Assembly (NCBI RefSeq): GCF_026870155.1
Contig: NZ_CP113975.1
Location: 3,596,001 to 3,660,000, forward strand
Source: Flavobacterium marginilacus
GTDB taxonomy: Bacteria > Bacteroidota > Bacteroidia > Flavobacteriales > Flavobacteriaceae
DNA length: 64,000 nucleotides
Direction: 5' to 3'
In this document: positions 1-64,000 of the stretch, in pieces
Position numbering within the stretch: position 1 is the first letter of the stretch
Layout of the letters: every line of letters begins with the position of its first letter
The notes under the pieces: model-generated
The model's input: the letters and a program-made list of their open reading frames with translations, nothing else
What the model was told of the DNA's origin: nothing
The model's database searches: none
Program-made: the position numbers and the translations under genes

Positions 1-135
1 ATGGCAATTGTTTTTAGATGTGTCCACACGGTAGGCTGTAATCGGGGCTATTCTGAAAGTTTATATTTTCATAAGAACCAGCACAGACAGCGCATAAAAA
101 TTCTGTACTTTTATAGCACTAAACCAAAAAAGAAA

Positions 136-960
136 ATGAAAAGATTTATTCTTTCAGCATTACTGTTATTCACAATAACAATAATCACCGCCCAAAAAAC
201 AGAATACACTACTGTTACCAGTATTCCCTATTACAGTGAAGCTGTTTCCAAAACAGATTCATATATAAAAGAGCGCTGTGTACTCGATATCTATTACCCA
301 AAAAATGTCAAAGGATTTACCACCGTGATTTGGTTTCATGGCGGCGGTTTAACTTCAGGCAGTAAAGAACTTCCGGAAGGATTAAAAGACAAAGGATTTT
401 GTGTAGTTTCTGTAAACTATCGATTATCGCCAAAAGTAAAAACACAAAAATGTATTGAGGATACCGCAGCTGCCATAGCCTGGACATTCAAAAACATAGC
501 GTCTTATGGCGGTGACAGTTCCTTAATTCTGGTTTCAGGACACTCGGCCGGTGCCTTTTTGACGTTGATGGTGGGGCTGGACAAAAAATGGCTGAAGACT
601 TATGACATAGACGCCAATTCCATAGCAGGATTGATTCCGCTGAGTGCTCAGACTATCAGTCATTTTGAAATTCGAAAAGAAAGAGGCATTCCTGAAACAC
701 AGCCCATAATCGATGAATTCGCTCCCTTATATCACGTTCGTGCCGATGCTCCGCCTTTATTACTAATCACAGGTGACAGAGATAAGGAAATGCTGGGCCG
801 CTACGAAGAAAACGCCTATATGGCACGAATGATGAAAATTGCCGGACATACGCAAACCGCTTTATACGAGTTACAAGGCTACGGCCACAATATGACGGAA
901 CCGGCTTTCCCATTAGTTGTACAGGAAATCAAAAGAATTACAGCATTAAAAAAGAAATAA
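136..960 (+). CDS. Secreted alpha/beta hydrolase (esterase/lipase-like)
   Basis: Predicted serine hydrolase of the alpha/beta-hydrolase fold, probably an esterase acting in the periplasm. An open frame runs from base 1, but the ATG at 136 is chosen because it begins a signal peptide (MKRFILSALLLFTITIITAQ) and follows an A-rich stretch; the 45 residues before it look non-coding. The protein is 274 aa. The oxyanion-hole motif HGGG lies at about residues 68-71 and the nucleophile elbow GHSAG at 135-139 (Ser137). A late GDRD and GYGHN supply the likely Asp and His. The next gene, also a hydrolase, starts one base after the stop, so the two are probably co-transcribed. The substrate cannot be told from sequence. 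Confidence 0.85.
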   Translation: MKRFILSALLLFTITIITAQKTEYTTVTSIPYYSEAVSKTDSYIKERCVLDIYYPKNVKGFTTVIWFHGGGLTSGSKELPEGLKDKGFCVVSVNYRLSPKVKTQKCIEDTAAAIAWTFKNIASYGGDSSLILVSGHSAGAFLTLMVGLDKKWLKTYDIDANSIAGLIPLSAQTISHFEIRKERGIPETQPIIDEFAPLYHVRADAPPLLLITGDRDKEMLGRYEENAYMARMMKIAGHTQTALYELQGYGHNMTEPAFPLVVQEIKRITALKKK

Positions 961-961
961 A

Positions 962-1507
962 ATGACCCCACACTTATTAATCATTCCAGGACTCGGTGAT
1001 TCGGACGAAAAACACTGGCAGAGTTATTGGTTACAAAAATTCAACAATTCAACCAAAGTCATTCAGGACAATTGGGACGAACCGCAGCTCAGCGAATGGC
1101 TCGCAAGACTTAACGAAACTATTAAAAAAATAAATGAACCAACAATTTTAGTTGCACACAGCCTTGCCGTTTCCTTAATAATGCATTGGGCAGCCCAAAA
1201 CAGCAGTCCAAATATCATAGGTGCTATGCTCGTTGCCCCCGCCGACGTGGATTCTCCTGCACACACACCAGATTTTCTGAGACACTTCTCTCCTATTCCA
1301 ACGCAGACCGTGTCTTTTCCTACGCTGGTTATTGGAACCGAAAACGATACTTACATGTCACTAGAAAGAACCAAAGAATTAGCAGCTCATTGGGGAAGTG
1401 ATTTCATAAATATCGGTCAGCTGGGACACATCAACTCCGATTCCAATCTCGAATATTGGGAAGAAGGCCAGAATTATTTACAGCAGTTAATCAAAAAAAT
1501 CACTTAA
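962..1507 (+). CDS. RBBP9/YdeN-type serine hydrolase
   Basis: Small (181 aa) cytoplasmic alpha/beta hydrolase of the RBBP9/YdeN (DUF452-like/Ser_hydrolase) type. The N-terminus LLIIPGLGDSDEKHWQSYW is typical of this family, with a nucleophile elbow VAHSLA (Ser67), an acidic residue in GTENDTY and a histidine in LGHINSDS. There is no signal peptide. It begins one base after the preceding secreted hydrolase and is likely in the same transcript. The family is poorly characterised in bacteria and no substrate is proposed. Confidence 0.85.
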   Translation: MTPHLLIIPGLGDSDEKHWQSYWLQKFNNSTKVIQDNWDEPQLSEWLARLNETIKKINEPTILVAHSLAVSLIMHWAAQNSSPNIIGAMLVAPADVDSPAHTPDFLRHFSPIPTQTVSFPTLVIGTENDTYMSLERTKELAAHWGSDFINIGQLGHINSDSNLEYWEEGQNYLQQLIKKIT

Positions 1508-1540
1508 TTCTACAAATAACATTATTTCGTCAAATACATT

Positions 1541-1814
1541 TTTGAAACATATAAGTCATATAAGTTTTTAATTTAAAAAAATCAAGTAAAATCAAAAGTT
1601 CATTTAAGCAAAGCCGCTTAAACCTGCATAGATTTTTTTTAGCTTATATTCCCTTTTATACCATTTATGAATATAAAATAATCTAATTTTTATCCCCTCT
1701 CCTTGGGAGAGGGCTAGGGTGAGGAAAAAACAAAAAGACTGTTTTATATTCATAAATGGTATTAATCACTCTTTTGACAAACTACCTGCTTTTAACTTAC
1801 ATGACTTATATGTT
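1541..1814. repeat. Nested inverted-repeat element (three palindromes)
   Basis: The 357-bp gap between two genes holds three nested palindromes. The outer arms, 1546-1566 and 1794-1814, match at 20 of 21 bases. The middle arms, 1658-1678 and 1742-1762, are a perfect 21-bp inverted repeat. The inner hairpin is CCCTCTCC-TTG-GGAGAGGG at 1695-1713, followed by CTAGGGTGAGG. The 105-bp middle unit looks like a small MITE-like element, possibly inserted into an older repeat. No gene is visible. Confidence 0.7.
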
Positions 1815-1864
1815 TAAAAATTAATACCGTTTATTCTATAACATAAGCACAAAAAACTTTTAAA

Positions 1865-2683
1865 ATGACTAACCCTATAGTTTCCGCAGCTTGGCTTCAA
1901 GAACATTTAAACGATACTGATCTAATTATACTTGAAGCAAGATTAGAACAGAATCAATCAAATTTAGAAAACCAAAATCCCAATCTACAGATAAAGGGCG
2001 CTCGTTTATTTGATATCAAAAATAATTTCAGCAACACCAGTAATCCCCTGCCAAATACTTTCCCTTCGGAAGAGCAATTCACTGCTGAAAGCCAAAAATT
2101 AGGCATCAGCTCCGACAGCACAATTGTAGTTTATGACACTTTAGGAATTTATTCCAGTCCCAGAGCCTGGTGGATGTTCAAAGCGATGGGACATTCAAAA
2201 GTTTTTGTTTTGGATGGCGGACTTCCAGAATGGATTAAAGAAGGGTTTCCAACCGAAAAACAAAATCAGATAAATTATCCGAAAGGGAATTTTACCGCCA
2301 AATTCCAGCCAGAATTAATCAAAAACAAAGAACAGATACTGGAAAACATCTCCACTAAAGAAGCCGTTCTCATGGACGCAAGATCAGCTGACCGATTTCA
2401 CGCCACTCACGAAGAACCGAGAGCCGGATTGAGAAGCGGACATATTCCCGGTTCCATCAGCGTTCCGTTCACCGAACTGCAGCAAAACGGAAAATTCAAA
2501 TCAAATGAAGAATTGAAGGAAATCCTAAAACTGGACAGCCAGCCATTATATTTTACCTGCGGTTCCGGAATTACCGCCTGCATTGTTTTGCTAGCCTGCG
2601 AATTGATTTCGGACAATCCAAAAGCCGTTTACGATGGTTCCTGGACTGAATGGGGCATCAGTGATCTTCCTATCGAGAAATAA
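1865..2683 (+). CDS. sseA: 3-mercaptopyruvate/thiosulfate sulfurtransferase (tandem rhodanese)
   Basis: Two-domain rhodanese of 272 aa, the usual length for SseA-type sulfurtransferases. It moves sulfane sulfur from 3-mercaptopyruvate or thiosulfate to an acceptor. The N-terminal, catalytically inactive rhodanese domain covers about residues 1-130 (VLDGGLPEWIKEG). The C-terminal domain (about 160-272) carries DARSADRF, the GHIPGS segment and the active loop CGSGITAC with Cys232. The CGSG(V/I)TAC form is typical of mercaptopyruvate sulfurtransferases rather than classical rhodaneses. No signal peptide, so cytoplasmic. A terminator-like hairpin follows. Confidence 0.9.
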   Translation: MTNPIVSAAWLQEHLNDTDLIILEARLEQNQSNLENQNPNLQIKGARLFDIKNNFSNTSNPLPNTFPSEEQFTAESQKLGISSDSTIVVYDTLGIYSSPRAWWMFKAMGHSKVFVLDGGLPEWIKEGFPTEKQNQINYPKGNFTAKFQPELIKNKEQILENISTKEAVLMDARSADRFHATHEEPRAGLRSGHIPGSISVPFTELQQNGKFKSNEELKEILKLDSQPLYFTCGSGITACIVLLACELISDNPKAVYDGSWTEWGISDLPIEK

Positions 2684-2706
2684 AGAACAAAGAATAAATT
2701 TCATAT

Positions 2707-2743
2707 AAAAGGCGGTTTTATTTTAAATAGAACTGCCTTTTTT
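2707..2743 (+). terminator. Rho-independent terminator after sseA
   Basis: Hairpin with arms at 2707-2717 and 2731-2741 (10 of 11 bases pair) ending in a run of T. Confidence 0.7.
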
Positions 2744-3060
2744 AATCTGTTTTACATATTTAAAATTATCCCGCCAGAAAAACGATCCTGTTTTCTTCAG
2801 TCATAAGACGCGGAATCATATTTTCTTAAAAAAACATAATACACTACATAACAATTAATTACATGATAAAAATCACTTTAAAATGAGTTTAAAATTATTA
2901 CCTTTATGTATCATTTTTATTCTCACTATTAAAGAAAAAATCATGAAAAAATATGCATCCATCATCTTGGTAAGAATATTTATAATTTCCCTTTTGCCAT
3001 TTAGCACCATCGAGAAGGACTGGAAAAAATTGAACTGCAACAGCATTTTTTAGTCCTCAC
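2744..3060. other. Gene-poor stretch with a doubtful mini-ORF
   Basis: No recognisable gene. A 36-codon frame at 2943-3053 on the plus strand (start MKKYASIILV, hydrophobic, then charged) could be extended upstream to an ATG at 2883. It resembles the beginning of a secreted protein that is cut short by a stop, so it may be a remnant. It is not called as a gene. Confidence 0.3.
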
Positions 3061-3591
3061 ATGAAAACGCACGCATACATAGGAACCAGCCTTGATGGTT
3101 TTATTGCGCGAAAAGAGGGAGAAATCGATTGGTTAATTCAATTCGACAGTCCAGAAACCAGCCAAAGCTATACCGAATTCATCAGTAAAATTGACGCTAT
3201 TGTAATTGGCAGAGGCACTTTCGAAAAAATACTCACTTTTCCCGATTGGTTCTATCAGCAAAAAGTTTTTGTATTGAGCTCCCAGATTAAACACATACCT
3301 GAAAGTCTAAAAGAAAAAGCCACCGTTCTTTTGATGCCACCAAAAGAGTTACTGCTCTATCTTTCGCAAAAAGGATATGCTAACATTTATATAGACGGCG
3401 GGAAAGTAATACAAAGCTTTCTGAAAGAAAATTTACTCGATGAACTTATAATTAGCAGAGTACCCGTTCTTATAGGTGAAGGCATTCCGCTATTTGGCTG
3501 GCTAAACCATGATATTACTTTTAAACACATTCAGACAAATGTCTTTTCGAATGGGCTTGTAATGAGCCGTTATGAAAAGAATAACGGATAA
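3061..3591 (+). CDS. Dihydrofolate reductase-family protein (RibD C-terminal-like)
   Basis: A 176-aa protein of the RibD C-terminal/dihydrofolate-reductase superfamily, as in the YyaP/YwjB group. The N-terminal IGTSLDGFIAR is the conserved strand-loop of the family. Later segments AIVIGRGTFEKIL, NIYIDGGKVIQSF and DELIISRVPVLIGEGIPLF match its NADPH-binding and C-terminal strands. It is probably an NADPH-dependent reductase of unknown substrate, not the main folate enzyme. The start was chosen at the ATG that aligns with the family N-terminus. The following YceI gene lies close downstream on the same strand. Confidence 0.82.
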   Translation: MKTHAYIGTSLDGFIARKEGEIDWLIQFDSPETSQSYTEFISKIDAIVIGRGTFEKILTFPDWFYQQKVFVLSSQIKHIPESLKEKATVLLMPPKELLLYLSQKGYANIYIDGGKVIQSFLKENLLDELIISRVPVLIGEGIPLFGWLNHDITFKHIQTNVFSNGLVMSRYEKNNG

Positions 3592-3688
3592 TCAACAGAT
3601 AAAAACAACTCTAAATTACAATACGATGATACCTCAAATTGACACCCTTAAAGATTACCAAAGTTCAAAAAACAATACCATAGAAAAT

Positions 3689-4213
3689 ATGAAATGGGAA
3701 ATAGATCCTTCACATTCGGAGGTTATGTTCAAAATAAAACACCTTGAAATCGCTTCCATAACCGGTCGTTTTGATGAAATTAAAGGAACTGCCGAAGCGG
3801 AAGAAGATTTTGAAAATGCTGTATTTTCTTTTTCTGCTGCTATAAATTCCATCAATACCAATAGCAAAAACAGAGATGCTCATTTAAAAAGTGCAGACTT
3901 CTTTGATGCCGAAAAATTTCCAAAAATCTCTTTCTATTCTACTAAATTTAAAAGAATCGGTGAAGCGTCATTTGAAATAATCGGCAGACTGACCATCAAA
4001 GAAATTACAAAACCAACAATTTTACATTTAGACTACGGAGGCAGCAATATAGATCCTTGGGGAAACACAAAAGCAGGGCTTAAATTTAAAGGAATTATAA
4101 ATCGTAAAGATTATGGTTTATCATGGAATACAGCTCTGGAAACCGGCGGTGTTTTAATTGGCGAAGAAGTAAGGATAAACGGTAATATCGAATTAATAAA
4201 AAAACTGGAATAA
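3689..4213 (+). CDS. YceI family protein (cytoplasmic form)
   Basis: YceI-like lipocalin-fold protein, which in characterised members binds long isoprenoid or other lipid ligands. The diagnostic beginning is MKWEIDPSHSEVMFKIKHL, followed by GRFDEIKGT, HLKSADFFDAEKFP and the GLKFKGIINRKDYGLSWN block near the end. The start at 3689 gives 174 aa and places the family motif at residue 1. Alternatives in frame are ATG 3626 (21 extra residues) and ATG 3572 (overlapping the upstream gene); neither extension resembles the family. No signal peptide is present, unlike E. coli YceI. Confidence 0.85.
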   Translation: MKWEIDPSHSEVMFKIKHLEIASITGRFDEIKGTAEAEEDFENAVFSFSAAINSINTNSKNRDAHLKSADFFDAEKFPKISFYSTKFKRIGEASFEIIGRLTIKEITKPTILHLDYGGSNIDPWGNTKAGLKFKGIINRKDYGLSWNTALETGGVLIGEEVRINGNIELIKKLE

Positions 4214-4214
4214 A

Positions 4215-4550
4215 CTAACCGATCCGCAGTCCGTTTTCAATTTTGAAATCAGGAGCCAGCAGAATCACATCTCCCTCCTCACCTACGGCACCAAGCACTA
4301 AACACTCGCTCATGAACTTTCCAATCTGTTTTTTAGGAAAATTGATTACAGCCACAATCTGTCTTCCTGCTAAAACTTCTTTGGAATATCGTTTAGTTAT
4401 TTGCGCCGATGTTTTTCGTATTCCAATAACGGTTCCAAAATCAATTGTGAGCTGAAAAGCAGGTTTTCGGGCTTCAGGAAAATCATTGACTTCGAGTATT
4501 GTTCCTACCCGCATTTCTACTCTTTCAAATTCTGACCAAGATAAATCCAT
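4215..4550 (-). CDS. csaA: CsaA-like tRNA-binding/chaperone protein
   Basis: Small (111 aa) stand-alone tRNA-binding (OB-fold) domain of the CsaA type. CsaA has been described as a secretion-related chaperone with a tRNA-binding fold related to the C-terminus of methionyl-tRNA synthetase. Visible signatures are RVGTILEVNDFPEARKPA near the start, IGIRKTSAQIT, and a C-terminal FMSECLVLGA block. It ends one base away from the stop of the converging YceI gene, so transcription from both sides overlaps here. Confidence 0.88.
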   Translation of the reverse strand: MDLSWSEFERVEMRVGTILEVNDFPEARKPAFQLTIDFGTVIGIRKTSAQITKRYSKEVLAGRQIVAVINFPKKQIGKFMSECLVLGAVGEEGDVILLAPDFKIENGLRIG

Positions 4551-4627
4551 TTTCCTTAAAGTTTATGGATTCTAAGATACTAAGTTTTTTCTTTTTCTGA
4601 CTTAGAAACTTAGAGTCTTAACCACAT

Positions 4628-4665
4628 TAAAAGAAAAATCCCAAAACTGTAATTATTTTGGGATT
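4628..4665 (-). terminator. Terminator of the cyclophilin-FKBP gene
   Basis: Perfect 10-bp inverted repeat AATCCCAAAA (4637-4646) / TTTTGGGATT (4656-4665). On the minus strand it is followed by a T-rich run, so it serves the gene ending at 4710. Confidence 0.8.
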
Positions 4666-4709
4666 CTCTATTTATTCTAAAATAATCATTAACAATTAAT
4701 AACTAATAA

Positions 4710-5642
4710 TTATTTAACGTCCATCAATTCTACATCGAAAATCAGGATAGCATTTGGAGGAATAACACCGCCTGCTCCTGCTGGTCCGTAGCCTAAGTCA
4801 GAAGGGATTACGAAACGGGCTTTGTCACCCACTTGCAGTAAAGCAATACCTTCGTCCCATCCTTCGATAACGTTTCCTCTTCCTAATGGGAATTCGATTG
4901 GTTTTTTTCTTGGGTAAGAAGAATCGAAAACTTTTCCATCTGGTAATTGTCCTGTATAATGTACAGAAACCGTTTTACCATTTTCTGCTTTTTTACCAGA
5001 ACCTCTTTGGATAAATTGGTAACGCAGACCGCTCTCTGTTTTTTCAAAACCTGCAGCCAATGCTTCCATTTTCGCTTCAGATTCTGCTTTTGCAGCAGCT
5101 TCTCTTTTCATGCGGGCCCCTTTTAAACCAATAAAAGCTTCAATTGCGTTCCATTTTTCAGCTTCTTCTCCAACTCTGATAATTTCTAATGTGTCCAATG
5201 AATCACCTTGAGCAACAGCATCAACTACATCTTGTCCTTCTACCACATGCCCAAAAACAGTGTGTTTATTATCTAACCAAGAAGTTGGCACATGTGTGAT
5301 GAAAAATTGAGAACCATTAGATCCTGGACCAGAATTAGCCATAGAAAGCACTCCTGGTTTATCGTGTTTCAAAGAAGGATGAAACTCATCATCAAATTTA
5401 TAACCTGGATCACCTGTTCCAGTTCCTTTTGGACATCCTCCCTGAATCATAAAATCAGGAATCACTCTATGGAAATTTAAACCATCATAGAATTTCTGCC
5501 CTTGCGGTTTTACTTTGTTTTCCATGTTCCCTTCAGCAAGAGCAACAAAATTACCTACAGTTCCTGGTGTCAAATCGTGTGTTAATTTTACTAAAATCGT
5601 TCCTTTTGCGGTATTGAATTTAGCGTATATTCCGTTTTCCAT
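4710..5642 (-). CDS. Dual-family peptidyl-prolyl isomerase (cyclophilin-FKBP fusion)
   Basis: A 310-aa cytoplasmic immunophilin with two unrelated prolyl-isomerase domains. Residues about 1-160 are a cyclophilin: [37 protein letters not shown] and [14 protein letters not shown] are present. An Ala/Lys/Glu-rich linker (about 160-205) leads to an FKBP domain, residues 210-310: [44 protein letters not shown] and the C-terminal [11 protein letters not shown]. Such cyclophilin-then-FKBP fusions (CFBP type) are known from some protists and Bacteroidota. A -7 box and a terminator frame the gene, so it is probably monocistronic. Confidence 0.92.
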
Positions 5643-5665
5643 TGTGTTTATTTTTTATTGAGGTG

Positions 5666-5673
5666 CAAATTTA
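5666..5673 (-). promoter_or_regulatory. TAnnTTTG promoter -7 box of the isomerase gene
   Basis: On the minus strand the sequence reads TAAATTTGCACC, a perfect Bacteroidota -7 box about 25 bases before the start codon at 5642. Confidence 0.6.
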
Positions 5674-5719
5674 CAAAAATAATTAGAGCTGACGATTTGT
5701 AAATTTTCAGAATTCTCTA

Positions 5720-6079
5720 TTAATATGCTTTTTTCTGCATAAAATCTTCTCTGATAGGACTGAAAACATCAATCAGCAGACCATCTTCAAGGCAGAGTAC
5801 GCCGTGAATCACATGAGGCGGAATATAAAAACAATCCCCTTCTTTCATCACTTTTGTACTACCGTTAATGGTTACTTCAAATGCACCTTTGGCAACATTA
5901 GTAACCTGCGAATGGTAATGCTCATGCAGTGTTCCAACAGCTCCTTTTTCAAAAAGAACATTGACCATCATAATAGAATCATCATATCCCATTATTTTGC
6001 GTTTTATGCCTTCTCCAACAACTTCCCAATCGAATTCATCATCTTTTATAAATTCTTTGCTTGCTCCAAAACTCTGCAT
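5720..6079 (-). CDS. Single-domain cupin protein
   Basis: A 119-aa small cupin, a metal-binding beta-barrel. The first cupin motif HEHYHSQVTNVAKGAFEV supplies the His/His/Glu-type ligands and the second, YIPPHVIHGV, the C-terminal His. EGDCFYIPPHVIHG is typical of cupins that act as sugar or aromatic-compound isomerases, dioxygenases or sensors, but nothing here fixes the substrate. It lies downstream of a thioredoxin-fold gene on the same strand but a strong hairpin separates them, so it is likely transcribed alone. Confidence 0.85.
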   Translation of the reverse strand: MQSFGASKEFIKDDEFDWEVVGEGIKRKIMGYDDSIMMVNVLFEKGAVGTLHEHYHSQVTNVAKGAFEVTINGSTKVMKEGDCFYIPPHVIHGVLCLEDGLLIDVFSPIREDFMQKKAY

Positions 6080-6142
6080 TGCTTTTTATTTTATCGTTTA
6101 AAATGTGCCTTAAACATTATGTCTGGCTATCGTTCTATGCAA

Positions 6143-6207
6143 AAATAACTCAAAGACTGCAATTCATACAATCGTAAGATCATTTTATTGCATCCTTTGA
6201 GTTATTT
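6143..6207 (-). terminator. Long hairpin terminator after the TlpA-like gene
   Basis: Inverted repeat with 21-bp arms (6143-6163 and 6187-6207, two mismatches). On the minus strand the second arm runs into TTTTTG. It sits directly behind the stop of the gene ending at 6244. Confidence 0.7.
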
Positions 6208-6243
6208 ATAGAAATTTTGTGAGCTAGCCAGTAGTTATTAAAA

Positions 6244-8106
6244 CTACATGCTTAACTGCTCATCAATCAGATGTATTAAATCTTCCTCAGAAGAACCAAA
6301 TGTAACTACGCTTCCATTTTTGTCAATTAAAATTTTAGTTGGAATACCCTCAATTTTATATTTTGCAGTAATAGCATCGTCATAATCAAAGACTACATTA
6401 AAACTGTATTTTTTATCATTAATAAAATTGGTAACTTTCTCAGTAGTTTCATTTTCCTTCCCTTTTTCCCATGTATTCACAAATAAAAATTCTACGTTCT
6501 TGTCTTTGTATTTGGTCACTAATTCCTGCATTGCAGGGAATGAAGCCTTACAGGGACCACACCAAGTCGCCCAAAAATCCAGAACTACTACTTTTCCTTT
6601 TAAATCGGACAGATTAATTACTTTTCCTTCCAGATTTTTCAAACTGAAATTGATAGCGTCAGTACTGCCGTATTTCTTAACAATAGCAGCTTTTGCACTT
6701 GCATTTGCAGCTTCAATGGATTTTGCTTTAATAACTTTAAAAGAATCCAAAGACAGATTTAATTTTCCATATATAGCTTCCAATTGAGCAAGAAGCACTC
6801 TTGAATTTGTTCCTTTTGAAAGCTCGTCCTCAATATATTTTTTAGTAACTTCTAAGCCTTTTACTTTTTCCATGTAAACTGCATAACGCTCTTTTCCATC
6901 TGGACCAAAATCCCCCATTTGATAAATCTTATCCTGATATTGAAAAGCTTCTTCAAACCTATTTAACTTATATAATATTAGGGCATAAGTATCTGCGTAC
7001 ATATCGTGAGTTCCCTGCAGATCTTCAGGAAAAGGAGCTTTTTTTTGAAGATCTGCTATTATGTCCAGTGACCTTTTTGATGCTTTTTCGGCTGATTCAA
7101 TATCTTTAGCAGGAGTTACAAAATCTTGTCCGGATAATCCCCATGCATAATTATTATAAAGTCCCGCCGCCTTATTTTTATTGGATAATAATTTTTCATA
7201 CTGATCCAGTTTTTCAAAATCTTTATTGTCTAAATATATTTTCATTAAACTGGTATAAAAATAATCTTTATACATTACAGGAATATTACTAAATGTACTT
7301 GTATAAAGATTCAAGCGTTCCAAAATATAAGTTTCTGTTTTATCCGGATGGTTCGCAAAATCAAAAAAGAAATTGCTGGATTCAAAACTGCCTTTTGGAT
7401 ATTTTGCTTTTATTTTATCTTCCAGCAGTTTGTTTTCGTCAGTCATTTTAAGACGCGAATAAAGTCGCGCAGCAACCAGCAAATAGTCTTCAGAATTCTT
7501 TTTTTCGCATTTTTTGGCAAATGCCAGCATTTCATTTTTCGTTTGTTCTTTATTAGAAGCCTCTTTTATGTATAAATAATTCTCATAACTTTTACCCTCT
7601 TTCATCTTGGGATACTTTACAAACATTTTATTGTACTCTGACAATATGCCTGCAGGACTGGATTCGAGTTTCAAATTCAGTTTTGATGCCAATGAATTAC
7701 TTGCATAGTTTAAAATCTCAATTTTTGCTGCCCAGCATTTTCCCATATCGGCTTGAGACGAATTTAAAAACACATCATATCCAGTATTTTTATTGTTTTC
7801 AACTACTTTTTTCCCATCAACGATTGCTGCTACAAAATATTTAATTGAGTCTGGAACCTGAAGAGCAAATTCGTAACCAACAGCTTTTTTAATTAACAAA
7901 GCACCGTCGCCTGTAAAATCAAAATTGTCATTATAAATAACTCTAACTTTGGCTCCATCTGGAATTTCTGTTCCTTTGGGCGGTTCGTAAACATAAGTGT
8001 TTTCTTTTCCAATTATTAGTTTTGAATTTTTCAAATACAGTTTCCCGATTTGCGAAAATCCCATATTAAAACACACCAAAAAAAGCAACATTACTGTTTT
8101 TTTCAT
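6244..8106 (-). CDS. Secreted TlpA-like thiol-disulfide oxidoreductase with long N-terminal region
   Basis: A 620-aa exported protein with a signal peptide (about residues 1-19, MKKTVMLLFLVCFNMGFSQ). The C-terminal ~145 residues are a TlpA/ResA-type thioredoxin domain, with FWATWCGPC at about 512-519 and the cis-proline motif GIPT near 587. The N-terminal 470 residues are largely helical and TPR-like (repeated YADTYALILYKLNRFEEAFQYQ-type patterns). It is probably periplasmic or surface-exposed and reduces disulfides or apocytochromes, but in Bacteroidota such proteins are numerous and their partners are unknown. A second, unrelated-length thioredoxin-fold protein is encoded at 40215-41726. 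Confidence 0.88.
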   Translation of the reverse strand: MKKTVMLLFLVCFNMGFSQIGKLYLKNSKLIIGKENTYVYEPPKGTEIPDGAKVRVIYNDNFDFTGDGALLIKKAVGYEFALQVPDSIKYFVAAIVDGKKVVENNKNTGYDVFLNSSQADMGKCWAAKIEILNYASNSLASKLNLKLESSPAGILSEYNKMFVKYPKMKEGKSYENYLYIKEASNKEQTKNEMLAFAKKCEKKNSEDYLLVAARLYSRLKMTDENKLLEDKIKAKYPKGSFESSNFFFDFANHPDKTETYILERLNLYTSTFSNIPVMYKDYFYTSLMKIYLDNKDFEKLDQYEKLLSNKNKAAGLYNNYAWGLSGQDFVTPAKDIESAEKASKRSLDIIADLQKKAPFPEDLQGTHDMYADTYALILYKLNRFEEAFQYQDKIYQMGDFGPDGKERYAVYMEKVKGLEVTKKYIEDELSKGTNSRVLLAQLEAIYGKLNLSLDSFKVIKAKSIEAANASAKAAIVKKYGSTDAINFSLKNLEGKVINLSDLKGKVVVLDFWATWCGPCKASFPAMQELVTKYKDKNVEFLFVNTWEKGKENETTEKVTNFINDKKYSFNVVFDYDDAITAKYKIEGIPTKILIDKNGSVVTFGSSEEDLIHLIDEQLSM

Positions 8107-8318
8107 CTTATAAATATTTAGCGTTAGTGCCAGCAGGCCATAAAATCTAACTGACTGATTATATAGAAACTATAAAGTAAATATAATTGATTTTTACTAC
8201 AGAAAAATCCTCTATTATAAAAATAACTTTTATTTAAGATTTAAACAGGCAAGTCCGTTAAATAAAGCAGATGGGATTATTTTTTGCGTTTGAAAAATAA
8301 TGTTGAAAATGCTTAAAA

Positions 8319-8762
8319 TCATTCAAAAAGGGATTTGACTTTTGGAGATTCTTCCCCTTTTTCGGTCAAGTATAAAGCGGCGCCGTCTGCATTTATAAAG
8401 TTTAAAATTACAGTCAAAACGATTCCGTCTTTTTTATCATACATAATAGTAAAAATGCCGACTTCAGATTTATCAACTGAATTGTGAGTATTCTTTTTAA
8501 AATCAGTTTTATATTCTACAAAATAAAAATTATTGTTTTCATCGTAAAATTCTTTTCTAAACTCAATATAATACTTGTTTTCTATATTGTCCTTAGTGTT
8601 TTTTTTATTCAGAGTTCCTTCTTTTAAATCAAAAACAAATTCGTTATTCTCCAGCGAAAACTCTTGTGGCGGAATGCTTTTATACATTGTCTGCACAATA
8701 ATTTTCTGCGAATACAATTGATTGAACAATAAAAATGTGAATATATAAAATGTAAATTTCAT
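8319..8762 (-). CDS. Small secreted protein, function unknown
   Basis: A 147-aa protein that I do not recognise. It has a clear signal peptide (MKFTFYIFTFLLFNQLYSQ) and then a beta-rich, charged mature part without cysteines (only YSQ at the cleavage site). It lies immediately left of a cassette-like accessory region. The gene could be an older chromosomal gene or the last unit of that accessory patch. Confidence 0.65.
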   Translation of the reverse strand: MKFTFYIFTFLLFNQLYSQKIIVQTMYKSIPPQEFSLENNEFVFDLKEGTLNKKNTKDNIENKYYIEFRKEFYDENNNFYFVEYKTDFKKNTHNSVDKSEVGIFTIMYDKKDGIVLTVILNFINADGAALYLTEKGEESPKVKSLFE

Positions 8763-8800
8763 TTATTTTATTAAAAATGTATTAAGGGTTTTGGAAATTA

Positions 8801-8931
8801 TAATATCCCGCCTGCTCTAGTGGTTTGGGACGAAATTAGACCCTTTATTCGGATTTGCCAAATCTCCTAAATACAAAACCAACTTTCTATTAAGCAGATT
8901 TTACAAATCCGTTGTGGGAGCTGTTGGTGGC
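8801..8931 (-). repeat. attC-like site A (degenerate copy)
   Basis: A ~130-bp sequence that is clearly related to the one at 9726-9861: both share GGTTTGGG, TTCGGATTTGCCAAA, CAAATACAA, ATTAAGC and a GTTGG(T/C)GG end, in the same order and spacing. The end GTTGGTGGC (8923-8931) is the reverse complement, at 8 of 9 bases, of GCCACTAAC (9726-9734) at the far end of the enclosed gene unit. Read on the minus strand, the site follows the gene, as attC sites follow integron cassette genes. Its left edge is degenerate. Confidence 0.55.
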
Positions 8932-8947
8932 TGTAGCTCGTTTTTCG

Positions 8948-9691
8948 TTATCTCATCCATCCTTCTATTTTATAATTCTTTGAATATAGTTTTCGTTCTT
9001 TCGCACCATTGTCAGGCTTAAACCAAACTTCAAATCTTCCGGCATAAGGGTCGCCCCAGTCGCCTTCATAAATTGTAAAATGAGAACTTGTACCAAACTT
9101 CATTATTTTGTCTGTTGGATTATAAACATTAATTGAACTGCTTTCACGTAATCTTTCACTAGAAAGCTCTAGATTCTGGGTAATCTCAAATGCTTTTAAA
9201 TATATAATTCCGCTTTCAATTTTTCCAATCCAAAAGTCGTATTCATAAAGTCCTGGCTGAAATGAATTATATAATTGAAACTCTGTTTGTTTTACAATTC
9301 TATTTGTTAAGCTATCTGGTTTATTTTCATCAATACTAATATCAGCAGGATTATCAATTTTTATATTTGTTGGTATTTTTAGGTTGTGCGCCCATGTATC
9401 TGGCGTTTCTTGCTCTATCCAAAACATAGCAACTGTATAAACTATAACTGCAAATATTGTTACGCTAAACAATACAAAAGCTATAAAGCTTTTAAGCCAT
9501 TTTTTTTGAAATAACTGATATATTGCAGAAATCAATAGAACTAAAAGACTAAATCCAAATAAAGCAAAACAAATACTTCCAAATAAATGGTTTTTTAATA
9601 TTTCAGAGGAAACCAAAAGTCCAATGGAAATAATCCATAAAATTATTGGTTTCCAGCCGTTTTCAAAAAAATTAGTGCGATCTTTTTTCAT
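8948..9691 (-). CDS. Unknown membrane protein in a cassette-like unit
   Basis: A 247-aa protein, not recognised. After a charged N-terminus it has three likely membrane helices (WKPIILWIISIGLLVSSEI, a second around LFGSICFALFGFSLLVLL, and a third around FVLFSVTIFAVIVYTVAMFW), then a ~130-residue beta-rich soluble domain with NVYNPTDKIMKFG and GDWGDPYAGRFEVWFK. It is alone between two related ~130-bp repeats whose outer ends are complementary, so it may have arrived as a mobile gene cassette. No catalytic motif is visible. Confidence 0.65.
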   Translation of the reverse strand: MKKDRTNFFENGWKPIILWIISIGLLVSSEILKNHLFGSICFALFGFSLLVLLISAIYQLFQKKWLKSFIAFVLFSVTIFAVIVYTVAMFWIEQETPDTWAHNLKIPTNIKIDNPADISIDENKPDSLTNRIVKQTEFQLYNSFQPGLYEYDFWIGKIESGIIYLKAFEITQNLELSSERLRESSSINVYNPTDKIMKFGTSSHFTIYEGDWGDPYAGRFEVWFKPDNGAKERKLYSKNYKIEGWMR

Positions 9692-9725
9692 AGGTTTTTA
9701 GTCTTGTCAATTCTTCGATACCATT

Positions 9726-9861
9726 GCCACTAACGTTCCCTTGCTACAAGAGGTTTGGGGTTAAATTAAGCCTTATTTTCGGATTTGCCAAAACTTCCCA
9801 AATACAAGACCATTTTTAAATTAAGCCAAATGCCCAAATCGCTTGTAGCAAGTGTTGGCGG
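9726..9861 (-). repeat. attC-like site B
   Basis: A 125-135-bp palindromic site. Arms 9740-9759 and 9833-9852 pair at 18 of 20 bases, around a ~73-bp loop. Outside the arms lie GCCACTAAC (9726-9734) and GTTGGCGG (9854-9861), giving the AAC...GTT frame of integron attC core sites. It separates the 8948-9691 gene from the 10039-10353 gene. The remaining bases to 10038 are AT-rich, with no other feature seen. Confidence 0.6.
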
Positions 9862-10038
9862 TTCGGTTGTTTTTTAATCGAAATTACTATTACAAACCTA
9901 TATTTTTTACGTTTCTGTTTTTCAAATTGCCGTTAGCATACTCAAACTTTTATAATTTAGTTTTTCATATTCCAAGTTTCTAAAATTAAAATCTATTTAT
10001 TGTATTACAATTTTCTACAAGAGAAAAAGGTTTTTCAT

Positions 10039-10353
10039 TTATCCTTTTTTATGAATTGCATTTTTGATTGATTCAAGATAAACTAATAATTTAGTTTTGC
10101 TTATCGGATTTTGTGAAATAAATCCACTCAGCAAATTTTCCATCATAATAAGATTTATTCTACTATAATTTACAAAATTTTCATCTCGAGTCATTAATAT
10201 TTTATTCATCAAATTTTCATCATCAGTCAATGCGCTTTCACTTGTAGTATATAGTTTCTTAATTATATTTTCTATCTCTTCATCTTTGTATATTCTGTAA
10301 AAACGAGTTCTCTCGGAAGCTTCTATTTCGCCTTTTGTTAATTTCTGTTTCAT
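10039..10353 (-). CDS. Small unknown protein in a cassette-like unit
   Basis: A 104-aa protein, not recognised, highly charged and probably helical (KGEIEASERTRFYRIYKDEE; IENIIKKLYTTSESALTDDE). No signal peptide or cysteine motif. The start at 10353 is preferred because AAAGAAAATT precedes that ATG; an in-frame ATG at 10392 would add 13 mostly Lys/Arg residues. The gene stands alone between GTTGGCGGT (9854-9862) and its exact reverse complement ACCGCCAAC (10396-10404), which is the pattern expected of a single-gene integron cassette. Confidence 0.6.
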   Translation of the reverse strand: MKQKLTKGEIEASERTRFYRIYKDEEIENIIKKLYTTSESALTDDENLMNKILMTRDENFVNYSRINLIMMENLLSGFISQNPISKTKLLVYLESIKNAIHKKG

Positions 10354-10395
10354 AATTTTCTTTCGTTTTTTTCTTCGTAAGTTCGGTTTCAACTG

Positions 10396-10447
10396 ACCGC
10401 CAACTAATAGCTCTGTGCAATTTTTTCACAAATTTCAAGTTAGCTAA
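10396..10447 (-). other. Possible outer end of a third attC-like site
   Basis: ACCGCCAAC (10396-10404) is the exact reverse complement of GTTGGCGGT at 9854-9862 on the other side of the small gene. About 40 bases further is GTTAGC (within 10441-10447). The intervening sequence does not resemble sites A and B, so the third site is either short, damaged or of another type. Confidence 0.35.
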
Positions 10448-10500
10448 TGTATTAAATTTTACTTTATACAGCTTTTAAAAGAAGAATTTCGATACTCTTT

Positions 10501-11064
10501 TTAAAATATAAACCTCTCAATAACCGCAATAGCATTGCCTGTCATATGCATTGTTATTGGTGTATAAAGTGATTTTGTATATTGTCGTGCATATCCAAAT
10601 AACATGGCATCAACTAAACTTTGCACTATTCCGATATTCGAAGACAGAGTATTTTGATACGTGAAATTATGGAGAAGAACAAAGAAGCAGGCCTGAATTA
10701 AAACTGCAAGATGATTGTTTATTTTTTTCTTGTTCAATAAATTTAAGATAAAGCCTCTAAACAGCAGTTCTTCGGCTATAGGAGCAAGAATAACAGCACC
10801 TGGAATCAAGATAAGTGATGAAGACAGTGAATGATTCCATTTATCTATTTCCAAAATTGATGATGAATAAAGCAAAAATTCCACCAGCAATGAATACAGC
10901 AGAAACCCAATTGTCCAAATTAGAAAGTATTTGATCGACTGAGGTTTTCTAAGATCTAATTCTTCAGATTTGAATTTCCCGCGTTTAATTAATATCATCA
11001 CAGCACAAATAACGATCAAAAACGGTAACGTCCTAACTAATGCCAATCTTATTTCATTGTTCAT
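10501..11064 (-). CDS. CPBP-family intramembrane metalloprotease (Abi/CAAX type)
   Basis: A 187-aa integral membrane protein with about five helices. The ABI/CPBP signature is complete: EELLFRGFIL gives the EExxxR motif, LHNF supplies the first His, and a conserved H occurs in TMHMTGNAIAV, within the usual third and fourth motifs. Family members cleave membrane substrates, process CAAX proteins in eukaryotes, or protect against bacteriocins in bacteria. The gene borders the cassette-like region on one side and an IS630-type element on the other, so it may itself be accessory. Confidence 0.85.
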   Translation of the reverse strand: MNNEIRLALVRTLPFLIVICAVMILIKRGKFKSEELDLRKPQSIKYFLIWTIGFLLYSLLVEFLLYSSSILEIDKWNHSLSSSLILIPGAVILAPIAEELLFRGFILNLLNKKKINNHLAVLIQACFFVLLHNFTYQNTLSSNIGIVQSLVDAMLFGYARQYTKSLYTPITMHMTGNAIAVIERFIF

Positions 11065-11242
11065 TTTAAACTATTATTTAATTGATTAATAAAAACATAC
11101 GCTATTTAATTTTCTGCCAGCAAAAAACGAAGTTATGGAAATTACTGTTTGCATTTACAGAAAAATCTGCAGATACTCTTTATGTAAGCAATTATCTGAA
11201 CGAAGCAAACTGACGAAAAACAACTAATACCAATCACACATA

Positions 11243-11779
11243 TTATATAGTCCAAATTTGATCTAAAAACACATAGCCATACCCGCAGATACTCATTACC
11301 TCATTTTTAGTTGTATTTTTCACTGCATCAGTAATAAAATTTTCGACGTCCTCTAATGACTTGTAAAATTTATTAGAGAACTGTCGTTTGTATTTTGCCC
11401 ACATTTTTTCAGCGGGATTAAGTTCTGGGCTATATGGTGGTAAAAAAACAAGAACAATGTTTTCAGGAATAATTAATTTTTTAGCTTTATGAAATCTTCC
11501 ATTATCCAAGACCATTATTTTAAGTTCTTTGGGATTTTCTTTTGAGAAGTTGTTTAGAAATACTTGAAAATTATCCGCATTGCAGTGTGGAAGTATTAAT
11601 TGAAAATGATCTCCTGTTATTGGAGAAAATGCTCCGGAAAGCCAAGTTGATCTGAATACTTGCTGAAAAGTACAAATTGGTTTCACACCAATAGCAGTAA
11701 CTGATTTGCCATTGCTAGTGAATAATCCATAACGGGATTCATCTTGAAAATATAGATTTACAGATTTAAAATCCCCCAC
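11243..11779 (-). CDS. IS630 transposase, DDE catalytic part (second frame)
   Basis: The C-terminal half of an IS630 transposase: NLYFQDESRYGLF holds the first Asp, KIMVLDNGRFHKA the second, and VFLPPYSPELNPAEKMWAKYK the typical IS630 box with the final Glu. As a free-standing frame it begins at a GTG (11779). Read without a break upstream, the frame continues to about 11822, overlapping the end of the first frame, so a -1 shift there would give a full-length protein of about 355 aa. The C-terminus is complete. Confidence 0.85.
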   Translation of the reverse strand: MGDFKSVNLYFQDESRYGLFTSNGKSVTAIGVKPICTFQQVFRSTWLSGAFSPITGDHFQLILPHCNADNFQVFLNNFSKENPKELKIMVLDNGRFHKAKKLIIPENIVLVFLPPYSPELNPAEKMWAKYKRQFSNKFYKSLEDVENFITDAVKNTTKNEVMSICGYGYVFLDQIWTI

Positions 11780-11790
11780 AGCATTCAGTG

Positions 11791-12306
11791 CTATTTCCTG
11801 GCAGATTCTTCCGAAGTCTTTTTAAAAGAGATTCCTTGGTTTTCATCTTTTTTAACGTGGCTTTTTCGGGCTATTTTTACGCTTGATTTAAAATTTCTAA
11901 TGCAGTAATAAAGTAAGGTATTATAATTGAAGGTTTTCCCCGTTTCTTTTTCAATCCAATCTTTCAATTCAACATAGCCTTGGAGCCCGTTTTGGGGATC
12001 GTTGAGTTTTGTTTCCAGCATATCGTGTTCAGCAGAATTGAAAACAGAGGGCTTGAAACCTTTTCTTTGATGTTTCATCAAACCCTCAATTCCTTCATTA
12101 ATATACAATGTTCTCCATTTATGAACGCTGTTTGGATCGACCATAGCTAATTTAGCAGCCTCACGTTTGGAAATTCCTGTTTTTTCGTTTTGTTTTAAAA
12201 TCAACAAAACTCTCAAACGCTGACCAATAAATGGAGTAGAATGTTTGAGCAAATTTTTAATTTCTTTTTCCGTTTCCTTGATAGTCAAAATTTTTGAATG
12301 TGCCAT
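11791..12306 (-). CDS. IS630 transposase, helix-turn-helix part (first frame)
   Basis: The 171-aa N-terminal half of the transposase. The HTH region reads TGISKREAAKLAMVDPNSVHKW, followed by a winged-helix-like segment and a linker to the catalytic part. The frame ends with TAG at 11791. A slippery run AAAAAG on the minus strand (11823-11818) lies where the two frames overlap; a -1 shift there joins this frame to the DDE part. Whether this is programmed frameshifting or a mutation cannot be told from one copy. Confidence 0.82.
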   Translation of the reverse strand: MAHSKILTIKETEKEIKNLLKHSTPFIGQRLRVLLILKQNEKTGISKREAAKLAMVDPNSVHKWRTLYINEGIEGLMKHQRKGFKPSVFNSAEHDMLETKLNDPQNGLQGYVELKDWIEKETGKTFNYNTLLYYCIRNFKSSVKIARKSHVKKDENQGISFKKTSEESARK

Positions 12307-12398
12307 AGTGTCACTTTTACAATATAATCCAAATTTAATATAAAAAAACCAATTATAAAAATTGGTCGATATTATATTTTTGTTCGGTATAACTCCAA

Positions 12399-12429
12399 AA
12401 AAAATGACATCCTTTCGAATGCCATTTTT
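12399..12429 (-). terminator. Terminator of the first M3 peptidase gene
   Basis: Arms 12400-12410 and 12419-12429 (10 of 11 bases pair), followed on the minus strand by TTTTTTT. The right end of the IS630 element is only ten bases away. Confidence 0.75.
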
Positions 12430-12448
12430 ATATATTGAGTTTTATAAA

Positions 12449-14560
12449 TTACTCTGCTGATAGTCCCGCATTTTTTAAATAGGGTTCGGTTTTCATATCA
12501 TGACCGATAAAATCTTTGAACGCCTTATTTAAATCCACACTGTTACCAACAGATAAAATGTATTTTTTGAAGCGCTCGCAGTTTTCTCTTGTCATACCTC
12601 CATTGGCCTGCATCCAGTCGAATGCATTATAATCTAAAGTTTTTGACCAAGTGTAAGCATAATAACCCGCGGAATAACCGCCTCCCCAAATGTGCGCAAA
12701 ATAAGGAGTATGATAGCGCGTAGGCACTTCATTAACCAATAAACCGTATTTTTCTAACGCTTCTTTCTCAAAAACCAATGCTGGTTTAAAATCAGATTCT
12801 TTTTCGACACTGTGCCAAGCCATGTCAAGTGTTGATGCCGCTAAAATTTCGGTTACATCATAGCCTTTATTAAAAGTTTCTGCTTTCTTGATTTTATCAA
12901 TTAATTCTTGTGGTATTGGCTGTTTCGTCTGGTAATGAACAGCATAGTTTTTTAGAACTGCTGGATCTAACGCTGCATGCTCATTGATTTGAGATGGGAA
13001 TTCTACGTAATCTCTCGGCACCGAAGTCCCTGACAATGAAACATATTCCTGATTAGCAAATAATCCGTGTAATGTGTGCCCAAATTCATGAAACATAGTA
13101 GTCACATCGTCAAAACTAATTAAAGATGGATTTCCGCCAACTGGTTTCGAGAAATTGTAAACGTTTACAATTACTGGCTTTTGTTTTAAATAATGCGACT
13201 GACTCACCAGATTATTCATCCAAGCTCCTCCATTTTTATTGTCACGGGTATAAAAATCTAAATAGTATATGGCAATTGAAGTTCCTTTGTCATCAAAAAC
13301 TTCATAAACTTTTACATCTGGATTATATACAGGCAAATCATTTCGTTCCTTAAAACTGATACCATACATTTGTTTAGCCGCATAGAACACTCCTTTTTCT
13401 AATACGCTTGTCAGCTCAAAATATGGTTTAATCTGACTTTCGTCCAAATCATATTTGGCTTTACGAACTTGTTCAGCATAAAAGTTCCAATCCCAGGCTT
13501 CCAGTTTAAATCCGCCGTTTTGAGCATCAATTAAACCTTGTATTTCCTGTGCTTCTATTTTAGCTTTGGCTACAGCCGGCGCTGCAATTTTGGCCAGCAG
13601 TTCCATAGCTGGTTCTGGTGTTTTTGCCATTTGATCTTGTAACTTCCACTCAGCAAAACTTTTTTTACCCATCAAATTGGCTTTTTGCAAACGCAGTCTA
13701 GCTATTTTTTCGAGTACCTCACGCGTATCTCCTTCATCATTTTTTTCGGCACGGTACCAGGATGATTTGTATATTCTTTCTCTGGCTGCTCGGTTTTTCA
13801 AACTAACCAGCAAAGGCTGCTGCGTTGTGTTCAATAATCCTATTAAATATTTATTTTCGTATCCTGCTTCTTTAGCTTTCTGCTTGGCAGCTTCAATTTC
13901 GGCGGCACTTAGCCCGTCTAAATCAGCTTCATTGTCAAATAAAACAGCTCCATTTTTTCGGGCCAGTAGTAATTTATTACTGAAAAGAGTGCTTAAAGTC
14001 GCTAATTCTTCATTTATTTTCTTCAGCTTTTCTTTATTCGCGTCAGATAAATTAGCTCCGTTTAATTCAAATTGTTGCAAGTAATATTCAGTCAGTCTTT
14101 TATCCTCACCTTTCAATTTATTCAAATCAATTGCTTTGAAACGATTATACAATTTACTGTTCAAATAAATTTTATCAGTGTGTGCTGAGAAAACTGGCGC
14201 ATATTCAGCTTCAATTGCCTGTAATGCCGAATTGGTATTGGAACCAGTCAGATTATAAAAAATTCCTGTTGCTCTGTTCAAAACTTCACCACTGGTTTCT
14301 AATGCCAAAACGGTATTTTGAAAAGTAGGTTTTGCAGGATTATTTGCAATAGTTTCAATCTCCTGAACATTAATTTTCAAACCATAGTCAAAAGCGGGTT
14401 TAAAATCTTCATCTTTTATTTTACTAAAATCAGGTGCCTGATATTGTAAAGTACTTTTTTGCAACAAAGGATTTTTCATTTTGATATCATTATTTTGAGC
14501 CTGAAGTGAAAAAACAAAACACAACGAACTGATAAAGAACAACCTATAGCGAATCTGCAT
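12449..14560 (-). CDS. dcp: M3-family oligopeptidase/peptidyl-dipeptidase (Dcp-like), copy 1
   Basis: Zinc metallopeptidase of 703 aa, close to the usual ~680-aa length of Dcp/oligopeptidase A. The start at 14560 gives a signal peptide MQIRYRLFFISSLCFVFSLQAQ; an in-frame ATG at 14599 would put 13 extra residues ahead of it. The thermolysin-like motif HEFGH lies at 491-495 with the third zinc ligand in EFPSQINEHAA about 25 residues on, and YFAHIWGGGYSAGYYAYTWS is the substrate-binding block of the M3A family. It probably removes dipeptides from peptides in the periplasm. A second copy, about 70% identical by eye, lies at 17698-19815. Confidence 0.92.
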   Translation of the reverse strand: MQIRYRLFFISSLCFVFSLQAQNNDIKMKNPLLQKSTLQYQAPDFSKIKDEDFKPAFDYGLKINVQEIETIANNPAKPTFQNTVLALETSGEVLNRATGIFYNLTGSNTNSALQAIEAEYAPVFSAHTDKIYLNSKLYNRFKAIDLNKLKGEDKRLTEYYLQQFELNGANLSDANKEKLKKINEELATLSTLFSNKLLLARKNGAVLFDNEADLDGLSAAEIEAAKQKAKEAGYENKYLIGLLNTTQQPLLVSLKNRAARERIYKSSWYRAEKNDEGDTREVLEKIARLRLQKANLMGKKSFAEWKLQDQMAKTPEPAMELLAKIAAPAVAKAKIEAQEIQGLIDAQNGGFKLEAWDWNFYAEQVRKAKYDLDESQIKPYFELTSVLEKGVFYAAKQMYGISFKERNDLPVYNPDVKVYEVFDDKGTSIAIYYLDFYTRDNKNGGAWMNNLVSQSHYLKQKPVIVNVYNFSKPVGGNPSLISFDDVTTMFHEFGHTLHGLFANQEYVSLSGTSVPRDYVEFPSQINEHAALDPAVLKNYAVHYQTKQPIPQELIDKIKKAETFNKGYDVTEILAASTLDMAWHSVEKESDFKPALVFEKEALEKYGLLVNEVPTRYHTPYFAHIWGGGYSAGYYAYTWSKTLDYNAFDWMQANGGMTRENCERFKKYILSVGNSVDLNKAFKDFIGHDMKTEPYLKNAGLSAE

Positions 14561-14678
14561 AATTAATATTTTTTCTACATTAAAATACGAATATAACAAA
14601 AAAAACTATTTCCGTTTCATTAATCACAAATAGTATTTAAAATGTTAATTTTTTAATACAATTCATACAAAAAAAAAT

Positions 14679-14686
14679 TATATTTG
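14679..14686 (+). promoter_or_regulatory. TAnnTTTG promoter -7 box
   Basis: TATATTTG, 24 bases before the ATG of the DUF1569 gene at 14711. Confidence 0.6.
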
Positions 14687-14710
14687 TGATATTTAAGTTT
14701 ACAAAATAAT

Positions 14711-15154
14711 ATGAATTCAATATTTGACAAAATTGACAATCAATCTATTATAGATAGAATCAACACTCTTAATCCAGAGACTGCTCCATTATGGGGAAAA
14801 ATGTCCGTTGATCAAATGCTTAAACACACAAATGAAGTTATTATAGTAGCATTTGGCGAAAGGAATATAAAAGTAAATTTTTTCATTAGACTTTTGGGCA
14901 AAATGTCTAAAAAGAGTACTTTTAACTTTGGATTTAACAAAAACAGTCCAACTGCCAAAGAGTTTATTTTTACAGGAAAATATGATTTTGAACAGGCAAA
15001 GAGCGAATTAATAAAAAACTTTAGCCGTTTTACAGAAAAACCTGTACCTATTACAATTATGGATCATCCTTTTTGGGGAAAAATGACTTACAAAGATTGG
15101 AACAAGTTGATGTGGAAACACATTGATCACCACTTGACACAATTTGGCGTTTAG
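14711..15154 (+). CDS. DUF1569 (DinB-like) protein
   Basis: A 147-aa cytoplasmic protein of the DUF1569 type, a branch of the DinB/YfiT four-helix-bundle fold. Recognised by LNPETAPLWGKMSVDQMLKH near the N-terminus, GKMTYKDWNKLMWKHIDHHL at the C-terminus, and conserved histidines at about residues 39, 116, 138, 141 and 142 that may bind a metal. Some DinB-like proteins are thiol-dependent transferases, but this branch is uncharacterised. It has its own -7 box and is followed 29 bases later by a nuclease gene in the same direction. Confidence 0.82.
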   Translation: MNSIFDKIDNQSIIDRINTLNPETAPLWGKMSVDQMLKHTNEVIIVAFGERNIKVNFFIRLLGKMSKKSTFNFGFNKNSPTAKEFIFTGKYDFEQAKSELIKNFSRFTEKPVPITIMDHPFWGKMTYKDWNKLMWKHIDHHLTQFGV

Positions 15155-15183
15155 TCTCTAACCCCATAAAAGAAAACTCATTT

Positions 15184-15831
15184 ATGAGTATAATTAGACA
15201 TAAGCATTATTTCTTATCCTACTCTGAAGAACATGAACAAGCAGAATGGACCGCTTATTATCTGACTGGAAAATCTCAGTATGAACACCATTATGAGCGT
15301 CCTTATTTTAAGCAGGATCCTCTTATAGATACTGAATCGGCACATTGGAGAAATTACAAAGACACCGGTTATGACAAAGGACATCTTGTACCTGCGGCTG
15401 ATATGAAATTTTCTAAAGAAGCTTACACAGAAACTTTTTACACTTCGAATGTCTCGCCCCAAAACAGGGACTTTAATGCCGGTATATGGAACAGACTAGA
15501 ACAAAAAGTGAGATACTGGGCTGATAAATACACAGCTCTATTTATTGTAACTGGAAGTATTTTACACGACAATCTATTAACTATCGGCGATGAAGAAGTT
15601 TCGGTTCCTCATTATTTTTTCAAAATTGCGGTTCGGGTTGAAAATAACAGCCTGAACATGATTTCGTTTTTAGTACCAAATGAAAAATCCGATTTACCGC
15701 TCTATAAATTTGCTAAAACTATTGATGAGATTGAACAAATAACCGGTATTGATTTCAACCAAAAACTATCTGAAAAAATAGAAGAAAAAATAGAAAAGGA
15801 GCTAAGCTATAAGGAATGGAGTTTTAGTTAA
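15184..15831 (+). CDS. DNA/RNA non-specific endonuclease (NUC family)
   Basis: A 215-aa beta-beta-alpha-metal nuclease. The catalytic motif is D64-K-G-H67 in GYDKGHLVPAADM, where most relatives have DRGH. The metal-binding block SNVSPQNRDFNAGIWNRLE follows about 25 residues later. Family members degrade both DNA and RNA and are usually exported. This frame begins directly with the domain and shows no signal peptide, so either the product stays in the cell (needing control) or a start further upstream is missed. It is followed by an IS1182-type element. Confidence 0.85.
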   Translation: MSIIRHKHYFLSYSEEHEQAEWTAYYLTGKSQYEHHYERPYFKQDPLIDTESAHWRNYKDTGYDKGHLVPAADMKFSKEAYTETFYTSNVSPQNRDFNAGIWNRLEQKVRYWADKYTALFIVTGSILHDNLLTIGDEEVSVPHYFFKIAVRVENNSLNMISFLVPNEKSDLPLYKFAKTIDEIEQITGIDFNQKLSEKIEEKIEKELSYKEWSFS

Positions 15832-15891
15832 GTCCATTTCTCAAAAAATTATAATAATCATAAAAAAGATACACTAAGAGTTGCAATTTAA

Positions 15892-17679
15892 AAAGAGGCT
15901 GTCCGAAAAGGACAGCTTTTTTTATGCTGCAAATTTCAGGAATCGATTTTGGGTTGGTTGATTAATGAAAAAATATTCTGTTACAGTATTTAAAAAGTGA
16001 ATTTCGACTTTTATAGCTCTATTTAGAACTCTGAAGGAAATTTTTAGATGAGTTTTCGACGCATCATTGTTCTTTGCTATCATTTTTCTAAAATTATGCC
16101 CGATAGCCATCAATAGAAATTCCATTTCCACTTTTTCGATGCTTGTGAAAGTAAACCGGCTGAATTTATTGTTGTTTTTTAGCTGTCCGAATACTGCTTC
16201 AACTTCTATTGGGCGTTTGCTTCGGTGTTCGAGTCCTTTTTCGCTTGTGAGCAGCTCTTTGGCTTTAGCCCTTAATTGGTTCAGGCGGTGGTTTATCTCT
16301 ATTGTCCTGTTTCCTTTGGCTTGGTGACATAGACCTCTTAGCGGACATCCATGACATCTTTTTACTTGATAATAAGATACTTGTGATTCGTATCCGTTGG
16401 CCGATGTCCGTTTTCCACTGCCAATGTTTTCCATTCTTTGTCCCATTGGACACACATAAAAATCCTGCTGTATATTGTAGAACAAATTCTGGACAAGAAA
16501 CGGATTGTCCTTCATTTTTTTCTTCTGTTCTTTGTGAAAATAATTATACTTTACATAGGCCGTTATATCTTTATTTTCAAGCATTTCGTAGTTTTCTTCG
16601 CTTCCATAACCAGCATCGGCTACAACTGTTTTGCTTTGTTTTTGATACATTTTTTCAAATTCCTCCAGATGGGATTTTAAAGTCGTAGTGTCGTTAGGTG
16701 TCTGATGAATGGTTACATTGGTAATGAATTGATTTTCAGTAGAAATCTGAGGATTGTATGCAGGTTTTAACTGTCCGTTTTTCATATGGTCTTCCTTCAT
16801 TCTCATAAAGGTAGCGTCAGGATCTGTTTTGCTGTAGGAGTTTCTATTGCCTAAAATCACTAAATCTTTTTCGTATTTTTCAAGCTTTGGCAGGTGCTCT
16901 TCCTGAAGCTTTTGAAGCTCTTTGGTTATCTTCTTGTTGGGCTCTTTGAGTTTTTTATTGAGTTCTGATAATTTTTCTTTCAGCTCTTCCGAGTTTATTT
17001 TTTTTGGTAATTCTTCCTTGTTGACTTCTTGATTATCTGATAAAATACTGTTTTCGATATCGGATAAGATGCTGTTGATTTTTACTTCGAGTTTTTCTTT
17101 GTATTTCTCTATAGAACCCCGCCAGACAAAGGTGTATTTGTTGGATTTGGCTTCAATTTTTGTTCCATCGATGTATTGGATATCCAGACTGACATAGCCC
17201 ATTTCCACAAGCATTTTGACTACTTCTGCAAATAAATCTTTGATGTTTTCTTTTAAAATCTTTCCTCTAAAATCGTTAATGGTTCTAAAATCAGGAGTTG
17301 AGTTGCCTGAAATAAACATAAAATGAATGTTCTCAGTAAGTGCCTTTGCTATTTTTCGGCAGGAATAAGTGTTGCTTAAATAACTGTAAAACAAAACCTT
17401 AAGCATCATTCTGGGATGATAGGCCGAGGTGCCTCCTCCTTTATATATTTTAAGTATATGACTTATATCCAATGAATTGACAATCTTATCCACTAAGCGG
17501 ACAGGATGGTTTTCTGAAATTTTATCAAAAATATTTATCGGAAAAAGTTCCGGTGTATTGATCGATTGCGATTTAAATATTACTTTAGCCATTGCTCGTT
17601 TTTTGTGCAACTCTAAGATACTATTTTAGATTAAAAACAGCAAAAAAAAGGCTGTCCTTACTTTTTGGACAGCCTCTTT
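15892..17679. mobile_element. IS1182-family insertion sequence, apparently complete
   Basis: About 1.79 kb, bounded by inverted repeats beginning AAAGAGGCTGTCC at both ends. Each end is itself a hairpin: GCTGTCC-GAAAA-GGACAGC plus seven T at 15898-15923, and GGCTGTCC/GGACAGCC at 17650-17674 followed on the minus strand by eight T. It contains one intact transposase gene. No convincing target duplication was seen. Its right end lies 18 bases from the stop of the second M3 peptidase. Confidence 0.82.
15922..17592 (-). CDS. IS1182-family transposase
   Basis: A 556-aa DDE transposase of the IS1182/IS5-like group. The N-terminal domain (DUF772-like) reads YHPRMMLKVLFYSYL and CRKIAKALTENIHFM; the first Asp lies in YIDGTKIEAKSNKYTFVW, a second in VVADAGYGSEENYE, and the C-terminal block EHRSKRPIEVEAVFGQLKNN carries the final Glu. 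A Cys cluster CPMGQRM...CHGCPLRGLCHQ is typical of this family. ATG 17592 is used; a TTG 18 bases upstream is less likely. The stop codon lies inside the T-run of the left terminal hairpin. Confidence 0.9.
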   Translation of the reverse strand: MAKVIFKSQSINTPELFPINIFDKISENHPVRLVDKIVNSLDISHILKIYKGGGTSAYHPRMMLKVLFYSYLSNTYSCRKIAKALTENIHFMFISGNSTPDFRTINDFRGKILKENIKDLFAEVVKMLVEMGYVSLDIQYIDGTKIEAKSNKYTFVWRGSIEKYKEKLEVKINSILSDIENSILSDNQEVNKEELPKKINSEELKEKLSELNKKLKEPNKKITKELQKLQEEHLPKLEKYEKDLVILGNRNSYSKTDPDATFMRMKEDHMKNGQLKPAYNPQISTENQFITNVTIHQTPNDTTTLKSHLEEFEKMYQKQSKTVVADAGYGSEENYEMLENKDITAYVKYNYFHKEQKKKMKDNPFLVQNLFYNIQQDFYVCPMGQRMENIGSGKRTSANGYESQVSYYQVKRCHGCPLRGLCHQAKGNRTIEINHRLNQLRAKAKELLTSEKGLEHRSKRPIEVEAVFGQLKNNNKFSRFTFTSIEKVEMEFLLMAIGHNFRKMIAKNNDASKTHLKISFRVLNRAIKVEIHFLNTVTEYFFINQPTQNRFLKFAA

Positions 17680-17697
17680 ACATATTTTAAATTTGTA

Positions 17698-19815
17698 TTA
17701 CAAACCCTCATTTTCAAGATAAGGTTTTACTTCCATATCATGACCAACAAAATCTTTGAAAGCTTTATTCAAATCTACACTATTACCAACAGATAAAATA
17801 TATTTACGGAAACGTTCTCCATTTTCACGAGTCATTCCTCCATGTGCTTTAATCCAGTCATAAACATTATAATCTAAAGTTTTCGACCAAGTATAAGCAT
17901 AATAACCCGCCGAATAACCTCCACTAAAAATGTGTGCAAAATAAGGACTATGATAACGTGTTGGAACTTCATCAACCAAAAGACCATATTTTTTTAATGC
18001 TTCCGTTTCAAATTCTAAAGCTGATTTAAAATCTGCTTCATTAGTTACGCTATGCCAAGCCATGTCAAGAGTAGATGCCGCCATCAATTCAGTAACACTA
18101 TAACCCGAGTTAAAGGTTTCAGATTTTTTGATTTTATCAATTAATTCTTGTGGAATTACTTTTTTAGTTTCATAATGTAAAGCATAATTTTTAAGAATAT
18201 TTGGATCTAACGCCGCGTGTTCATTAATTTGTGAAGGAAACTCTACAAAATCTCTTGGCACACTTGTACCTGAAAGTGAGGCATACTGCTGATTTGCAAA
18301 AAGTCCGTGTAAGGTATGTCCGAACTCGTGAAACATAGTATTCACATTACTAAAACTAATCAAAGATGGATTTCCGTTTACGGGTTTCTCAAAATTATAA
18401 ACATTTACAATTACTGGTTTCTGCTTTAAATAATGAGACTGTTTTACAAAACTATTCATCCACGCACCTCCTCTTTTATTATCTCGTGTATAAAAATCTA
18501 AGTAATAAATAGCCATTGATTTTCCGTCATTATCAAAAACTTCATAAACTACTACATCTGGATGATAGACTGGTAAATCTTTACGCTCTTTAAAAGTGAT
18601 ACCATACATTTGATTAGCAGCATAAAACACACCTTTTTCGAGGACTGTCTTTATTTCGAAATACGGTTTTATCTGGCTGTCATCTAAATCATATTTAGCT
18701 TTACGCACTTGTTCAGCATAAAAATCCCAATCCCAAGGCGCTAATTTAAAACCACCATTTTGAGCATCAATAATTGCCTGGATTTCAATCGCTTCTTGTT
18801 TTGCTTTAATCACTGCCGGGGCAGCAATTTCGGACAAAATCTTCATTGCGTTATCTGGTGTTTTTGCCATTTGGTCTTGAATTTTCCATTCAGCGAAACT
18901 CTTTTTCCCCATTAATTGCGCTTTTTGTAAACGCAGACGTGCGATCTTTTCTAGAGTAGTTCTCGTATCTCCTTCATCATTTTTCTCCGACCTTGTCCAA
19001 GAAGCTTTATATATTTTTTCTCGAGAAGCTCTATTTGTTAAATTTTGCAAAACAGGCTGTTGCGTAGTGTTTTGCAAACTAATCAAATATTTACCATCCT
19101 TGCCAGCTGCCGTCGCCTGAGCTTTGGCCGCTTCAATTTCTTGAATACTTAATCCATCTAAATCTGCAGGAGAATCAAACAAAACAGCTCCATTCTTTCT
19201 TGCCGTTAATAATTTATTTCCGAAGGTCGTTCCTAAAATTGCCAATTCACTATTAATCGCTTTCATTTTTTCTTTGTCAGCTTCGGATAAATTTGCTCCC
19301 GCCAATTCAAATTTCAACAAATAATCTTCAGTTAATTTTTTATCTTCTCCTTTTAAACTTGATAAACTGATTGCTTTAAAACGTTGATACAACTTACTAT
19401 TTAAAAAAATTTTATCTCTATTTACTGCAAAGATTGGTGCATATTCCTGTTCTAATTTTTGAAGATCAGGATTAGTATTAGAACCTGTCAAATTATAAAA
19501 AACTGAGCTTGCACGAGTCAGATCAGCTCCACTTAATTCTAAAGCCAAAACAGTATTTTGAAAAGTTGGTTTTGCTGGATTGTTAGTGATTTTTAACAAT
19601 TCCTCCTCTTGTTTTTTTAAACCGAACTCAAATGCTGGCTTAAAATGTTCATTTTTAAATAAATCAAAAGCAGGAGCTTGATATTGCAATGTGCTTTTTT
19701 GTAATAAGGGATTATTCATTGTCTCTTTATTTTGTGCAGAAGTGATATGGATCGAAAGTACTGCCAGTAAAATTAGGCCTGTACATTCCCGAACACCATT
19801 AAAAGATAATCGCAT
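17698..19815 (-). CDS. dcp: M3-family oligopeptidase/peptidyl-dipeptidase (Dcp-like), copy 2
   Basis: A 705-aa zinc metallopeptidase. HEFGH lies at 496-500, with EFPSQINEHAA and YFAHIFSGGYSAGYYAYTWS downstream, as in copy 1. From residue ~35 (NPLLQKSTLQYQAPAF) the two copies align without large gaps and look about 70% identical, so they are a duplicated pair. The N-terminal ~28 residues form a hydrophobic export signal but are unlike those of copy 1. Probably periplasmic, hydrolysing oligopeptides. It has no terminator of its own; the IS1182 end directly behind it could act as one. Confidence 0.9.
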   Translation of the reverse strand: MRLSFNGVRECTGLILLAVLSIHITSAQNKETMNNPLLQKSTLQYQAPAFDLFKNEHFKPAFEFGLKKQEEELLKITNNPAKPTFQNTVLALELSGADLTRASSVFYNLTGSNTNPDLQKLEQEYAPIFAVNRDKIFLNSKLYQRFKAISLSSLKGEDKKLTEDYLLKFELAGANLSEADKEKMKAINSELAILGTTFGNKLLTARKNGAVLFDSPADLDGLSIQEIEAAKAQATAAGKDGKYLISLQNTTQQPVLQNLTNRASREKIYKASWTRSEKNDEGDTRTTLEKIARLRLQKAQLMGKKSFAEWKIQDQMAKTPDNAMKILSEIAAPAVIKAKQEAIEIQAIIDAQNGGFKLAPWDWDFYAEQVRKAKYDLDDSQIKPYFEIKTVLEKGVFYAANQMYGITFKERKDLPVYHPDVVVYEVFDNDGKSMAIYYLDFYTRDNKRGGAWMNSFVKQSHYLKQKPVIVNVYNFEKPVNGNPSLISFSNVNTMFHEFGHTLHGLFANQQYASLSGTSVPRDFVEFPSQINEHAALDPNILKNYALHYETKKVIPQELIDKIKKSETFNSGYSVTELMAASTLDMAWHSVTNEADFKSALEFETEALKKYGLLVDEVPTRYHSPYFAHIFSGGYSAGYYAYTWSKTLDYNVYDWIKAHGGMTRENGERFRKYILSVGNSVDLNKAFKDFVGHDMEVKPYLENEGL

Positions 19816-20036
19816 AGTTTGAATGATTTTGAATTTATTGCTAAAAGTAATTAAAAAAAGAATAATTTAATAAATCAATACTGTTAAAATAGTTTATTAA
19901 AAAATTCGCAACAGATATACTCCAATTCAGCATTTACATCAACTAAAATATTTTATCATCTTTGTTTTCTGAGTTTGAGTACGTATAAGAATTACCAATT
20001 AATAATGGTAACTTTGCTACCTAGATTTTTTTTAAC

Positions 20037-20714
20037 ATGAGAATTGATATTATAACCGTATTACCTGAATTATTAAGAAGTCCCTTCGAAGCTTCGATTA
20101 TGAAACGTGCCATAGATAAAGGATTGGTAACCGTTCATTTTCACAATTTAAGAGATTATACAACTAATAAGCAAAAAAGTGTAGACGATTATCCTTTTGG
20201 CGGCGGTGCAGGGATGGTTATGACTATTCAGCCGATAGATGCCTGTATCACTCATTTGAAAAGTGAAAGAACTTACGACGAAATCATCTATATGTCTCCC
20301 GATGGTGAAACGCTAAACCAAAAAATGGCCAATACTATGTCGATGTATGAAAACATTATCATTTTATGCGGGCATTATAAAGGAGTGGATCAGCGCGTGC
20401 GTGATCATTTTATTACCAAAGAAATCTCAATAGGTGATTATGTTTTATCGGGCGGCGAATTAGGTGCTCTCGTTCTGTCTGATGCCTTAATCCGATTAAT
20501 ACCTGGTGTATTAAGCGATGAAACCTCAGCATTGACAGACAGTTTTCAGGACGGCCTCCTTTCTGGACCAATTTACACCCGTCCAGCTGATTACAAAGGC
20601 TGGAAAGTTCCGGATGTTCTATTGAGCGGTCATTTTGCAAAAATTGACAAATGGAGAGAGGACACTGCCTACGAACACACTAAGAACAGAAGACCCGATT
20701 TATTAAATGATTAA
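20037..20714 (+). CDS. trmD: tRNA (guanine37-N1)-methyltransferase
   Basis: TrmD, a SPOUT methyltransferase that makes m1G37 in tRNAs reading CNN codons, preventing frameshifts. 225 aa, normal length. The start [13 protein letters not shown], the substrate loop [12 protein letters not shown], the trefoil-knot AdoMet site [14 protein letters not shown] and [17 protein letters not shown], and the C-terminal [22 protein letters not shown] are all present. In many bacteria trmD is next to rplS; here a small secreted-protein gene lies between them, and rplS has its own promoter. Confidence 0.97.
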
Positions 20715-20780
20715 TTTTCATACCTTTATACTTAAACTAAAAGTTAGTTCACTGCCTTTTAACCTTTAAAAGTATAAATC

Positions 20781-21152
20781 ATGAAAAAAATAATCTTAAA
20801 AGTTATTTTAATTACTGCTTTTTTCATTTCATCTGCTTCGTTCGCTCAAGGAATAAATAAAAAATCCCTGCTGAATGAACTCAACAAAACATACGGGGTT
20901 GCACTAAGCGCAGACGAAAAAACCTATTATGAAAATGCAAACAATGCCTTAGTCTTGGAATTATTTGGTCTTGACGGAAAGAATCTATCAAAAGAAAACC
21001 GCGATAAAGAAATTGACAAATTATTTGACAAAAGAGACAAAACACTGACTTCGTCGTTAGGCATTAACAAATACAGCGATATTAAAGCAAGAACAGACGG
21101 AAAAACTGCAGAAACTATAAAAAAAGTAAAACAAGCAAAAATGACTCCTTAA
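20781..21152 (+). CDS. Small secreted protein, function unknown
   Basis: A 123-aa protein with a signal peptide (about residues 1-23, ending SSASFAQ). The mature part is short, charged and probably helical (NREKDKEIDKLFDKRDK-like pattern, ending KKVKQAKMTP). No cysteine or catalytic motif, and I do not recognise the family. It sits between trmD and rplS on the same strand, 66 bases after trmD. Confidence 0.7.
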   Translation: MKKIILKVILITAFFISSASFAQGINKKSLLNELNKTYGVALSADEKTYYENANNALVLELFGLDGKNLSKENRDKEIDKLFDKRDKTLTSSLGINKYSDIKARTDGKTAETIKKVKQAKMTP

Positions 21153-21280
21153 ATTCTTTTTTAACAACGGATTACACAAAGAGCTTACAGAAATAAGAGT
21201 TCTTTTTTTTAGCCCCATTAAATAAACTATCGCTTCAAAATAATTTGTAATTTCATATTTCACAATTCATAAATATTTTC

Positions 21281-21359
21281 TACATTTGCACCCTCATTAG
21301 ACCAACCTCTGGCGAAAACCGTGAATGTTGCTCTTTTTAAACCATAAAATAAAAATAAA
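21281..21359 (+). promoter_or_regulatory. rplS promoter and leader
   Basis: TACATTTG (21281-21288) is a perfect -7 box, followed by CACC. The leader to the rplS start is about 65 bases long and contains CCAACCTCTGGCG and a T-run. It could host autoregulation by L19, but no clear fold was identified. Confidence 0.55.
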
Positions 21360-21710
21360 ATGGCAGATTTATTGAAATTCGTTCAAGACGAATTCGTAAC
21401 AAGAAAAGATTTCCCTGTATTCGGAGCTGGAGACACAATCACAGTTTTCTACGAAATTAAAGAGGGTGAAAAAACAAGAACACAGTTTTTTAAAGGTGTT
21501 GTTATTCAAAGAAGAGGATCTGGAAACACTGAAACTTTTACAATCCGTAAAATGTCAGGAGCAATTGGAGTTGAGCGTATCTTCCCAGTTAACTTACCAG
21601 CTTTGCAAAAAATTGAAATCAACAAGAAAGGTGCTGTACGTAGAGCTAGAATTTTCTACTTCAGAGAACTTACTGGTAAAAAAGCTAAAATTAGAGATAA
21701 AAGAAGATAG
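21360..21710 (+). CDS. rplS: 50S ribosomal protein L19
   Basis: L19 of the large ribosomal subunit, 116 aa, standard length. Signatures: FPVFGAGDTITVFYEI (the DTV-type RNA-binding strand), EKTRTQFFKGVVIQRRGSG, ETFTIRKMSGAIGVERIFP and the C-terminal basic RRARIFYFRELTGKKAKI. It has its own promoter and a strong terminator, so it is monocistronic here. Confidence 0.98.
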   Translation: MADLLKFVQDEFVTRKDFPVFGAGDTITVFYEIKEGEKTRTQFFKGVVIQRRGSGNTETFTIRKMSGAIGVERIFPVNLPALQKIEINKKGAVRRARIFYFRELTGKKAKIRDKRR

Positions 21711-21732
21711 TTTACTACACTTCTTTACTAAC

Positions 21733-21779
21733 AAAAAAGTCCCAGTTCGATATAAGTCGAATTTGGGCTTTTTTTTTGA
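21733..21779 (+). terminator. Terminator of rplS
   Basis: Hairpin with arms 21733-21750 and 21757-21774 (about 15 of 18 bases pair), ending in a run of nine T. Confidence 0.85.
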
Positions 21780-21913
21780 TAATTTTTAGGGGTCAAAAAT
21801 CACAATTTGAAAATCAAACAGTACTAAAAATATCAAATTAAGAATATCACAGAATAGGCGTTTAATATTATTTTTTTATATAAATTTTAAAACACTATTA
21901 CAACTTCATTTCA

Positions 21914-24236
<2,323 letters not shown>

Positions 24237-24260
24237 TTTATTCTGGTTTATATATTTCAA

Positions 24261-24290
24261 GAGACAGCTCGAAAGGGCTGTCTTTTTTTT
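24261..24290 (+). terminator. Terminator of icd
   Basis: AGACAGC (24262-24268) / GCTGTCT (24277-24283) hairpin followed by eight T. Confidence 0.85.
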
Positions 24291-24357
24291 ACACTTGTTT
24301 TTTTGACCTCATAACAAATTACAATTCAGACCATTTTCCTTAGCCGCTTTTAAATTT

Positions 24358-25368
24358 CTATTTAGTAAAAACTTGCTTCAAAAAACCATCTATATATTGA
24401 ATTGTCGGGTCAAACCAAGGATTAAAAAGACAGAAAGAATGCGGTGAATTCTCAAATTCATGAACCTCAGAATAAATACCATTTTCGTTCAAAACCTTTC
24501 TATAATCATCACGGCCAGCATGCATTCTCGCTACCGAACTATTAATAAACAATGTTGGTGGCGTAGCTGCACCGACATAACTCAATGGCGAAGCTGCTTC
24601 CCAAAGTTTCGGATTTTCTTTTTTTGAATATCCAAACCAATATGTTCCGGCCGACATTTTTTTGCTGTCATCACCTTCACTCGATTCTGGATGAACAAAA
24701 GACAAAGTACCGTCTATATCGACAACAGCATTTACCTGCGATAACGAATTAGAGTTTGTCACCATACCTTCAAAAAGCGGCATATTTCCAGTTGTCCCCA
24801 AAAAAGAAGCAAGCTCGCCCCCTGCTGAAAATCCCAATACAGCTATTTGATTTGGATCGATATTATATTGATCAGCATTTTCACGAACCCAGCGAATAAC
24901 TGTTTTTAAATCATAAATAGCAGCCGGAAAAAGCGCTTCGGTAGAAAGACGGTATTCTGGAGTAAAACACACATACCCTAAACTTGCCAGTTTTTGTGCC
25001 ATTGGATGGTGCTGCTGTCTGTTTCCAGAACGCCAGCCGCCACCATGAATAATGATAACTGCGGTTTGCTTTCTCTTTTCATTTATATCAAAAAAAACAT
25101 CCAGCTTCATTTTCCGTTTTCCATAACTGCAGTAAACAATATCCTTTTTTTGTTTTACAAAATCAAAATGTATTACGGGAACGATGGTACAATTAGGAAA
25201 GTCTTTCAATGTTTTTTTGAAAGCACTGGCAGTTGTATAAGAAGTATCTCTTACATTAGTCAGTCCTTTTAAATATTGAGCATGTAAACTTTGAAAGGAA
25301 ACTGCAGAAAACAGATACAATAGTATTCCAAGACTTCGATTTTTATAAAACTTCTGAACTGCTCCCAT
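24358..25368 (-). CDS. Secreted alpha/beta hydrolase (BD-FAE/esterase type)
   Basis: A 336-aa hydrolase with an N-terminal export signal (hydrophobic LGILLYLFSAVSFQSLHAQ after a short basic start). It has the hormone-sensitive-lipase-like motifs IIHGGGWRSGNRQQH (oxyanion hole) and LGFSAGGELASF (nucleophile Ser), with PHSF as the likely catalytic His near the C-terminus. The N-terminal ~80 residues before the fold are extra. Likely an exported acetyl- or carboxyl-esterase. It is convergent with icd; the 320 bases upstream up to the TetR gene hold only promoter sequence. Confidence 0.85.
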   Translation of the reverse strand: MGAVQKFYKNRSLGILLYLFSAVSFQSLHAQYLKGLTNVRDTSYTTASAFKKTLKDFPNCTIVPVIHFDFVKQKKDIVYCSYGKRKMKLDVFFDINEKRKQTAVIIIHGGGWRSGNRQQHHPMAQKLASLGYVCFTPEYRLSTEALFPAAIYDLKTVIRWVRENADQYNIDPNQIAVLGFSAGGELASFLGTTGNMPLFEGMVTNSNSLSQVNAVVDIDGTLSFVHPESSEGDDSKKMSAGTYWFGYSKKENPKLWEAASPLSYVGAATPPTLFINSSVARMHAGRDDYRKVLNENGIYSEVHEFENSPHSFCLFNPWFDPTIQYIDGFLKQVFTK

Positions 25369-25637
25369 TTATACTTTTTTAATTTATTCACTTATCTAAA
25401 ACGATAAATTTAAGAAAACCATCCTTTTTTAGAATCGATTAAGGCGAAAATATTTCTGCTTAAAATTTCAATTCTACTATTTTTTAGAATCATACAATAA
25501 CCCCAGAAATGAATTTTTGTTTTTCATTAAAAAAATTCTCTTTTCATAAAACACTAAAAACATTTAGATATCAACAAAAAATTAAAATCACATCACTAAT
25601 TGACTTAGGATCGAAACAAAAAAAATATTTTCATAAA

Positions 25638-25670
25638 TAAGCGAACATTCATTTATAATTAATACATTTG
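25638..25670 (+). promoter_or_regulatory. Promoter and possible operator of the tetR operon
   Basis: TACATTTG (25663-25670) is the -7 box, 19 bases before the chosen ATG (25689). Just upstream, GCGAACATTCATTTAT (25641-25656) resembles the GAACATTCATT half-sites often bound by TetR-family repressors, which would suit autoregulation. The rest of 25369-25637 is AT-rich and shows nothing else. Confidence 0.45.
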
Positions 25671-25688
25671 TTTTCCAATAATAAAAAA

Positions 25689-26288
25689 ATGCGGACAAGA
25701 GACACAAATAAAGAAGAGCTGGTCAGACAAAAAGCTATAGAAATGCTTGTAAAAATGGGTATTGAAGGTTTTGGAATGAATCGTTTGGCCAAAGAATGCA
25801 GTGTATCAGTGGCTACTTTGTATATCTATTATACAGACAAAGATGATCTGATAAAGAAAATTGGTGTAGGAATTGGCCAGAATTTCTTTAACGAAATGAT
25901 TAAAGATTTTTCTCCTGATATGCCATTCAAGGAAGGCTTGCGAAAACAATGGGAAAACAGGGCACGCCACACCATAAAACATCCGCTTGATGTTGCCTGT
26001 TGGGAACTTTTGAGTCATTCCAGCTACAGAGACTGCATTTTGGAAAAAAGCGTACTCAATTTTAAGACTATAATGGGTGATTTTTTAAAAAATGCTATTG
26101 ACAAAAAAGAATTAACCTGTATGTCCAAAGAGGTATTTTGGAGCATTGCCTACGGTCCGTTATACACTTTACTCCGTTTTCATAATGAGGGCAAAAATAT
26201 GGCAGGCACACCTTTCAAACTAACGAAGGAAGCTACCGAAGAAGCATTTGAATTAGTAATAAAAGCATTGACACCACAAAAAGTTTAA
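25689..26288 (+). CDS. TetR-family transcriptional regulator
   Basis: A 199-aa TetR/AcrR repressor. The HTH is at about residues 10-50: KAIEMLVKMGIEGFGMNRLA, then SVSVATLYIYYTDKDDLIKK. The C-terminal ligand domain is helical and unassigned. The ATG at 25689 is chosen because the promoter box covers the TTG at 25668 that would give a longer frame. The next two genes start 2 and 6 bases after the stops, so it heads an operon with a 75-aa protein and an MFS exporter, which suggests it controls that exporter in response to a small molecule. Confidence 0.92.
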   Translation: MRTRDTNKEELVRQKAIEMLVKMGIEGFGMNRLAKECSVSVATLYIYYTDKDDLIKKIGVGIGQNFFNEMIKDFSPDMPFKEGLRKQWENRARHTIKHPLDVACWELLSHSSYRDCILEKSVLNFKTIMGDFLKNAIDKKELTCMSKEVFWSIAYGPLYTLLRFHNEGKNMAGTPFKLTKEATEEAFELVIKALTPQKV

Positions 26289-26290
26289 CT

Positions 26291-26518
26291 ATGGAAAACC
26301 AAATAGAAAATATATTGGTATTTGCAACCAATATTAAAACCGAAAGTGATAAACAAAAAATAAGCAGTATACTGAATAATAACTCTGAAATACAGCAATG
26401 GAATATTGATCAGGAAGATATTGACTGCGTCTTGCGGATTGTAACCGAAACACTATCTGAAGGGCAGATAATCAAAATTTTAGACCAATACAATTTCAAT
26501 TGCACACCATTAGATTAA
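26291..26518 (+). CDS. Small protein between tetR and MFS gene (HMA-like fold, no metal site)
   Basis: A 75-aa protein starting MENQIENILVFATNIKTESD. The beta-alpha-beta-beta-alpha pattern (ILVFATNI, KQKISSILNNNSEIQQWNI, DCVLRIVTET, EGQIIKILDQYNFNC) is reminiscent of heavy-metal-associated domains, but the CxxC metal motif is absent. Function unknown. Its position between regulator and exporter, with 2- and 6-base gaps, implies a role linked to the transporter. Confidence 0.75.
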   Translation: MENQIENILVFATNIKTESDKQKISSILNNNSEIQQWNIDQEDIDCVLRIVTETLSEGQIIKILDQYNFNCTPLD

Positions 26519-26524
26519 AATAAA

Positions 26525-27796
26525 ATGAAACAAAAAAATACTCAGACCATACCGTTTACGTCCTATCAGAAATTAGCCGTTTTTTTACTGGCTATTACAC
26601 AATTTACAGTAATCCTAGATTTTATGGTTATGTCTCCAATGGGAGATATACTAATGAAATCGTTAAGCCTAAAACCTGCTCATTTTGGTTTGGTCGTTTC
26701 TGCTTATGCTTTTAGTGCCGGTATTTCAGGGTTGCTTACAGCTGGCTTTGCAGATAAATTCGACCGAAAAAAATTACTATTATTCTTCTATGCTGGTTTT
26801 ATCGCAGGAACTATTTTATGCGGTATAGTTACAACTTATCCTTTATTAGTAGCAGCACGAATAATTACAGGACTTTTTGGAGGCGTTATAGGTTCAATTT
26901 CTATGGCGATAGTTGCCGATTTATTTACACTGCAGCAGCGCGGTCGCGTGATGGGTTTTATACAGATGGGATTTGGCGCCAGCCAGATTTTAGGAATACC
27001 AATCGGATTATATATTGCTAATGCCTGGGGCTGGCATGCACCATTTCTCTGGGTTGCTGGAATGGCAGGAATTGTAGCTTTAATAATAGCTGTAAAATTA
27101 AAACCAATTATAAAACACTTAGAAATACAATCAGATAAGTCCGCTTTTAAACACTTACTGCATACCATTAGCAAAAAAGACTATCGGGTTGGATTTACTG
27201 CCACAGCATTACTTTCAATCGGAGGTTTTATGATGATGCCTTTTGGCAGTGCTTTTGCAATAAACAATTTACACATCACAGAAAATCAATTACCTATGAT
27301 TTTTATGATTGCAGGCATAGCAACACTGGTAGTAATGCCGTTAATTGGAAAAATAAGCGACCGAATAGACAAATACAAAATATTTGCGTTTGGCTCCATT
27401 TGGACCATTGTAATGATTACCATTTATACAAATCTTGGAGTTACTCCATTTGCAATTGTCGCTGTTATGAATGTACTGATGATGATGGGAATTATGGGGC
27501 GTATGGTACCTTCCACAGCTTTGGTAACTGCAATACCTGAAATGCAGGATAGAGGAGCATTTATGAGTATTAATTCATCATTACAGCAGATAGCCGGCGG
27601 TATTGCAGCAGCCTTTGCAGGCACAATTGTTGTACAAAAAGACAAATGGAGTCCGCTGGAACATTATGACACTTTAGGAATTATAATTGTCTGCATTTCG
27701 GTTATATCCATAATATTGATGTACAGGGTTGATAAACTTGGTAAAAAAAGAGCAAAAGAAAAGACGGAAGATTTTTTTACTGTTAGCGAAATATAA
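26525..27796 (+). CDS. MFS transporter (drug/proton antiporter-like)
   Basis: A 423-aa major facilitator protein with about twelve hydrophobic helices. The N-terminal helix TVILDFMVMSPMGDILM, the loop 2-3 motif GFADKFDRKKLLLFFY (motif A type) and GLFGGVIGSISMAIVADLF are typical of the DHA1 efflux group. The C-terminal tail is charged and cytoplasmic. It is the third gene of the tetR operon, so it probably exports a compound sensed by the regulator; no substrate can be named. Confidence 0.92.
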   Translation: MKQKNTQTIPFTSYQKLAVFLLAITQFTVILDFMVMSPMGDILMKSLSLKPAHFGLVVSAYAFSAGISGLLTAGFADKFDRKKLLLFFYAGFIAGTILCGIVTTYPLLVAARIITGLFGGVIGSISMAIVADLFTLQQRGRVMGFIQMGFGASQILGIPIGLYIANAWGWHAPFLWVAGMAGIVALIIAVKLKPIIKHLEIQSDKSAFKHLLHTISKKDYRVGFTATALLSIGGFMMMPFGSAFAINNLHITENQLPMIFMIAGIATLVVMPLIGKISDRIDKYKIFAFGSIWTIVMITIYTNLGVTPFAIVAVMNVLMMMGIMGRMVPSTALVTAIPEMQDRGAFMSINSSLQQIAGGIAAAFAGTIVVQKDKWSPLEHYDTLGIIIVCISVISIILMYRVDKLGKKRAKEKTEDFFTVSEI

Positions 27797-27873
27797 TTGC
27801 AATAAAATTATTTTACTGATTAAACCATTTATCAAAATATATATCCAACTGCAAACCAAATAAAACCTAATGT

Positions 27874-28926
27874 ATGAAAATTAATTCACCCCTAATTTTA
27901 ATTTTTACCGTGCTTATCACATTGTCTTGTTCTAAAAATGATGATACACCAACAACACCTGCTAATATTGATGATGATTTGGCTGGACCAATTTCGAGAC
28001 CCCAAAGCGGTTATGGATCCGATGGAACTTATACTGTTGCCAAAATATCATTCCCAAGTCCACTATATAGCGGAAAAAATGTAGAAATATTTTATCCGAA
28101 GGGTATTACCGCTCCAAGACCAACTATCTTTTATTCCCATCCTTTTGGTGGTGAAGAAAGCAGCTACAACATTGGTCTATATGAATTCATTGCCAAAAAA
28201 GGTTATGTTGTTGTTTTTGCACCCTACCCGACAACCGGTGTCACTGTAGATGAAAGATACAGCACTTTGTGGGAAAGTTTTAAAAAAGCAGTAACCAATT
28301 ACCCAAATATTATCGATACTTCCAAAGTGGGGTTCATGGGACATTCCTTTGGTGGCGGCGCTTCTTTCGCATTGGCTCACAAAGCATTTATTAACGAAGG
28401 CTGGGGACAAAACGGACGTTTTATTTTTACAATGGCACAATGGTATGCCCATCAAATCACTCAGGAAGATCTGCAGAATTTCCCTGCCAACACTAAACTT
28501 ATCACCCAAGTCTATGACGACGACGTAACCAATGACCACAGGCTGGCAATTGATATTTTCAAAAACATTGCTATTCCGGATTCAGAAAAAGATTTTATTT
28601 TAATCAAAAAAAGTGTTCTCTCATCCTATACATATACAGCCGAACATAACTTACCCAACACACAATCTGCTTATGATGCATATGATTACTATGGCATTTA
28701 CAGACTATTGGATGCTTTGATCGATTATAGTTTTAACGGAAGTGCTGCTGGTAAAAAAACAGCATTAGGAAATGGTTCTGCAGAGCAGATTACAATGCCA
28801 AGCTACAATGGACAGGCATTATCACCTCTAGAAGTAACTGATAATCCAACTGCTCTTTACCCTCAAAGTAAGTATCTATTTCCATGCAATAACGCTAACA
28901 ACCCAAGAATTGCTAATTGTAAATAA
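27874..28926 (+). CDS. Lipoprotein alpha/beta hydrolase (dienelactone-hydrolase/cutinase-like)
   Basis: A 350-aa lipoprotein: signal peptide with lipobox LSCS (Cys at about residue 20), then a short Asp/Thr-rich linker. The hydrolase fold shows FYSHPFGGEESSY (oxyanion region), the nucleophile elbow GHSFGGGA, and a likely catalytic Asp and His in YDDDV and AEHNLP. The tail contains two cysteines (FPC and ANCK) that may form a disulfide. It is 77 bases behind the MFS gene on the same strand and may be read from the same transcript. Probably surface or periplasmic esterase. Confidence 0.82.
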   Translation: MKINSPLILIFTVLITLSCSKNDDTPTTPANIDDDLAGPISRPQSGYGSDGTYTVAKISFPSPLYSGKNVEIFYPKGITAPRPTIFYSHPFGGEESSYNIGLYEFIAKKGYVVVFAPYPTTGVTVDERYSTLWESFKKAVTNYPNIIDTSKVGFMGHSFGGGASFALAHKAFINEGWGQNGRFIFTMAQWYAHQITQEDLQNFPANTKLITQVYDDDVTNDHRLAIDIFKNIAIPDSEKDFILIKKSVLSSYTYTAEHNLPNTQSAYDAYDYYGIYRLLDALIDYSFNGSAAGKKTALGNGSAEQITMPSYNGQALSPLEVTDNPTALYPQSKYLFPCNNANNPRIANCK

Positions 28927-29005
28927 ACCACTATGGACAGAAAGTTCATAGTTTTGGTTGGCTGACTAAAAGTCTACAAGGCTGGGTTCCGAAAAATTTA
29001 TGAGA

Positions 29006-29058
29006 TTGCCACAGATTCACAAAGTAAAATGATTTTAAAATCTGTGAATCTGTGGCAA
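29006..29058. repeat. Perfect 16-bp palindromic repeat
   Basis: TTGCCACAGATTCACA (29006-29021) and its exact reverse complement (29043-29058), with a 21-base loop. It lies in the 363-bp gap behind the lipoprotein hydrolase, which otherwise shows no gene. It resembles short dispersed repeats I recall from other flavobacterial genomes. Confidence 0.65.
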
Positions 29059-29289
29059 AAGAATATTTTTCAGAAGCTAAAGTGCATAGTTTTAAACTTT
29101 ATTTGAGACCAATAACCCCAAATAACAGCAGTACTATTTATCAGCCATTTGATTGAAACCAAAAGTTTCTTCAAATGGCTTTTACTATTTATAAAATATG
29201 CAAGAAAACGTTATTAACGATAGATTAACATATTAAATGTACGAATTGAACCTCAATTTATTGACATTTGCAAAATCAAAACCAAAACG

Positions 29290-31692
29290 ATGATTTTTAA
29301 GAAATTTATTTCCATTCCCCTGCTCCTATTGATTTCTTTTACTGTTTTTTCGCAAGAAAAGAACAATAGCGACTCTAACAAACAAAAATTCACAATTAGC
29401 GGAACCATTTCGGATACCAAAAGCAACGAAACTCTAATTGGAGTAAACGTAGCTGTCCCTGAATTAAAAATAGCCACTACCACCAATGAATATGGGTTTT
29501 ATTCAATCACCCTGCCAAAAGGAGAATATGAAATCAGCATTAGTTATGTTGGTTTTGAAAGTATATCAGAAAAAATCTCATTAGTTAAAAACACAAAAAA
29601 AAGTTATTCTCTTAGTGAATCTGGGCAGGAGCTGAAAGAAGTAGTAATTAGTACCGAAAAAAATACTGCCAACATTAGAAAACCAGAAATGAGCGTTAAC
29701 AAACTGTCTATTTCGGCAATTAAAAAAATGCCTGTTGTTATGGGAGAAGTAGATGTTATCAAATCTATTTTGTTTCTGCCGGGTGTTACTAATGCAGGTG
29801 AAGGCCAGTCTGGATTTAATGTTCGTGGCGGTGGTGCCGATCAAAATTTAATTCTCTTAGACGAAGCCACTATTTTTAATTCCTCTCACGTTTTTGGTTT
29901 TTTCTCTGTTTTCAATCCTGACGCTATCAAGGATTTAAAATTATACAAAGGCGGAATTCCTTCTAAATATGGAGGAAGAGCATCATCGGTTTTGGACATT
30001 TATCAAAAAGATGGAAACAGTAATGATTTCCACATGAATGGAGGAATTGGATTAATTACCAGCCGAATTCTTGCTGAAGGTCCAATCGTAAAAGACAAAG
30101 GATCATTTCTGGTTGGAGGCCGTGCTTCTTACGCGCATCTCTTTCTAAAATTAGCCAATAATGACAACTCAGCTTATTTTTATGATTTAAATACTAAGCT
30201 TAACTATAAATTCGACCCAAACAACAGTTTATATCTTTCTGGGTATTTTGGCCGGGATGTATTTTCTTTAAACGAAACTTTTGCCAATACATATGGTAAT
30301 GCAACATTAAACCTAAGATGGAATCATCTTTTCAGCGAAAAATTATTTTCTAACTTATCGTTTATCTACAGCAATTACTATTATGGATTAACACTTGATT
30401 TTCTTGGATTTAATTGGGATTCCGGAATCAAAAATTACAATCTGAAATACGATTTCAAACATTATATATCCAATAATATAAAACTAAACTACGGATTCAA
30501 CTCCACCTACTACAACTTCAATCCGGGAACAATAGATCCTAGCAGTCCCGATTCTACCATCAACTTTAAGCAGTTAGAAAAAAAATACGCTTTTGAAAAT
30601 GGAATTTACGCAGAAGCGGAACAGATTCTAACTGATAAACTTGCCATCAATTATGGTGCCCGTTTCAGTATTTTTAACAGACTCGGAAATTCCACTGTCA
30701 ATCAATACGAGAATAACCAGCCGGTAGCTTACGATTCAGATTTAAAAATTTATGAAAAAGCAACACCTATCGGAACTACTTCATACAAAAAGAATCAATC
30801 TATAGCTACTTACAATTATTTCGAACCACGCCTTTCGGCAGCATACGAATTAAACAAAAACCAATCGGTAAAAGCAAGTTATAACCGCATGGTACAGTAC
30901 CTGCAGTTGGTTTCTAACACTGCTTCCCCAACCCCGCTCGATGTCTGGACACCAAGTGATAATTACATCAAACCTCAGATTGCCGACCAAGTAGCTATTG
31001 GCTATTTCAATAATTTTAAAGATAATTTATACACCTTAGAATTAGAAAGTTTCTATAAAAAAATTAAAAACAGAATGGATTATATTGACGGAGCCGATTT
31101 AGTTGCCAATGAAGCCATCGAACAGGTAATCCTTAACGGAGAAATGCGCTCCTATGGTTTAGAAGTATTACTGCGAAAAAATTCAGGAAAGTTAAATGGC
31201 TGGATTGCCTACACAATTTCCAAATCACAGCAGAGAACTCCAGGAAGAACCTCGGACGAAATTGGAATCAACAATGGCCAATGGTACCGTTCAGCTTATG
31301 ACAAACTTCACAACATAGCTGCAACGGCAAATTACACTTTAAATCAAAAATGGAATTTTGGCGGTAATTTTACCTTACAGTCTGGACAGCCTACAAACTT
31401 TCCAAACGGACAATATGTTTACCAAGGCATTACGATACCAAGCTATGGAGAGCGAAACAGAAACAGCCTTCCTATCTATCATCACTTAGATATTTCGGCG
31501 ACTTACATTCCAAAACCATACAAAAATAAAGGCTGGCAGGGCGAATGGGTTTTTAGCATCTATAATATTTACAACCGAAAAAATGCCGCTTCAATCAGCT
31601 TTAGAGAAAACGCAGATACTGGTGCAAACGAAGCTGTAAAACTATCTATTTTTGGAGCTGTTCCTTCAGTTTCTTATAACTTTAAATTTTAA
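29290..31692 (+). CDS. TonB-dependent outer-membrane receptor with carboxypeptidase-regulatory domain
   Basis: An 800-aa outer-membrane transporter. Signal peptide (residues 1-22), then a CarboxypepD_reg-like domain of about 35-115 (GTISDTKSNETLIGVNVAV, GFYSITLPKGEYEISISYVGF), a plug domain at about 125-235 (GFNVRGGGADQNLILLDEA, GGIPSKYGGRASSVLDI), and a beta-barrel ending in aromatic SYNFKF. It imports a substrate across the outer membrane using TonB energy. The next gene, a DUF4249 lipoprotein, starts 4 bases after the stop; this receptor/DUF4249 pairing is common in Bacteroidota and may play a SusC/SusD-like role. The substrate is unknown. Confidence 0.93.
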   Translation: MIFKKFISIPLLLLISFTVFSQEKNNSDSNKQKFTISGTISDTKSNETLIGVNVAVPELKIATTTNEYGFYSITLPKGEYEISISYVGFESISEKISLVKNTKKSYSLSESGQELKEVVISTEKNTANIRKPEMSVNKLSISAIKKMPVVMGEVDVIKSILFLPGVTNAGEGQSGFNVRGGGADQNLILLDEATIFNSSHVFGFFSVFNPDAIKDLKLYKGGIPSKYGGRASSVLDIYQKDGNSNDFHMNGGIGLITSRILAEGPIVKDKGSFLVGGRASYAHLFLKLANNDNSAYFYDLNTKLNYKFDPNNSLYLSGYFGRDVFSLNETFANTYGNATLNLRWNHLFSEKLFSNLSFIYSNYYYGLTLDFLGFNWDSGIKNYNLKYDFKHYISNNIKLNYGFNSTYYNFNPGTIDPSSPDSTINFKQLEKKYAFENGIYAEAEQILTDKLAINYGARFSIFNRLGNSTVNQYENNQPVAYDSDLKIYEKATPIGTTSYKKNQSIATYNYFEPRLSAAYELNKNQSVKASYNRMVQYLQLVSNTASPTPLDVWTPSDNYIKPQIADQVAIGYFNNFKDNLYTLELESFYKKIKNRMDYIDGADLVANEAIEQVILNGEMRSYGLEVLLRKNSGKLNGWIAYTISKSQQRTPGRTSDEIGINNGQWYRSAYDKLHNIAATANYTLNQKWNFGGNFTLQSGQPTNFPNGQYVYQGITIPSYGERNRNSLPIYHHLDISATYIPKPYKNKGWQGEWVFSIYNIYNRKNAASISFRENADTGANEAVKLSIFGAVPSVSYNFKF

Positions 31693-31696
31693 CACG

Positions 31697-32533
31697 ATGA
31701 AAAACATTAAACTATACATAACCCTTTTAATAGCTTCATTATCAATAATCAGCTGCGAAGATGTAGTCAATGTAGATTTAGAAACTGCCGCGCCAAAATT
31801 AGTTATAGATGCTTCTATCAAATGGGAAAAAGAAACAACGGGAAATGTCCAGAAAATCAAATTAACAACCACAACCGATTATTATTCTACAACAATCCCA
31901 GCTGCCACAGGAGCTGTAGTCACAGTAACCAACACTACAATGAGTACACCTGCCGTTTTCCAATTCATCGAAGACGGACAGACCGGAGAATACACTTGCA
32001 ATAATTTCAAGCCGGTTATCGGAAATGAGTATGCCCTTAACATAACCTACAAAGGACAGACATTTACTTCAAGCTCTACTTTTATGGCCAGTCCTGTCAT
32101 TACAGAAACTGAGCAGGCTTTAAAACCAGGAATCGAAGGTAAAGACGTATATGAAATCAAATTCTATTTTCAGGACAATGGATCCGAAGAGAATTTTTAC
32201 CTGATAGGTGCAAAAAACAAAAATATTGCTTATCCTGAATACGGTGTTATTAACGACGAATTTTATCAAGGCAATCAAATGTTTGCATTCTACAGAGACG
32301 ATAAACTCAAAAAAGGTGACGAAATTCAGTTCAGCCTGCAGGGAATCACCGAAAAATACAGCAATTACATGAGTAAACTACTCAGCATTGCGGGCAGTGA
32401 TACCGGCAGTCCATTTGCCACTGCACCGGCAACCCTGAGAGGAAATATCGTAAACAAAACCAATCCCGATGATTATCCGTTAGGCTTCTTCCATCTCGGC
32501 GAAATAGATTCAGACACTTATACAATTCAGTAG
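31697..32533 (+). CDS. DUF4249 lipoprotein
   Basis: A 278-aa lipoprotein. Start at 31697 gives MKNIKLYITLLIASLSIISC with the lipobox Cys at residue 20; an earlier in-frame ATG inside the receptor gene (31652) is rejected. The mature part is beta-rich (KLVIDASIKWEKETTGN; GEYTCNNFKPVIGNEYALNI), typical of DUF4249 proteins that accompany TonB receptors. Probably outer-membrane anchored, acting with the receptor upstream. Confidence 0.85.
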   Translation: MKNIKLYITLLIASLSIISCEDVVNVDLETAAPKLVIDASIKWEKETTGNVQKIKLTTTTDYYSTTIPAATGAVVTVTNTTMSTPAVFQFIEDGQTGEYTCNNFKPVIGNEYALNITYKGQTFTSSSTFMASPVITETEQALKPGIEGKDVYEIKFYFQDNGSEENFYLIGAKNKNIAYPEYGVINDEFYQGNQMFAFYRDDKLKKGDEIQFSLQGITEKYSNYMSKLLSIAGSDTGSPFATAPATLRGNIVNKTNPDDYPLGFFHLGEIDSDTYTIQ

Positions 32534-32579
32534 CTGATCCAGCTATCCATTTAAGACTGAAGATTAACAATTTTAGATT

Positions 32580-32679
32580 TTAGATATTTCATAACTTTAC
32601 AGAAAATCTAGGTAGAATTCAAAAAATCTATATTCTATATTCTGAAATCAAAAATCTGCATTCTAAAATCTAAAATCAA
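32580..32679. repeat. Degenerate AATCTAAAATC-type short repeat tract
   Basis: The ~100 bases before the thiamin pyrophosphokinase gene repeat variants of ATTCTAAAATCTAAAATC and AAAATCT, ending just before the ATG. It looks like low-complexity intergenic sequence common in this group. No terminator is obvious. Confidence 0.4.
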
Positions 32680-33342
32680 ATGTCCTCACACCATATCGTC
32701 CGCGACGACCAAGAACCCGCTTTGATAATTGCCAACGGAGCCGCCTGCCATCCCGAGTTACTGGGACAGCTGCTTGAATGGTCTCCACTGGTAATTGTAC
32801 TCGACTCTGCTATTGAGCGCGTTATGGAACTGGGCATAAAAGTAGATGTGTTGTTGGGTGATTTTGACAGGGGATTTGACCCCGAGTACTATAAAGAAAA
32901 GCAGTTTCCGCTGGAAATTGTCTACACTCCAGATCAAACCAAAACCGATTTAGAAAAAGCGCTGGATTATTTAATCGAAAGAAAAATTCCAGCTGTAAAC
33001 ATTATTTGGGCCACTGGCAGAAGAGCCGATCACACTATTACCAATCTTACCAATATTGTCCGTTATCGCAATCTGATTAAAATTGTCATACTCGACGACC
33101 ATTCCAAAATATTTTTGCTACCCAGCAAATTCGAAAAATGGTACACCGCCGGAACGCCAATTTCGTTAATTCCTATTGGAACTGCAAACGGAATATATTC
33201 TGAAAACCTGGTTTATCAATTGGAAAATGACACTCTGACCATGGGATACAGAACCGGAAGCAGTAATGCCGTTGCCAATGACGGAATTGTTACCATCAGC
33301 CACACTGATGGCGATTTACTATTGATGGAATGTTTTGATTAG
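32680..33342 (+). CDS. Thiamin pyrophosphokinase (thiamine diphosphokinase)
   Basis: A 220-aa TPK that makes thiamin diphosphate from thiamin and ATP. The N-terminal IIANGAACHPELL, the D-loop VDVLLGDFDRGFD (usually GDFDS), the motif TPDQTKTDLEKALDYLIE and GRRADHTITNLTN are characteristic, as is the C-terminal TGSSNAVAND, corresponding to the thiamin-binding TSN segment. No other thiamin gene is near. The replacement of Ser by Arg in GDFDR is unusual compared with the common form but the acidic pair is kept. Confidence 0.88.
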   Translation: MSSHHIVRDDQEPALIIANGAACHPELLGQLLEWSPLVIVLDSAIERVMELGIKVDVLLGDFDRGFDPEYYKEKQFPLEIVYTPDQTKTDLEKALDYLIERKIPAVNIIWATGRRADHTITNLTNIVRYRNLIKIVILDDHSKIFLLPSKFEKWYTAGTPISLIPIGTANGIYSENLVYQLENDTLTMGYRTGSSNAVANDGIVTISHTDGDLLLMECFD

Positions 33343-33381
33343 AATCATTTCATAATTTGTAATAAAAGTAGTGTTTTTTTA

Positions 33382-33389
33382 TATATTTG
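33382..33389 (+). promoter_or_regulatory. TAnnTTTG promoter -7 box of the interrupted DUF2004-like gene
   Basis: TATATTTG, about 87 bases before the ATG at 33476. Confidence 0.5.
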
Positions 33390-33780
33390 TTAGGTATCAC
33401 CTAAAAAGCAGTGAAAATGTAAAAGATTACAGTAAGTTTCAACAGATGGCATCTAATAAAAAGAACATTAACAAAATGGCAGAATATACATTACCATATT
33501 TTGGAAAATTACTAACAGAAAAATTAAAAGAATATTATGATGTTGACATTGAATTCAACGGAAACAAAATTCAGATAGACCTAAATTTTGAAGACAAAAC
33601 TATTGATTCATCAACAATGAATAAAGTAAAAAACTTTATTGGTGATATTGATAAATTTGACAAGCTAAATAAAATATACATTCGTAATGACTACAATGAC
33701 GAAGATGGTGACACGATAAAATTTTATTTAGAACATCATCTTGAAGAAATTAGTAAAGATGATATTTCAATACTTATAAA

Positions 33781-34790
33781 CCTGAACTCGATTAATAATT
33801 TTGGTTGAAAATTTTGTAGAAAAAGGTAAAATTTAGTATATTTAAATTTCTGACAATTAAATATTTAACTAAACTCTACCTTATGATTTGTTTTGATAAA
33901 ATTACAGATATTTTTTCTATTGTTGATGAATTTTGCAAAGATTTTGATAAAACCACACAGTCTTTTCTGCTAGGAAAACCTTCCAAACGTCCTTCGATTA
34001 TGTCAAAATCAGAAGTAATTACAATTTATTTACTTTTTCATTTGAGTGGTTTTCGCTGTTTCAAGCATTATTACATTTTTTATGTCCAAAAGCATATGCA
34101 AAATGAATTTCCTAATACAGTTTCTTATAATCGCTTTTTAGAACTAATGCAAAGTGTTCTTTTGCCAATGACAATTTTTGCCAAAACCTGTTGCTTAGGC
34201 AATTGCACAGGCATTTCGTTTGTAGACTCAACACCAATTAGAGTTTGTAAAAACAAACGAATCAGTAGAAACAAAGTTTTTAAAGGTATTGCCACTACAG
34301 GGAAATCTACAATGGGCTGGTTTCATGGGTTTAAACTCCACATCATCATTAATGACAAAGGAGAATTGTTAAGTTTTGCTGTAACTCAAGCCAACGTAGA
34401 TGATAGAGAGCCACTGAAAAATGAGGGCTTTTTGAATGCTATTTTCGGAAAACTATTTGGTGATAAAGGATATATAAGCGAGAAACTCTCTCAATTATTA
34501 TTTGTTGATGGAATCCAATTAATTACAAGTATTCGAAATAATATGAAAAATAGTTTGATGGAAATGAGTGATAAAATTTTACTCCGTAAACGTTCAATAA
34601 TAGAAACGGTTAACGATGAACTTAAAAATATTTGCCAAGTTGAACATTCTAGACATCGTTCATTTACCAACTTTTTGTCAAATCTTATCGCTGGAATAAT
34701 TGCTTATAATTTTCTGCCTAAAAAACCTTCTTTGAAATACGAAACGATTAAAACTAACCAATTGGCTGTATTTTATTAATCGAGTTCAGG
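33781..34790. mobile_element. IS982-family insertion sequence, complete
   Basis: 1010 bp with perfect terminal inverted repeats starting CCTGAACTCGATTAATAA at both ends, flanked by direct repeats TTATAAA (33774-33780 and 34791-34797). Carries one intact transposase. The intact ends and unmutated duplication suggest a recent insertion. Confidence 0.93.
33883..34779 (+). CDS. IS982-family transposase
   Basis: A 298-aa DDE transposase. The first Asp is in SFVDSTPIRVCKNKRI, the second in GKLFGDKGYISEKL and the Glu in RKRSIIETVNDELKNICQVEHSRHRS, the IS982 pattern. The N-terminal region has KSEVITIYLLFHLSGFRCFKHYY. The frame is intact. It is transcribed in the same direction as the gene it interrupts. 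Confidence 0.93.
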   Translation: MICFDKITDIFSIVDEFCKDFDKTTQSFLLGKPSKRPSIMSKSEVITIYLLFHLSGFRCFKHYYIFYVQKHMQNEFPNTVSYNRFLELMQSVLLPMTIFAKTCCLGNCTGISFVDSTPIRVCKNKRISRNKVFKGIATTGKSTMGWFHGFKLHIIINDKGELLSFAVTQANVDDREPLKNEGFLNAIFGKLFGDKGYISEKLSQLLFVDGIQLITSIRNNMKNSLMEMSDKILLRKRSIIETVNDELKNICQVEHSRHRSFTNFLSNLIAGIIAYNFLPKKPSLKYETIKTNQLAVFY

Positions 34791-35146
34791 TTATAAACTT
34801 TGACGACGTATCAACTGAACCCGAACTGCAGCTTTTAACAAAATTGAAGTTAGTAAGAGTTGGACTTTATCCTCACGATGAAGATAATTTTGCAATATTT
34901 GATTACACAATTGGACGCAAATTGACCGACTATTTAGTTGTAATAAAAACTGACGAGCATGGGCAATTAGACTATATGACAATGGAAAGCTGAGAAAAGC
35001 CTACTGCCAACTACTATAAGTAATACTCATAATATAAAAAGAACCGGGAAAAATTGAAGAAAGAGTAAATAAAGTTAGTATTCTCTTTAACTCCTCAAAT
35101 AAACCACTATAAATAAGCGTAATAGCAATTTAAAAAAAGTAATGAC

Positions 35147-35154
35147 TATCTTTG
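35147..35154 (+). promoter_or_regulatory. TAnnTTTG promoter -7 box of rlmF
   Basis: TATCTTTG followed by GC. It overlaps the codons after a possible ATG at 35142, so translation should begin at the next ATG, 35172. Confidence 0.65.
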
Positions 35155-35171
35155 CAGCGAAATTTAGAATA

Positions 35172-36176
35172 ATGAAACCTACAAAGAATACCGAAAAGAC
35201 AACACTGCACCCAAGAAATCTCCACCGATTTGGATACGACTTTAAACTATTGACGCTAAATTACCCCGAATTAAGCGAATTTGTTTTCGTCAACGAACAC
35301 AGCACCGGCTCGAGCGATAGTGAACAGACGAAGCAAACAATTGATTTCAGTAATCCTGATGCAGTAAAAGCACTTAACAATGCTTTACTTATTACCAATT
35401 ACGACATACAAAACTGGGATATTCCAGCAAATTTCCTTTGTCCTCCCATTCCTGGAAGAGCTGATTATATTCATTTTCTCGCCGATTTATTGGCAACGGC
35501 AAACAATGGTGACATTCCGGAAGGAGAAAACGTTATGGGACTCGATGTTGGTATTGGTGCCAACTGTATTTATCCGATTCTCGGGAACTCTATTTACGGC
35601 TGGTCATTCGTAGGAACAGACATTGATGAAAATGCACTTCAAAACTGCAAAAAAATCATTGGTCAAAATCCAAAATTAACCGAAGCTGTCAGTCTGCAGT
35701 TACAGGTAAATTCCCGTTTTATTTTCAAAAATATAATAACTCCCGAAGACCGTTTTACGTTTACTATCTGCAATCCGCCTTTCCATTCCTCATCGGAAGA
35801 AGCTGCAAAAAATAATCTCCGTAAAGTAAATAATCTGGCATCAAATGCTTCCAAAACAATGACCAGAGGCAGAGCCGAACGGAACGAAGTTAAACCAGTT
35901 CTCAACTTTGGCGGACATAATGCTGAATTGTGGTGCGAAGGCGGTGAATTGGGTTTTGTCAAACAAATGATTTTTGAAAGTGTCAAATATCCGATGCAGT
36001 GTCTTTGGTTTACAACTTTAGTCTCCAAGCAGTCCAATCTGAATACAATATACAAAACTTTAAATCATGTAGGAGCTATTCATAAAACCATAGAAATGGC
36101 GCAAGGGCAAAAAACAAGCCGTTTCGTTGCTTGGACCTTTATGAATGAAGCACAGCAAAAAGCCTGGAAATTTTAG
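35172..36176 (+). CDS. rlmF: 23S rRNA (adenine1618-N6)-methyltransferase
   Basis: RlmF (YbiN), 334 aa, which methylates A1618 of 23S rRNA. The start LHPRNLHRFGYDFKLL is diagnostic. The AdoMet site is GLDVGIGANCIYPILG at about residues 118-135 and FVGTDIDENAL; the N6-adenine methyltransferase motif NPPF occurs in TFTICNPPFHSSSEEA, followed by NFGGHNAELWCEGGE. The ATG at 35172 is chosen over 35142 because a promoter box lies between them. The ~150 bases upstream, behind the interrupted gene, hold nothing else. Confidence 0.93.
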   Translation: MKPTKNTEKTTLHPRNLHRFGYDFKLLTLNYPELSEFVFVNEHSTGSSDSEQTKQTIDFSNPDAVKALNNALLITNYDIQNWDIPANFLCPPIPGRADYIHFLADLLATANNGDIPEGENVMGLDVGIGANCIYPILGNSIYGWSFVGTDIDENALQNCKKIIGQNPKLTEAVSLQLQVNSRFIFKNIITPEDRFTFTICNPPFHSSSEEAAKNNLRKVNNLASNASKTMTRGRAERNEVKPVLNFGGHNAELWCEGGELGFVKQMIFESVKYPMQCLWFTTLVSKQSNLNTIYKTLNHVGAIHKTIEMAQGQKTSRFVAWTFMNEAQQKAWKF

Positions 36177-36234
36177 GATTTCAGCAGCCTATTTACTTTG
36201 TATCTTTACGGTTCAGTATCATAGACTCTAAAAC

Positions 36235-38223
36235 ATGAATTTTCAAGTCATATCCGATTATAAGCCAAAAGGCGACCAGCCGCAAGCCATTGAGAAATTA
36301 ACTCAAGGTATTGAGGCAGGCGAACAATTCCAAACTTTACTTGGAGTTACAGGTTCAGGAAAAACGTTCACTGTCGCTAATGTAATTCAGGAAGTGCAGC
36401 GTCCTACTTTGGTTTTGGCACACAATAAAACCTTGGCGGCACAGCTGTATTCCGAATTCAAACAATTTTTCCCCAATAATGCGGTAGAATATTTCGTTTC
36501 TTATTACGATTATTACCAGCCAGAGGCTTTTATGCCTGTTACGGGTGTTTTCATCGAAAAAGATTTATCCATTAATGAAGAGCTTGAAAAAATGCGTTTG
36601 AGCACCACTTCTTCTCTGCTTTCAGGCCGACGCGATATTTTAGTTGTCGCATCAGTTTCCTGTCTGTATGGTATTGGAAATCCTGTTGAATTTCAAAAAA
36701 ATGTAATTGCGATTGAGCGCGATCAGGTTATTTCGAGAACCAAATTACTGCATAGTTTAGTGCAAAGTTTATACTCCAGAACCGAAGCCGATTTTACGCC
36801 CGGTAATTTCCGCATTAAAGGTGACACGGTCGAAGTCTATCCAAGTTATGCTGATGATGGATTCCGGATTCATTTTTTTGGAGATGAAATAGAAGAAATA
36901 GAAAGCTTTGATGTAAAGACATCCAAAGTTATTGAAAGATACGAAAAACTGACAATTTACCCAGCCAATATGTTTGTCACTTCGCCTGATGTACTGCAGA
37001 ATGCTATTTGGGAAATCCAGCAGGATTTGGTTAAACAAGTTGATTATTTCAAAGAAATAGGCAAGCACCTTGAAGCCAAACGATTAGAAGAACGGACTAA
37101 TTTTGACTTAGAAATGATTAGGGAATTAGGTTATTGCTCAGGAATTGAGAATTATTCCCGTTACCTTGACGGAAGAGAAGCAGGAACCCGTCCTTTTTGC
37201 TTATTAGATTATTTCCCTAATGACTATCTCATGGTTGTTGACGAAAGCCATGTAACGGTTTCACAAGTGCACGCTATGTATGGAGGCGACCGAAGCCGTA
37301 AGGAAAATTTGGTTGAATATGGTTTTCGACTGCCTGCAGCTATGGACAACCGTCCGCTGAAATTTGAAGAGTTCGAAGCCATGCAGAATCAGGTTATTTA
37401 TGTTTCTGCAACACCAGCCGATTATGAACTGCAAAAATCAGATGGCGTGTATGTAGAGCAAGTAATCCGCCCAACTGGATTATTAGATCCAATTATTGAA
37501 ATTCGTCCGAGCTTGAATCAAATCGATGATCTGATTGAGGAAATTCAGCAGCGGTGTGAATTGGACGAGCGTGTTCTAGTAACGACTTTGACCAAAAGAA
37601 TGGCAGAAGAATTAGCCAAGTACTTAACAAAAGTTAGTATTCGCTGCCGTTACATCCATTCGGATGTTGACACGCTGGAACGCATTGAAATCATGCAGGA
37701 TTTACGAAAAGGAATATTTGATGTTTTGATTGGTGTCAACTTATTAAGAGAAGGTTTGGATTTGCCCGAAGTTTCTCTAGTTGCGATTCTCGATGCAGAT
37801 AAAGAAGGATTTTTGAGAAGCCATCGTTCGTTAACACAGACCATTGGCCGTGCAGCGAGAAACCTGAATGGAAAAGCAATTATGTATGCGGATAAAATTA
37901 CTGCCAGCATGCAGAAAACCATTGACGAAACTAGTTACAGAAGAACCAAACAAATCAATTTCAATACAGAAAATAATATTGTCCCGCAGGCATTGAACAA
38001 AAAAATTGAAAATGCCTTCACTAACAACAAATTGGCTGAATACGAATTAGGACACACTATGAATATTGCTGCCGAACCGGAAACCGCCTATATGTCCAAA
38101 CCTGATTTAGAAAAACTCATCCGCGAAAAGCGAAAAGCAATGGAAAAAGCAGCAAAAGATCTGGATTTTATGCAGGCAGCAAAACTGCGTGATGAGATTA
38201 AGGCTTTACAAGATAAAATTTAA
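36235..38223 (+). CDS. uvrB: Excinuclease ABC subunit B
   Basis: UvrB, the damage-verifying helicase-like subunit of nucleotide excision repair, 662 aa. Walker A is GVTGSGKTFTVA (about residues 39-50), the beta-hairpin region YYDYYQPEAFMP follows, the DEAD-like motif is VVDESHVTVSQ, helicase motifs V/VI read GVNLLREGLDLPEVSLVAILDADKEGF and QTIGRAARN, and the C-terminal UVR motif that binds UvrC is LEKLIREKRKAMEKAAKDL. A TATCTTTA box just upstream may be its promoter. All parts are present. Confidence 0.98.
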   Translation: MNFQVISDYKPKGDQPQAIEKLTQGIEAGEQFQTLLGVTGSGKTFTVANVIQEVQRPTLVLAHNKTLAAQLYSEFKQFFPNNAVEYFVSYYDYYQPEAFMPVTGVFIEKDLSINEELEKMRLSTTSSLLSGRRDILVVASVSCLYGIGNPVEFQKNVIAIERDQVISRTKLLHSLVQSLYSRTEADFTPGNFRIKGDTVEVYPSYADDGFRIHFFGDEIEEIESFDVKTSKVIERYEKLTIYPANMFVTSPDVLQNAIWEIQQDLVKQVDYFKEIGKHLEAKRLEERTNFDLEMIRELGYCSGIENYSRYLDGREAGTRPFCLLDYFPNDYLMVVDESHVTVSQVHAMYGGDRSRKENLVEYGFRLPAAMDNRPLKFEEFEAMQNQVIYVSATPADYELQKSDGVYVEQVIRPTGLLDPIIEIRPSLNQIDDLIEEIQQRCELDERVLVTTLTKRMAEELAKYLTKVSIRCRYIHSDVDTLERIEIMQDLRKGIFDVLIGVNLLREGLDLPEVSLVAILDADKEGFLRSHRSLTQTIGRAARNLNGKAIMYADKITASMQKTIDETSYRRTKQINFNTENNIVPQALNKKIENAFTNNKLAEYELGHTMNIAAEPETAYMSKPDLEKLIREKRKAMEKAAKDLDFMQAAKLRDEIKALQDKI

Positions 38224-38269
38224 AAAATCAAAGCAAACCCAGAAATTAGATTTTTCATTTTAAATATTG

Positions 38270-38277
38270 TAAATTTG
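38270..38277 (+). promoter_or_regulatory. TAnnTTTG promoter -7 box of the toxin-antitoxin pair
   Basis: TAAATTTG, 22 bases before the ATG at 38300. Confidence 0.55.
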
Positions 38278-38299
38278 TTTCTCTTAAACCACTAAAATC

Positions 38300-38530
38300 A
38301 TGGAACTTATTGAAATTAACCCTAAAATAATGCTTGGAAAACCTGTCATAAAAGGAACAAGAATTACTGTTGAGCACATTATTTCTTTACTTTCCCAAGA
38401 TGTCAGCATTCCTGAAATTTTAGAAGAATACAAAGGATTAGAAAAACAACAAATTTTAGCCTGTCTCCAATATGCTGAAAACATTTTAGAAAAAACTGCT
38501 ACTCTTGATTTAGACAAAATTGCTTCCTAG
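38300..38530 (+). CDS. DUF433 antitoxin-like protein
   Basis: A 76-aa DUF433 protein. The family pattern INPKIMLGKPVIKGTRITVEHI, then SIPEILEEYKGLEKQQILACLQYA forms a helix-turn-helix-like domain, as in VapB-type antitoxins that bind DNA and a PIN-like partner. The stop shares its last base with the start of the DUF5615 gene. The pair matches the DUF433/DUF5615 (Vap-like type II) toxin-antitoxin arrangement. Confidence 0.88.
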   Translation: MELIEINPKIMLGKPVIKGTRITVEHIISLLSQDVSIPEILEEYKGLEKQQILACLQYAENILEKTATLDLDKIAS

Positions 38531-38880
38531 TGCGCTTTTTAATTGATGAATGTGTAGGAACATCAGTCTCAGAATATTTAAAATCCAACAATCACATAGT
38601 TTTTTCCGTATTCGATGAATGGAGAGGGGCTACCGATGAGGAATTATTACAAAAAAGTATCTTAGAAAATTATATTTTAATTACTTCTGACAAAGATTTT
38701 GGAGAAATGATTTTTAAAAGCCAAAAAAAGCACAAAGGAATCATCTTAATAAGATGTCAGCCTAATAATTTCAAACAAAAAATAATTGTTCTGACAAAAT
38801 TATTAGCAAATTATGCTGATAAATTAGAAAATAATTTTGTTGTGGTTACAAATGAAAACGTGAGGATTATTGTTCCTTAA
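38530..38880 (+). CDS. DUF5615 PIN-like toxin
   Basis: A 116-aa PIN-like protein, the probable RNase toxin of the pair. Asp residues at FLIDECV (N-terminal), DEWRGATDEELL and ILITSDKDFGEMIF fit the acidic active site of PIN-domain nucleases. It starts with GTG overlapping the stop of the antitoxin by one base, so the two are translationally coupled. The C-terminus ends NVRIIVP. There are no signs of damage. Confidence 0.88.
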   Translation: MRFLIDECVGTSVSEYLKSNNHIVFSVFDEWRGATDEELLQKSILENYILITSDKDFGEMIFKSQKKHKGIILIRCQPNNFKQKIIVLTKLLANYADKLENNFVVVTNENVRIIVP

Positions 38881-38923
38881 AGCACATTAAAGATTTCATT
38901 TATATTTTACTTAAAGCCAAAAA

Positions 38924-39325
38924 TCAATTAAGCTGTTCCTGAAAGAGTTCCAGCAGTACTTCAGCAGGAATCATAGTGTTAGGAGAATTTTTCATTAATT
39001 TCAAAATACGGTTTGTAGCACTTGGATTTAATCCCATATTAATTGCAATCTGACGGATGGCTTCTTCCTCTTTTGGGTGAAGAATTCCGTCACAATGCAT
39101 CAGCAATGCCAGACGGTAAAATTGCTGAATCCTTTCAAATTCAGATTTAATAACACCTGTAGGCAATTCTTGATGAAACAGATCATTGAATTCATTTTTC
39201 TCAATTCCTAATTCCTGAGCTACTATCCAGACGAATTGATATTCTCTCTCATGCAGTCTGCCGTCAACAACCGAGAATGCAATCATATCTGCTAATAATT
39301 TCATTTTTTCTTCCTGAGTATTCAT
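38924..39325 (-). CDS. TerB-like protein
   Basis: A 133-aa helical protein of the TerB/tellurite-resistance fold: LLADMIAFSVVDGRLHEREYQFV and ALLMHCDGILHPKEEEAIRQI are its two Asp-containing, Ca-binding-like repeats (D.DG pattern). TerB-like domains also occur in general stress and co-chaperone proteins, and no other ter gene is near. The start at 39325 (MNTQEEKMKLL) is preferred; an in-frame ATG at 39355 would add ten residues. Confidence 0.78.
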   Translation of the reverse strand: MNTQEEKMKLLADMIAFSVVDGRLHEREYQFVWIVAQELGIEKNEFNDLFHQELPTGVIKSEFERIQQFYRLALLMHCDGILHPKEEEAIRQIAINMGLNPSATNRILKLMKNSPNTMIPAEVLLELFQEQLN

Positions 39326-39372
39326 CGAATTAGTATTTTTAGCTAAAATATTCATTTTTTCTAAATCTAAAA

Positions 39373-39380
39373 TATATTTG
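39373..39380 (+). promoter_or_regulatory. TAnnTTTG -7-like box directly before a TTG start
   Basis: TATATTTG ends two bases before the TTG used as start of the next gene. If real, the transcript would begin at about or after that codon. Confidence 0.35.
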
Positions 39381-39382
39381 CC

Positions 39383-40189
39383 TTGAAAATATTTATCTTA
39401 ATTCCGTTTCTTTTATTTATAGGAAAAACAGATGCTCAAGAAAGTACCGCTTCCAAGCAGATTTCTACTTTTACCATCGAAGCTCCCCAATTAAAAACGA
39501 GCCGAAAGATTTGGCTTTATTTACCAAAAAACTACGAAACTTCAACTAAAAAATATCCTGTAATTTACATGCATGATGCCCAAAATTTATTTGACGCCAA
39601 AACTTCATTTGCAGGAGAATGGAATGTTGACGAAAAACTTGACAGTCTGAATGCCAAGGTAATTGTTGTAGGAATCGAAAACGGCGGTGAAAAACGTCTC
39701 GAAGAACTGACTCCTTACAAAAATGAAAAATACGGCGGAGGAAATGCCGATAAATATCTTGAATTTATCGTAAACACACTAAAACCTGAAATAGACAAAA
39801 AATACAGAACGAAACCTAACGCTAAAAACACAACAATTATGGGGAGCTCTTTGGGTGGTTTGGTTTCATTTTATGCCGTTATAAAACATCCTGATGTTTT
39901 CAGGAAAGCAGGTGTCTTTTCTCCCGCTTTTTGGATTAACAGAAAAGACATAAATAATTATATGACAAACAGTAAAAAACTTAAGGCTAAAATTTATTTG
40001 CTCTGCGGTGATTCAGAAGGCGATGATGACAGTATGGTAACCGACCTCAATTACATCGAAAAATCACTGAACACCAACCGCTGTTACTGTCTGCATCTCA
40101 ACAAAAAAGTAATTGTAAAAGGAGGCCATCACAACGAGAAATTATGGCGTGATAATTTTGACGATGCTGTTCTTTGGCTTGGATATTAA
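39383..40189 (+). CDS. Secreted esterase (Esterase D/enterochelin-esterase-like)
   Basis: A 268-aa alpha/beta hydrolase of the esterase D/Fes type, exported (signal peptide MKIFILIPFLLFIGKTDAQ, read from a TTG start; no ATG precedes it in frame). The fold shows RKIWLYLPKNYETSTKKYPVIYMHDAQNLF, the nucleophile elbow GSSLGGLVSFYA (Ser), and a C-terminal KGGHHNEKLW with the catalytic His. Relatives cleave acylated sugars or siderophore esters. The TTG start and the promoter-like box overlapping it make the exact N-terminus uncertain. Confidence 0.85.
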   Translation: MKIFILIPFLLFIGKTDAQESTASKQISTFTIEAPQLKTSRKIWLYLPKNYETSTKKYPVIYMHDAQNLFDAKTSFAGEWNVDEKLDSLNAKVIVVGIENGGEKRLEELTPYKNEKYGGGNADKYLEFIVNTLKPEIDKKYRTKPNAKNTTIMGSSLGGLVSFYAVIKHPDVFRKAGVFSPAFWINRKDINNYMTNSKKLKAKIYLLCGDSEGDDDSMVTDLNYIEKSLNTNRCYCLHLNKKVIVKGGHHNEKLWRDNFDDAVLWLGY

Positions 40190-40214
40190 TTCTTCAGGCT
40201 TCTAAATAAAAAGC

Positions 40215-41726
40215 TTATTTTTTCGAATATTCTTTTTCCATTTGATTAATGATACCTCTTATGGATTCAGCGCCAATTCCTTTGGCCTTTATAACTTTAT
40301 TTTTGTCCAGAATATAAATCACCGGCGTTGTCACCACATCATATTTATCTTTAAGGTTATTAATATGAACTCCGTCATACACATTAATCCAGTCGATTTT
40401 ATTATCTATGATGTATTTTTTATATTTATCAAATTCATTCTGCGTATAAACCCCAAAAACCTTAACATCTTTCTTTTCTTTCAATAATTCATGATAAAGT
40501 TCCAATATTATAGGGACTTCTTTTTGGCAGTGACTACAGTCTACATCCCAAAAAAGAAGAATCAGATAATCTGCTTTTACGCTGGATAACCTCATATAGT
40601 TTTTTTCGATTTCCTCTTTATTTGCATAATAAATTTTGGTAATCTCTTCGCCGGTTTTCGCTGTATCAAAACCCATTTTCGCAATTTTATCATGACCAGG
40701 AATATCTATCATATAGAGCTCTGGAGCTGTTTTCCCAAGCTGCAGCGGTGTTAGAACATTACCCCTGTTTATAATAATTTTGATAACACTATCATCATAA
40801 ACACCTTTGGCTTTGCCTGTTTTAAAATAATTGTCCACCATGTAAACAAACACTTTGTCCATTCCCATTATTTTTGGAATCTCATAAGTCGAAGTAAAAT
40901 AAGCTAATAAAAACATATTCATTTTAGTGCCTTGCTTAGTTTTGAGCATCATTCGATCAATCTCAACACAAATTGAATCGGGATTCTGAACAACAACATT
41001 ATTAAAATATTGTTTTATTTTATTTGCAAAAAAAGGATTGTTCAGCATCGCATCATCTTCAAAATTAACTCCATGCCAAAAATGCTTTTTGTAATAGTTA
41101 TAAGAATAAATACTATCGGGTCTGCCATTGGAAGCTTTCGGGATATCCTTTGCAGTTTTCTCCGATTTTAAATTGATCATTTCAGAAAGATAATTTCCTT
41201 TGTTTTGCGTAATTACATTCAAATCAGTTTCTACAATAGCCTCATTCAAGACTTTGAATTCCTTAGTTATAATTGCAGAAGAATCTGATTTTTTCTGCTC
41301 TTTTATTGATTTTTTAAAACTGTCGAATTCTTTATTTTTGGCAGATACAAAACGAATATAATTAAAGAAATTTTCATTTTGTTTCGAATTAATGGCTTTC
41401 AGATTTTCGAGTAAATTGGATTTATCAGAAGTGATTTGCAGTTTTTGTGATTGCTCATCAATAATAAAATCAAAATAATTCCCTTTCTCCTGACTGAGTA
41501 AAAAGTAGACTCCTTTGTCTAAATTTTTCTTTCCCTTAAACACAATATTTCCATTGATCACTTTTTTGCAAGTATCGGAAATATATAATTTATCAAATTG
41601 GTAATAGGCCAGATAGGCTACTGTATCTTTACAGTTCTTCAAATTAATTTTAATCTCATGACCAGTCTGAGCTTGTACAGACAATAAACAAAAAAAGAGA
41701 ACAAAACTTAGTGCAATTTTCTTCAT
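40215..41726 (-). CDS. Secreted thioredoxin-fold protein (DUF4369/DUF5106-like)
   Basis: A 503-aa exported protein, signal peptide MKKIALSFVLFFCLLSVQAQ. The N-terminal ~110 residues resemble DUF4369 (beta-rich, DTVAYLAYYQFDKLYI), the middle resembles DUF5106, and the C-terminal ~150 are a thioredoxin domain with CSHC in FWDVDCSHCQKEVP and the cis-proline VTTPVIYILD. The CSHC active site differs from the common CGPC/CxPC. It is probably a periplasmic thiol oxidoreductase; the partner is unknown. It is convergent with the esterase gene upstream. Confidence 0.85.
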   Translation of the reverse strand: MKKIALSFVLFFCLLSVQAQTGHEIKINLKNCKDTVAYLAYYQFDKLYISDTCKKVINGNIVFKGKKNLDKGVYFLLSQEKGNYFDFIIDEQSQKLQITSDKSNLLENLKAINSKQNENFFNYIRFVSAKNKEFDSFKKSIKEQKKSDSSAIITKEFKVLNEAIVETDLNVITQNKGNYLSEMINLKSEKTAKDIPKASNGRPDSIYSYNYYKKHFWHGVNFEDDAMLNNPFFANKIKQYFNNVVVQNPDSICVEIDRMMLKTKQGTKMNMFLLAYFTSTYEIPKIMGMDKVFVYMVDNYFKTGKAKGVYDDSVIKIIINRGNVLTPLQLGKTAPELYMIDIPGHDKIAKMGFDTAKTGEEITKIYYANKEEIEKNYMRLSSVKADYLILLFWDVDCSHCQKEVPIILELYHELLKEKKDVKVFGVYTQNEFDKYKKYIIDNKIDWINVYDGVHINNLKDKYDVVTTPVIYILDKNKVIKAKGIGAESIRGIINQMEKEYSKK

Positions 41727-41871
41727 AGTTCAAAATAATCTTTAAAGACAATATCATTTTATCCGTCAAAAATAATCGAATTAAAATTTATTTTCAAGAC
41801 TAACAATATTATTTATTTTAAGTAACAGAGAATCGTAATTCTTAATTCATAAATCGTAATTAGCAAATGCT

Positions 41872-41879
41872 TATCTTTG
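41872..41879 (+). promoter_or_regulatory. TAnnTTTG promoter -7 box of the DUF1456 gene
   Basis: TATCTTTG followed by CAC. It lies over the first bases of an in-frame TTG-started extension, so the ATG at 41898 is used. Confidence 0.65.
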
Positions 41880-41897
41880 CACTTTAAACATACAAAA

Positions 41898-42365
41898 ATG
41901 ACAAATAACGATATATTCAAAAAGCTTCGGGTAGCATTAATGCTCCGTGATGACCAAATAGTGGAAATTTTAGAATTGGTAGATTTCCGAATTTCAAAAT
42001 CTGAATTGGGAGCTTTTTTCCGTGATGAAAAACATGAAAACTATATGGAATGCGGTGATCAGGTACTCCGTAATTTCCTAAACGGATTGGTAATTCATTT
42101 GAGAGGAACAAAAGAAAATCCAAAAAATCCGAATGACGTTATTGCCAAACACAAAGCGCAAATCCCTGTAAAAAATAATGATTCCAAAAGACCTGAGTTT
42201 AAGCCAAAAACCAAAGACCCAGAAAAAGAAAGAGCTGATCAAGCTCCAGGAAAATTAAATTCTGCAGTTAAAAAACCAGCAAAAAAACAATTCCCAAAAG
42301 GTAACGGTAAACCGTCAGTTGTAGAAAAAGTGAAATACAATTTCGGCAAAAACAAAAAATCCTAA
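41898..42365 (+). CDS. DUF1456 (YehS-like) protein
   Basis: A 155-aa YehS/DUF1456 protein. Two copies of a short helical repeat are typical: NNDIFKKLRVALMLRDDQIV and the second around DQVLRNFLNGLVIHLRG, with ISKSELGAFFRDEKHENYMECG between. The C-terminal ~65 residues are Lys/Pro-rich, low-complexity and probably disordered (KKPAKKQFPKGNGKP). Function unknown; such proteins may bind nucleic acid because of the basic tail. A terminator overlaps the stop. Confidence 0.85.
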   Translation: MTNNDIFKKLRVALMLRDDQIVEILELVDFRISKSELGAFFRDEKHENYMECGDQVLRNFLNGLVIHLRGTKENPKNPNDVIAKHKAQIPVKNNDSKRPEFKPKTKDPEKERADQAPGKLNSAVKKPAKKQFPKGNGKPSVVEKVKYNFGKNKKS

Positions 42366-42384
42366 GTTTTCTTAGGATTTTTTG
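42354..42384 (+). terminator. Terminator overlapping the stop of the DUF1456 gene
   Basis: AATCCTAAG / CTTAGGATT hairpin with A-run before and T-run after; it can serve both converging genes. Confidence 0.85.
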
Positions 42385-42411
42385 TTTACAGTAATATCAC
42401 TCAAGAGCTAA

Positions 42412-43977
42412 TTAAGAACTGCAGCTCAACATCGAACAGCCTACTTTATCCCTAGCCCAGTCAGGTCTTTTGGCAAACCATTTTTGGTTCTCCGGCTGTT
42501 CTTCATAAGGCTTTTTTAGCAATTCAAACAATTCATTCAGTAAAGAATAATCACCTTTATCGGCATCATCAATACATAATTGAGCCATATAATTTCGCAA
42601 AACATATTTAGGATTCACTGAATTCATCTGCTCTTTTCTTTCAGCATCTGTAAGCGTTTCTTCATTTATTCTGCTGCTATAATGCCCAAGCCAGATTTTC
42701 CAGTTATCCAAAACAGATTCTTCAAGATTTTGTTTATTGTAAAAAGCTTCGGCTATTTTATCAAAAGCAATTACATCTGAATCTTCTTTTAGAATAATAC
42801 CCAAATTTCTAAAGAAAATAGTCATATCAGTTTCTGTCAATTGAAGCAGTTCAGTCAAACTTTCAATTAGAACAGCATCTTGATCCTTAATTATTCTAAA
42901 ACCGAGTTTATTGCGCATCATATTCAAGTACTCTGTTTCATAATCACTGCTAAAAGCTTTTAAAATTTCCTCAAGCGGTTTAGCATCGTTTATCAAAGGA
43001 AACAAAGCATTTGCCAATTGATATAAATTCCATAAAGCAACATTAGGCTGATTACCGAAGCGGTATCTTTTATTCTGTCTGTCGGTTGTATTTGGAGTCC
43101 AATTTGGGTCGTAATCTTCCAGCCAGCCATAAGGACCATAATCTATAGTTAATCCGTGAATCGACATATTATCAGTATTCATTACACCGTGAACAAAACC
43201 AACTCTCTGCCAATGCACAATCATCTCTCGCGTAGTTTTGGATACCGTTTTAAAAAATTCCAGATACTTTTCCGCACCTTCACTTTTTATATCTGGAAAA
43301 TGATGTTTGATAGTATAATCAGCCAGTAATTTGAGATTAACACGATCATTTCGGGAATAAAATAATTCAAAACTGCCAAAACGAATAAACGAAGGCGCAA
43401 CCCTGCAGACAATAGCTCCTTTCTCGTAAGCAGGATTTCCGTTATAGAGAATATCACGTAAAACCTGATCACCTGAAAGCATCAGCGAAAGCGAACGCGT
43501 AGTAGGCACACCTAGATAATACATCGCTTCGGCACACAAATATTCCCTTATTGAAGAACGCAGTACAGCAAAACCATCTGCTGTGCGGGAATAAGGCGTT
43601 GGCCCTGCTCCTTTTAACTGCAATGTATATGATTTATCATTATAAACCACTTCGGTTAGATTAATCGCGCGGCCGTCACCTAATTGTCCAGCCCAACTCC
43701 CAAACTGATGCCCCGCATAAGCTAAAGCATATGGTCGGGTTTCCGGATAAAGACTATTTCCTGAAAAAACATTCAAAAAATCCTCTGATAAAACATCTTC
43801 ATGAGACATTCCCAACAAATCAGCCACGTCTTCTGATACATGAATCAAAGAAGGATCTGAAGGCTGTTTTGGCAGTACATAGGAAAAACAGGCTTTTTCT
43901 ACCTGTCTTGGAATATTGGTTTCATTAGAATCGGCAGGCAGTTCGGCTGTAAAAGTATTTTGGATATGAAGTTTCAT
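42412..43977 (-). CDS. selO: Protein adenylyltransferase SelO (YdiU)
   Basis: SelO pseudokinase, 521 aa, which transfers AMP to Ser/Thr/Tyr residues of target proteins, linked to redox stress. Recognised by AYAGHQFGSWAGQLGDGRAI, LKGAGPTPYSRTADGFAVLRSS (ATP loop), TTRSLSLMLSGDQVLRD, GVMNTDNMSIHGLTIDYGPYG and NPKYVLRNY. It ends with GCSMLSCSS, the C-terminal cysteine that corresponds to Sec in the animal protein. The terminator-bounded gene appears monocistronic. Confidence 0.96.
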   Translation of the reverse strand: MKLHIQNTFTAELPADSNETNIPRQVEKACFSYVLPKQPSDPSLIHVSEDVADLLGMSHEDVLSEDFLNVFSGNSLYPETRPYALAYAGHQFGSWAGQLGDGRAINLTEVVYNDKSYTLQLKGAGPTPYSRTADGFAVLRSSIREYLCAEAMYYLGVPTTRSLSLMLSGDQVLRDILYNGNPAYEKGAIVCRVAPSFIRFGSFELFYSRNDRVNLKLLADYTIKHHFPDIKSEGAEKYLEFFKTVSKTTREMIVHWQRVGFVHGVMNTDNMSIHGLTIDYGPYGWLEDYDPNWTPNTTDRQNKRYRFGNQPNVALWNLYQLANALFPLINDAKPLEEILKAFSSDYETEYLNMMRNKLGFRIIKDQDAVLIESLTELLQLTETDMTIFFRNLGIILKEDSDVIAFDKIAEAFYNKQNLEESVLDNWKIWLGHYSSRINEETLTDAERKEQMNSVNPKYVLRNYMAQLCIDDADKGDYSLLNELFELLKKPYEEQPENQKWFAKRPDWARDKVGCSMLSCSS

Positions 43978-44145
43978 TTCTTGCTGAATTAATATTATGT
44001 AAAGTTATTCCATATCTGAGACATAATTGAAACCCTGCAATAACTTTATTTTATATGCGTCTTCGATATACTTATGAAGTGAAAGTAAAACGATATTTAT
44101 AAAATGCAGACAACAGATAATTTTGAAGATTCCGAAATATTAATT

Positions 44146-44153
44146 TAGTTTTG
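44146..44153 (+). promoter_or_regulatory. TAnnTTTG promoter -7 box
   Basis: TAGTTTTG, 11 bases before the ATG at 44165. Confidence 0.55.
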
Positions 44154-44164
44154 CTAAAAAACTC

Positions 44165-45310
44165 ATGAAATCATTTGATGTAGCTATTATTGGCAGTGGT
44201 CCTTCAGGAGCATCGGCAGCTTTTGAATTATCCAAATCAGGAATTTCAACAGTAATTATAGAAAAAGAAACCTTACCAAGGTATAAAACTTGTGGCGGAG
44301 GTCTTGTTTTTAGAGGGCTGAAAATGATGCCATTTGACATATCTTCTGTAGTTGAGAAAGAATTCTATGCAATTGACACTTATTTTTCCCAAAAACATCC
44401 CTGCATAACAACCAGAAGAAAAGAACCAATCGTCAGCATGGTAATGCGTGATGCTTTTGATAATTTAATTGTTGAAAAAGCCAGAAACAATGGAGTCACT
44501 TTATTACAGAATCATAAAGTAGTAGACATTACATTTGGAGAAACCCAGACAATCCATACAACTGAAGGAGATGTTACTGCAAAATTTATTATCGCTGCAG
44601 ACGGCGCATTAAGCCCAATAGCAAAAATAGCGGGTTGGAAAGAAACAAGAACAATAATTCCGGCATTAGAATATGAAGTTGAAGTTCCAGCAGCCGATTT
44701 TGAACGATTGTCAAATGATGCACGTTTTGATATTGATGCAATTCCTTATGGGTACGGATGGTGTTTTCCTAAAAAAAATCATCTTTCGATTGGCGTTGCT
44801 GTTGTCATAAAAACCAATAAAAAAATCAACCTTAAAGAATATTATGCTGCCTATTTAAAAAGATTAGGTATTACCGAAATTCTTAAAGAAGAAGGACATG
44901 GTTTTGTTATTCCCGTAGCACCTAGAACAGATTTTTTTGTTCAAAAAAATGTTTTTTTAACTGGAGATTCTGCGGGTCTCGCCGATCCATTAGTTGCAGA
45001 AGGTATTTCAAATTCTATTTTAAGCGGCATACAGGCAGCCGAAGCAATCATCGAAAGTCAATTAGATCCCGAAAAAGCTGCAGTTTTATATACTGAAAAA
45101 TTAAAAACCGGCATTCTGCCTGAAATCGAAAAGGCCAAAGTGCTCTCCTACCATTTCTACAGCAAAAAAAGCTTCAGAAATATTATTTTAATGAAATACG
45201 GACAATATGCAGCCGAAGCACTGACTGATTTGTTTATGGGAGAAAGAACATACCCAAAAGACTACTTAAAAAGCATCACCAAAAAAATTAAAGACGCTAT
45301 TTTTTTTTAA
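44165..45310 (+). CDS. Geranylgeranyl reductase-family FAD oxidoreductase
   Basis: A 381-aa flavoprotein of the geranylgeranyl reductase/FixC-like family. The FAD-binding Rossmann motif is AIIGSGPSGASAAFELSKSG at residues 5-25, followed by IIEKETLPRYKTCGGGLV, typical of the family, and the second FAD contact FLTGDSAGLADPLVAEGIS. Members reduce prenyl chains of quinones, lipids or pigments; flavobacterial carotenoid or menaquinone modification is possible but not shown by neighbours. No signal peptide. Confidence 0.88.
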   Translation: MKSFDVAIIGSGPSGASAAFELSKSGISTVIIEKETLPRYKTCGGGLVFRGLKMMPFDISSVVEKEFYAIDTYFSQKHPCITTRRKEPIVSMVMRDAFDNLIVEKARNNGVTLLQNHKVVDITFGETQTIHTTEGDVTAKFIIAADGALSPIAKIAGWKETRTIIPALEYEVEVPAADFERLSNDARFDIDAIPYGYGWCFPKKNHLSIGVAVVIKTNKKINLKEYYAAYLKRLGITEILKEEGHGFVIPVAPRTDFFVQKNVFLTGDSAGLADPLVAEGISNSILSGIQAAEAIIESQLDPEKAAVLYTEKLKTGILPEIEKAKVLSYHFYSKKSFRNIILMKYGQYAAEALTDLFMGERTYPKDYLKSITKKIKDAIFF

Positions 45311-45342
45311 AACCATAAAATCTGCAGATTCATTAACTCCAT

Positions 45343-45378
45343 AAAAAAAATCCTGAGCATAAACTCAGGATTTTTAGT
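45343..45378. terminator. Bidirectional terminator
   Basis: ATCCTGAG (45350-45357) / CTCAGGAT (45364-45371) with A-run before and T-run after; lies between the converging oxidoreductase and sucC genes. Confidence 0.8.
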
Positions 45379-45399
45379 ATAATAAATTGTCTTATTGAA

Positions 45400-46593
45400 T
45401 TAAGATAGAGCAGCCTGAACTTGATCAGCAGCTTCTTGAAACTGTACAGCAGATAAAATCGGCATTCCAGAATTATCAATTAATTCTTTTGCTATTTCAG
45501 CATTTGTACCTTGCAGACGAACAATGATTGGCACTTTAATAGCGTCTCCCATGTTTTTATAAGCATCAACAACACCTTGAGCAACACGGTCACAACGAAC
45601 GATTCCTCCAAAAATGTTAATTAAAATTGCTTTTACGTTTTGATCTTTCAAGATAATACGGAAAGCTGTTTCAACACGTTTTGCATCTGCAGTTCCTCCG
45701 ACGTCAAGGAAGTTTGCTGGTTCAAAACCTGCATATTTAATCAAATCCATAGTTGCCATTGCAAGACCGGCACCGTTTACCATACATCCCACTGTTCCGT
45801 CAAGATCTACGTAGTTCAATCCTACCTCTTTAGCTTCAACCTCGATTGGATTTTCCTCACGGATATCACGCATATCAGCATATTTCTTTTGTCTGAATAA
45901 AGCGTTATCATCAATATTTACTTTAGCATCAACAGCTAAAATTTTATCATCAGAAGTTTTTAAAACTGGATTGATTTCAAACATAGAAGCATCAGAACCA
46001 ATGTAAGCATTGTATAATGAATCAATGAATTTAACCATTTCTTTGAAAGCATTTCCAGAAAGACCTAAGTTGAAAGCAATTCTTCTTGCTTGGAAACCTT
46101 GCAAACCAACAGCTGGATCAATTTCTTCTGTAAAAATTAAGTGCGGTGTGTGCTCTGCAACTTCTTCGATATCCATACCTCCTTCAGTAGAATACATAAT
46201 CATGTTGCGTCCTGTAGCTCTGTTTAAAAGAACAGAAACATAAAACTCAGAAGTTTCGCTTTCACCTGGATAATATACATCCTCAGCAATTAAAACTTTG
46301 TGAACTTTTTTTCCTTCAGCAGAAGTCTGTGGCGTAATTAACTGCATTCCGATGATTTCTTCTGCAATTCCTTCTACTTTGTCAATTCCTTTAGCAAGTT
46401 TAACTCCACCGCCTTTTCCACGGCCGCCTGCGTGAATTTGTGCTTTAACCACATACCAGCTTGTACCAGTTTCAGTAGTTAATTGTTTTGCAGCAGCTAC
46501 AGCTTCTACTGAACTATTAGCTACAATACCGCGCTGAATGCGGACTCCGTAGCTAGCTAAAATCTCTTTTCCTTGATATTCGTGTATGTTCAT
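45400..46593 (-). CDS. sucC: Succinyl-CoA synthetase (ADP-forming) subunit beta
   Basis: SucC, 397 aa, partner of SucD in making ATP/GTP from succinyl-CoA. Recognised by the ATP-grasp start MNIHEYQGKEILASYGV, VVKAQIHAGGRGKGGGVKLAK, FEINPVLKTSDDKILAVDAKV (Mg/nucleotide residues), and NFLDVGGTADAKRVETAF with NIFGGIVRCDRVAQGV. sucD is not in this window. A TAnnTTTG box lies 50 bases upstream. Confidence 0.97.
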   Translation of the reverse strand: MNIHEYQGKEILASYGVRIQRGIVANSSVEAVAAAKQLTTETGTSWYVVKAQIHAGGRGKGGGVKLAKGIDKVEGIAEEIIGMQLITPQTSAEGKKVHKVLIAEDVYYPGESETSEFYVSVLLNRATGRNMIMYSTEGGMDIEEVAEHTPHLIFTEEIDPAVGLQGFQARRIAFNLGLSGNAFKEMVKFIDSLYNAYIGSDASMFEINPVLKTSDDKILAVDAKVNIDDNALFRQKKYADMRDIREENPIEVEAKEVGLNYVDLDGTVGCMVNGAGLAMATMDLIKYAGFEPANFLDVGGTADAKRVETAFRIILKDQNVKAILINIFGGIVRCDRVAQGVVDAYKNMGDAIKVPIIVRLQGTNAEIAKELIDNSGMPILSAVQFQEAADQVQAALS

Positions 46594-46992
46594 AATTTAT
46601 GTTTTGACTGGATCCTGAATTTATTTCAGATCGAAAGTGGCACAAAAATAGCAAAATTTAATTTAATTGAAATTTTTTTTAAGCATATATCCTGCTTACT
46701 TTTAAAAATGTGACCAATACTCAATCAGATAAACTAAATTTAAAAATAATCATATATTTTGTTAAAATAATCACTCAGATGAAGTATAACCCTATATTTA
46801 TTACAAAAAAAGACTCTTTTAAAAAATAAAAAAAATATTTATTGCTGATATGTCAATTCAAAAGTAAAAAATCAGCATTATTGTCAATTATACATTACTT
46901 TTTTAATTTTATAACAAAAATCAAGCCTTATGCAATAGATTCATTCGTTATATGTTAAGAAATATTTAATTTTGTAAAAAAAAATATCAAGC
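46594..46992. promoter_or_regulatory. Divergent promoter region of sucC and gltB
   Basis: The 399-bp gap holds a minus-strand -7 box TATTTTTG (46643-46650) for sucC and a plus-strand box TAATTTTG (46967-46974) for gltB, 19 bases before its ATG. The rest is AT-rich, and no gene or strong hairpin was seen. Confidence 0.55.
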
Positions 46993-49900
46993 ATGAGAGT
47001 TAAAGAACAAGGGCTTTATTTACCCGAATTTGAGCACGACAACTGTGGCGCAGGATTTATATGTAATTTGAACGGAATTAAGTCTAATGACATTATTCAT
47101 AAGGCTCTGGACATCCTAATCAAGCTGGAACATCGTGGAGCGGTAAGCTCGGATGGAAGAACTGGAGACGGAGCTGGAATCTTATTTGATATCCCACATG
47201 ATTTCTTCAAAAAAGTCTGTGATTTTGAAATCCCGGAAGTTAGAGAATATGCTGTAGGTATGACATTTATGCCAAAAAGCCCTAACCAGGTTGCTTTTTG
47301 TAAAGAAACTTTTGAATCTGCCATAAAAGATCAAAACCTATCAATTTTAGGATGGAGAGATGTTCCTGTGGATGTTTCTAATTTAGGACAGATTGCAGCA
47401 GAAAAAGAACCAACCGTTAAACAGGTATTTGTTGGTAAAAATGGTTTAGATATTACTGAGCAGCAGTTCAATGCCAAATTATTTATGGCTAGAAAAATTG
47501 CTGAACATAAAATCCGCAATTCAAGAACTTCTGAAAGTCATATGTTTTACTTTTCAAGCTGTTCTACAACTACTATAATATATAAAGGACTATTGATGCC
47601 GGAAGACATCAGCAGATACTATACTGATTTATTAGACAGTGACTTGGTAACCCGTTTAGCTTTGGTTCATCAGCGTTTCTCTACAAACACTTTCCCTTCC
47701 TGGGATTTGGCACAGCCATTTAGATACATGTGTCACAATGGTGAAATCAATACATTAAGAGGAAACGTGAGCAGAATGCGTGCCCGCGAAGAATTGATGA
47801 AAAGTGATGTTTTTGGAGAAGATTTGAAAAAATTATTCCCAATCATCTTAGAAGGAAAATCAGATTCAGCTTCTATGGACATGGTTGTCGAGTTATTATT
47901 AATGACTGGACGCTCTTTACCTGAAGTAATGATGATGGTTGTTCCTGAAGCATGGGAAAAACACAAAACCATGTCGGATGAGAAAAAAGCATTCTACGAA
48001 TACAATGCCTGTATCATGGAACCATGGGACGGTCCTGCTTCTATACCTTTTACTGACGGTAATGTAATTGGTGCATTATTGGACAGAAACGGATTGCGTC
48101 CATCTCGTTATACATTGACAAAAAGCGGATTTGTAATCATGTCATCAGAAATTGGTGTTCTTGACATCAAACCGGAAGATGTAGTACAGCACGGAAGACT
48201 GGAGCCAGGGAAAATGTTCCTTGTGGACATGAATGAAGGCCGTATCATCGAAGACGAAGAGGTGAAACATTCAGTAGTTTCAAAACGCCCTTACAGAGAA
48301 TGGCTAAACAACAATTTATTGCAATTGGCCAACATTCCTTATACAAATAATGAAATTCCAACTGAACAAATTGATTTCGAAACCAGACTTCGCTTGTTCG
48401 GATACACTCATGAGGATTTAAAAACAATGATTAACCCAATGGGAGCTCAAGGTAATGAAGCATTGAGTTCTATGGGTAATGACACGCCTCTTGCGGTATT
48501 ATCAGATCAGCCGCAATTATTGTATAACTATTTTAAAGAATTATTTGCTCAGGTAACAAATCCGCCTTTGGATGGTATTCGTGAAGAAATAATTACTGAT
48601 ACAAGTTTAGCAATTGGAGGTGATTACAACATCTTTGACATCACTGATGTTCACTGTAAAAAAATCAAAATTCAGAATCCTGTAATATCCAATGAGGATT
48701 TAGATAAAATAAAAAACCTTGACCACGCTGATTTCAAAACAGTTACTATTTCTACTTTATACAAAATACAAAAAGGAGTTAATGGTATGGAGCGTGCTTT
48801 GGAAAAATGTGTTCAGGCAACTTTCAAAGCAGTTTCAGAAGGATGCAACATCGTTGTACTCTCAGACAGAGGCGTAACAGAAGAATTAGCTCCAATACCT
48901 ATGTTATTGGCTACTTCTTACATACACCACACTTTGAACATTCTTAAGGTTCGTTCAAATTTCGGAATCATAATCGAATCTGCGGAACCTCGTGAACCAC
49001 ACCATTTCGCTTTATTGTTCGGATATGGAGCAAGCGCAATCAACCCTTACATGGTAAACGAAATTATTCACAACCAAGTAAATGAAGGACACATAACTGG
49101 CGTTAAAGCTGATTATGCGATTGCAAACTTCAACAAAGCGATTGCAAAAGGAATTGTAAAAATCATGAACAAAATTGGTATCTCTACTTTACATTCATAC
49201 AGAGCTGCCCAGATTTTTGAAATTTTAGGTCTTAACAAAACATTCTCTTCAAAATATTTCCCATACACTCCATCAAGAATTGAAGGTATCGGTCTAATGG
49301 AAATTGAAAGAGAAGTTAAGAAAAGACACCAGAATGCATTCCCTAAATCTAAAATTGCAAATCTATTGCCTTTAGAAATAGGCGGTGTTTACAGATGGAG
49401 AAGAAACGGTGAGAAACACATGTTCAATCCGACAACAATTTCTAAACTACAGCAAGCCGTTCGTTTGAACAGCCCTGAAAGCTATAAAGAATACTCTAAA
49501 ATGGTCAACGAACAAAGTGAAAACTTAATGACTATCAGAGGTTTATTCGAATTCAACAACCTTGACCCTATTTCTATTGACGAAGTAGAGCCATGGACTG
49601 AAATCGTGAAAAAATTCAAAACTGGTGCGATGTCATACGGATCTATCAGTCAGGAAGCTCACGAAAATCTAGCGATTGCCATGAACAGAATCGGAGGTAA
49701 ATCTAACTCTGGTGAAGGTGGAGAAAACCCAAAACGTTTCCAGAAAGAAATGAATGGAGATTCAAAAAACAGTGCTATTAAACAAGTAGCTTCTGGACGA
49801 TTTGGAGTTTCTATCAACTATCTGACAAACGCTCAGGAGATTCAGATTAAAATGGCTCAAGGTGCAAAACCTGGAGAAGGCGGGCAATTACCTGGTGAAA

Positions 49901-51510
49901 AAGTAGTGCCTTGGATTGCAGAAACAAGAAACTCTACACCTTATGTAGGTCTTATTTCTCCTCCGCCACACCATGATATTTATTCTATTGAAGATTTATC
50001 TCAATTGATATTTGACTTAAAAAATGCCAACCGTGAAGCAAGAGTTAACGTTAAGTTAGTTGCCGAAGTAGGTGTTGGAACCATTGCTGCCGGTGTTGCC
50101 AAAGCAAAAGCCGATGTTATATTGATTTCAGGATATGACGGAGGAACTGGTGCTGCACCATTGACTTCTTTGCAACATACAGGTATTCCATGGGAACTTG
50201 GTCTTGCCGAAGCACAGCAGACTTTAATATTAAACGACTTAAGAAGCCGTGTAGTTTTAGAGTGTGACGGTCAATTGAAAACAGGACGTGACGTTGCTAT
50301 CGCAGCATTGCTTGGAGCTGAAGAATTTGGTTTTGCAACTGCACCGCTTGTTGCTTCAGGATGTATCATGATGAGAGCCTGTCACTTGAATACCTGCCCA
50401 GTAGGTATTGCAACACAGGATCCAGAATTGAGAAAAAACTTCAAAGGAACGCCAGAACACGTTATTAACTTTATGTACTTTATTGCAGAAGAGTTAAGAG
50501 AAATCATGGCACAGCTTGGATTCAGAACATTGAAAGAAATGGTTGGACAATCGCAGAAATTAAATGTTAATAAAGCGATTAAACATTATAAAGCAAATGG
50601 ATTAGACTTATCTACCATTCTTTACAAACCAGAGAAAGCGAAAACAGTTCCAAATCATAATACAACTACTCAAGATCACGCATTAGAAAATGTTCTTGAC
50701 TTTGATATTATTAAAGCAGCTATTCCTTCTATTTACAGAAAAGAAAGAACAAGAGTTACTTTTAACATTAAAAATACGGACCGTTCCGTCGGAGCTATCT
50801 TAAGTAATGAGATATCAAAAATATACGGCGCTCAAGGATTACCAGAAGATACAATTCTTGTTGACTTTACTGGTTCTGCCGGACAAAGTTTCGGAGCATT
50901 TGCAACCAACGGTTTATCATTCAAAATACACGGAAACTGTAATGACTACTTAGGAAAAGGACTTTCCGGAGGAAAATTAATCATTAAAGTACCACCGACT
51001 GCAACTTTCAGTCCAGAAGATAACATTATCATTGGTAACGTTGCCCTTTATGGAGCAATTACTGGTGAAGCTTACATCAACGGTATGGCTGGTGAGCGTT
51101 TTGCAGTTAGAAACTCTGGAGCTACAGCTGTTGTTGAAGGAATTGGAGACCACGGATGTGAATACATGACCGGAGGAACAGTAGTTGTACTTGGCAAAAC
51201 AGGAAGAAACTTCGCAGCTGGTATGAGCGGCGGTATTGCTTATGTATATGACGCCAAAAAGAAATTTGAAAATGGATTGTGCAATATGGAAATGGTTGCC
51301 CTAGAAACATTGGAAGAAGAAGATTTAGCCAAATTGAAACGCTTAATCAAAAACCATTCGATGTATACCAATAGCCCATTGGCGAAACGCCTATTGGCAG
51401 ATTGGGAAAACGAAAGCAAAAATTTCACAAAAGTTATGCCAACTGATTACAAAAAAGCATTGCAAAGATTGGCAGAAGAAAAGCAAGTTCAAGAATTAAT
51501 AGCACAATAG
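46993..51510 (+). CDS. gltB: Glutamate synthase large subunit
   Basis: GltB, 1505 aa, the large subunit of the NADPH-type GOGAT, producing two glutamates from glutamine and 2-oxoglutarate. The N-terminal class II amidotransferase domain starts after a short propeptide; the catalytic Cys18 is in [11 protein letters not shown]. The central and FMN-binding synthase domains follow ([27 protein letters not shown]). The 3Fe-4S cluster motif is [15 protein letters not shown], and the C-terminal GXGXG beta-helix domain covers the end ([17 protein letters not shown]). The gltD start follows 2 bases after the stop. Confidence 0.98.
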
Positions 51511-51512
51511 TC

Positions 51513-52967
51513 ATGGGTAAAATAGGTGGATTTAAAGAATATAGCAGAACCGACGAAACTAACGTTGCTGTTTCTGAAAGAGTACAAAATTATAATGAGT
51601 TTACAATACCGGTAGAAAAAGAAAAACTAAAACAACAAGGTTCCCGATGCATGGATTGCGGGATTCCTTTTTGCCACAGTGGCTGTCCGTTAGGAAATTT
51701 AATTCCAGATTTCAACGACATGGTACACCATGAAGAATGGGAAAGCGCACTGCAGATTTTACAGTCTACAAACAACTTCCCAGAATTCACAGGCCGTTTA
51801 TGTCCTGCACCATGTGAAAAATCATGCGTATTGGGAATTATCCAAGAGCCGGTTTCTATTGAAAATATTGAAAAAAGCATAATCGAAAGAGGTTTTGCTG
51901 AAGGATGGATCAAACCTCAGACTCCAGAAGTAAGAACTGGAAAAACTGTTGCTGTAATTGGATCAGGTCCTGCCGGATTAGCAGCAGCACAGCAATTAAA
52001 CCGTGCCGGACATACCGTTACTGTTTTTGAAAGAGACAATGCAATTGGAGGCTTATTACGTTACGGAATTCCAAATTTCAAATTGGAAAAAGGAATAATC
52101 GACAGACGCGTAAAAATCTTGGAAGCTGAAGGAATCACTTTCAAAACTAACGTTAACGTAGGTGTTAACTTTAGTGTGGAAGAATTGAACTCTTTTGATT
52201 CTATCGTTTTATGCGGCGGAGCAACTGAAAGAAGAGGATTACCTACCAAAGGTGCTGACAGCAAAGGTGTAGTTCAGGCAATGGATTTCCTTACACAGCA
52301 GACTAAAGTATTGTACGGAGAAAAAATTGAAAACCAAGTATTGGCAACTGGCAAAGATGTTATCGTTATTGGCGGCGGAGATACAGGATCTGACTGTGTT
52401 GGAACATCAAACAGACACGGAGCGAAATCAGTTACTAATTTTGAGATCATGCCTAAACCGCCAATCGGAAGAAGCGAGACTACTCCTTGGCCATTTTGGC
52501 CTTTACAGTTAAAAACATCTTCATCTCACGAAGAAGGATGTGACAGAAACTGGCTAATTAATACTAAAGAATTCCTTGCTAATGAAAAAGGAGAACTAGT
52601 TGGATTAAAAACTGTTGAAGTTCAATGGAAAATAACTCCAGGACAAAGACCTGAATTAATCGAAAAAGAAGGTTCTGAGAAAATCTGGCCTTGCGATTTA
52701 GCTTTATTAGCTTTAGGTTTTACAGGTCCAGAAAAAACATTAGCAGAGCAGTTAGGTCTGGAAACTGATTTTAGAACTAATTATAAAGCAACCAATTATC
52801 AGACTAATGTTCCTCATATTTTCACCGCTGGTGATATGAGAAGAGGTCAGTCTTTAATTGTATGGGCTATCTCTGAAGGACGTGAAGCTGCTAGAGAAGT
52901 TGATTTGTACTTGATGGGTTATAGCAATTTACCAACAAAAGGTAATGGCGATTTACCAGCTTTATAA
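51513..52967 (+). CDS. gltD: Glutamate synthase small subunit
   Basis: GltD, 484 aa, passing electrons from NADPH to GltB via FAD and two 4Fe-4S clusters. The cysteine clusters are CMDCGIPFCHSGCPLGNLIP and CPAPCEKSC near the N-terminus; FAD binding is VAVIGSGPAGLAAAQQLNRA and the NAD(P)H motif VIVIGGGDTGSDCVG. It is co-transcribed with gltB, with a two-base gap. A terminator follows. Confidence 0.98.
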   Translation: MGKIGGFKEYSRTDETNVAVSERVQNYNEFTIPVEKEKLKQQGSRCMDCGIPFCHSGCPLGNLIPDFNDMVHHEEWESALQILQSTNNFPEFTGRLCPAPCEKSCVLGIIQEPVSIENIEKSIIERGFAEGWIKPQTPEVRTGKTVAVIGSGPAGLAAAQQLNRAGHTVTVFERDNAIGGLLRYGIPNFKLEKGIIDRRVKILEAEGITFKTNVNVGVNFSVEELNSFDSIVLCGGATERRGLPTKGADSKGVVQAMDFLTQQTKVLYGEKIENQVLATGKDVIVIGGGDTGSDCVGTSNRHGAKSVTNFEIMPKPPIGRSETTPWPFWPLQLKTSSSHEEGCDRNWLINTKEFLANEKGELVGLKTVEVQWKITPGQRPELIEKEGSEKIWPCDLALLALGFTGPEKTLAEQLGLETDFRTNYKATNYQTNVPHIFTAGDMRRGQSLIVWAISEGREAAREVDLYLMGYSNLPTKGNGDLPAL

Positions 52968-52990
52968 TATTTGAAACAATAAATTTAAAA

Positions 52991-53028
52991 ATCCCTTGAT
53001 AGCACTTTTATCAAGGGATTTCTTTTTT
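52991..53028 (+). terminator. Terminator of the gltBD operon
   Basis: Perfect 11-bp arms 52991-53001 and 53009-53019, followed by TTCTTTTTT. Confidence 0.85.
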
Positions 53029-53289
53029 AGGCAAAAACAAAATTTCAATTCGTTAAAAATTTAATTATTTGACAAAAAAAATGTTAACAGCTTATTCATT
53101 TAAGTCTTTTAAATTCCCTTTCTTTTGACATTTAATACAAATTTGAAGAAAACCTAAAAAGTTAAAAAAACAAACAAATAAGAACTATTTGTTACAATAA
53201 AAACAATTTGTTACATTTTGTTAAATAGTATCAATTAATTTGGTCGTAATATTAAAGAATAATAAATTTGTAAAAAATAATAATTAAAG
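53029..53289 (+). promoter_or_regulatory. lysA upstream region
   Basis: TAAATTTG (53263-53270) is the -7 box, 20 bases before the lysA start. Upstream are two exact copies of TTTGTTACA (53188-53196 and 53207-53215) and a partial third, TTTGTTAAA (53217-53225), 19 and 10 bases apart; they could be a regulator site. No gene seen in the rest. Confidence 0.45.
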
Positions 53290-54516
53290 ATGCAAGCAAA
53301 CGATTTACTACACTTAGCAGAACAATTTGGAAGTCCACTTTATGTGTATGATGCCGAAAAAATACAATCCCAGTATAATCGATTAACGAAGGCTTTTTCA
53401 AAAGTACCTAATTTACGCATCAACTATGCAATGAAAGCATTATCTAATGTTGCCATATTACAGTTATTGAGAGATATGGGATCTGGACTAGATACCGTTT
53501 CTATTCAAGAAGTTTTGTTAGGCTTACATGCTGGTTATGCACCAGAAAAAATATTTTATACTCCAAACGGCGTTTCTTTGGAGGAAATCGAAGAAGTACA
53601 CGCATTAGGCGTACAGGTTAATATCGACAACTTATCCATATTGGAACAATTTGGTGCAAAACACCCGCATGTACCTGTTTGTATACGTATCAATCCGCAC
53701 GTAATGGCAGGTGGTAATGCTAATATTTCTGTAGGCCACATTGACAGTAAATTTGGTATTTCTGTGCATCAGTTACCTCATCTGGTTCGTATTGTGGAAA
53801 ACACTAATATGAATATCGCAGGTATTCACATGCATACAGGATCAGACATTCTGGATATTGAAGTGTTTTTATACGCTGCCGAAATTTTATTTGACGCTGC
53901 TAAAAACTTCAAAAACTTAGAGTTTTTAGATTTCGGAAGCGGATTTAAAGTTCCTTACAAAAAAGATGATATCGCAACAGATATTGATGAATTAGGTAAA
54001 AAGTTATCAAAAAGATTCAACGCTTTCTGTGCAGAATATGGTAAAGATCTGACTTTGATATTTGAGCCTGGAAAATTTTTAGTAAGTGAGGCTGGATTCT
54101 TTTTAGCAAAAGTAAACGTAGTAAAACAAACTACTTCAACAGTTTTTGCTGGAATTGACAGTGGTTTCAACCACCTGATCCGACCAATGTTTTACGGATC
54201 ACAGCATTTTATCGAAAATATATCGAATCCAAAAGGAAAAGAGCGTTTTTACTCAGTTGTAGGATACATTTGTGAAACGGATACTTTTGCAACTAACAGA
54301 AGAATTGCTGAAATTAAAGAAGGAGATATTCTATCTTTCCGCAATGCAGGAGCTTACTGCTTCTCAATGTCTTCTAATTACAATTCAAGATACAAACCAG
54401 CAGAAGTTTTATGGATGAATGGACAAGGATATTTAATCCGTGCTCATGAAAAATTCGAAGACCTGCTTCAAAATCAGATTCCGCTGCCTGCTGAAATAGC
54501 TGTAGCAGCAGTATAA
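53290..54516 (+). CDS. lysA: Diaminopimelate decarboxylase
   Basis: LysA, 408 aa, the last step of lysine synthesis, PLP-dependent. Fold III decarboxylase motifs: NYAMKALSN with the PLP Lys at about residue 48, GIHMHTGSDI, FLDFGSGFKVPY (phosphate binding), EPGKFLV and the catalytic Cys in VGYICETDTF. The N-terminus aligns with the usual start of LysA. Neighbouring genes are not lysine genes. Confidence 0.96.
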   Translation: MQANDLLHLAEQFGSPLYVYDAEKIQSQYNRLTKAFSKVPNLRINYAMKALSNVAILQLLRDMGSGLDTVSIQEVLLGLHAGYAPEKIFYTPNGVSLEEIEEVHALGVQVNIDNLSILEQFGAKHPHVPVCIRINPHVMAGGNANISVGHIDSKFGISVHQLPHLVRIVENTNMNIAGIHMHTGSDILDIEVFLYAAEILFDAAKNFKNLEFLDFGSGFKVPYKKDDIATDIDELGKKLSKRFNAFCAEYGKDLTLIFEPGKFLVSEAGFFLAKVNVVKQTTSTVFAGIDSGFNHLIRPMFYGSQHFIENISNPKGKERFYSVVGYICETDTFATNRRIAEIKEGDILSFRNAGAYCFSMSSNYNSRYKPAEVLWMNGQGYLIRAHEKFEDLLQNQIPLPAEIAVAAV

Positions 54517-54523
54517 AACTAAA

Positions 54524-54559
54524 AAATCCCGAGACTGATGTTTCGGGATTTTTTTTTAT
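54524..54559 (+). terminator. Terminator of lysA
   Basis: Perfect 9-bp arms AAATCCCGA (54524-54532) / TCGGGATTT (54543-54551), then a T-run. Confidence 0.85.
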
Positions 54560-54572
54560 AATAATCAGCTTG

Positions 54573-55538
54573 CTAATTCACAAATTTGATTACGCTATTC
54601 TTAATAGGTCTAATCGTTTTCAGATAGGCATAAATTGCTTTTAAATCCTGCTCTTTCATACCGCCGTACATTGTCCATGGCATAACAGTATTAAAATTAC
54701 CTTTGCTTACTTTAACAGAAACATACGAACTATCAGTATAAGATTTAAAACGTTTCACAAAATCATCTTCAGACCATTTTCCAATCCCAGTAGCTTCATC
54801 CTGAGTAATATTGGACGAAAATGCAGTACCTCCAGTAACCATCGGGAATTCAAAACCGCCGGCCAATTCCATTCCTGCAATCGGTTTACCTTTTTCTTGT
54901 TTGGAATGACATTCTGCACAGGAAGCTGCGTTAAACAAATAACCGCCGTAAGCAACAGCATCACTTTCACTTGGCTTATTAGAAAAATGAGGTTTCTCAG
55001 GAATAGTATTAATTATAAAATTCATTGGAAAGTCTGCTTCAGATTCGGGAACTATATTTTCGATCGGTTTTAAGCTTCTTAAATAAACAATAATAGATTC
55101 CAAATCCTCTTTATCCATTTGCCCAAAATGCGGGTGCGGCATGATTGGAAACAGCGCTTTGCCATCTTTTGAAACACCGCTGGCAATTGCTCTCAATACT
55201 TCGGCATCTGTCCAGTCACCAATACCGGAAGGGGTAATATTTTTAGAATAAAAACTTCCCGGAAAACCAAATCTTTGATCAAAAACTTCACCGCCTTTTC
55301 CAAGAGTCCCTTCAGCCAATGGCCCCGAAAACTCATTCCAGTTCCTTGTAGAATGGCAATCTACGCAGACGCAGACGTGAGTTGCCAGATACTTTCCTCT
55401 TTCTAATCGGCTAGCTGTTGGCTTAATACTGAGATATTCCATTTCGCCAACATTTGGCAGAGCCAATTTAACGTAGAATAAAACTGCAGCCACAGCAATA
55501 ACAAACAACAGCAAAAATCTTTTTATAATTTTCTTCAT
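54573..55538 (-). CDS. Dihaem cytochrome c
   Basis: A 321-aa periplasmic or membrane-anchored cytochrome c with two haem sites: CVDCH (in HVCVCVDCHSTRN) about residue 55, and CAECH near residue 205. Start at 55538 gives one N-terminal hydrophobic anchor/signal (FLLLFVIAVAAVLFYVKLA); an ATG at 55568 is rejected because it adds ten residues ahead. Likely axial Met residues lie in PIMPHPHF and TVMPWTMYGG. It resembles small-subunit cytochromes of periplasmic oxidoreductases, but no dehydrogenase partner is adjacent. Confidence 0.9.
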   Translation of the reverse strand: MKKIIKRFLLLFVIAVAAVLFYVKLALPNVGEMEYLSIKPTASRLERGKYLATHVCVCVDCHSTRNWNEFSGPLAEGTLGKGGEVFDQRFGFPGSFYSKNITPSGIGDWTDAEVLRAIASGVSKDGKALFPIMPHPHFGQMDKEDLESIIVYLRSLKPIENIVPESEADFPMNFIINTIPEKPHFSNKPSESDAVAYGGYLFNAASCAECHSKQEKGKPIAGMELAGGFEFPMVTGGTAFSSNITQDEATGIGKWSEDDFVKRFKSYTDSSYVSVKVSKGNFNTVMPWTMYGGMKEQDLKAIYAYLKTIRPIKNSVIKFVN

Positions 55539-55615
55539 AATTAATGTTTTACTAAATAAAATATTCAAATTTAACAGTTTTACTTAAAATATCACACTAT
55601 TAACAAACAAAAAGA

Positions 55616-55651
55616 TATAAAAAAATCCCCATTCAAATGCATGAATGGGGA
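55616..55651 (-). terminator. Terminator of the phosphatase gene
   Basis: Perfect 10-bp arms TCCCCATTCA (55626-55635) / TGAATGGGGA (55642-55651), followed on the minus strand by a T-run. Confidence 0.85.
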
Positions 55652-55675
55652 CATTTCTGTAACTGTAAAGACAGT

Positions 55676-57292
55676 CTATTTTTTAACTAACAATTCCTCC
55701 AGAACTTCTGATTCAGTACCATTAGGAAAAGTAATTTTTAGCATTTTAGAAAGCGTTGGAGCTATTTCCGTTATATATTCTTTTTTATAAGATTCGCCTT
55801 TTGGAACATTCCAGCCATAAAAAAGCAATGGAACATTAGTATCATAACTATTAGGCGTTCCATGAGTTGTCCCAGTTTCTATACTCTCCAAAAATCCAGC
55901 TCCTTCAAGAATTACAAGATCACCGCTTTGTTTAACATCATAACCTTTGAAAATAAAACTCAAATAATAATCCTGTGCAGAACCTGTTAAAATATCTTCC
56001 TGAGTGTATACTCTTTTTACAAAAAACTGTGACATCAAAAATTCTTTGAAACTCTGCTTCACTTTAGCCAATTCCAATCCTTTTTCCTTAATCAGATCTC
56101 TGTTTAAAAAAACATTAAAATTAGAGTAGCTCAAAACTAAATTAGTCCCAAAAGTATCTGTTGAAAATTTATTCATCGAAGCAAGAATATCTTTTGAAGA
56201 AATATTAGTTACCTCATACTTACGATCTTTCAGATAAATCGGATTTTCGGCAACAGCATGGTCTGCAGTCAGGAAAACCAAGTAATTACCCTTACCTACT
56301 GTTTTATCTAAATTCTCCAAAAATGAAGCAATCGTAAGGTCCAAACGCAGATAAGTATCCTGGATTTCCATAGATCTTGGACCAAAAGTATGCCCAACAT
56401 AATCAGTTGAAGAGAAACTTACAGTCAGGAAATCAGTAATATTGTCTTTTCCTAACTCTTCTTTCTCAATAGCTCTAACCGCTAATTCAGCCAAATAATC
56501 ATTTCCAAACGGAGTAGTCTTCAAGACTTCCATTCCAGATTCTTTATAAATTTTATTCAAGTCATAAGGAAAAACAGGAGGCATACTTTTATCCAGTCTT
56601 CCCTCATATGGATTATTATCAGGAAGACTTTCGTTGTAAGTATCAATCGGCTTCAGCAGACTCCATCCTTTTTCGATATATTTCATAAAATTCTTTTCCT
56701 CATTAAATTGAGTCACCCAATCCGGCATTTTATCTCCATAAAAAGTACTAGAAATAAAAGCTCCAGATTTAGTACACCAAAAGGCCCAATTAGCAAAATG
56801 ACCCGCAGGCAAAATAGCGCCGCGGTCCTTAATACTCATACCAATTACTTTCCCTTTGAAGTTGGTTGCCATACGAAATTCATCTGTAATCGTAGTACTC
56901 AAAAGATTTTTTGGCGACATTGCCCCTTCTTTTTCAGTACCTTCAACCAGCGTTTTCACACTGGCATCGTCAGTGCAGTACATATTTTTTCCTGTAGAGC
57001 GAACATACCAGTCATTCCCAATAATTCCATGCACAGCAGGAGTTGTCCCCGTATAAATAGAAGCGTGTCCTGGAGCAGTAAATGTGGGTACATAATTATA
57101 ATTCATATTATAAAAAGTAAACCCGCTGTTCATCATTCTTTTAAAACCTTTAGCGGAATAATCATCTGAAAACCGGTATAAATACTCCATTTTCATCTGA
57201 TCGACAACTATACCAACAACCAATTTTGGACGCTGCTGTGCTTGACTTTGTAAAGAAAAAACACATACTAAAAACAAAACAAATTTTCTCAT
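55676..57292 (-). CDS. pafA: PafA-type secreted alkaline phosphatase
   Basis: A 538-aa exported phosphatase of the alkaline phosphatase superfamily, PafA subgroup, which releases phosphate from diverse phosphomonoesters. Signal peptide MRKFVLFLVCVFSLQSQAQ. The metal ligand Asp31 is in VVGIVVDQMK, the nucleophile Thr72 in PTFTAPGHASIY, and further zinc ligands in FSSTDYVGHTFGP and TADHAVAENP. The C-terminal GTTHGTPNSYDTNVPLLFYGW is typical. Flavobacterial PafA enzymes are periplasmic or secreted and phosphate-independent in some species; no pho-box was identified here. Confidence 0.92.
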   Translation of the reverse strand: MRKFVLFLVCVFSLQSQAQQRPKLVVGIVVDQMKMEYLYRFSDDYSAKGFKRMMNSGFTFYNMNYNYVPTFTAPGHASIYTGTTPAVHGIIGNDWYVRSTGKNMYCTDDASVKTLVEGTEKEGAMSPKNLLSTTITDEFRMATNFKGKVIGMSIKDRGAILPAGHFANWAFWCTKSGAFISSTFYGDKMPDWVTQFNEEKNFMKYIEKGWSLLKPIDTYNESLPDNNPYEGRLDKSMPPVFPYDLNKIYKESGMEVLKTTPFGNDYLAELAVRAIEKEELGKDNITDFLTVSFSSTDYVGHTFGPRSMEIQDTYLRLDLTIASFLENLDKTVGKGNYLVFLTADHAVAENPIYLKDRKYEVTNISSKDILASMNKFSTDTFGTNLVLSYSNFNVFLNRDLIKEKGLELAKVKQSFKEFLMSQFFVKRVYTQEDILTGSAQDYYLSFIFKGYDVKQSGDLVILEGAGFLESIETGTTHGTPNSYDTNVPLLFYGWNVPKGESYKKEYITEIAPTLSKMLKITFPNGTESEVLEELLVKK

Positions 57293-57415
57293 AGATACAA
57301 TTTATATAAAAAACAAAAATACACTTTATCTTGTAAAAACAGCAAAAAACAAAAAATACAAAGAATAAAATAATCAATTCTTAACCATAAATTATTAAAT
57401 CATCAAAAATAATAT

Positions 57416-57530
57416 GGGCGTGCCACCATTGAGAAAAGGGGCTCACATGCAGTACTGCTTATACAGCCCCTTTCCTCAATGCTGTCGGGCTATCCATGCC
57501 GCTTCGGCAGCTTATTTCTATCCCTCACGG
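57416..57530. repeat. Composite palindromic intergenic repeat (GGGCGTGCC... type)
   Basis: Lies in the 424-bp gap between pafA and the next gene. It begins GGGCGTGCCACC, has a hairpin with 17-bp arms (57427-57443 and 57465-57481, 16 of 17 pair), then GTCGGGCTATCC, a short GCCG/CGGC hairpin and CTATCCCTCACGG. I recall related GGGCGTGCC...GTCGGGC...CCCTCAC elements in other flavobacterial genomes. GC-richer than its surroundings. No gene was seen in the remaining 57293-57716. Confidence 0.6.
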
Positions 57531-57716
57531 TCACTGCTGATAAGAAGTTTAATGAAAATTACTGCAGTTCATCTTTTCATTATTAAAAAAATAACAGCCA
57601 AACAACTGCCTGTCTTCAAATCAAAGAAGAGTACTATTTCCGAAATAATTAAATGAATAACTAAAAAATAGAGTTTTCCAGACCAAATTATCAAACTGAA
57701 CCGGGTAAAAACCTCT

Positions 57717-58130
57717 CTATTTGAAATTGACAATATTGTAAACCAGCACTCTGTCGGCATATTTAACATACAGCTGCTGTATGTTGTTCTGGTTTTTTCG
57801 GGTAATAAACGAAAGCATACAGTCTTCACCGCTGTTATCTTTGCAGACAAAACCGTAAATTAAATCTGTTTTACTTTCTTCAGTTGGGGAATATTCTACA
57901 ATCTCAAACAATTGAATCACCTCCGAATAAATAGCAATTCTATTTTTTTTGGTATCAAGATTGACAATTATGCTCACTGGTTTAATCGGACTCCAATCGC
58001 CAAATTTGCCGTTTGCTCCTTTTACGGAAACACTTAATCCTGTCGTCTTAAATTTATACGTCTGGCTAAATCCTTGGTTCAAACCCAAAAAAACAAAAAG
58101 CAGGAGAAGTTTTATTCTGAATATATTCAT
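57717..58130 (-). CDS. Secreted protein, function unknown
   Basis: A 137-aa protein, not recognised. Signal peptide MNIFRIKLLLLFVFLGLNQGFSQ, then a beta-rich mature part (FKTTGLSVSVKGANGKFGDW; SIIVNLDTKKNRIAIYSE) with two cysteines (CKDNSGEDC) that could pair. It is 38 bases behind the oxidoreductase gene on the same strand and may be the last gene of that transcript. Confidence 0.7.
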   Translation of the reverse strand: MNIFRIKLLLLFVFLGLNQGFSQTYKFKTTGLSVSVKGANGKFGDWSPIKPVSIIVNLDTKKNRIAIYSEVIQLFEIVEYSPTEESKTDLIYGFVCKDNSGEDCMLSFITRKNQNNIQQLYVKYADRVLVYNIVNFK

Positions 58131-58168
58131 TATTTAAAAAATTTGTAGAAAAAACAAAGGTAAGAATT

Positions 58169-59113
58169 TTAAAAATCAAATGAAACCACTTGCTGTTTGG
58201 CCTGCTCAAATTCGGCCATCATATTATCGATTATAACTTTTACCGGCAGAACTTCTTTTATCAATCCGGCAATCTGTCCAATTTCCAATTCGCCTTCTTC
58301 CAAATCACCTTCAAACATACCTCTCTTAGCTCTTGCTCTTCCCAGCAAAGCAGCTAATTCCTCTTTGCTGGGACATTGTCCATACAGCTGCTGTACATCT
58401 TGGTAAAATTTATTTTTAATCAAACGGACAGGCGCTAATTCTTTCAATGTTAATTGAGTTCCTCCTTCCTGAAGTTCAACAATTGTCTGCTTAAAATTTT
58501 CATGCGAGGAAGATTCTAATGAAGCTGCAAATCTGCTTCCAGCCTGTACGCCGTCTGCACCAAGAACCATCGCGGCAAGCATTCCCCGGCCGGTTGCAAT
58601 TCCGCCCGCGGCAATTAACGGAATCGAAATTTTCTCTTTCACCATCGGAATCAAAGTCAAAGTTGTTGTTTCCTCCCTCCCATTATGTCCTCCAGCTTCA
58701 AAACCTTCAGCTACCACTGCGTCCACACCTGCATCCTGCGCTTTTAAAGCAAAAACAGAACTGCTCACAACATGAACTACCGTTATACCGTTTTCTTTCA
58801 AAAAAGACGTCCAGGTTTTAGGATTTCCAGCCGATGTAAAAACAATTTTCACGCCCTCATCAACAATAATCTTCATTATTTCCTCAATATTAGGATACAG
58901 CATCGGAACGTTGACACCAAAAGGTTTGTCGGTTGCTTTTTGACATTTCTGAATATGTTCCCGTAACACTTCCGGATACATCGACCCCGCTCCTATCAAT
59001 CCCAATCCTCCTGCGTTACTCACAGCACTGGCCAATTTATAACCGCTGTTCCAGATCATTCCGCCTTGAACTATCGGATACTTAATATTGAAAAGGCTTG
59101 TAATTTTGTTCAT
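58169..59113 (-). CDS. Nitronate monooxygenase/FabK-like flavoprotein
   Basis: A 314-aa FMN-dependent TIM-barrel enzyme of the nitronate monooxygenase (2-nitropropane dioxygenase)/FabK family. Motifs include KYPIVQGGMIW at the start, the FMN segment VVAEGFEAGGHNGREETTTL, and IPLIAAGGIATGRGMLAAMVLGADGVQAGSRF. The family splits into nitronate-oxidising and enoyl-ACP reductase II enzymes, and this sequence alone does not decide. It starts 11 bases behind the subtilase gene, so they are likely co-transcribed. Confidence 0.88.
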   Translation of the reverse strand: MNKITSLFNIKYPIVQGGMIWNSGYKLASAVSNAGGLGLIGAGSMYPEVLREHIQKCQKATDKPFGVNVPMLYPNIEEIMKIIVDEGVKIVFTSAGNPKTWTSFLKENGITVVHVVSSSVFALKAQDAGVDAVVAEGFEAGGHNGREETTTLTLIPMVKEKISIPLIAAGGIATGRGMLAAMVLGADGVQAGSRFAASLESSSHENFKQTIVELQEGGTQLTLKELAPVRLIKNKFYQDVQQLYGQCPSKEELAALLGRARAKRGMFEGDLEEGELEIGQIAGLIKEVLPVKVIIDNMMAEFEQAKQQVVSFDF

Positions 59114-59124
59114 AAAAAATTAGT

Positions 59125-60738
59125 TTATTGCTTTATTAGTTTACCGGAAAACATTTTATCTTCCCAATTTATGGTATAAATGTACATACCGGTCTGTAAT
59201 GCTTTTAACAAAATTGAAGGCTGTTCTTTGCTAATTGTCTGTTCGAGCAATTTTTGACCAAGAACAGAATAGACTCTCACTATTCCAGAATCAAAATTTC
59301 CTGAAAAAGAAAAAGTACTCGAATCGCTTGCTGGGTTGGGATACAGAAAAACATCTTTTACCGTAAAATCAGTAACATTCAAACCGCTGGACAAAGTCAG
59401 ACTGAAATCGGGAATTCCATAGCCGTATCGGTTGTCTGGACTTGTATACTTATCGGCAGACTTTACAATTAAAGCTCTAATTTCCTTATTGGTTTTATTT
59501 GGGAAAGCCTGCCACAAACAAGCAGCCATTCCTGCAGTAATAGGACTCGAAAAGGAAGTCCCGTCCGCAGTTACAATATTCCCAGACGAATCAGATAAAA
59601 CCACAGATTGTCCTTGTGCCATTACATCAGGTTTTATTCTTCCGTCAAAAGACGGACCGACAGAACTAAAAGCAGTTACGGCTTTGGCAGCATCTACCGC
59701 CCCCACAGTAAGCACCGAAATACCATCTCCAGGAGCTCCAATATGCGGATTCATAGTCTCCCCTTCATTACCAGCCGAAACTACCACCATCATACCGCGG
59801 GAAAAAGCAATTTCTGCACCACGGGTTATAAAAGCCGTCTTACCATCCATTTCATTATAAGTATGGCTATAATTAGCATTATCATACTCAAAATAACCTA
59901 AGGAAGTATTAATCACATCTACGCCCAGACTATCCGCTTTCTCGGCCGCCTCTACCCAATAAGATTCTTCAACAGGATTTTCTGAAGAAGAATCCTCCGT
60001 TTTGAACAGGTAATAAGAAGCATCAGGCGCAGTGCCTACAAGAGCATTTTCCTTATAGCCGCCCATACACGAAAGAACCATCGTTCCGTGTGAGTCTCCA
60101 GTATAAAAATTAGTGCTTCTATTTACAAAATCATAACCGCCCAAAATTCGGCTGTTATCTCTAAGTCTCTGAAATGGCTGCGCAGTATTAACTCCAGGAA
60201 AACCAGCATCCAAAACAGCTATTATTTTGCCTGATCCCGTATAATTCTGCTGATGAAGCACATCACCATGAAGCATTTGAATCTGATTAGCCGAATTACC
60301 GTAAGCAAAATTCACTTGGGTTTCCATGACTTTATTTACTGTCTTTGTTTTTGCTTCAGCAGCTTTTCTTCCTGTACTGTTAAGTGATTTATTAGCAAAA
60401 TCAACTTTTTCAACAAACGAAAAACTCTTCAAAGAATTGATAACGGTTTGTGTACCTCTAATATGCAAAGCATTCAGCCATTTGGATTTGGCTTTAACAG
60501 TAATACCCGCAACGGCTTTAATTTGGGAAATAAAACTAAGATCAATTGGAATATCCTTAGAATCCAAAGGAATATTCTGCACCGTTCTCCGATCCAAAGC
60601 TCTTTGGGAAAGCATATTCAAAGGATTGTCGTAAAAACTTTGGGAATTATTTTTGACACTAAAATACACCCAGGCATCCTCTTGGGAATACCCTGCAAAA
60701 CAGGAAAAAAACAAAATAACAAAAAACGTTTTCTTCAT
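59125..60738 (-). CDS. S8 subtilisin-like protease with T9SS sorting domain
   Basis: A 537-aa exported serine protease. Signal peptide MKKTFFVILFFSCFAGYSQ (start at 60738 preferred over 60747). A propeptide-like region of ~120 residues precedes the S8 domain: catalytic Asp in IIAVLDAGFPGVNTA, His in GDSHGTMVLSC, Asn in VVSAGNEGE and Ser in DGTSFSSPITAGMAA. The C-terminal ~75 residues (VFLYPNPASDSSTFSF to FSGKLIKQ) are a type-A T9SS sorting domain, so it is secreted to the surface or medium. It lies 26 bases behind mnmA in the same direction. Confidence 0.93.
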   Translation of the reverse strand: MKKTFFVILFFSCFAGYSQEDAWVYFSVKNNSQSFYDNPLNMLSQRALDRRTVQNIPLDSKDIPIDLSFISQIKAVAGITVKAKSKWLNALHIRGTQTVINSLKSFSFVEKVDFANKSLNSTGRKAAEAKTKTVNKVMETQVNFAYGNSANQIQMLHGDVLHQQNYTGSGKIIAVLDAGFPGVNTAQPFQRLRDNSRILGGYDFVNRSTNFYTGDSHGTMVLSCMGGYKENALVGTAPDASYYLFKTEDSSSENPVEESYWVEAAEKADSLGVDVINTSLGYFEYDNANYSHTYNEMDGKTAFITRGAEIAFSRGMMVVVSAGNEGETMNPHIGAPGDGISVLTVGAVDAAKAVTAFSSVGPSFDGRIKPDVMAQGQSVVLSDSSGNIVTADGTSFSSPITAGMAACLWQAFPNKTNKEIRALIVKSADKYTSPDNRYGYGIPDFSLTLSSGLNVTDFTVKDVFLYPNPASDSSTFSFSGNFDSGIVRVYSVLGQKLLEQTISKEQPSILLKALQTGMYIYTINWEDKMFSGKLIKQ

Positions 60739-60764
60739 ATCCTGCATAAAATTAAGATTTTGAC

Positions 60765-61952
60765 TTAAGAGATAACTCCAGAACCAATTAACTCATCATT
60801 GTGATACCAAGCAGCGAACTGCCCTTCGGTAATGGCTGACTGCGGTTCTTCAAATGAAATATACATACCGTTCTCAAATTGGTGCAAAACCGCTTTCTGC
60901 AGAGGCTGTCTATAACGAATACGCGCCATCACATCCATCGTTTCTCCATTAACCAAAGTCAGATCTTCTCGTATCCAATGCACTTCGGATTTATCAATAA
61001 ACAGAGCGCTTTTAAAAAGTCCCGGATGACTGCTGGATAAACCAGTGTAAATTGTATTGGTGTCCACATCGGTAGCAATAACAAATAGCGGATCGGTTGT
61101 TCCTCCCACATTCAGCCCTTTTCGCTGTCCTACGGTAAAATAATGGGCTCCCTGATGTTTCCCCATAACCTTTCCCATTTTTGGAGTATATGGTAATTTT
61201 CTGGAAGCAAAAAGCAATTCTTCCTCTAATGACAATTCGTTCTGAATTTCATTAGAATATACAGGGTCATTTTTATCAATCTGAATAATTGTGCCTTCTT
61301 TCGGCTGTAATTTTTGCTGCAAAAATTCAGGCAGACGCACCTTACCGATAAAACATAAACCTTGAGAATCTTTCTTCTCTGCTGTCACCAGCTCCATTTC
61401 TGCAGCAATTTCACGCACTTCTGGCTTGGTCAGTTCTCCGATTGGAAACAAGGCTTTGGCTAATTGCCCCTGTGATAACTGGCATAAAAAATAAGACTGA
61501 TCTTTATTATTATCAACACCAGCAAGAAGCTGATATGTTTTAACGCCATTCACTTCGATTTCACCTTTACGGCAGTAATGCCCGGTTGCCACATAATCGG
61601 CACCAAGACTCAAAGCGATTTTCATAAAAACGTCAAACTTTATTTCACGGTTACAAAGCACATCAGGATTTGGAGTTCTTCCTTTCTCGTATTCGCTGAA
61701 CATATAATCAACAATTTTCTCCTGATACTGTTCACTCAAATCAACTGTCTGAAAAGGAATCCCTAATTTTTCAGCTACTAAAAGAGCATCATTGCTATCT
61801 TCCAGCCAAGGACATTCATTGGAAATGGTCACCGAATCATCGTGCCAATTTTTCATAAAAAGACCTATTACCTCATATCCCTGCTGCTGCAGTAAATATG
61901 CCGCAACACTTGAATCCACACCTCCGGAAAGACCTACAACAACTCGTTTCAT
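60765..61952 (-). CDS. mnmA: tRNA-specific 2-thiouridylase
   Basis: MnmA, 395 aa, which thiolates U34 of tRNA-Lys, -Glu and -Gln. The PP-loop ATP motif is [17 protein letters not shown] at the N-terminus, the catalytic Cys pair is in [14 protein letters not shown] and [11 protein letters not shown], and the C-terminal RNA-binding and beta-barrel parts include [13 protein letters not shown] and [18 protein letters not shown]. It heads a putative operon with the subtilase and the nitronate monooxygenase-like gene. Confidence 0.97.
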
Positions 61953-62149
61953 TTACTGATACTTTTTTTTATCAAATGCAATTCTCTTATCAATATTGGT
62001 ATCCAATGCCAGATAAAGACAATGCTCATTACATTATAATTTAATCTTTTGCAAAAGTACAAATAATATAGTTAGCCGCCATTATTTGAAATTGATGAAA
62101 ACAATACTGCAATAAATGGAACTAATGTCATTATCGAATATTCATTTTT

Positions 62150-62357
62150 AGAATCGCAGCATGGTATCTGCATTTAAAAATTTCTGACACGAATTACACT
62201 AATTTACAAGAATTAAGATTGCTATATAATTACACAAAATATTCGAAACTGTACAAATTTGTAAAATTTGCTTTCAATTTTGATAAGAATTAGCGTTAAT
62301 TGGTGAAATTCGTGTTTATCTTTTTTTTAAATGCGAATGCAGTGGAATCTTAGCAGC
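62150..62357. repeat. Large imperfect palindrome (~208 bp)
   Basis: Left arm about 62150-62207, right arm about 62297-62357; the arms match through CTGCATTTAAAAA, GACACGAATT and their complements. The core ACACGAATT (62187-62195) pairs exactly with AATTCGTGT (62307-62315). It fills most of the 454-bp gap between mnmA and the last gene; the outer bases hold nothing else recognisable. Confidence 0.55.
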
Positions 62358-62406
62358 TTTTATAGATTATCTGCTTTTTTACTTACCTTTAATACTGAAC
62401 AAAAAA

Positions 62407-64000
62407 ATGAAAATGAAAAAATCGATTCTGTTATTTTTATTATTTTTCACTATAGCCGGCAAAGGACAAAACTTCGTGGCAGACATACCTACATACGAAG
62501 TTTATAAATCGCTGAAGGGAAAACCGCTGTCGGATAAATTCTCAAATATCGAATCGGTGAAAATTGTGTATGATTTAAAATGGAAAAAACTCTATTATTT
62601 CAATAGCGGCATCATCTCACATCATTATCAATTTGTAACGGAATATTTGGGATACAGCCAAGAACTGGCTGTTTTCAATACAGAAAATTACAGCAGCAAA
62701 GAAACAGGACGTGATTATCTACTGGGGAATTTAAATCACATCAAAGGGACAGATAAATGGATTTTTGAATTGGCTGTTTCTGACAAAATGCCTGTTACTG
62801 TAATTGAAAAATTTTTCAAGCTTGTTCAGGAAACAGCTTTTATGGGCAAATCATTGCAGTTCTATTTAAATGACCCAGAAAAAACAGAGCTCTACCGGCA
62901 AGGCAGATTCAAAATTCCCTGCGTGGATTCTAAATTTATTTTCAGCGAATTAAAATATCAGGAAGTTTCGTCGGGAAACTGCATTGGGATTTTAAAAGAA
63001 TATAAAATCAAAGATTTGAATTCCATCAAACCAAAGGAAAATGAAATCGTGGTTCTGGACGGAACACCAGAAGTTCTGCCAAACGTAAAAGGAATCATCG
63101 TTAATGAACTGCAGACACCTTTGAGCCATTTAGTGATTTTGGGCAAAAACAGAAAAATTCCAATTATGGGCTACACCCCGGCTTTGACCGACAGTAGAAT
63201 AAAATCTCTTTTGAACAAAAAAGTAGAACTGCAGATAGCCATTGACACCTTTTACATCAAAGAAACCGACAAGAAAATAAAATCTGCCCGCAGCATTAAA
63301 AAACGTAAACTCGTAATGGACACCACCGTGACTGGACTTGTCGACTTATCCAAAATAAACAAAAAAGGAGTTGAATCCATAGGTTCCAAAGCTCAAAATC
63401 TATCGTATTTAATCGCCATTGCAAAAGATTCTACATTCAAAGTTCCCGAAAATGCATATGCAATTCCATTTTATTACTACAACAGACACATTCACAGTAA
63501 AGACATTTTTCCGTTAATTAATGAACTTATAAACAATCCCAATAAAGATGTTCAGTGGATAAATATACAGCTGGAAAAAATCAGGAAAGCCATCAAAAAA
63601 GAACCTATTAATACCGATCTAATTACAGCATTAAACGAAAAGCTGGGTAATCAAAAAAAGTTCAAAAATTTCAGATTCCGTTCTTCAACAAATGCAGAGG
63701 ATATTGATGGCTTCAACGGAGCAGGACTTTATGAATCAAAAACTGGAATTGTAGGCGATTCGATAAAATCTTTTGAAAAAGCCATCAAGCAAGTATGGGC
63801 GAGTGTTTGGAATGAGAGTTCGTACTGGGAAAGGGAAATTTTCGGAATTGACCAAAATAACATTGCAATGGGAGTTTTGGTACACCGATCTTTTCCGGAT
63901 GAACTGGCAAACGGCGTTGTGATCACCACCAATTTATTTCGAAAAGATTTTGAAGGTATAACAGTGAATGTTCAAAAAGGCGAAAACTCGGTTGTAAAAC
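62407..64000 (+). CDS. Exported dikinase-like protein: phosphohistidine segment plus PEP/pyruvate-binding ATP-grasp (cut by window edge)
   Basis: Incomplete at the right edge; 531 codons are visible without a stop. The start MKMKKSILLFLLFFTIAGKG is a signal peptide, so the protein is exported or anchored. Residues about 215-255 (GIIVNELQTPLSHLVILGKN and following RKIPIMGY) resemble the swivelling phosphohistidine domain of PEP-utilising enzymes, with His241 in LSHL. A Gly-rich GSKAQNLSYL follows at ~325. Residues ~419-444 (FRFRSSTNAEDIDGF, then NGAGLYESKTG) match the PEP/pyruvate-binding ATP-grasp with the RSS motif. The His-before-ATP-grasp order and the AGLYES block recall glucan water dikinase rather than PEP synthase, where ATP-grasp comes first. 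The catalytic Mg/ATP residues beyond are not in the window. Inferred role: nucleotide- or phosphate-transferring enzyme acting outside the cytoplasm. Confidence 0.75.
   Translation, partial: MKMKKSILLFLLFFTIAGKGQNFVADIPTYEVYKSLKGKPLSDKFSNIESVKIVYDLKWKKLYYFNSGIISHHYQFVTEYLGYSQELAVFNTENYSSKETGRDYLLGNLNHIKGTDKWIFELAVSDKMPVTVIEKFFKLVQETAFMGKSLQFYLNDPEKTELYRQGRFKIPCVDSKFIFSELKYQEVSSGNCIGILKEYKIKDLNSIKPKENEIVVLDGTPEVLPNVKGIIVNELQTPLSHLVILGKNRKIPIMGYTPALTDSRIKSLLNKKVELQIAIDTFYIKETDKKIKSARSIKKRKLVMDTTVTGLVDLSKINKKGVESIGSKAQNLSYLIAIAKDSTFKVPENAYAIPFYYYNRHIHSKDIFPLINELINNPNKDVQWINIQLEKIRKAIKKEPINTDLITALNEKLGNQKKFKNFRFRSSTNAEDIDGFNGAGLYESKTGIVGDSIKSFEKAIKQVWASVWNESSYWEREIFGIDQNNIAMGVLVHRSFPDELANGVVITTNLFRKDFEGITVNVQKGENSVVK

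Follow-up and report, generated by a model that had tools for sequence, protein, structure and literature searches.

Two genes in the window examined here (the whole analysed stretch of 64,000 nt of the Flavobacterium marginilacus genome, contig NZ_CP113975.1) each lie alone between ends that are complementary to one another, with a long palindromic site between them. This layout raises the question of whether the two units are integron cassettes and, if so, which recombinase would move them. Our answer is that they are very probably mobile cassettes, part of an integron-like system with a recombinase that has no I2, the insert specific to IntI; this reading is drawn from sequence comparison and predicted folding.

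The features of the locus are given in Table 1. The complementary ends described in an initial annotation of this DNA are present in the sequence (9/9 bases for unit 1, 8/9 for unit 2), and so is the AAC...GTT-framed site between the units, whose 20-nt L-stem arms (9740-9759 and 9833-9852) are complementary at 18 of 20 positions. R1, a covariance model made from 40 of the 88 sites described below for this genome, matches the intact site at 9726-9862 with 156.8 bits, the site itself being among the 40 training sites. The related degenerate copy that had been pointed out is also recovered (72.9 bits, E 9.6e-10) and is absent from the training set; it aligns with the intact site in two blocks of 70% and 79% identity. 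The upstream limit of unit 1 falls where homology with the same-species genome G344 restarts (window 10403). Pfam yields for the 104-aa product PF16417 alone, below threshold (24.1 bits, cut-off 27), and for the 247-aa product no match at E <= 0.1. As expected from the initial annotation no integrase is present in the window: the seven tyrosine recombinases that PF00589 detects in the genome are all encoded outside the 64 kb. Two sites with no integrase nearby correspond to the CALIN-like array that had been proposed, the sites being scored here with R1 and not with IntegronFinder's model. The upstream flank departs from the attI-like consensus of the other clusters of the genome, and the two cassettes therefore probably sit at a secondary insertion point. 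At gathering thresholds the sole Rfam match in the window is an L19-Flavobacteria ribosomal protein leader (RF03130, 21303-21330, 43.5 bits), with none at the attC-like site. The window also contains a transposase region (11243-12306, a DDE_3 protein broken into two ORFs) and a 562-aa ORF that looks transposase-like by eye (15922-17610).

Table 1. Features of the cassette locus (window positions) and copies of the repeated 334-bp unit in array B
Feature	Coordinates	Strand	Description
Cassette unit 1, 551 bp	9854..10404	(-)	R' GTTGGCGGT 10404-10396 to R'' ACCGCCAAC 9862-9854; holds the small gene
104-aa ORF of unit 1	10039..10353	(-)	TTG further upstream gives 117 aa
Core of attC-like site, 119 nt	9735..9853	(-)	Flanked by AAC 9856-9854 and GTT 9734-9732
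Cassette unit 2, 812 bp	8923..9734	(-)	R' GTTAGTGGC 9734-9726 to R'' GCCACCAAC 8931-8923; holds the membrane-protein gene
247-aa ORF of unit 2	8948..9691	(-)	Membrane-type protein by eye
Degenerate terminal attC-like site	8796..8931	(-)	Far side without intact R' box
Upstream junction flank	10405..10413	(-)	Sense GAGCTATTA, then GTT; common to G344
334-bp unit copies in array B	Ending at sites 2310991, 2313426, 2319468, 2321041, 2321494		

The distribution of the site in the genome was then considered. BLAST of the core region, which had been suggested as a check, gives at least 40 copies over most of the site length at E < 1e-37, the window copy included (best 40 of 138 candidates), with identities to the window's site reaching 98%. 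With a more sensitive search the count rises to 88 sites over the 15 stretches covered, namely the window and 14 others picked for their BLAST matches. With R1, at least 109 matches at E <= 0.01 come from 150 scored candidates, and the weakest of these may be due to chance; whole-genome counts of sites and of integrase relatives are lower bounds throughout, part of the candidates per genome being scored. The 88 sites are distributed as follows: 30 form array A (C1:3738087-3768003) and 24 form array B (C1:2305640-2324439), each array in a single orientation, and the others occur in small clusters or as lone sites. AAC is present in 77 and GTT in 80 of the 88 sites. Array A lies downstream of a tyrosine recombinase gene (C1:3735795-3736832): an attI-like point is found about 120 nt past the gene and is followed by the 30 sites, on the same strand. 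No integrase accompanies array B, and the two-cassette outpost in the window lies about 130 kb from the integrase gene. In plasmid and phage collections the window's site finds no match at E <= 1e-5.

To characterize the ends of the units, 77 consecutive units of less than 5 kb from this genome were compared. Pairing of the six variable end bases is complete within the unit in 50 cases and across the site in 3 cases. Mean end pairing is 4.81 within units, 2.66 across the site and 2.52 with shuffled partners, and none of 10,000 partner shuffles reaches the observed within-unit mean. On nine bases the within-unit match is better in 58 units, equal in 10 and worse in 9, which leaves 19 of 77 units in which it is no better than across. 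The better match of ends inside a unit, compared with that across the site, was first suggested from the window's two units and extends to these 77 units and to arrays in 25 other genomes (see below). In a subset of 58 own units, selected for four or more matches among the six bases, the complementary stretch takes in positions 0-9 and 11-14 and ends after 14: position 9 pairs in 41 units, positions 11-14 in 45-51, position 10 in a single one, and the two bases just inside AAC/GTT in none. The L arms covary as well, with double changes in 15 of 16 pairs, a level that none of 500 shuffles attains; when one arm is shifted against the other by 1-3 columns, pairing falls from 90% to 36-46%.

The first alternative to be weighed is a family of dispersed transposon-like repeats (IS or MITE) that flank genes by chance. 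Many dispersed copies do exist, and some of them abut insertion-sequence-like ends. The isolated repeats which the initial annotation had named as evidence against cassettes are nevertheless not what is found, since the sites form long arrays in one orientation and the ends are complementary within units, not across copies. Moreover, of 61 units that have an ORF of at least 50 aa, 58 carry it in sense (in 74 own units of 150-3000 bp the longest ORF is sense in 58, antisense in 3, and 13 have none of this length), and one integrase family stands beside such arrays in other genomes. We consider chance flanking by transposon-like repeats to be extremely improbable.

The folding of the sites was predicted with the cassette's own ends joined to its core, as in a circle. 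Of 47 own sites, 41 fold more stably as the bottom strand and 6 as the top strand; among 137 units taken from 25 other genomes the bottom strand is favoured in 135. This second set comprises units with ends matching at 8/9 or more and cores of 90-160 nt, our own locus being excluded together with L205, which was taken as the genome of L090 given its identical integrase. At position 10 of the outer stem the 137 units have in the sense strand A.C in 122 cases, G.T in none, a Watson-Crick pair in 1 and another combination in 14, and a sense A.C is a G.T in the bottom strand. In the L stem the A1 arms align without a bulge, and an A.C at columns 25/117 is found instead (38 of 40 own sites). Over the whole L stem of the own sites, A.C occupies 73 of 720 cells and G.T 24, columns 15/127 and 16/126 leaning to G.T. 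We read the two fixed A.C pairs (position 10 and columns 25/117) as candidate strand marks. Described attC sites consist of an R stem, an unpaired spacer, an L stem and a variable tip (PMC2727003). The corresponding AAC/GTT R boxes, paired arms, unpaired spacer and folded bottom strand are all found here in the sequence and its predicted folding. The folded sites bounded by AAC and GTT and the bottom-strand bias resemble those of sedentary chromosomal integrons; the fixed A.C pairs, observed where no conserved bulged base was seen, are unlike them.

These properties bear on a second alternative, in which an Xer-like recombinase would act on double-stranded DNA at GTT and the hairpin would be an inverted-repeat binding site for a protein. 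Such a mechanism gives no evident role to variable yet paired ends lying 120 nt apart in one strand, to covarying L arms, or to fixed A.C/G.T strand marks, and we regard it as unlikely. A folded single-stranded site, recombined by the integrase of array A, remains our preferred reading.

The array A integrase is a 345-aa tyrosine recombinase (L031:5795-6832). The initial annotation had proposed a search for an IntI-like recombinase; the recombinase that heads the array is not a canonical IntI. Its alignment to TIGR02249 reaches 202.5 bits (cut-off 265) and is split over two stretches, and it scores 219.9 bits against NF040815 (recomb_XerA_Arch, cut-off 220). In the I2 region the segment measures 30-35 aa in all 106 family sequences and 72 aa in all 27 IntI; the I2 insert of about 42 residues (the additional domain of canonical integron integrases) is thus absent from every family sequence and present in every IntI. 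The catalytic K229 is invariant (29/29). For the integrase alignment, 76 of 80 loci from named organisms gave a protein of at least 250 aa. Many of the nearest named relatives are Flavobacterium. Residues 1-68 form an extra N-terminal alpha/beta domain before the SAM-like domain, and few among the listed structural matches span it. In one genome of the same genus, G127 (L054 and L083), a serine replaces the first catalytic arginine and a late start gives 310 aa; an array is present, no mate of the attI-like type was found, and the integrase is perhaps decayed.

With XerC, XerD and XerA the family shares its fold, the lack of an I2-sized insert (two own Xer proteins were aligned) and the NF040815 score just under the cut-off. 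Unlike them, it is linked to cassette arrays and groups in trees with IntI, apart from XerC/XerD. In a first quick tree it is the sister clade of IntI. When IS91-partner and other recombinases are added, the family is no longer one clade and the base is without resolution; the claim is accordingly limited to a grouping of IntI, the family and these added recombinases. The IS91 partners are relatives of 259-293 aa that fall with the family and IntI in one 100/100 clade. Their genes immediately precede those of IS91-family transposases, on plasmids from alpha- and betaproteobacteria and from Chryseobacterium (L283-L286, L289).

We examined whether the same layout occurs elsewhere in the phylum. 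Within the window's family, at least 93 of 149 genomes, counting the own genome, contain a relative of the integrase at E <= 1e-60, and profile matches at E <= 1e-70 occur in at least 94 of 296 genomes of the phylum. In the genus, 10 of 17 genomes have an integrase match, and 5 of the 7 others have R1 sites (G317 12, G427 5, G172 3, G364 2, G387 2). One hundred integrase loci were read, in a set of 20 and a set of 80 from named organisms. The contig ends less than 2.5 kb downstream of the integrase in 48 of the 100; in the set of 80 this is the case for 43 loci downstream and 6 upstream, as expected if arrays break assemblies. The 52 loci readable over at least 2.5 kb are distributed as follows: 26 have an array (one genome twice, i.e. 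25 genomes), 9 have repeats without a clear frame and 17 have none or too few repeats. In these 25 other Bacteroidota genomes the scored arrays lie, as here, downstream of the integrase on the same strand.

Over 27 loci, own included, ends match at 8/9 or more within the unit in 170 of 211 cases and across the site in 22 of 211; since AAC and GTT columns are chosen for best fit at each locus, within and across counts are both favoured at three of the nine bases. The median core is 117-121 nt in 26 of the 27 loci (110 in L188), a constancy due partly to selection, as cores of 110-125 nt were required for an array. L216 (core 151, within-unit match in 8 of 10 units), L189 (core 165, 2 of 11) and L174 were placed among the loci without a clear frame. 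Repeats downstream of the integrase were scored, and those upstream merely counted. A chain detector for arrays was dropped as too strict, and because the AAC/GTT frame is symmetric under reversal; the alignment-based test replaced it. Core sequences differ among the three genomes whose alignments were read. One Chryseobacterium and one Arenibacter plasmid copy of the integrase had no array by the alignment-based test.

The attI-like point was searched as the mate of the first R'' box. Of 26 distinct loci, including our own, 22 have such a mate, matching at 8/9 or more, about 45-461 nt past the integrase; none was found at this level in L083, L091, L161 and L186, and two loci have a second, weaker candidate. 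In 17 of the 22 loci a dyad is present in the 50 nt upstream of the attI-like GTT (mean score 6.9, shuffles 1.3). An insertion point beside the integrase gene is thus supported both by these mates and by the same-species homology, which stops there (see below). Within the own genome, the sequence at the start of array B is nearly a copy of the integrase-side attI-like sequence. The L039, L042, L043 and L044 clusters have the last part of this sequence at their start; it is missing at the start of the L038 cluster and of the window cassettes. No mate was found for three lone or insertion-bordered sites. The window's outpost and the 24 sites of array B resemble CALIN, from which they differ by the matching integrase elsewhere in the genome and by the attI-like opening of array B.

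A third alternative is a classical integron or CALIN moved in trans by a canonical IntI, the neighbouring recombinase being incidental. The attC-like anatomy of the sites, the five same-genus genomes with sites and no integrase match, and the true IntI present over the cut-off in 84 of 296 genomes of the phylum would all fit. TIGR02249 however finds nothing at E <= 1e-50 in the own genome, and the 86 genomes that match at this level are all outside the window's family; moreover it is the I2-less gene that heads the arrays, on the same strand and with an attI-like point. An IntI acting in trans is therefore quite improbable. Some genomes of the phylum, among them G153, G378 and G436, have a true IntI and an insert-less family member together.

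Occupancy was compared between strains, as the initial annotation had recommended, in one genome pair (own, G344). G344 flanks the window locus at 97-98% identity on both sides and has different cassettes between: a gene of 112 aa, one of 274 aa that by eye resembles Sir2, and a different site. On the upstream (right) side the switch occurs at the R' box, at the predicted GTT of the window (GTC in G344). The left-hand switch is at window 8903, within the degenerate core and not at AAC, and the G344 site is shortened there. At the main array the 98% identity extends across the integrase and as far as L031:6954, where the attI-like GTT ends; similarity is lost from there on. Two own units located 1.4 Mb apart are found on one 3.6-kb G344 contig, at 100% identity each and not adjacent, and in total 9 of 74 own units were found within the 15 G344 stretches examined. 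Cassette content hence varies between the two strains. A last alternative would explain this turnover by homologous recombination between near-identical repeats, in agreement with the repeats up to 98% identical to the window's site and with the left-hand switch inside a site core. The two other switches are at GTT (attI and window unit 1), and homologous recombination would not yield ends that match within a unit; we hold it to be very improbable as the source of the turnover.

The content of the cassettes was examined with Pfam and PADLOC for 50 of the 53 distinct cassette ORFs. Pfam matches include DUF6985, SUKH, GmrSD, AAA_21, Gp49-like, trypsin-like and IS110 domains, among others, and PADLOC matches include AbiLi, HEC-06 and further defence models. 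Cassettes are single-gene, in tandem and in one orientation, and the genes of three proteins are present in two, three and six copies. The 334-bp unit with a 68-aa ORF has six copies, one in array A (L032:4532-4738) and five in array B (Table 1). Tandem single-gene cassettes, duplications, strain-variable content and an attI-like point beside the integrase are all features shared with sedentary chromosomal integrons. In those, unlike here, the integrase carries I2; a further difference is the position of the array downstream of the integrase gene on the same strand. At 12 IntI control loci, compared by repeat position alone, the upstream side has more repeats in 7 and the downstream side in 4, and 1 locus has none.

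attC sites are known targets of IS1111-type elements. A 458-aa IS110-type transposase (L032:785-2161) lies within a 2.1-kb unit of array A. At L037:9866, L038:8963, L038:14129, L044:9876 and L044:11666 a palindrome (CCTGCTCATGCAGG within a longer hairpin) touches the site core at the expected place of R'', and in L038 one of these palindromes is preceded, at about 600 bp, by the end of a 463-aa ORF that resembles IS4-type transposases. Given the palindromes in place of R'' and this nearby ORF, an insertion sequence may target these sites.

From the position of the integrase, its co-occurrence with the arrays and the anatomy of the sites we infer that it acts on them, and that the cassettes recombine and move. 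In the mechanism that we propose, the bottom strand of a cassette site, once single-stranded, would fold into a hairpin in which the two ends of one cassette (R''/R') pair as an outer stem, followed by an unpaired spacer and the L stem. The I2-less integrase would bind this hairpin and recombine it at GTT with attI or with another site, and cassettes would leave as circles before being reinserted. What selects the strand would probably be the two A.C mismatches that the top strand carries, which become G.T pairs in the bottom strand, rather than bulged bases read by I2 as in IntI. The window's two cassettes would probably have been placed at a site other than attI.

The absence of I2 is to be set against what is reported for IntI. 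The insert is described as the hallmark of IntI and as a defining trait needed for single-stranded cassette recombination (PMC9668308); it is reported to have made this recombination possible, docking the extrahelical bases and stopping the second strand exchange (PMC7790495). An integron-like recombinase subgroup in which the insert is not fully conserved has been described, the insert being nonetheless called essential for integron function (PMC8138268). Insert-less relatives were therefore known earlier; the sections of that article consulted here do not tie them to cassette arrays. Bacteroidota are listed among integron-bearing phyla (PMC8618304), and the one complete integron that IntegronFinder 2.0 names for Bacteroidetes proper is that of Salinibacter ruber (PMC9024848). 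Our literature search found no report of the present system; preprints were outside its scope and few subscription papers were covered, so this is not proof of absence. Integron-like by structure, apart perhaps from the bulged bases, yet with an integrase that lacks the defining insert, the system points to a class of I2-less integrons, which IntI-based searches would probably miss. Either these integrases came upon a solution other than I2, or the family keeps a pre-I2 state, and the tree favours neither. It is conceivable, if somewhat short of probable, that Bacteroidota hold a separate and widespread integron class, with folded single-stranded sites, no I2 and a strand choice by G.T versus A.C, maybe near the root of IntI.

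If such a separate class is real and stands near the root of IntI, cassette recombination would have preceded I2 rather than depended on it. A large cassette system without the insert makes the origin of integrons testable, i.e. whether I2 was needed for single-stranded recombination or was added later. The presence of relatives in at least 93 of the 149 family genomes suggests an underestimate of integron numbers, with the proviso that a relative does not necessarily head an array. With their toxin-like, defence-like and unassigned genes, these cassettes may represent a large mobile gene pool.
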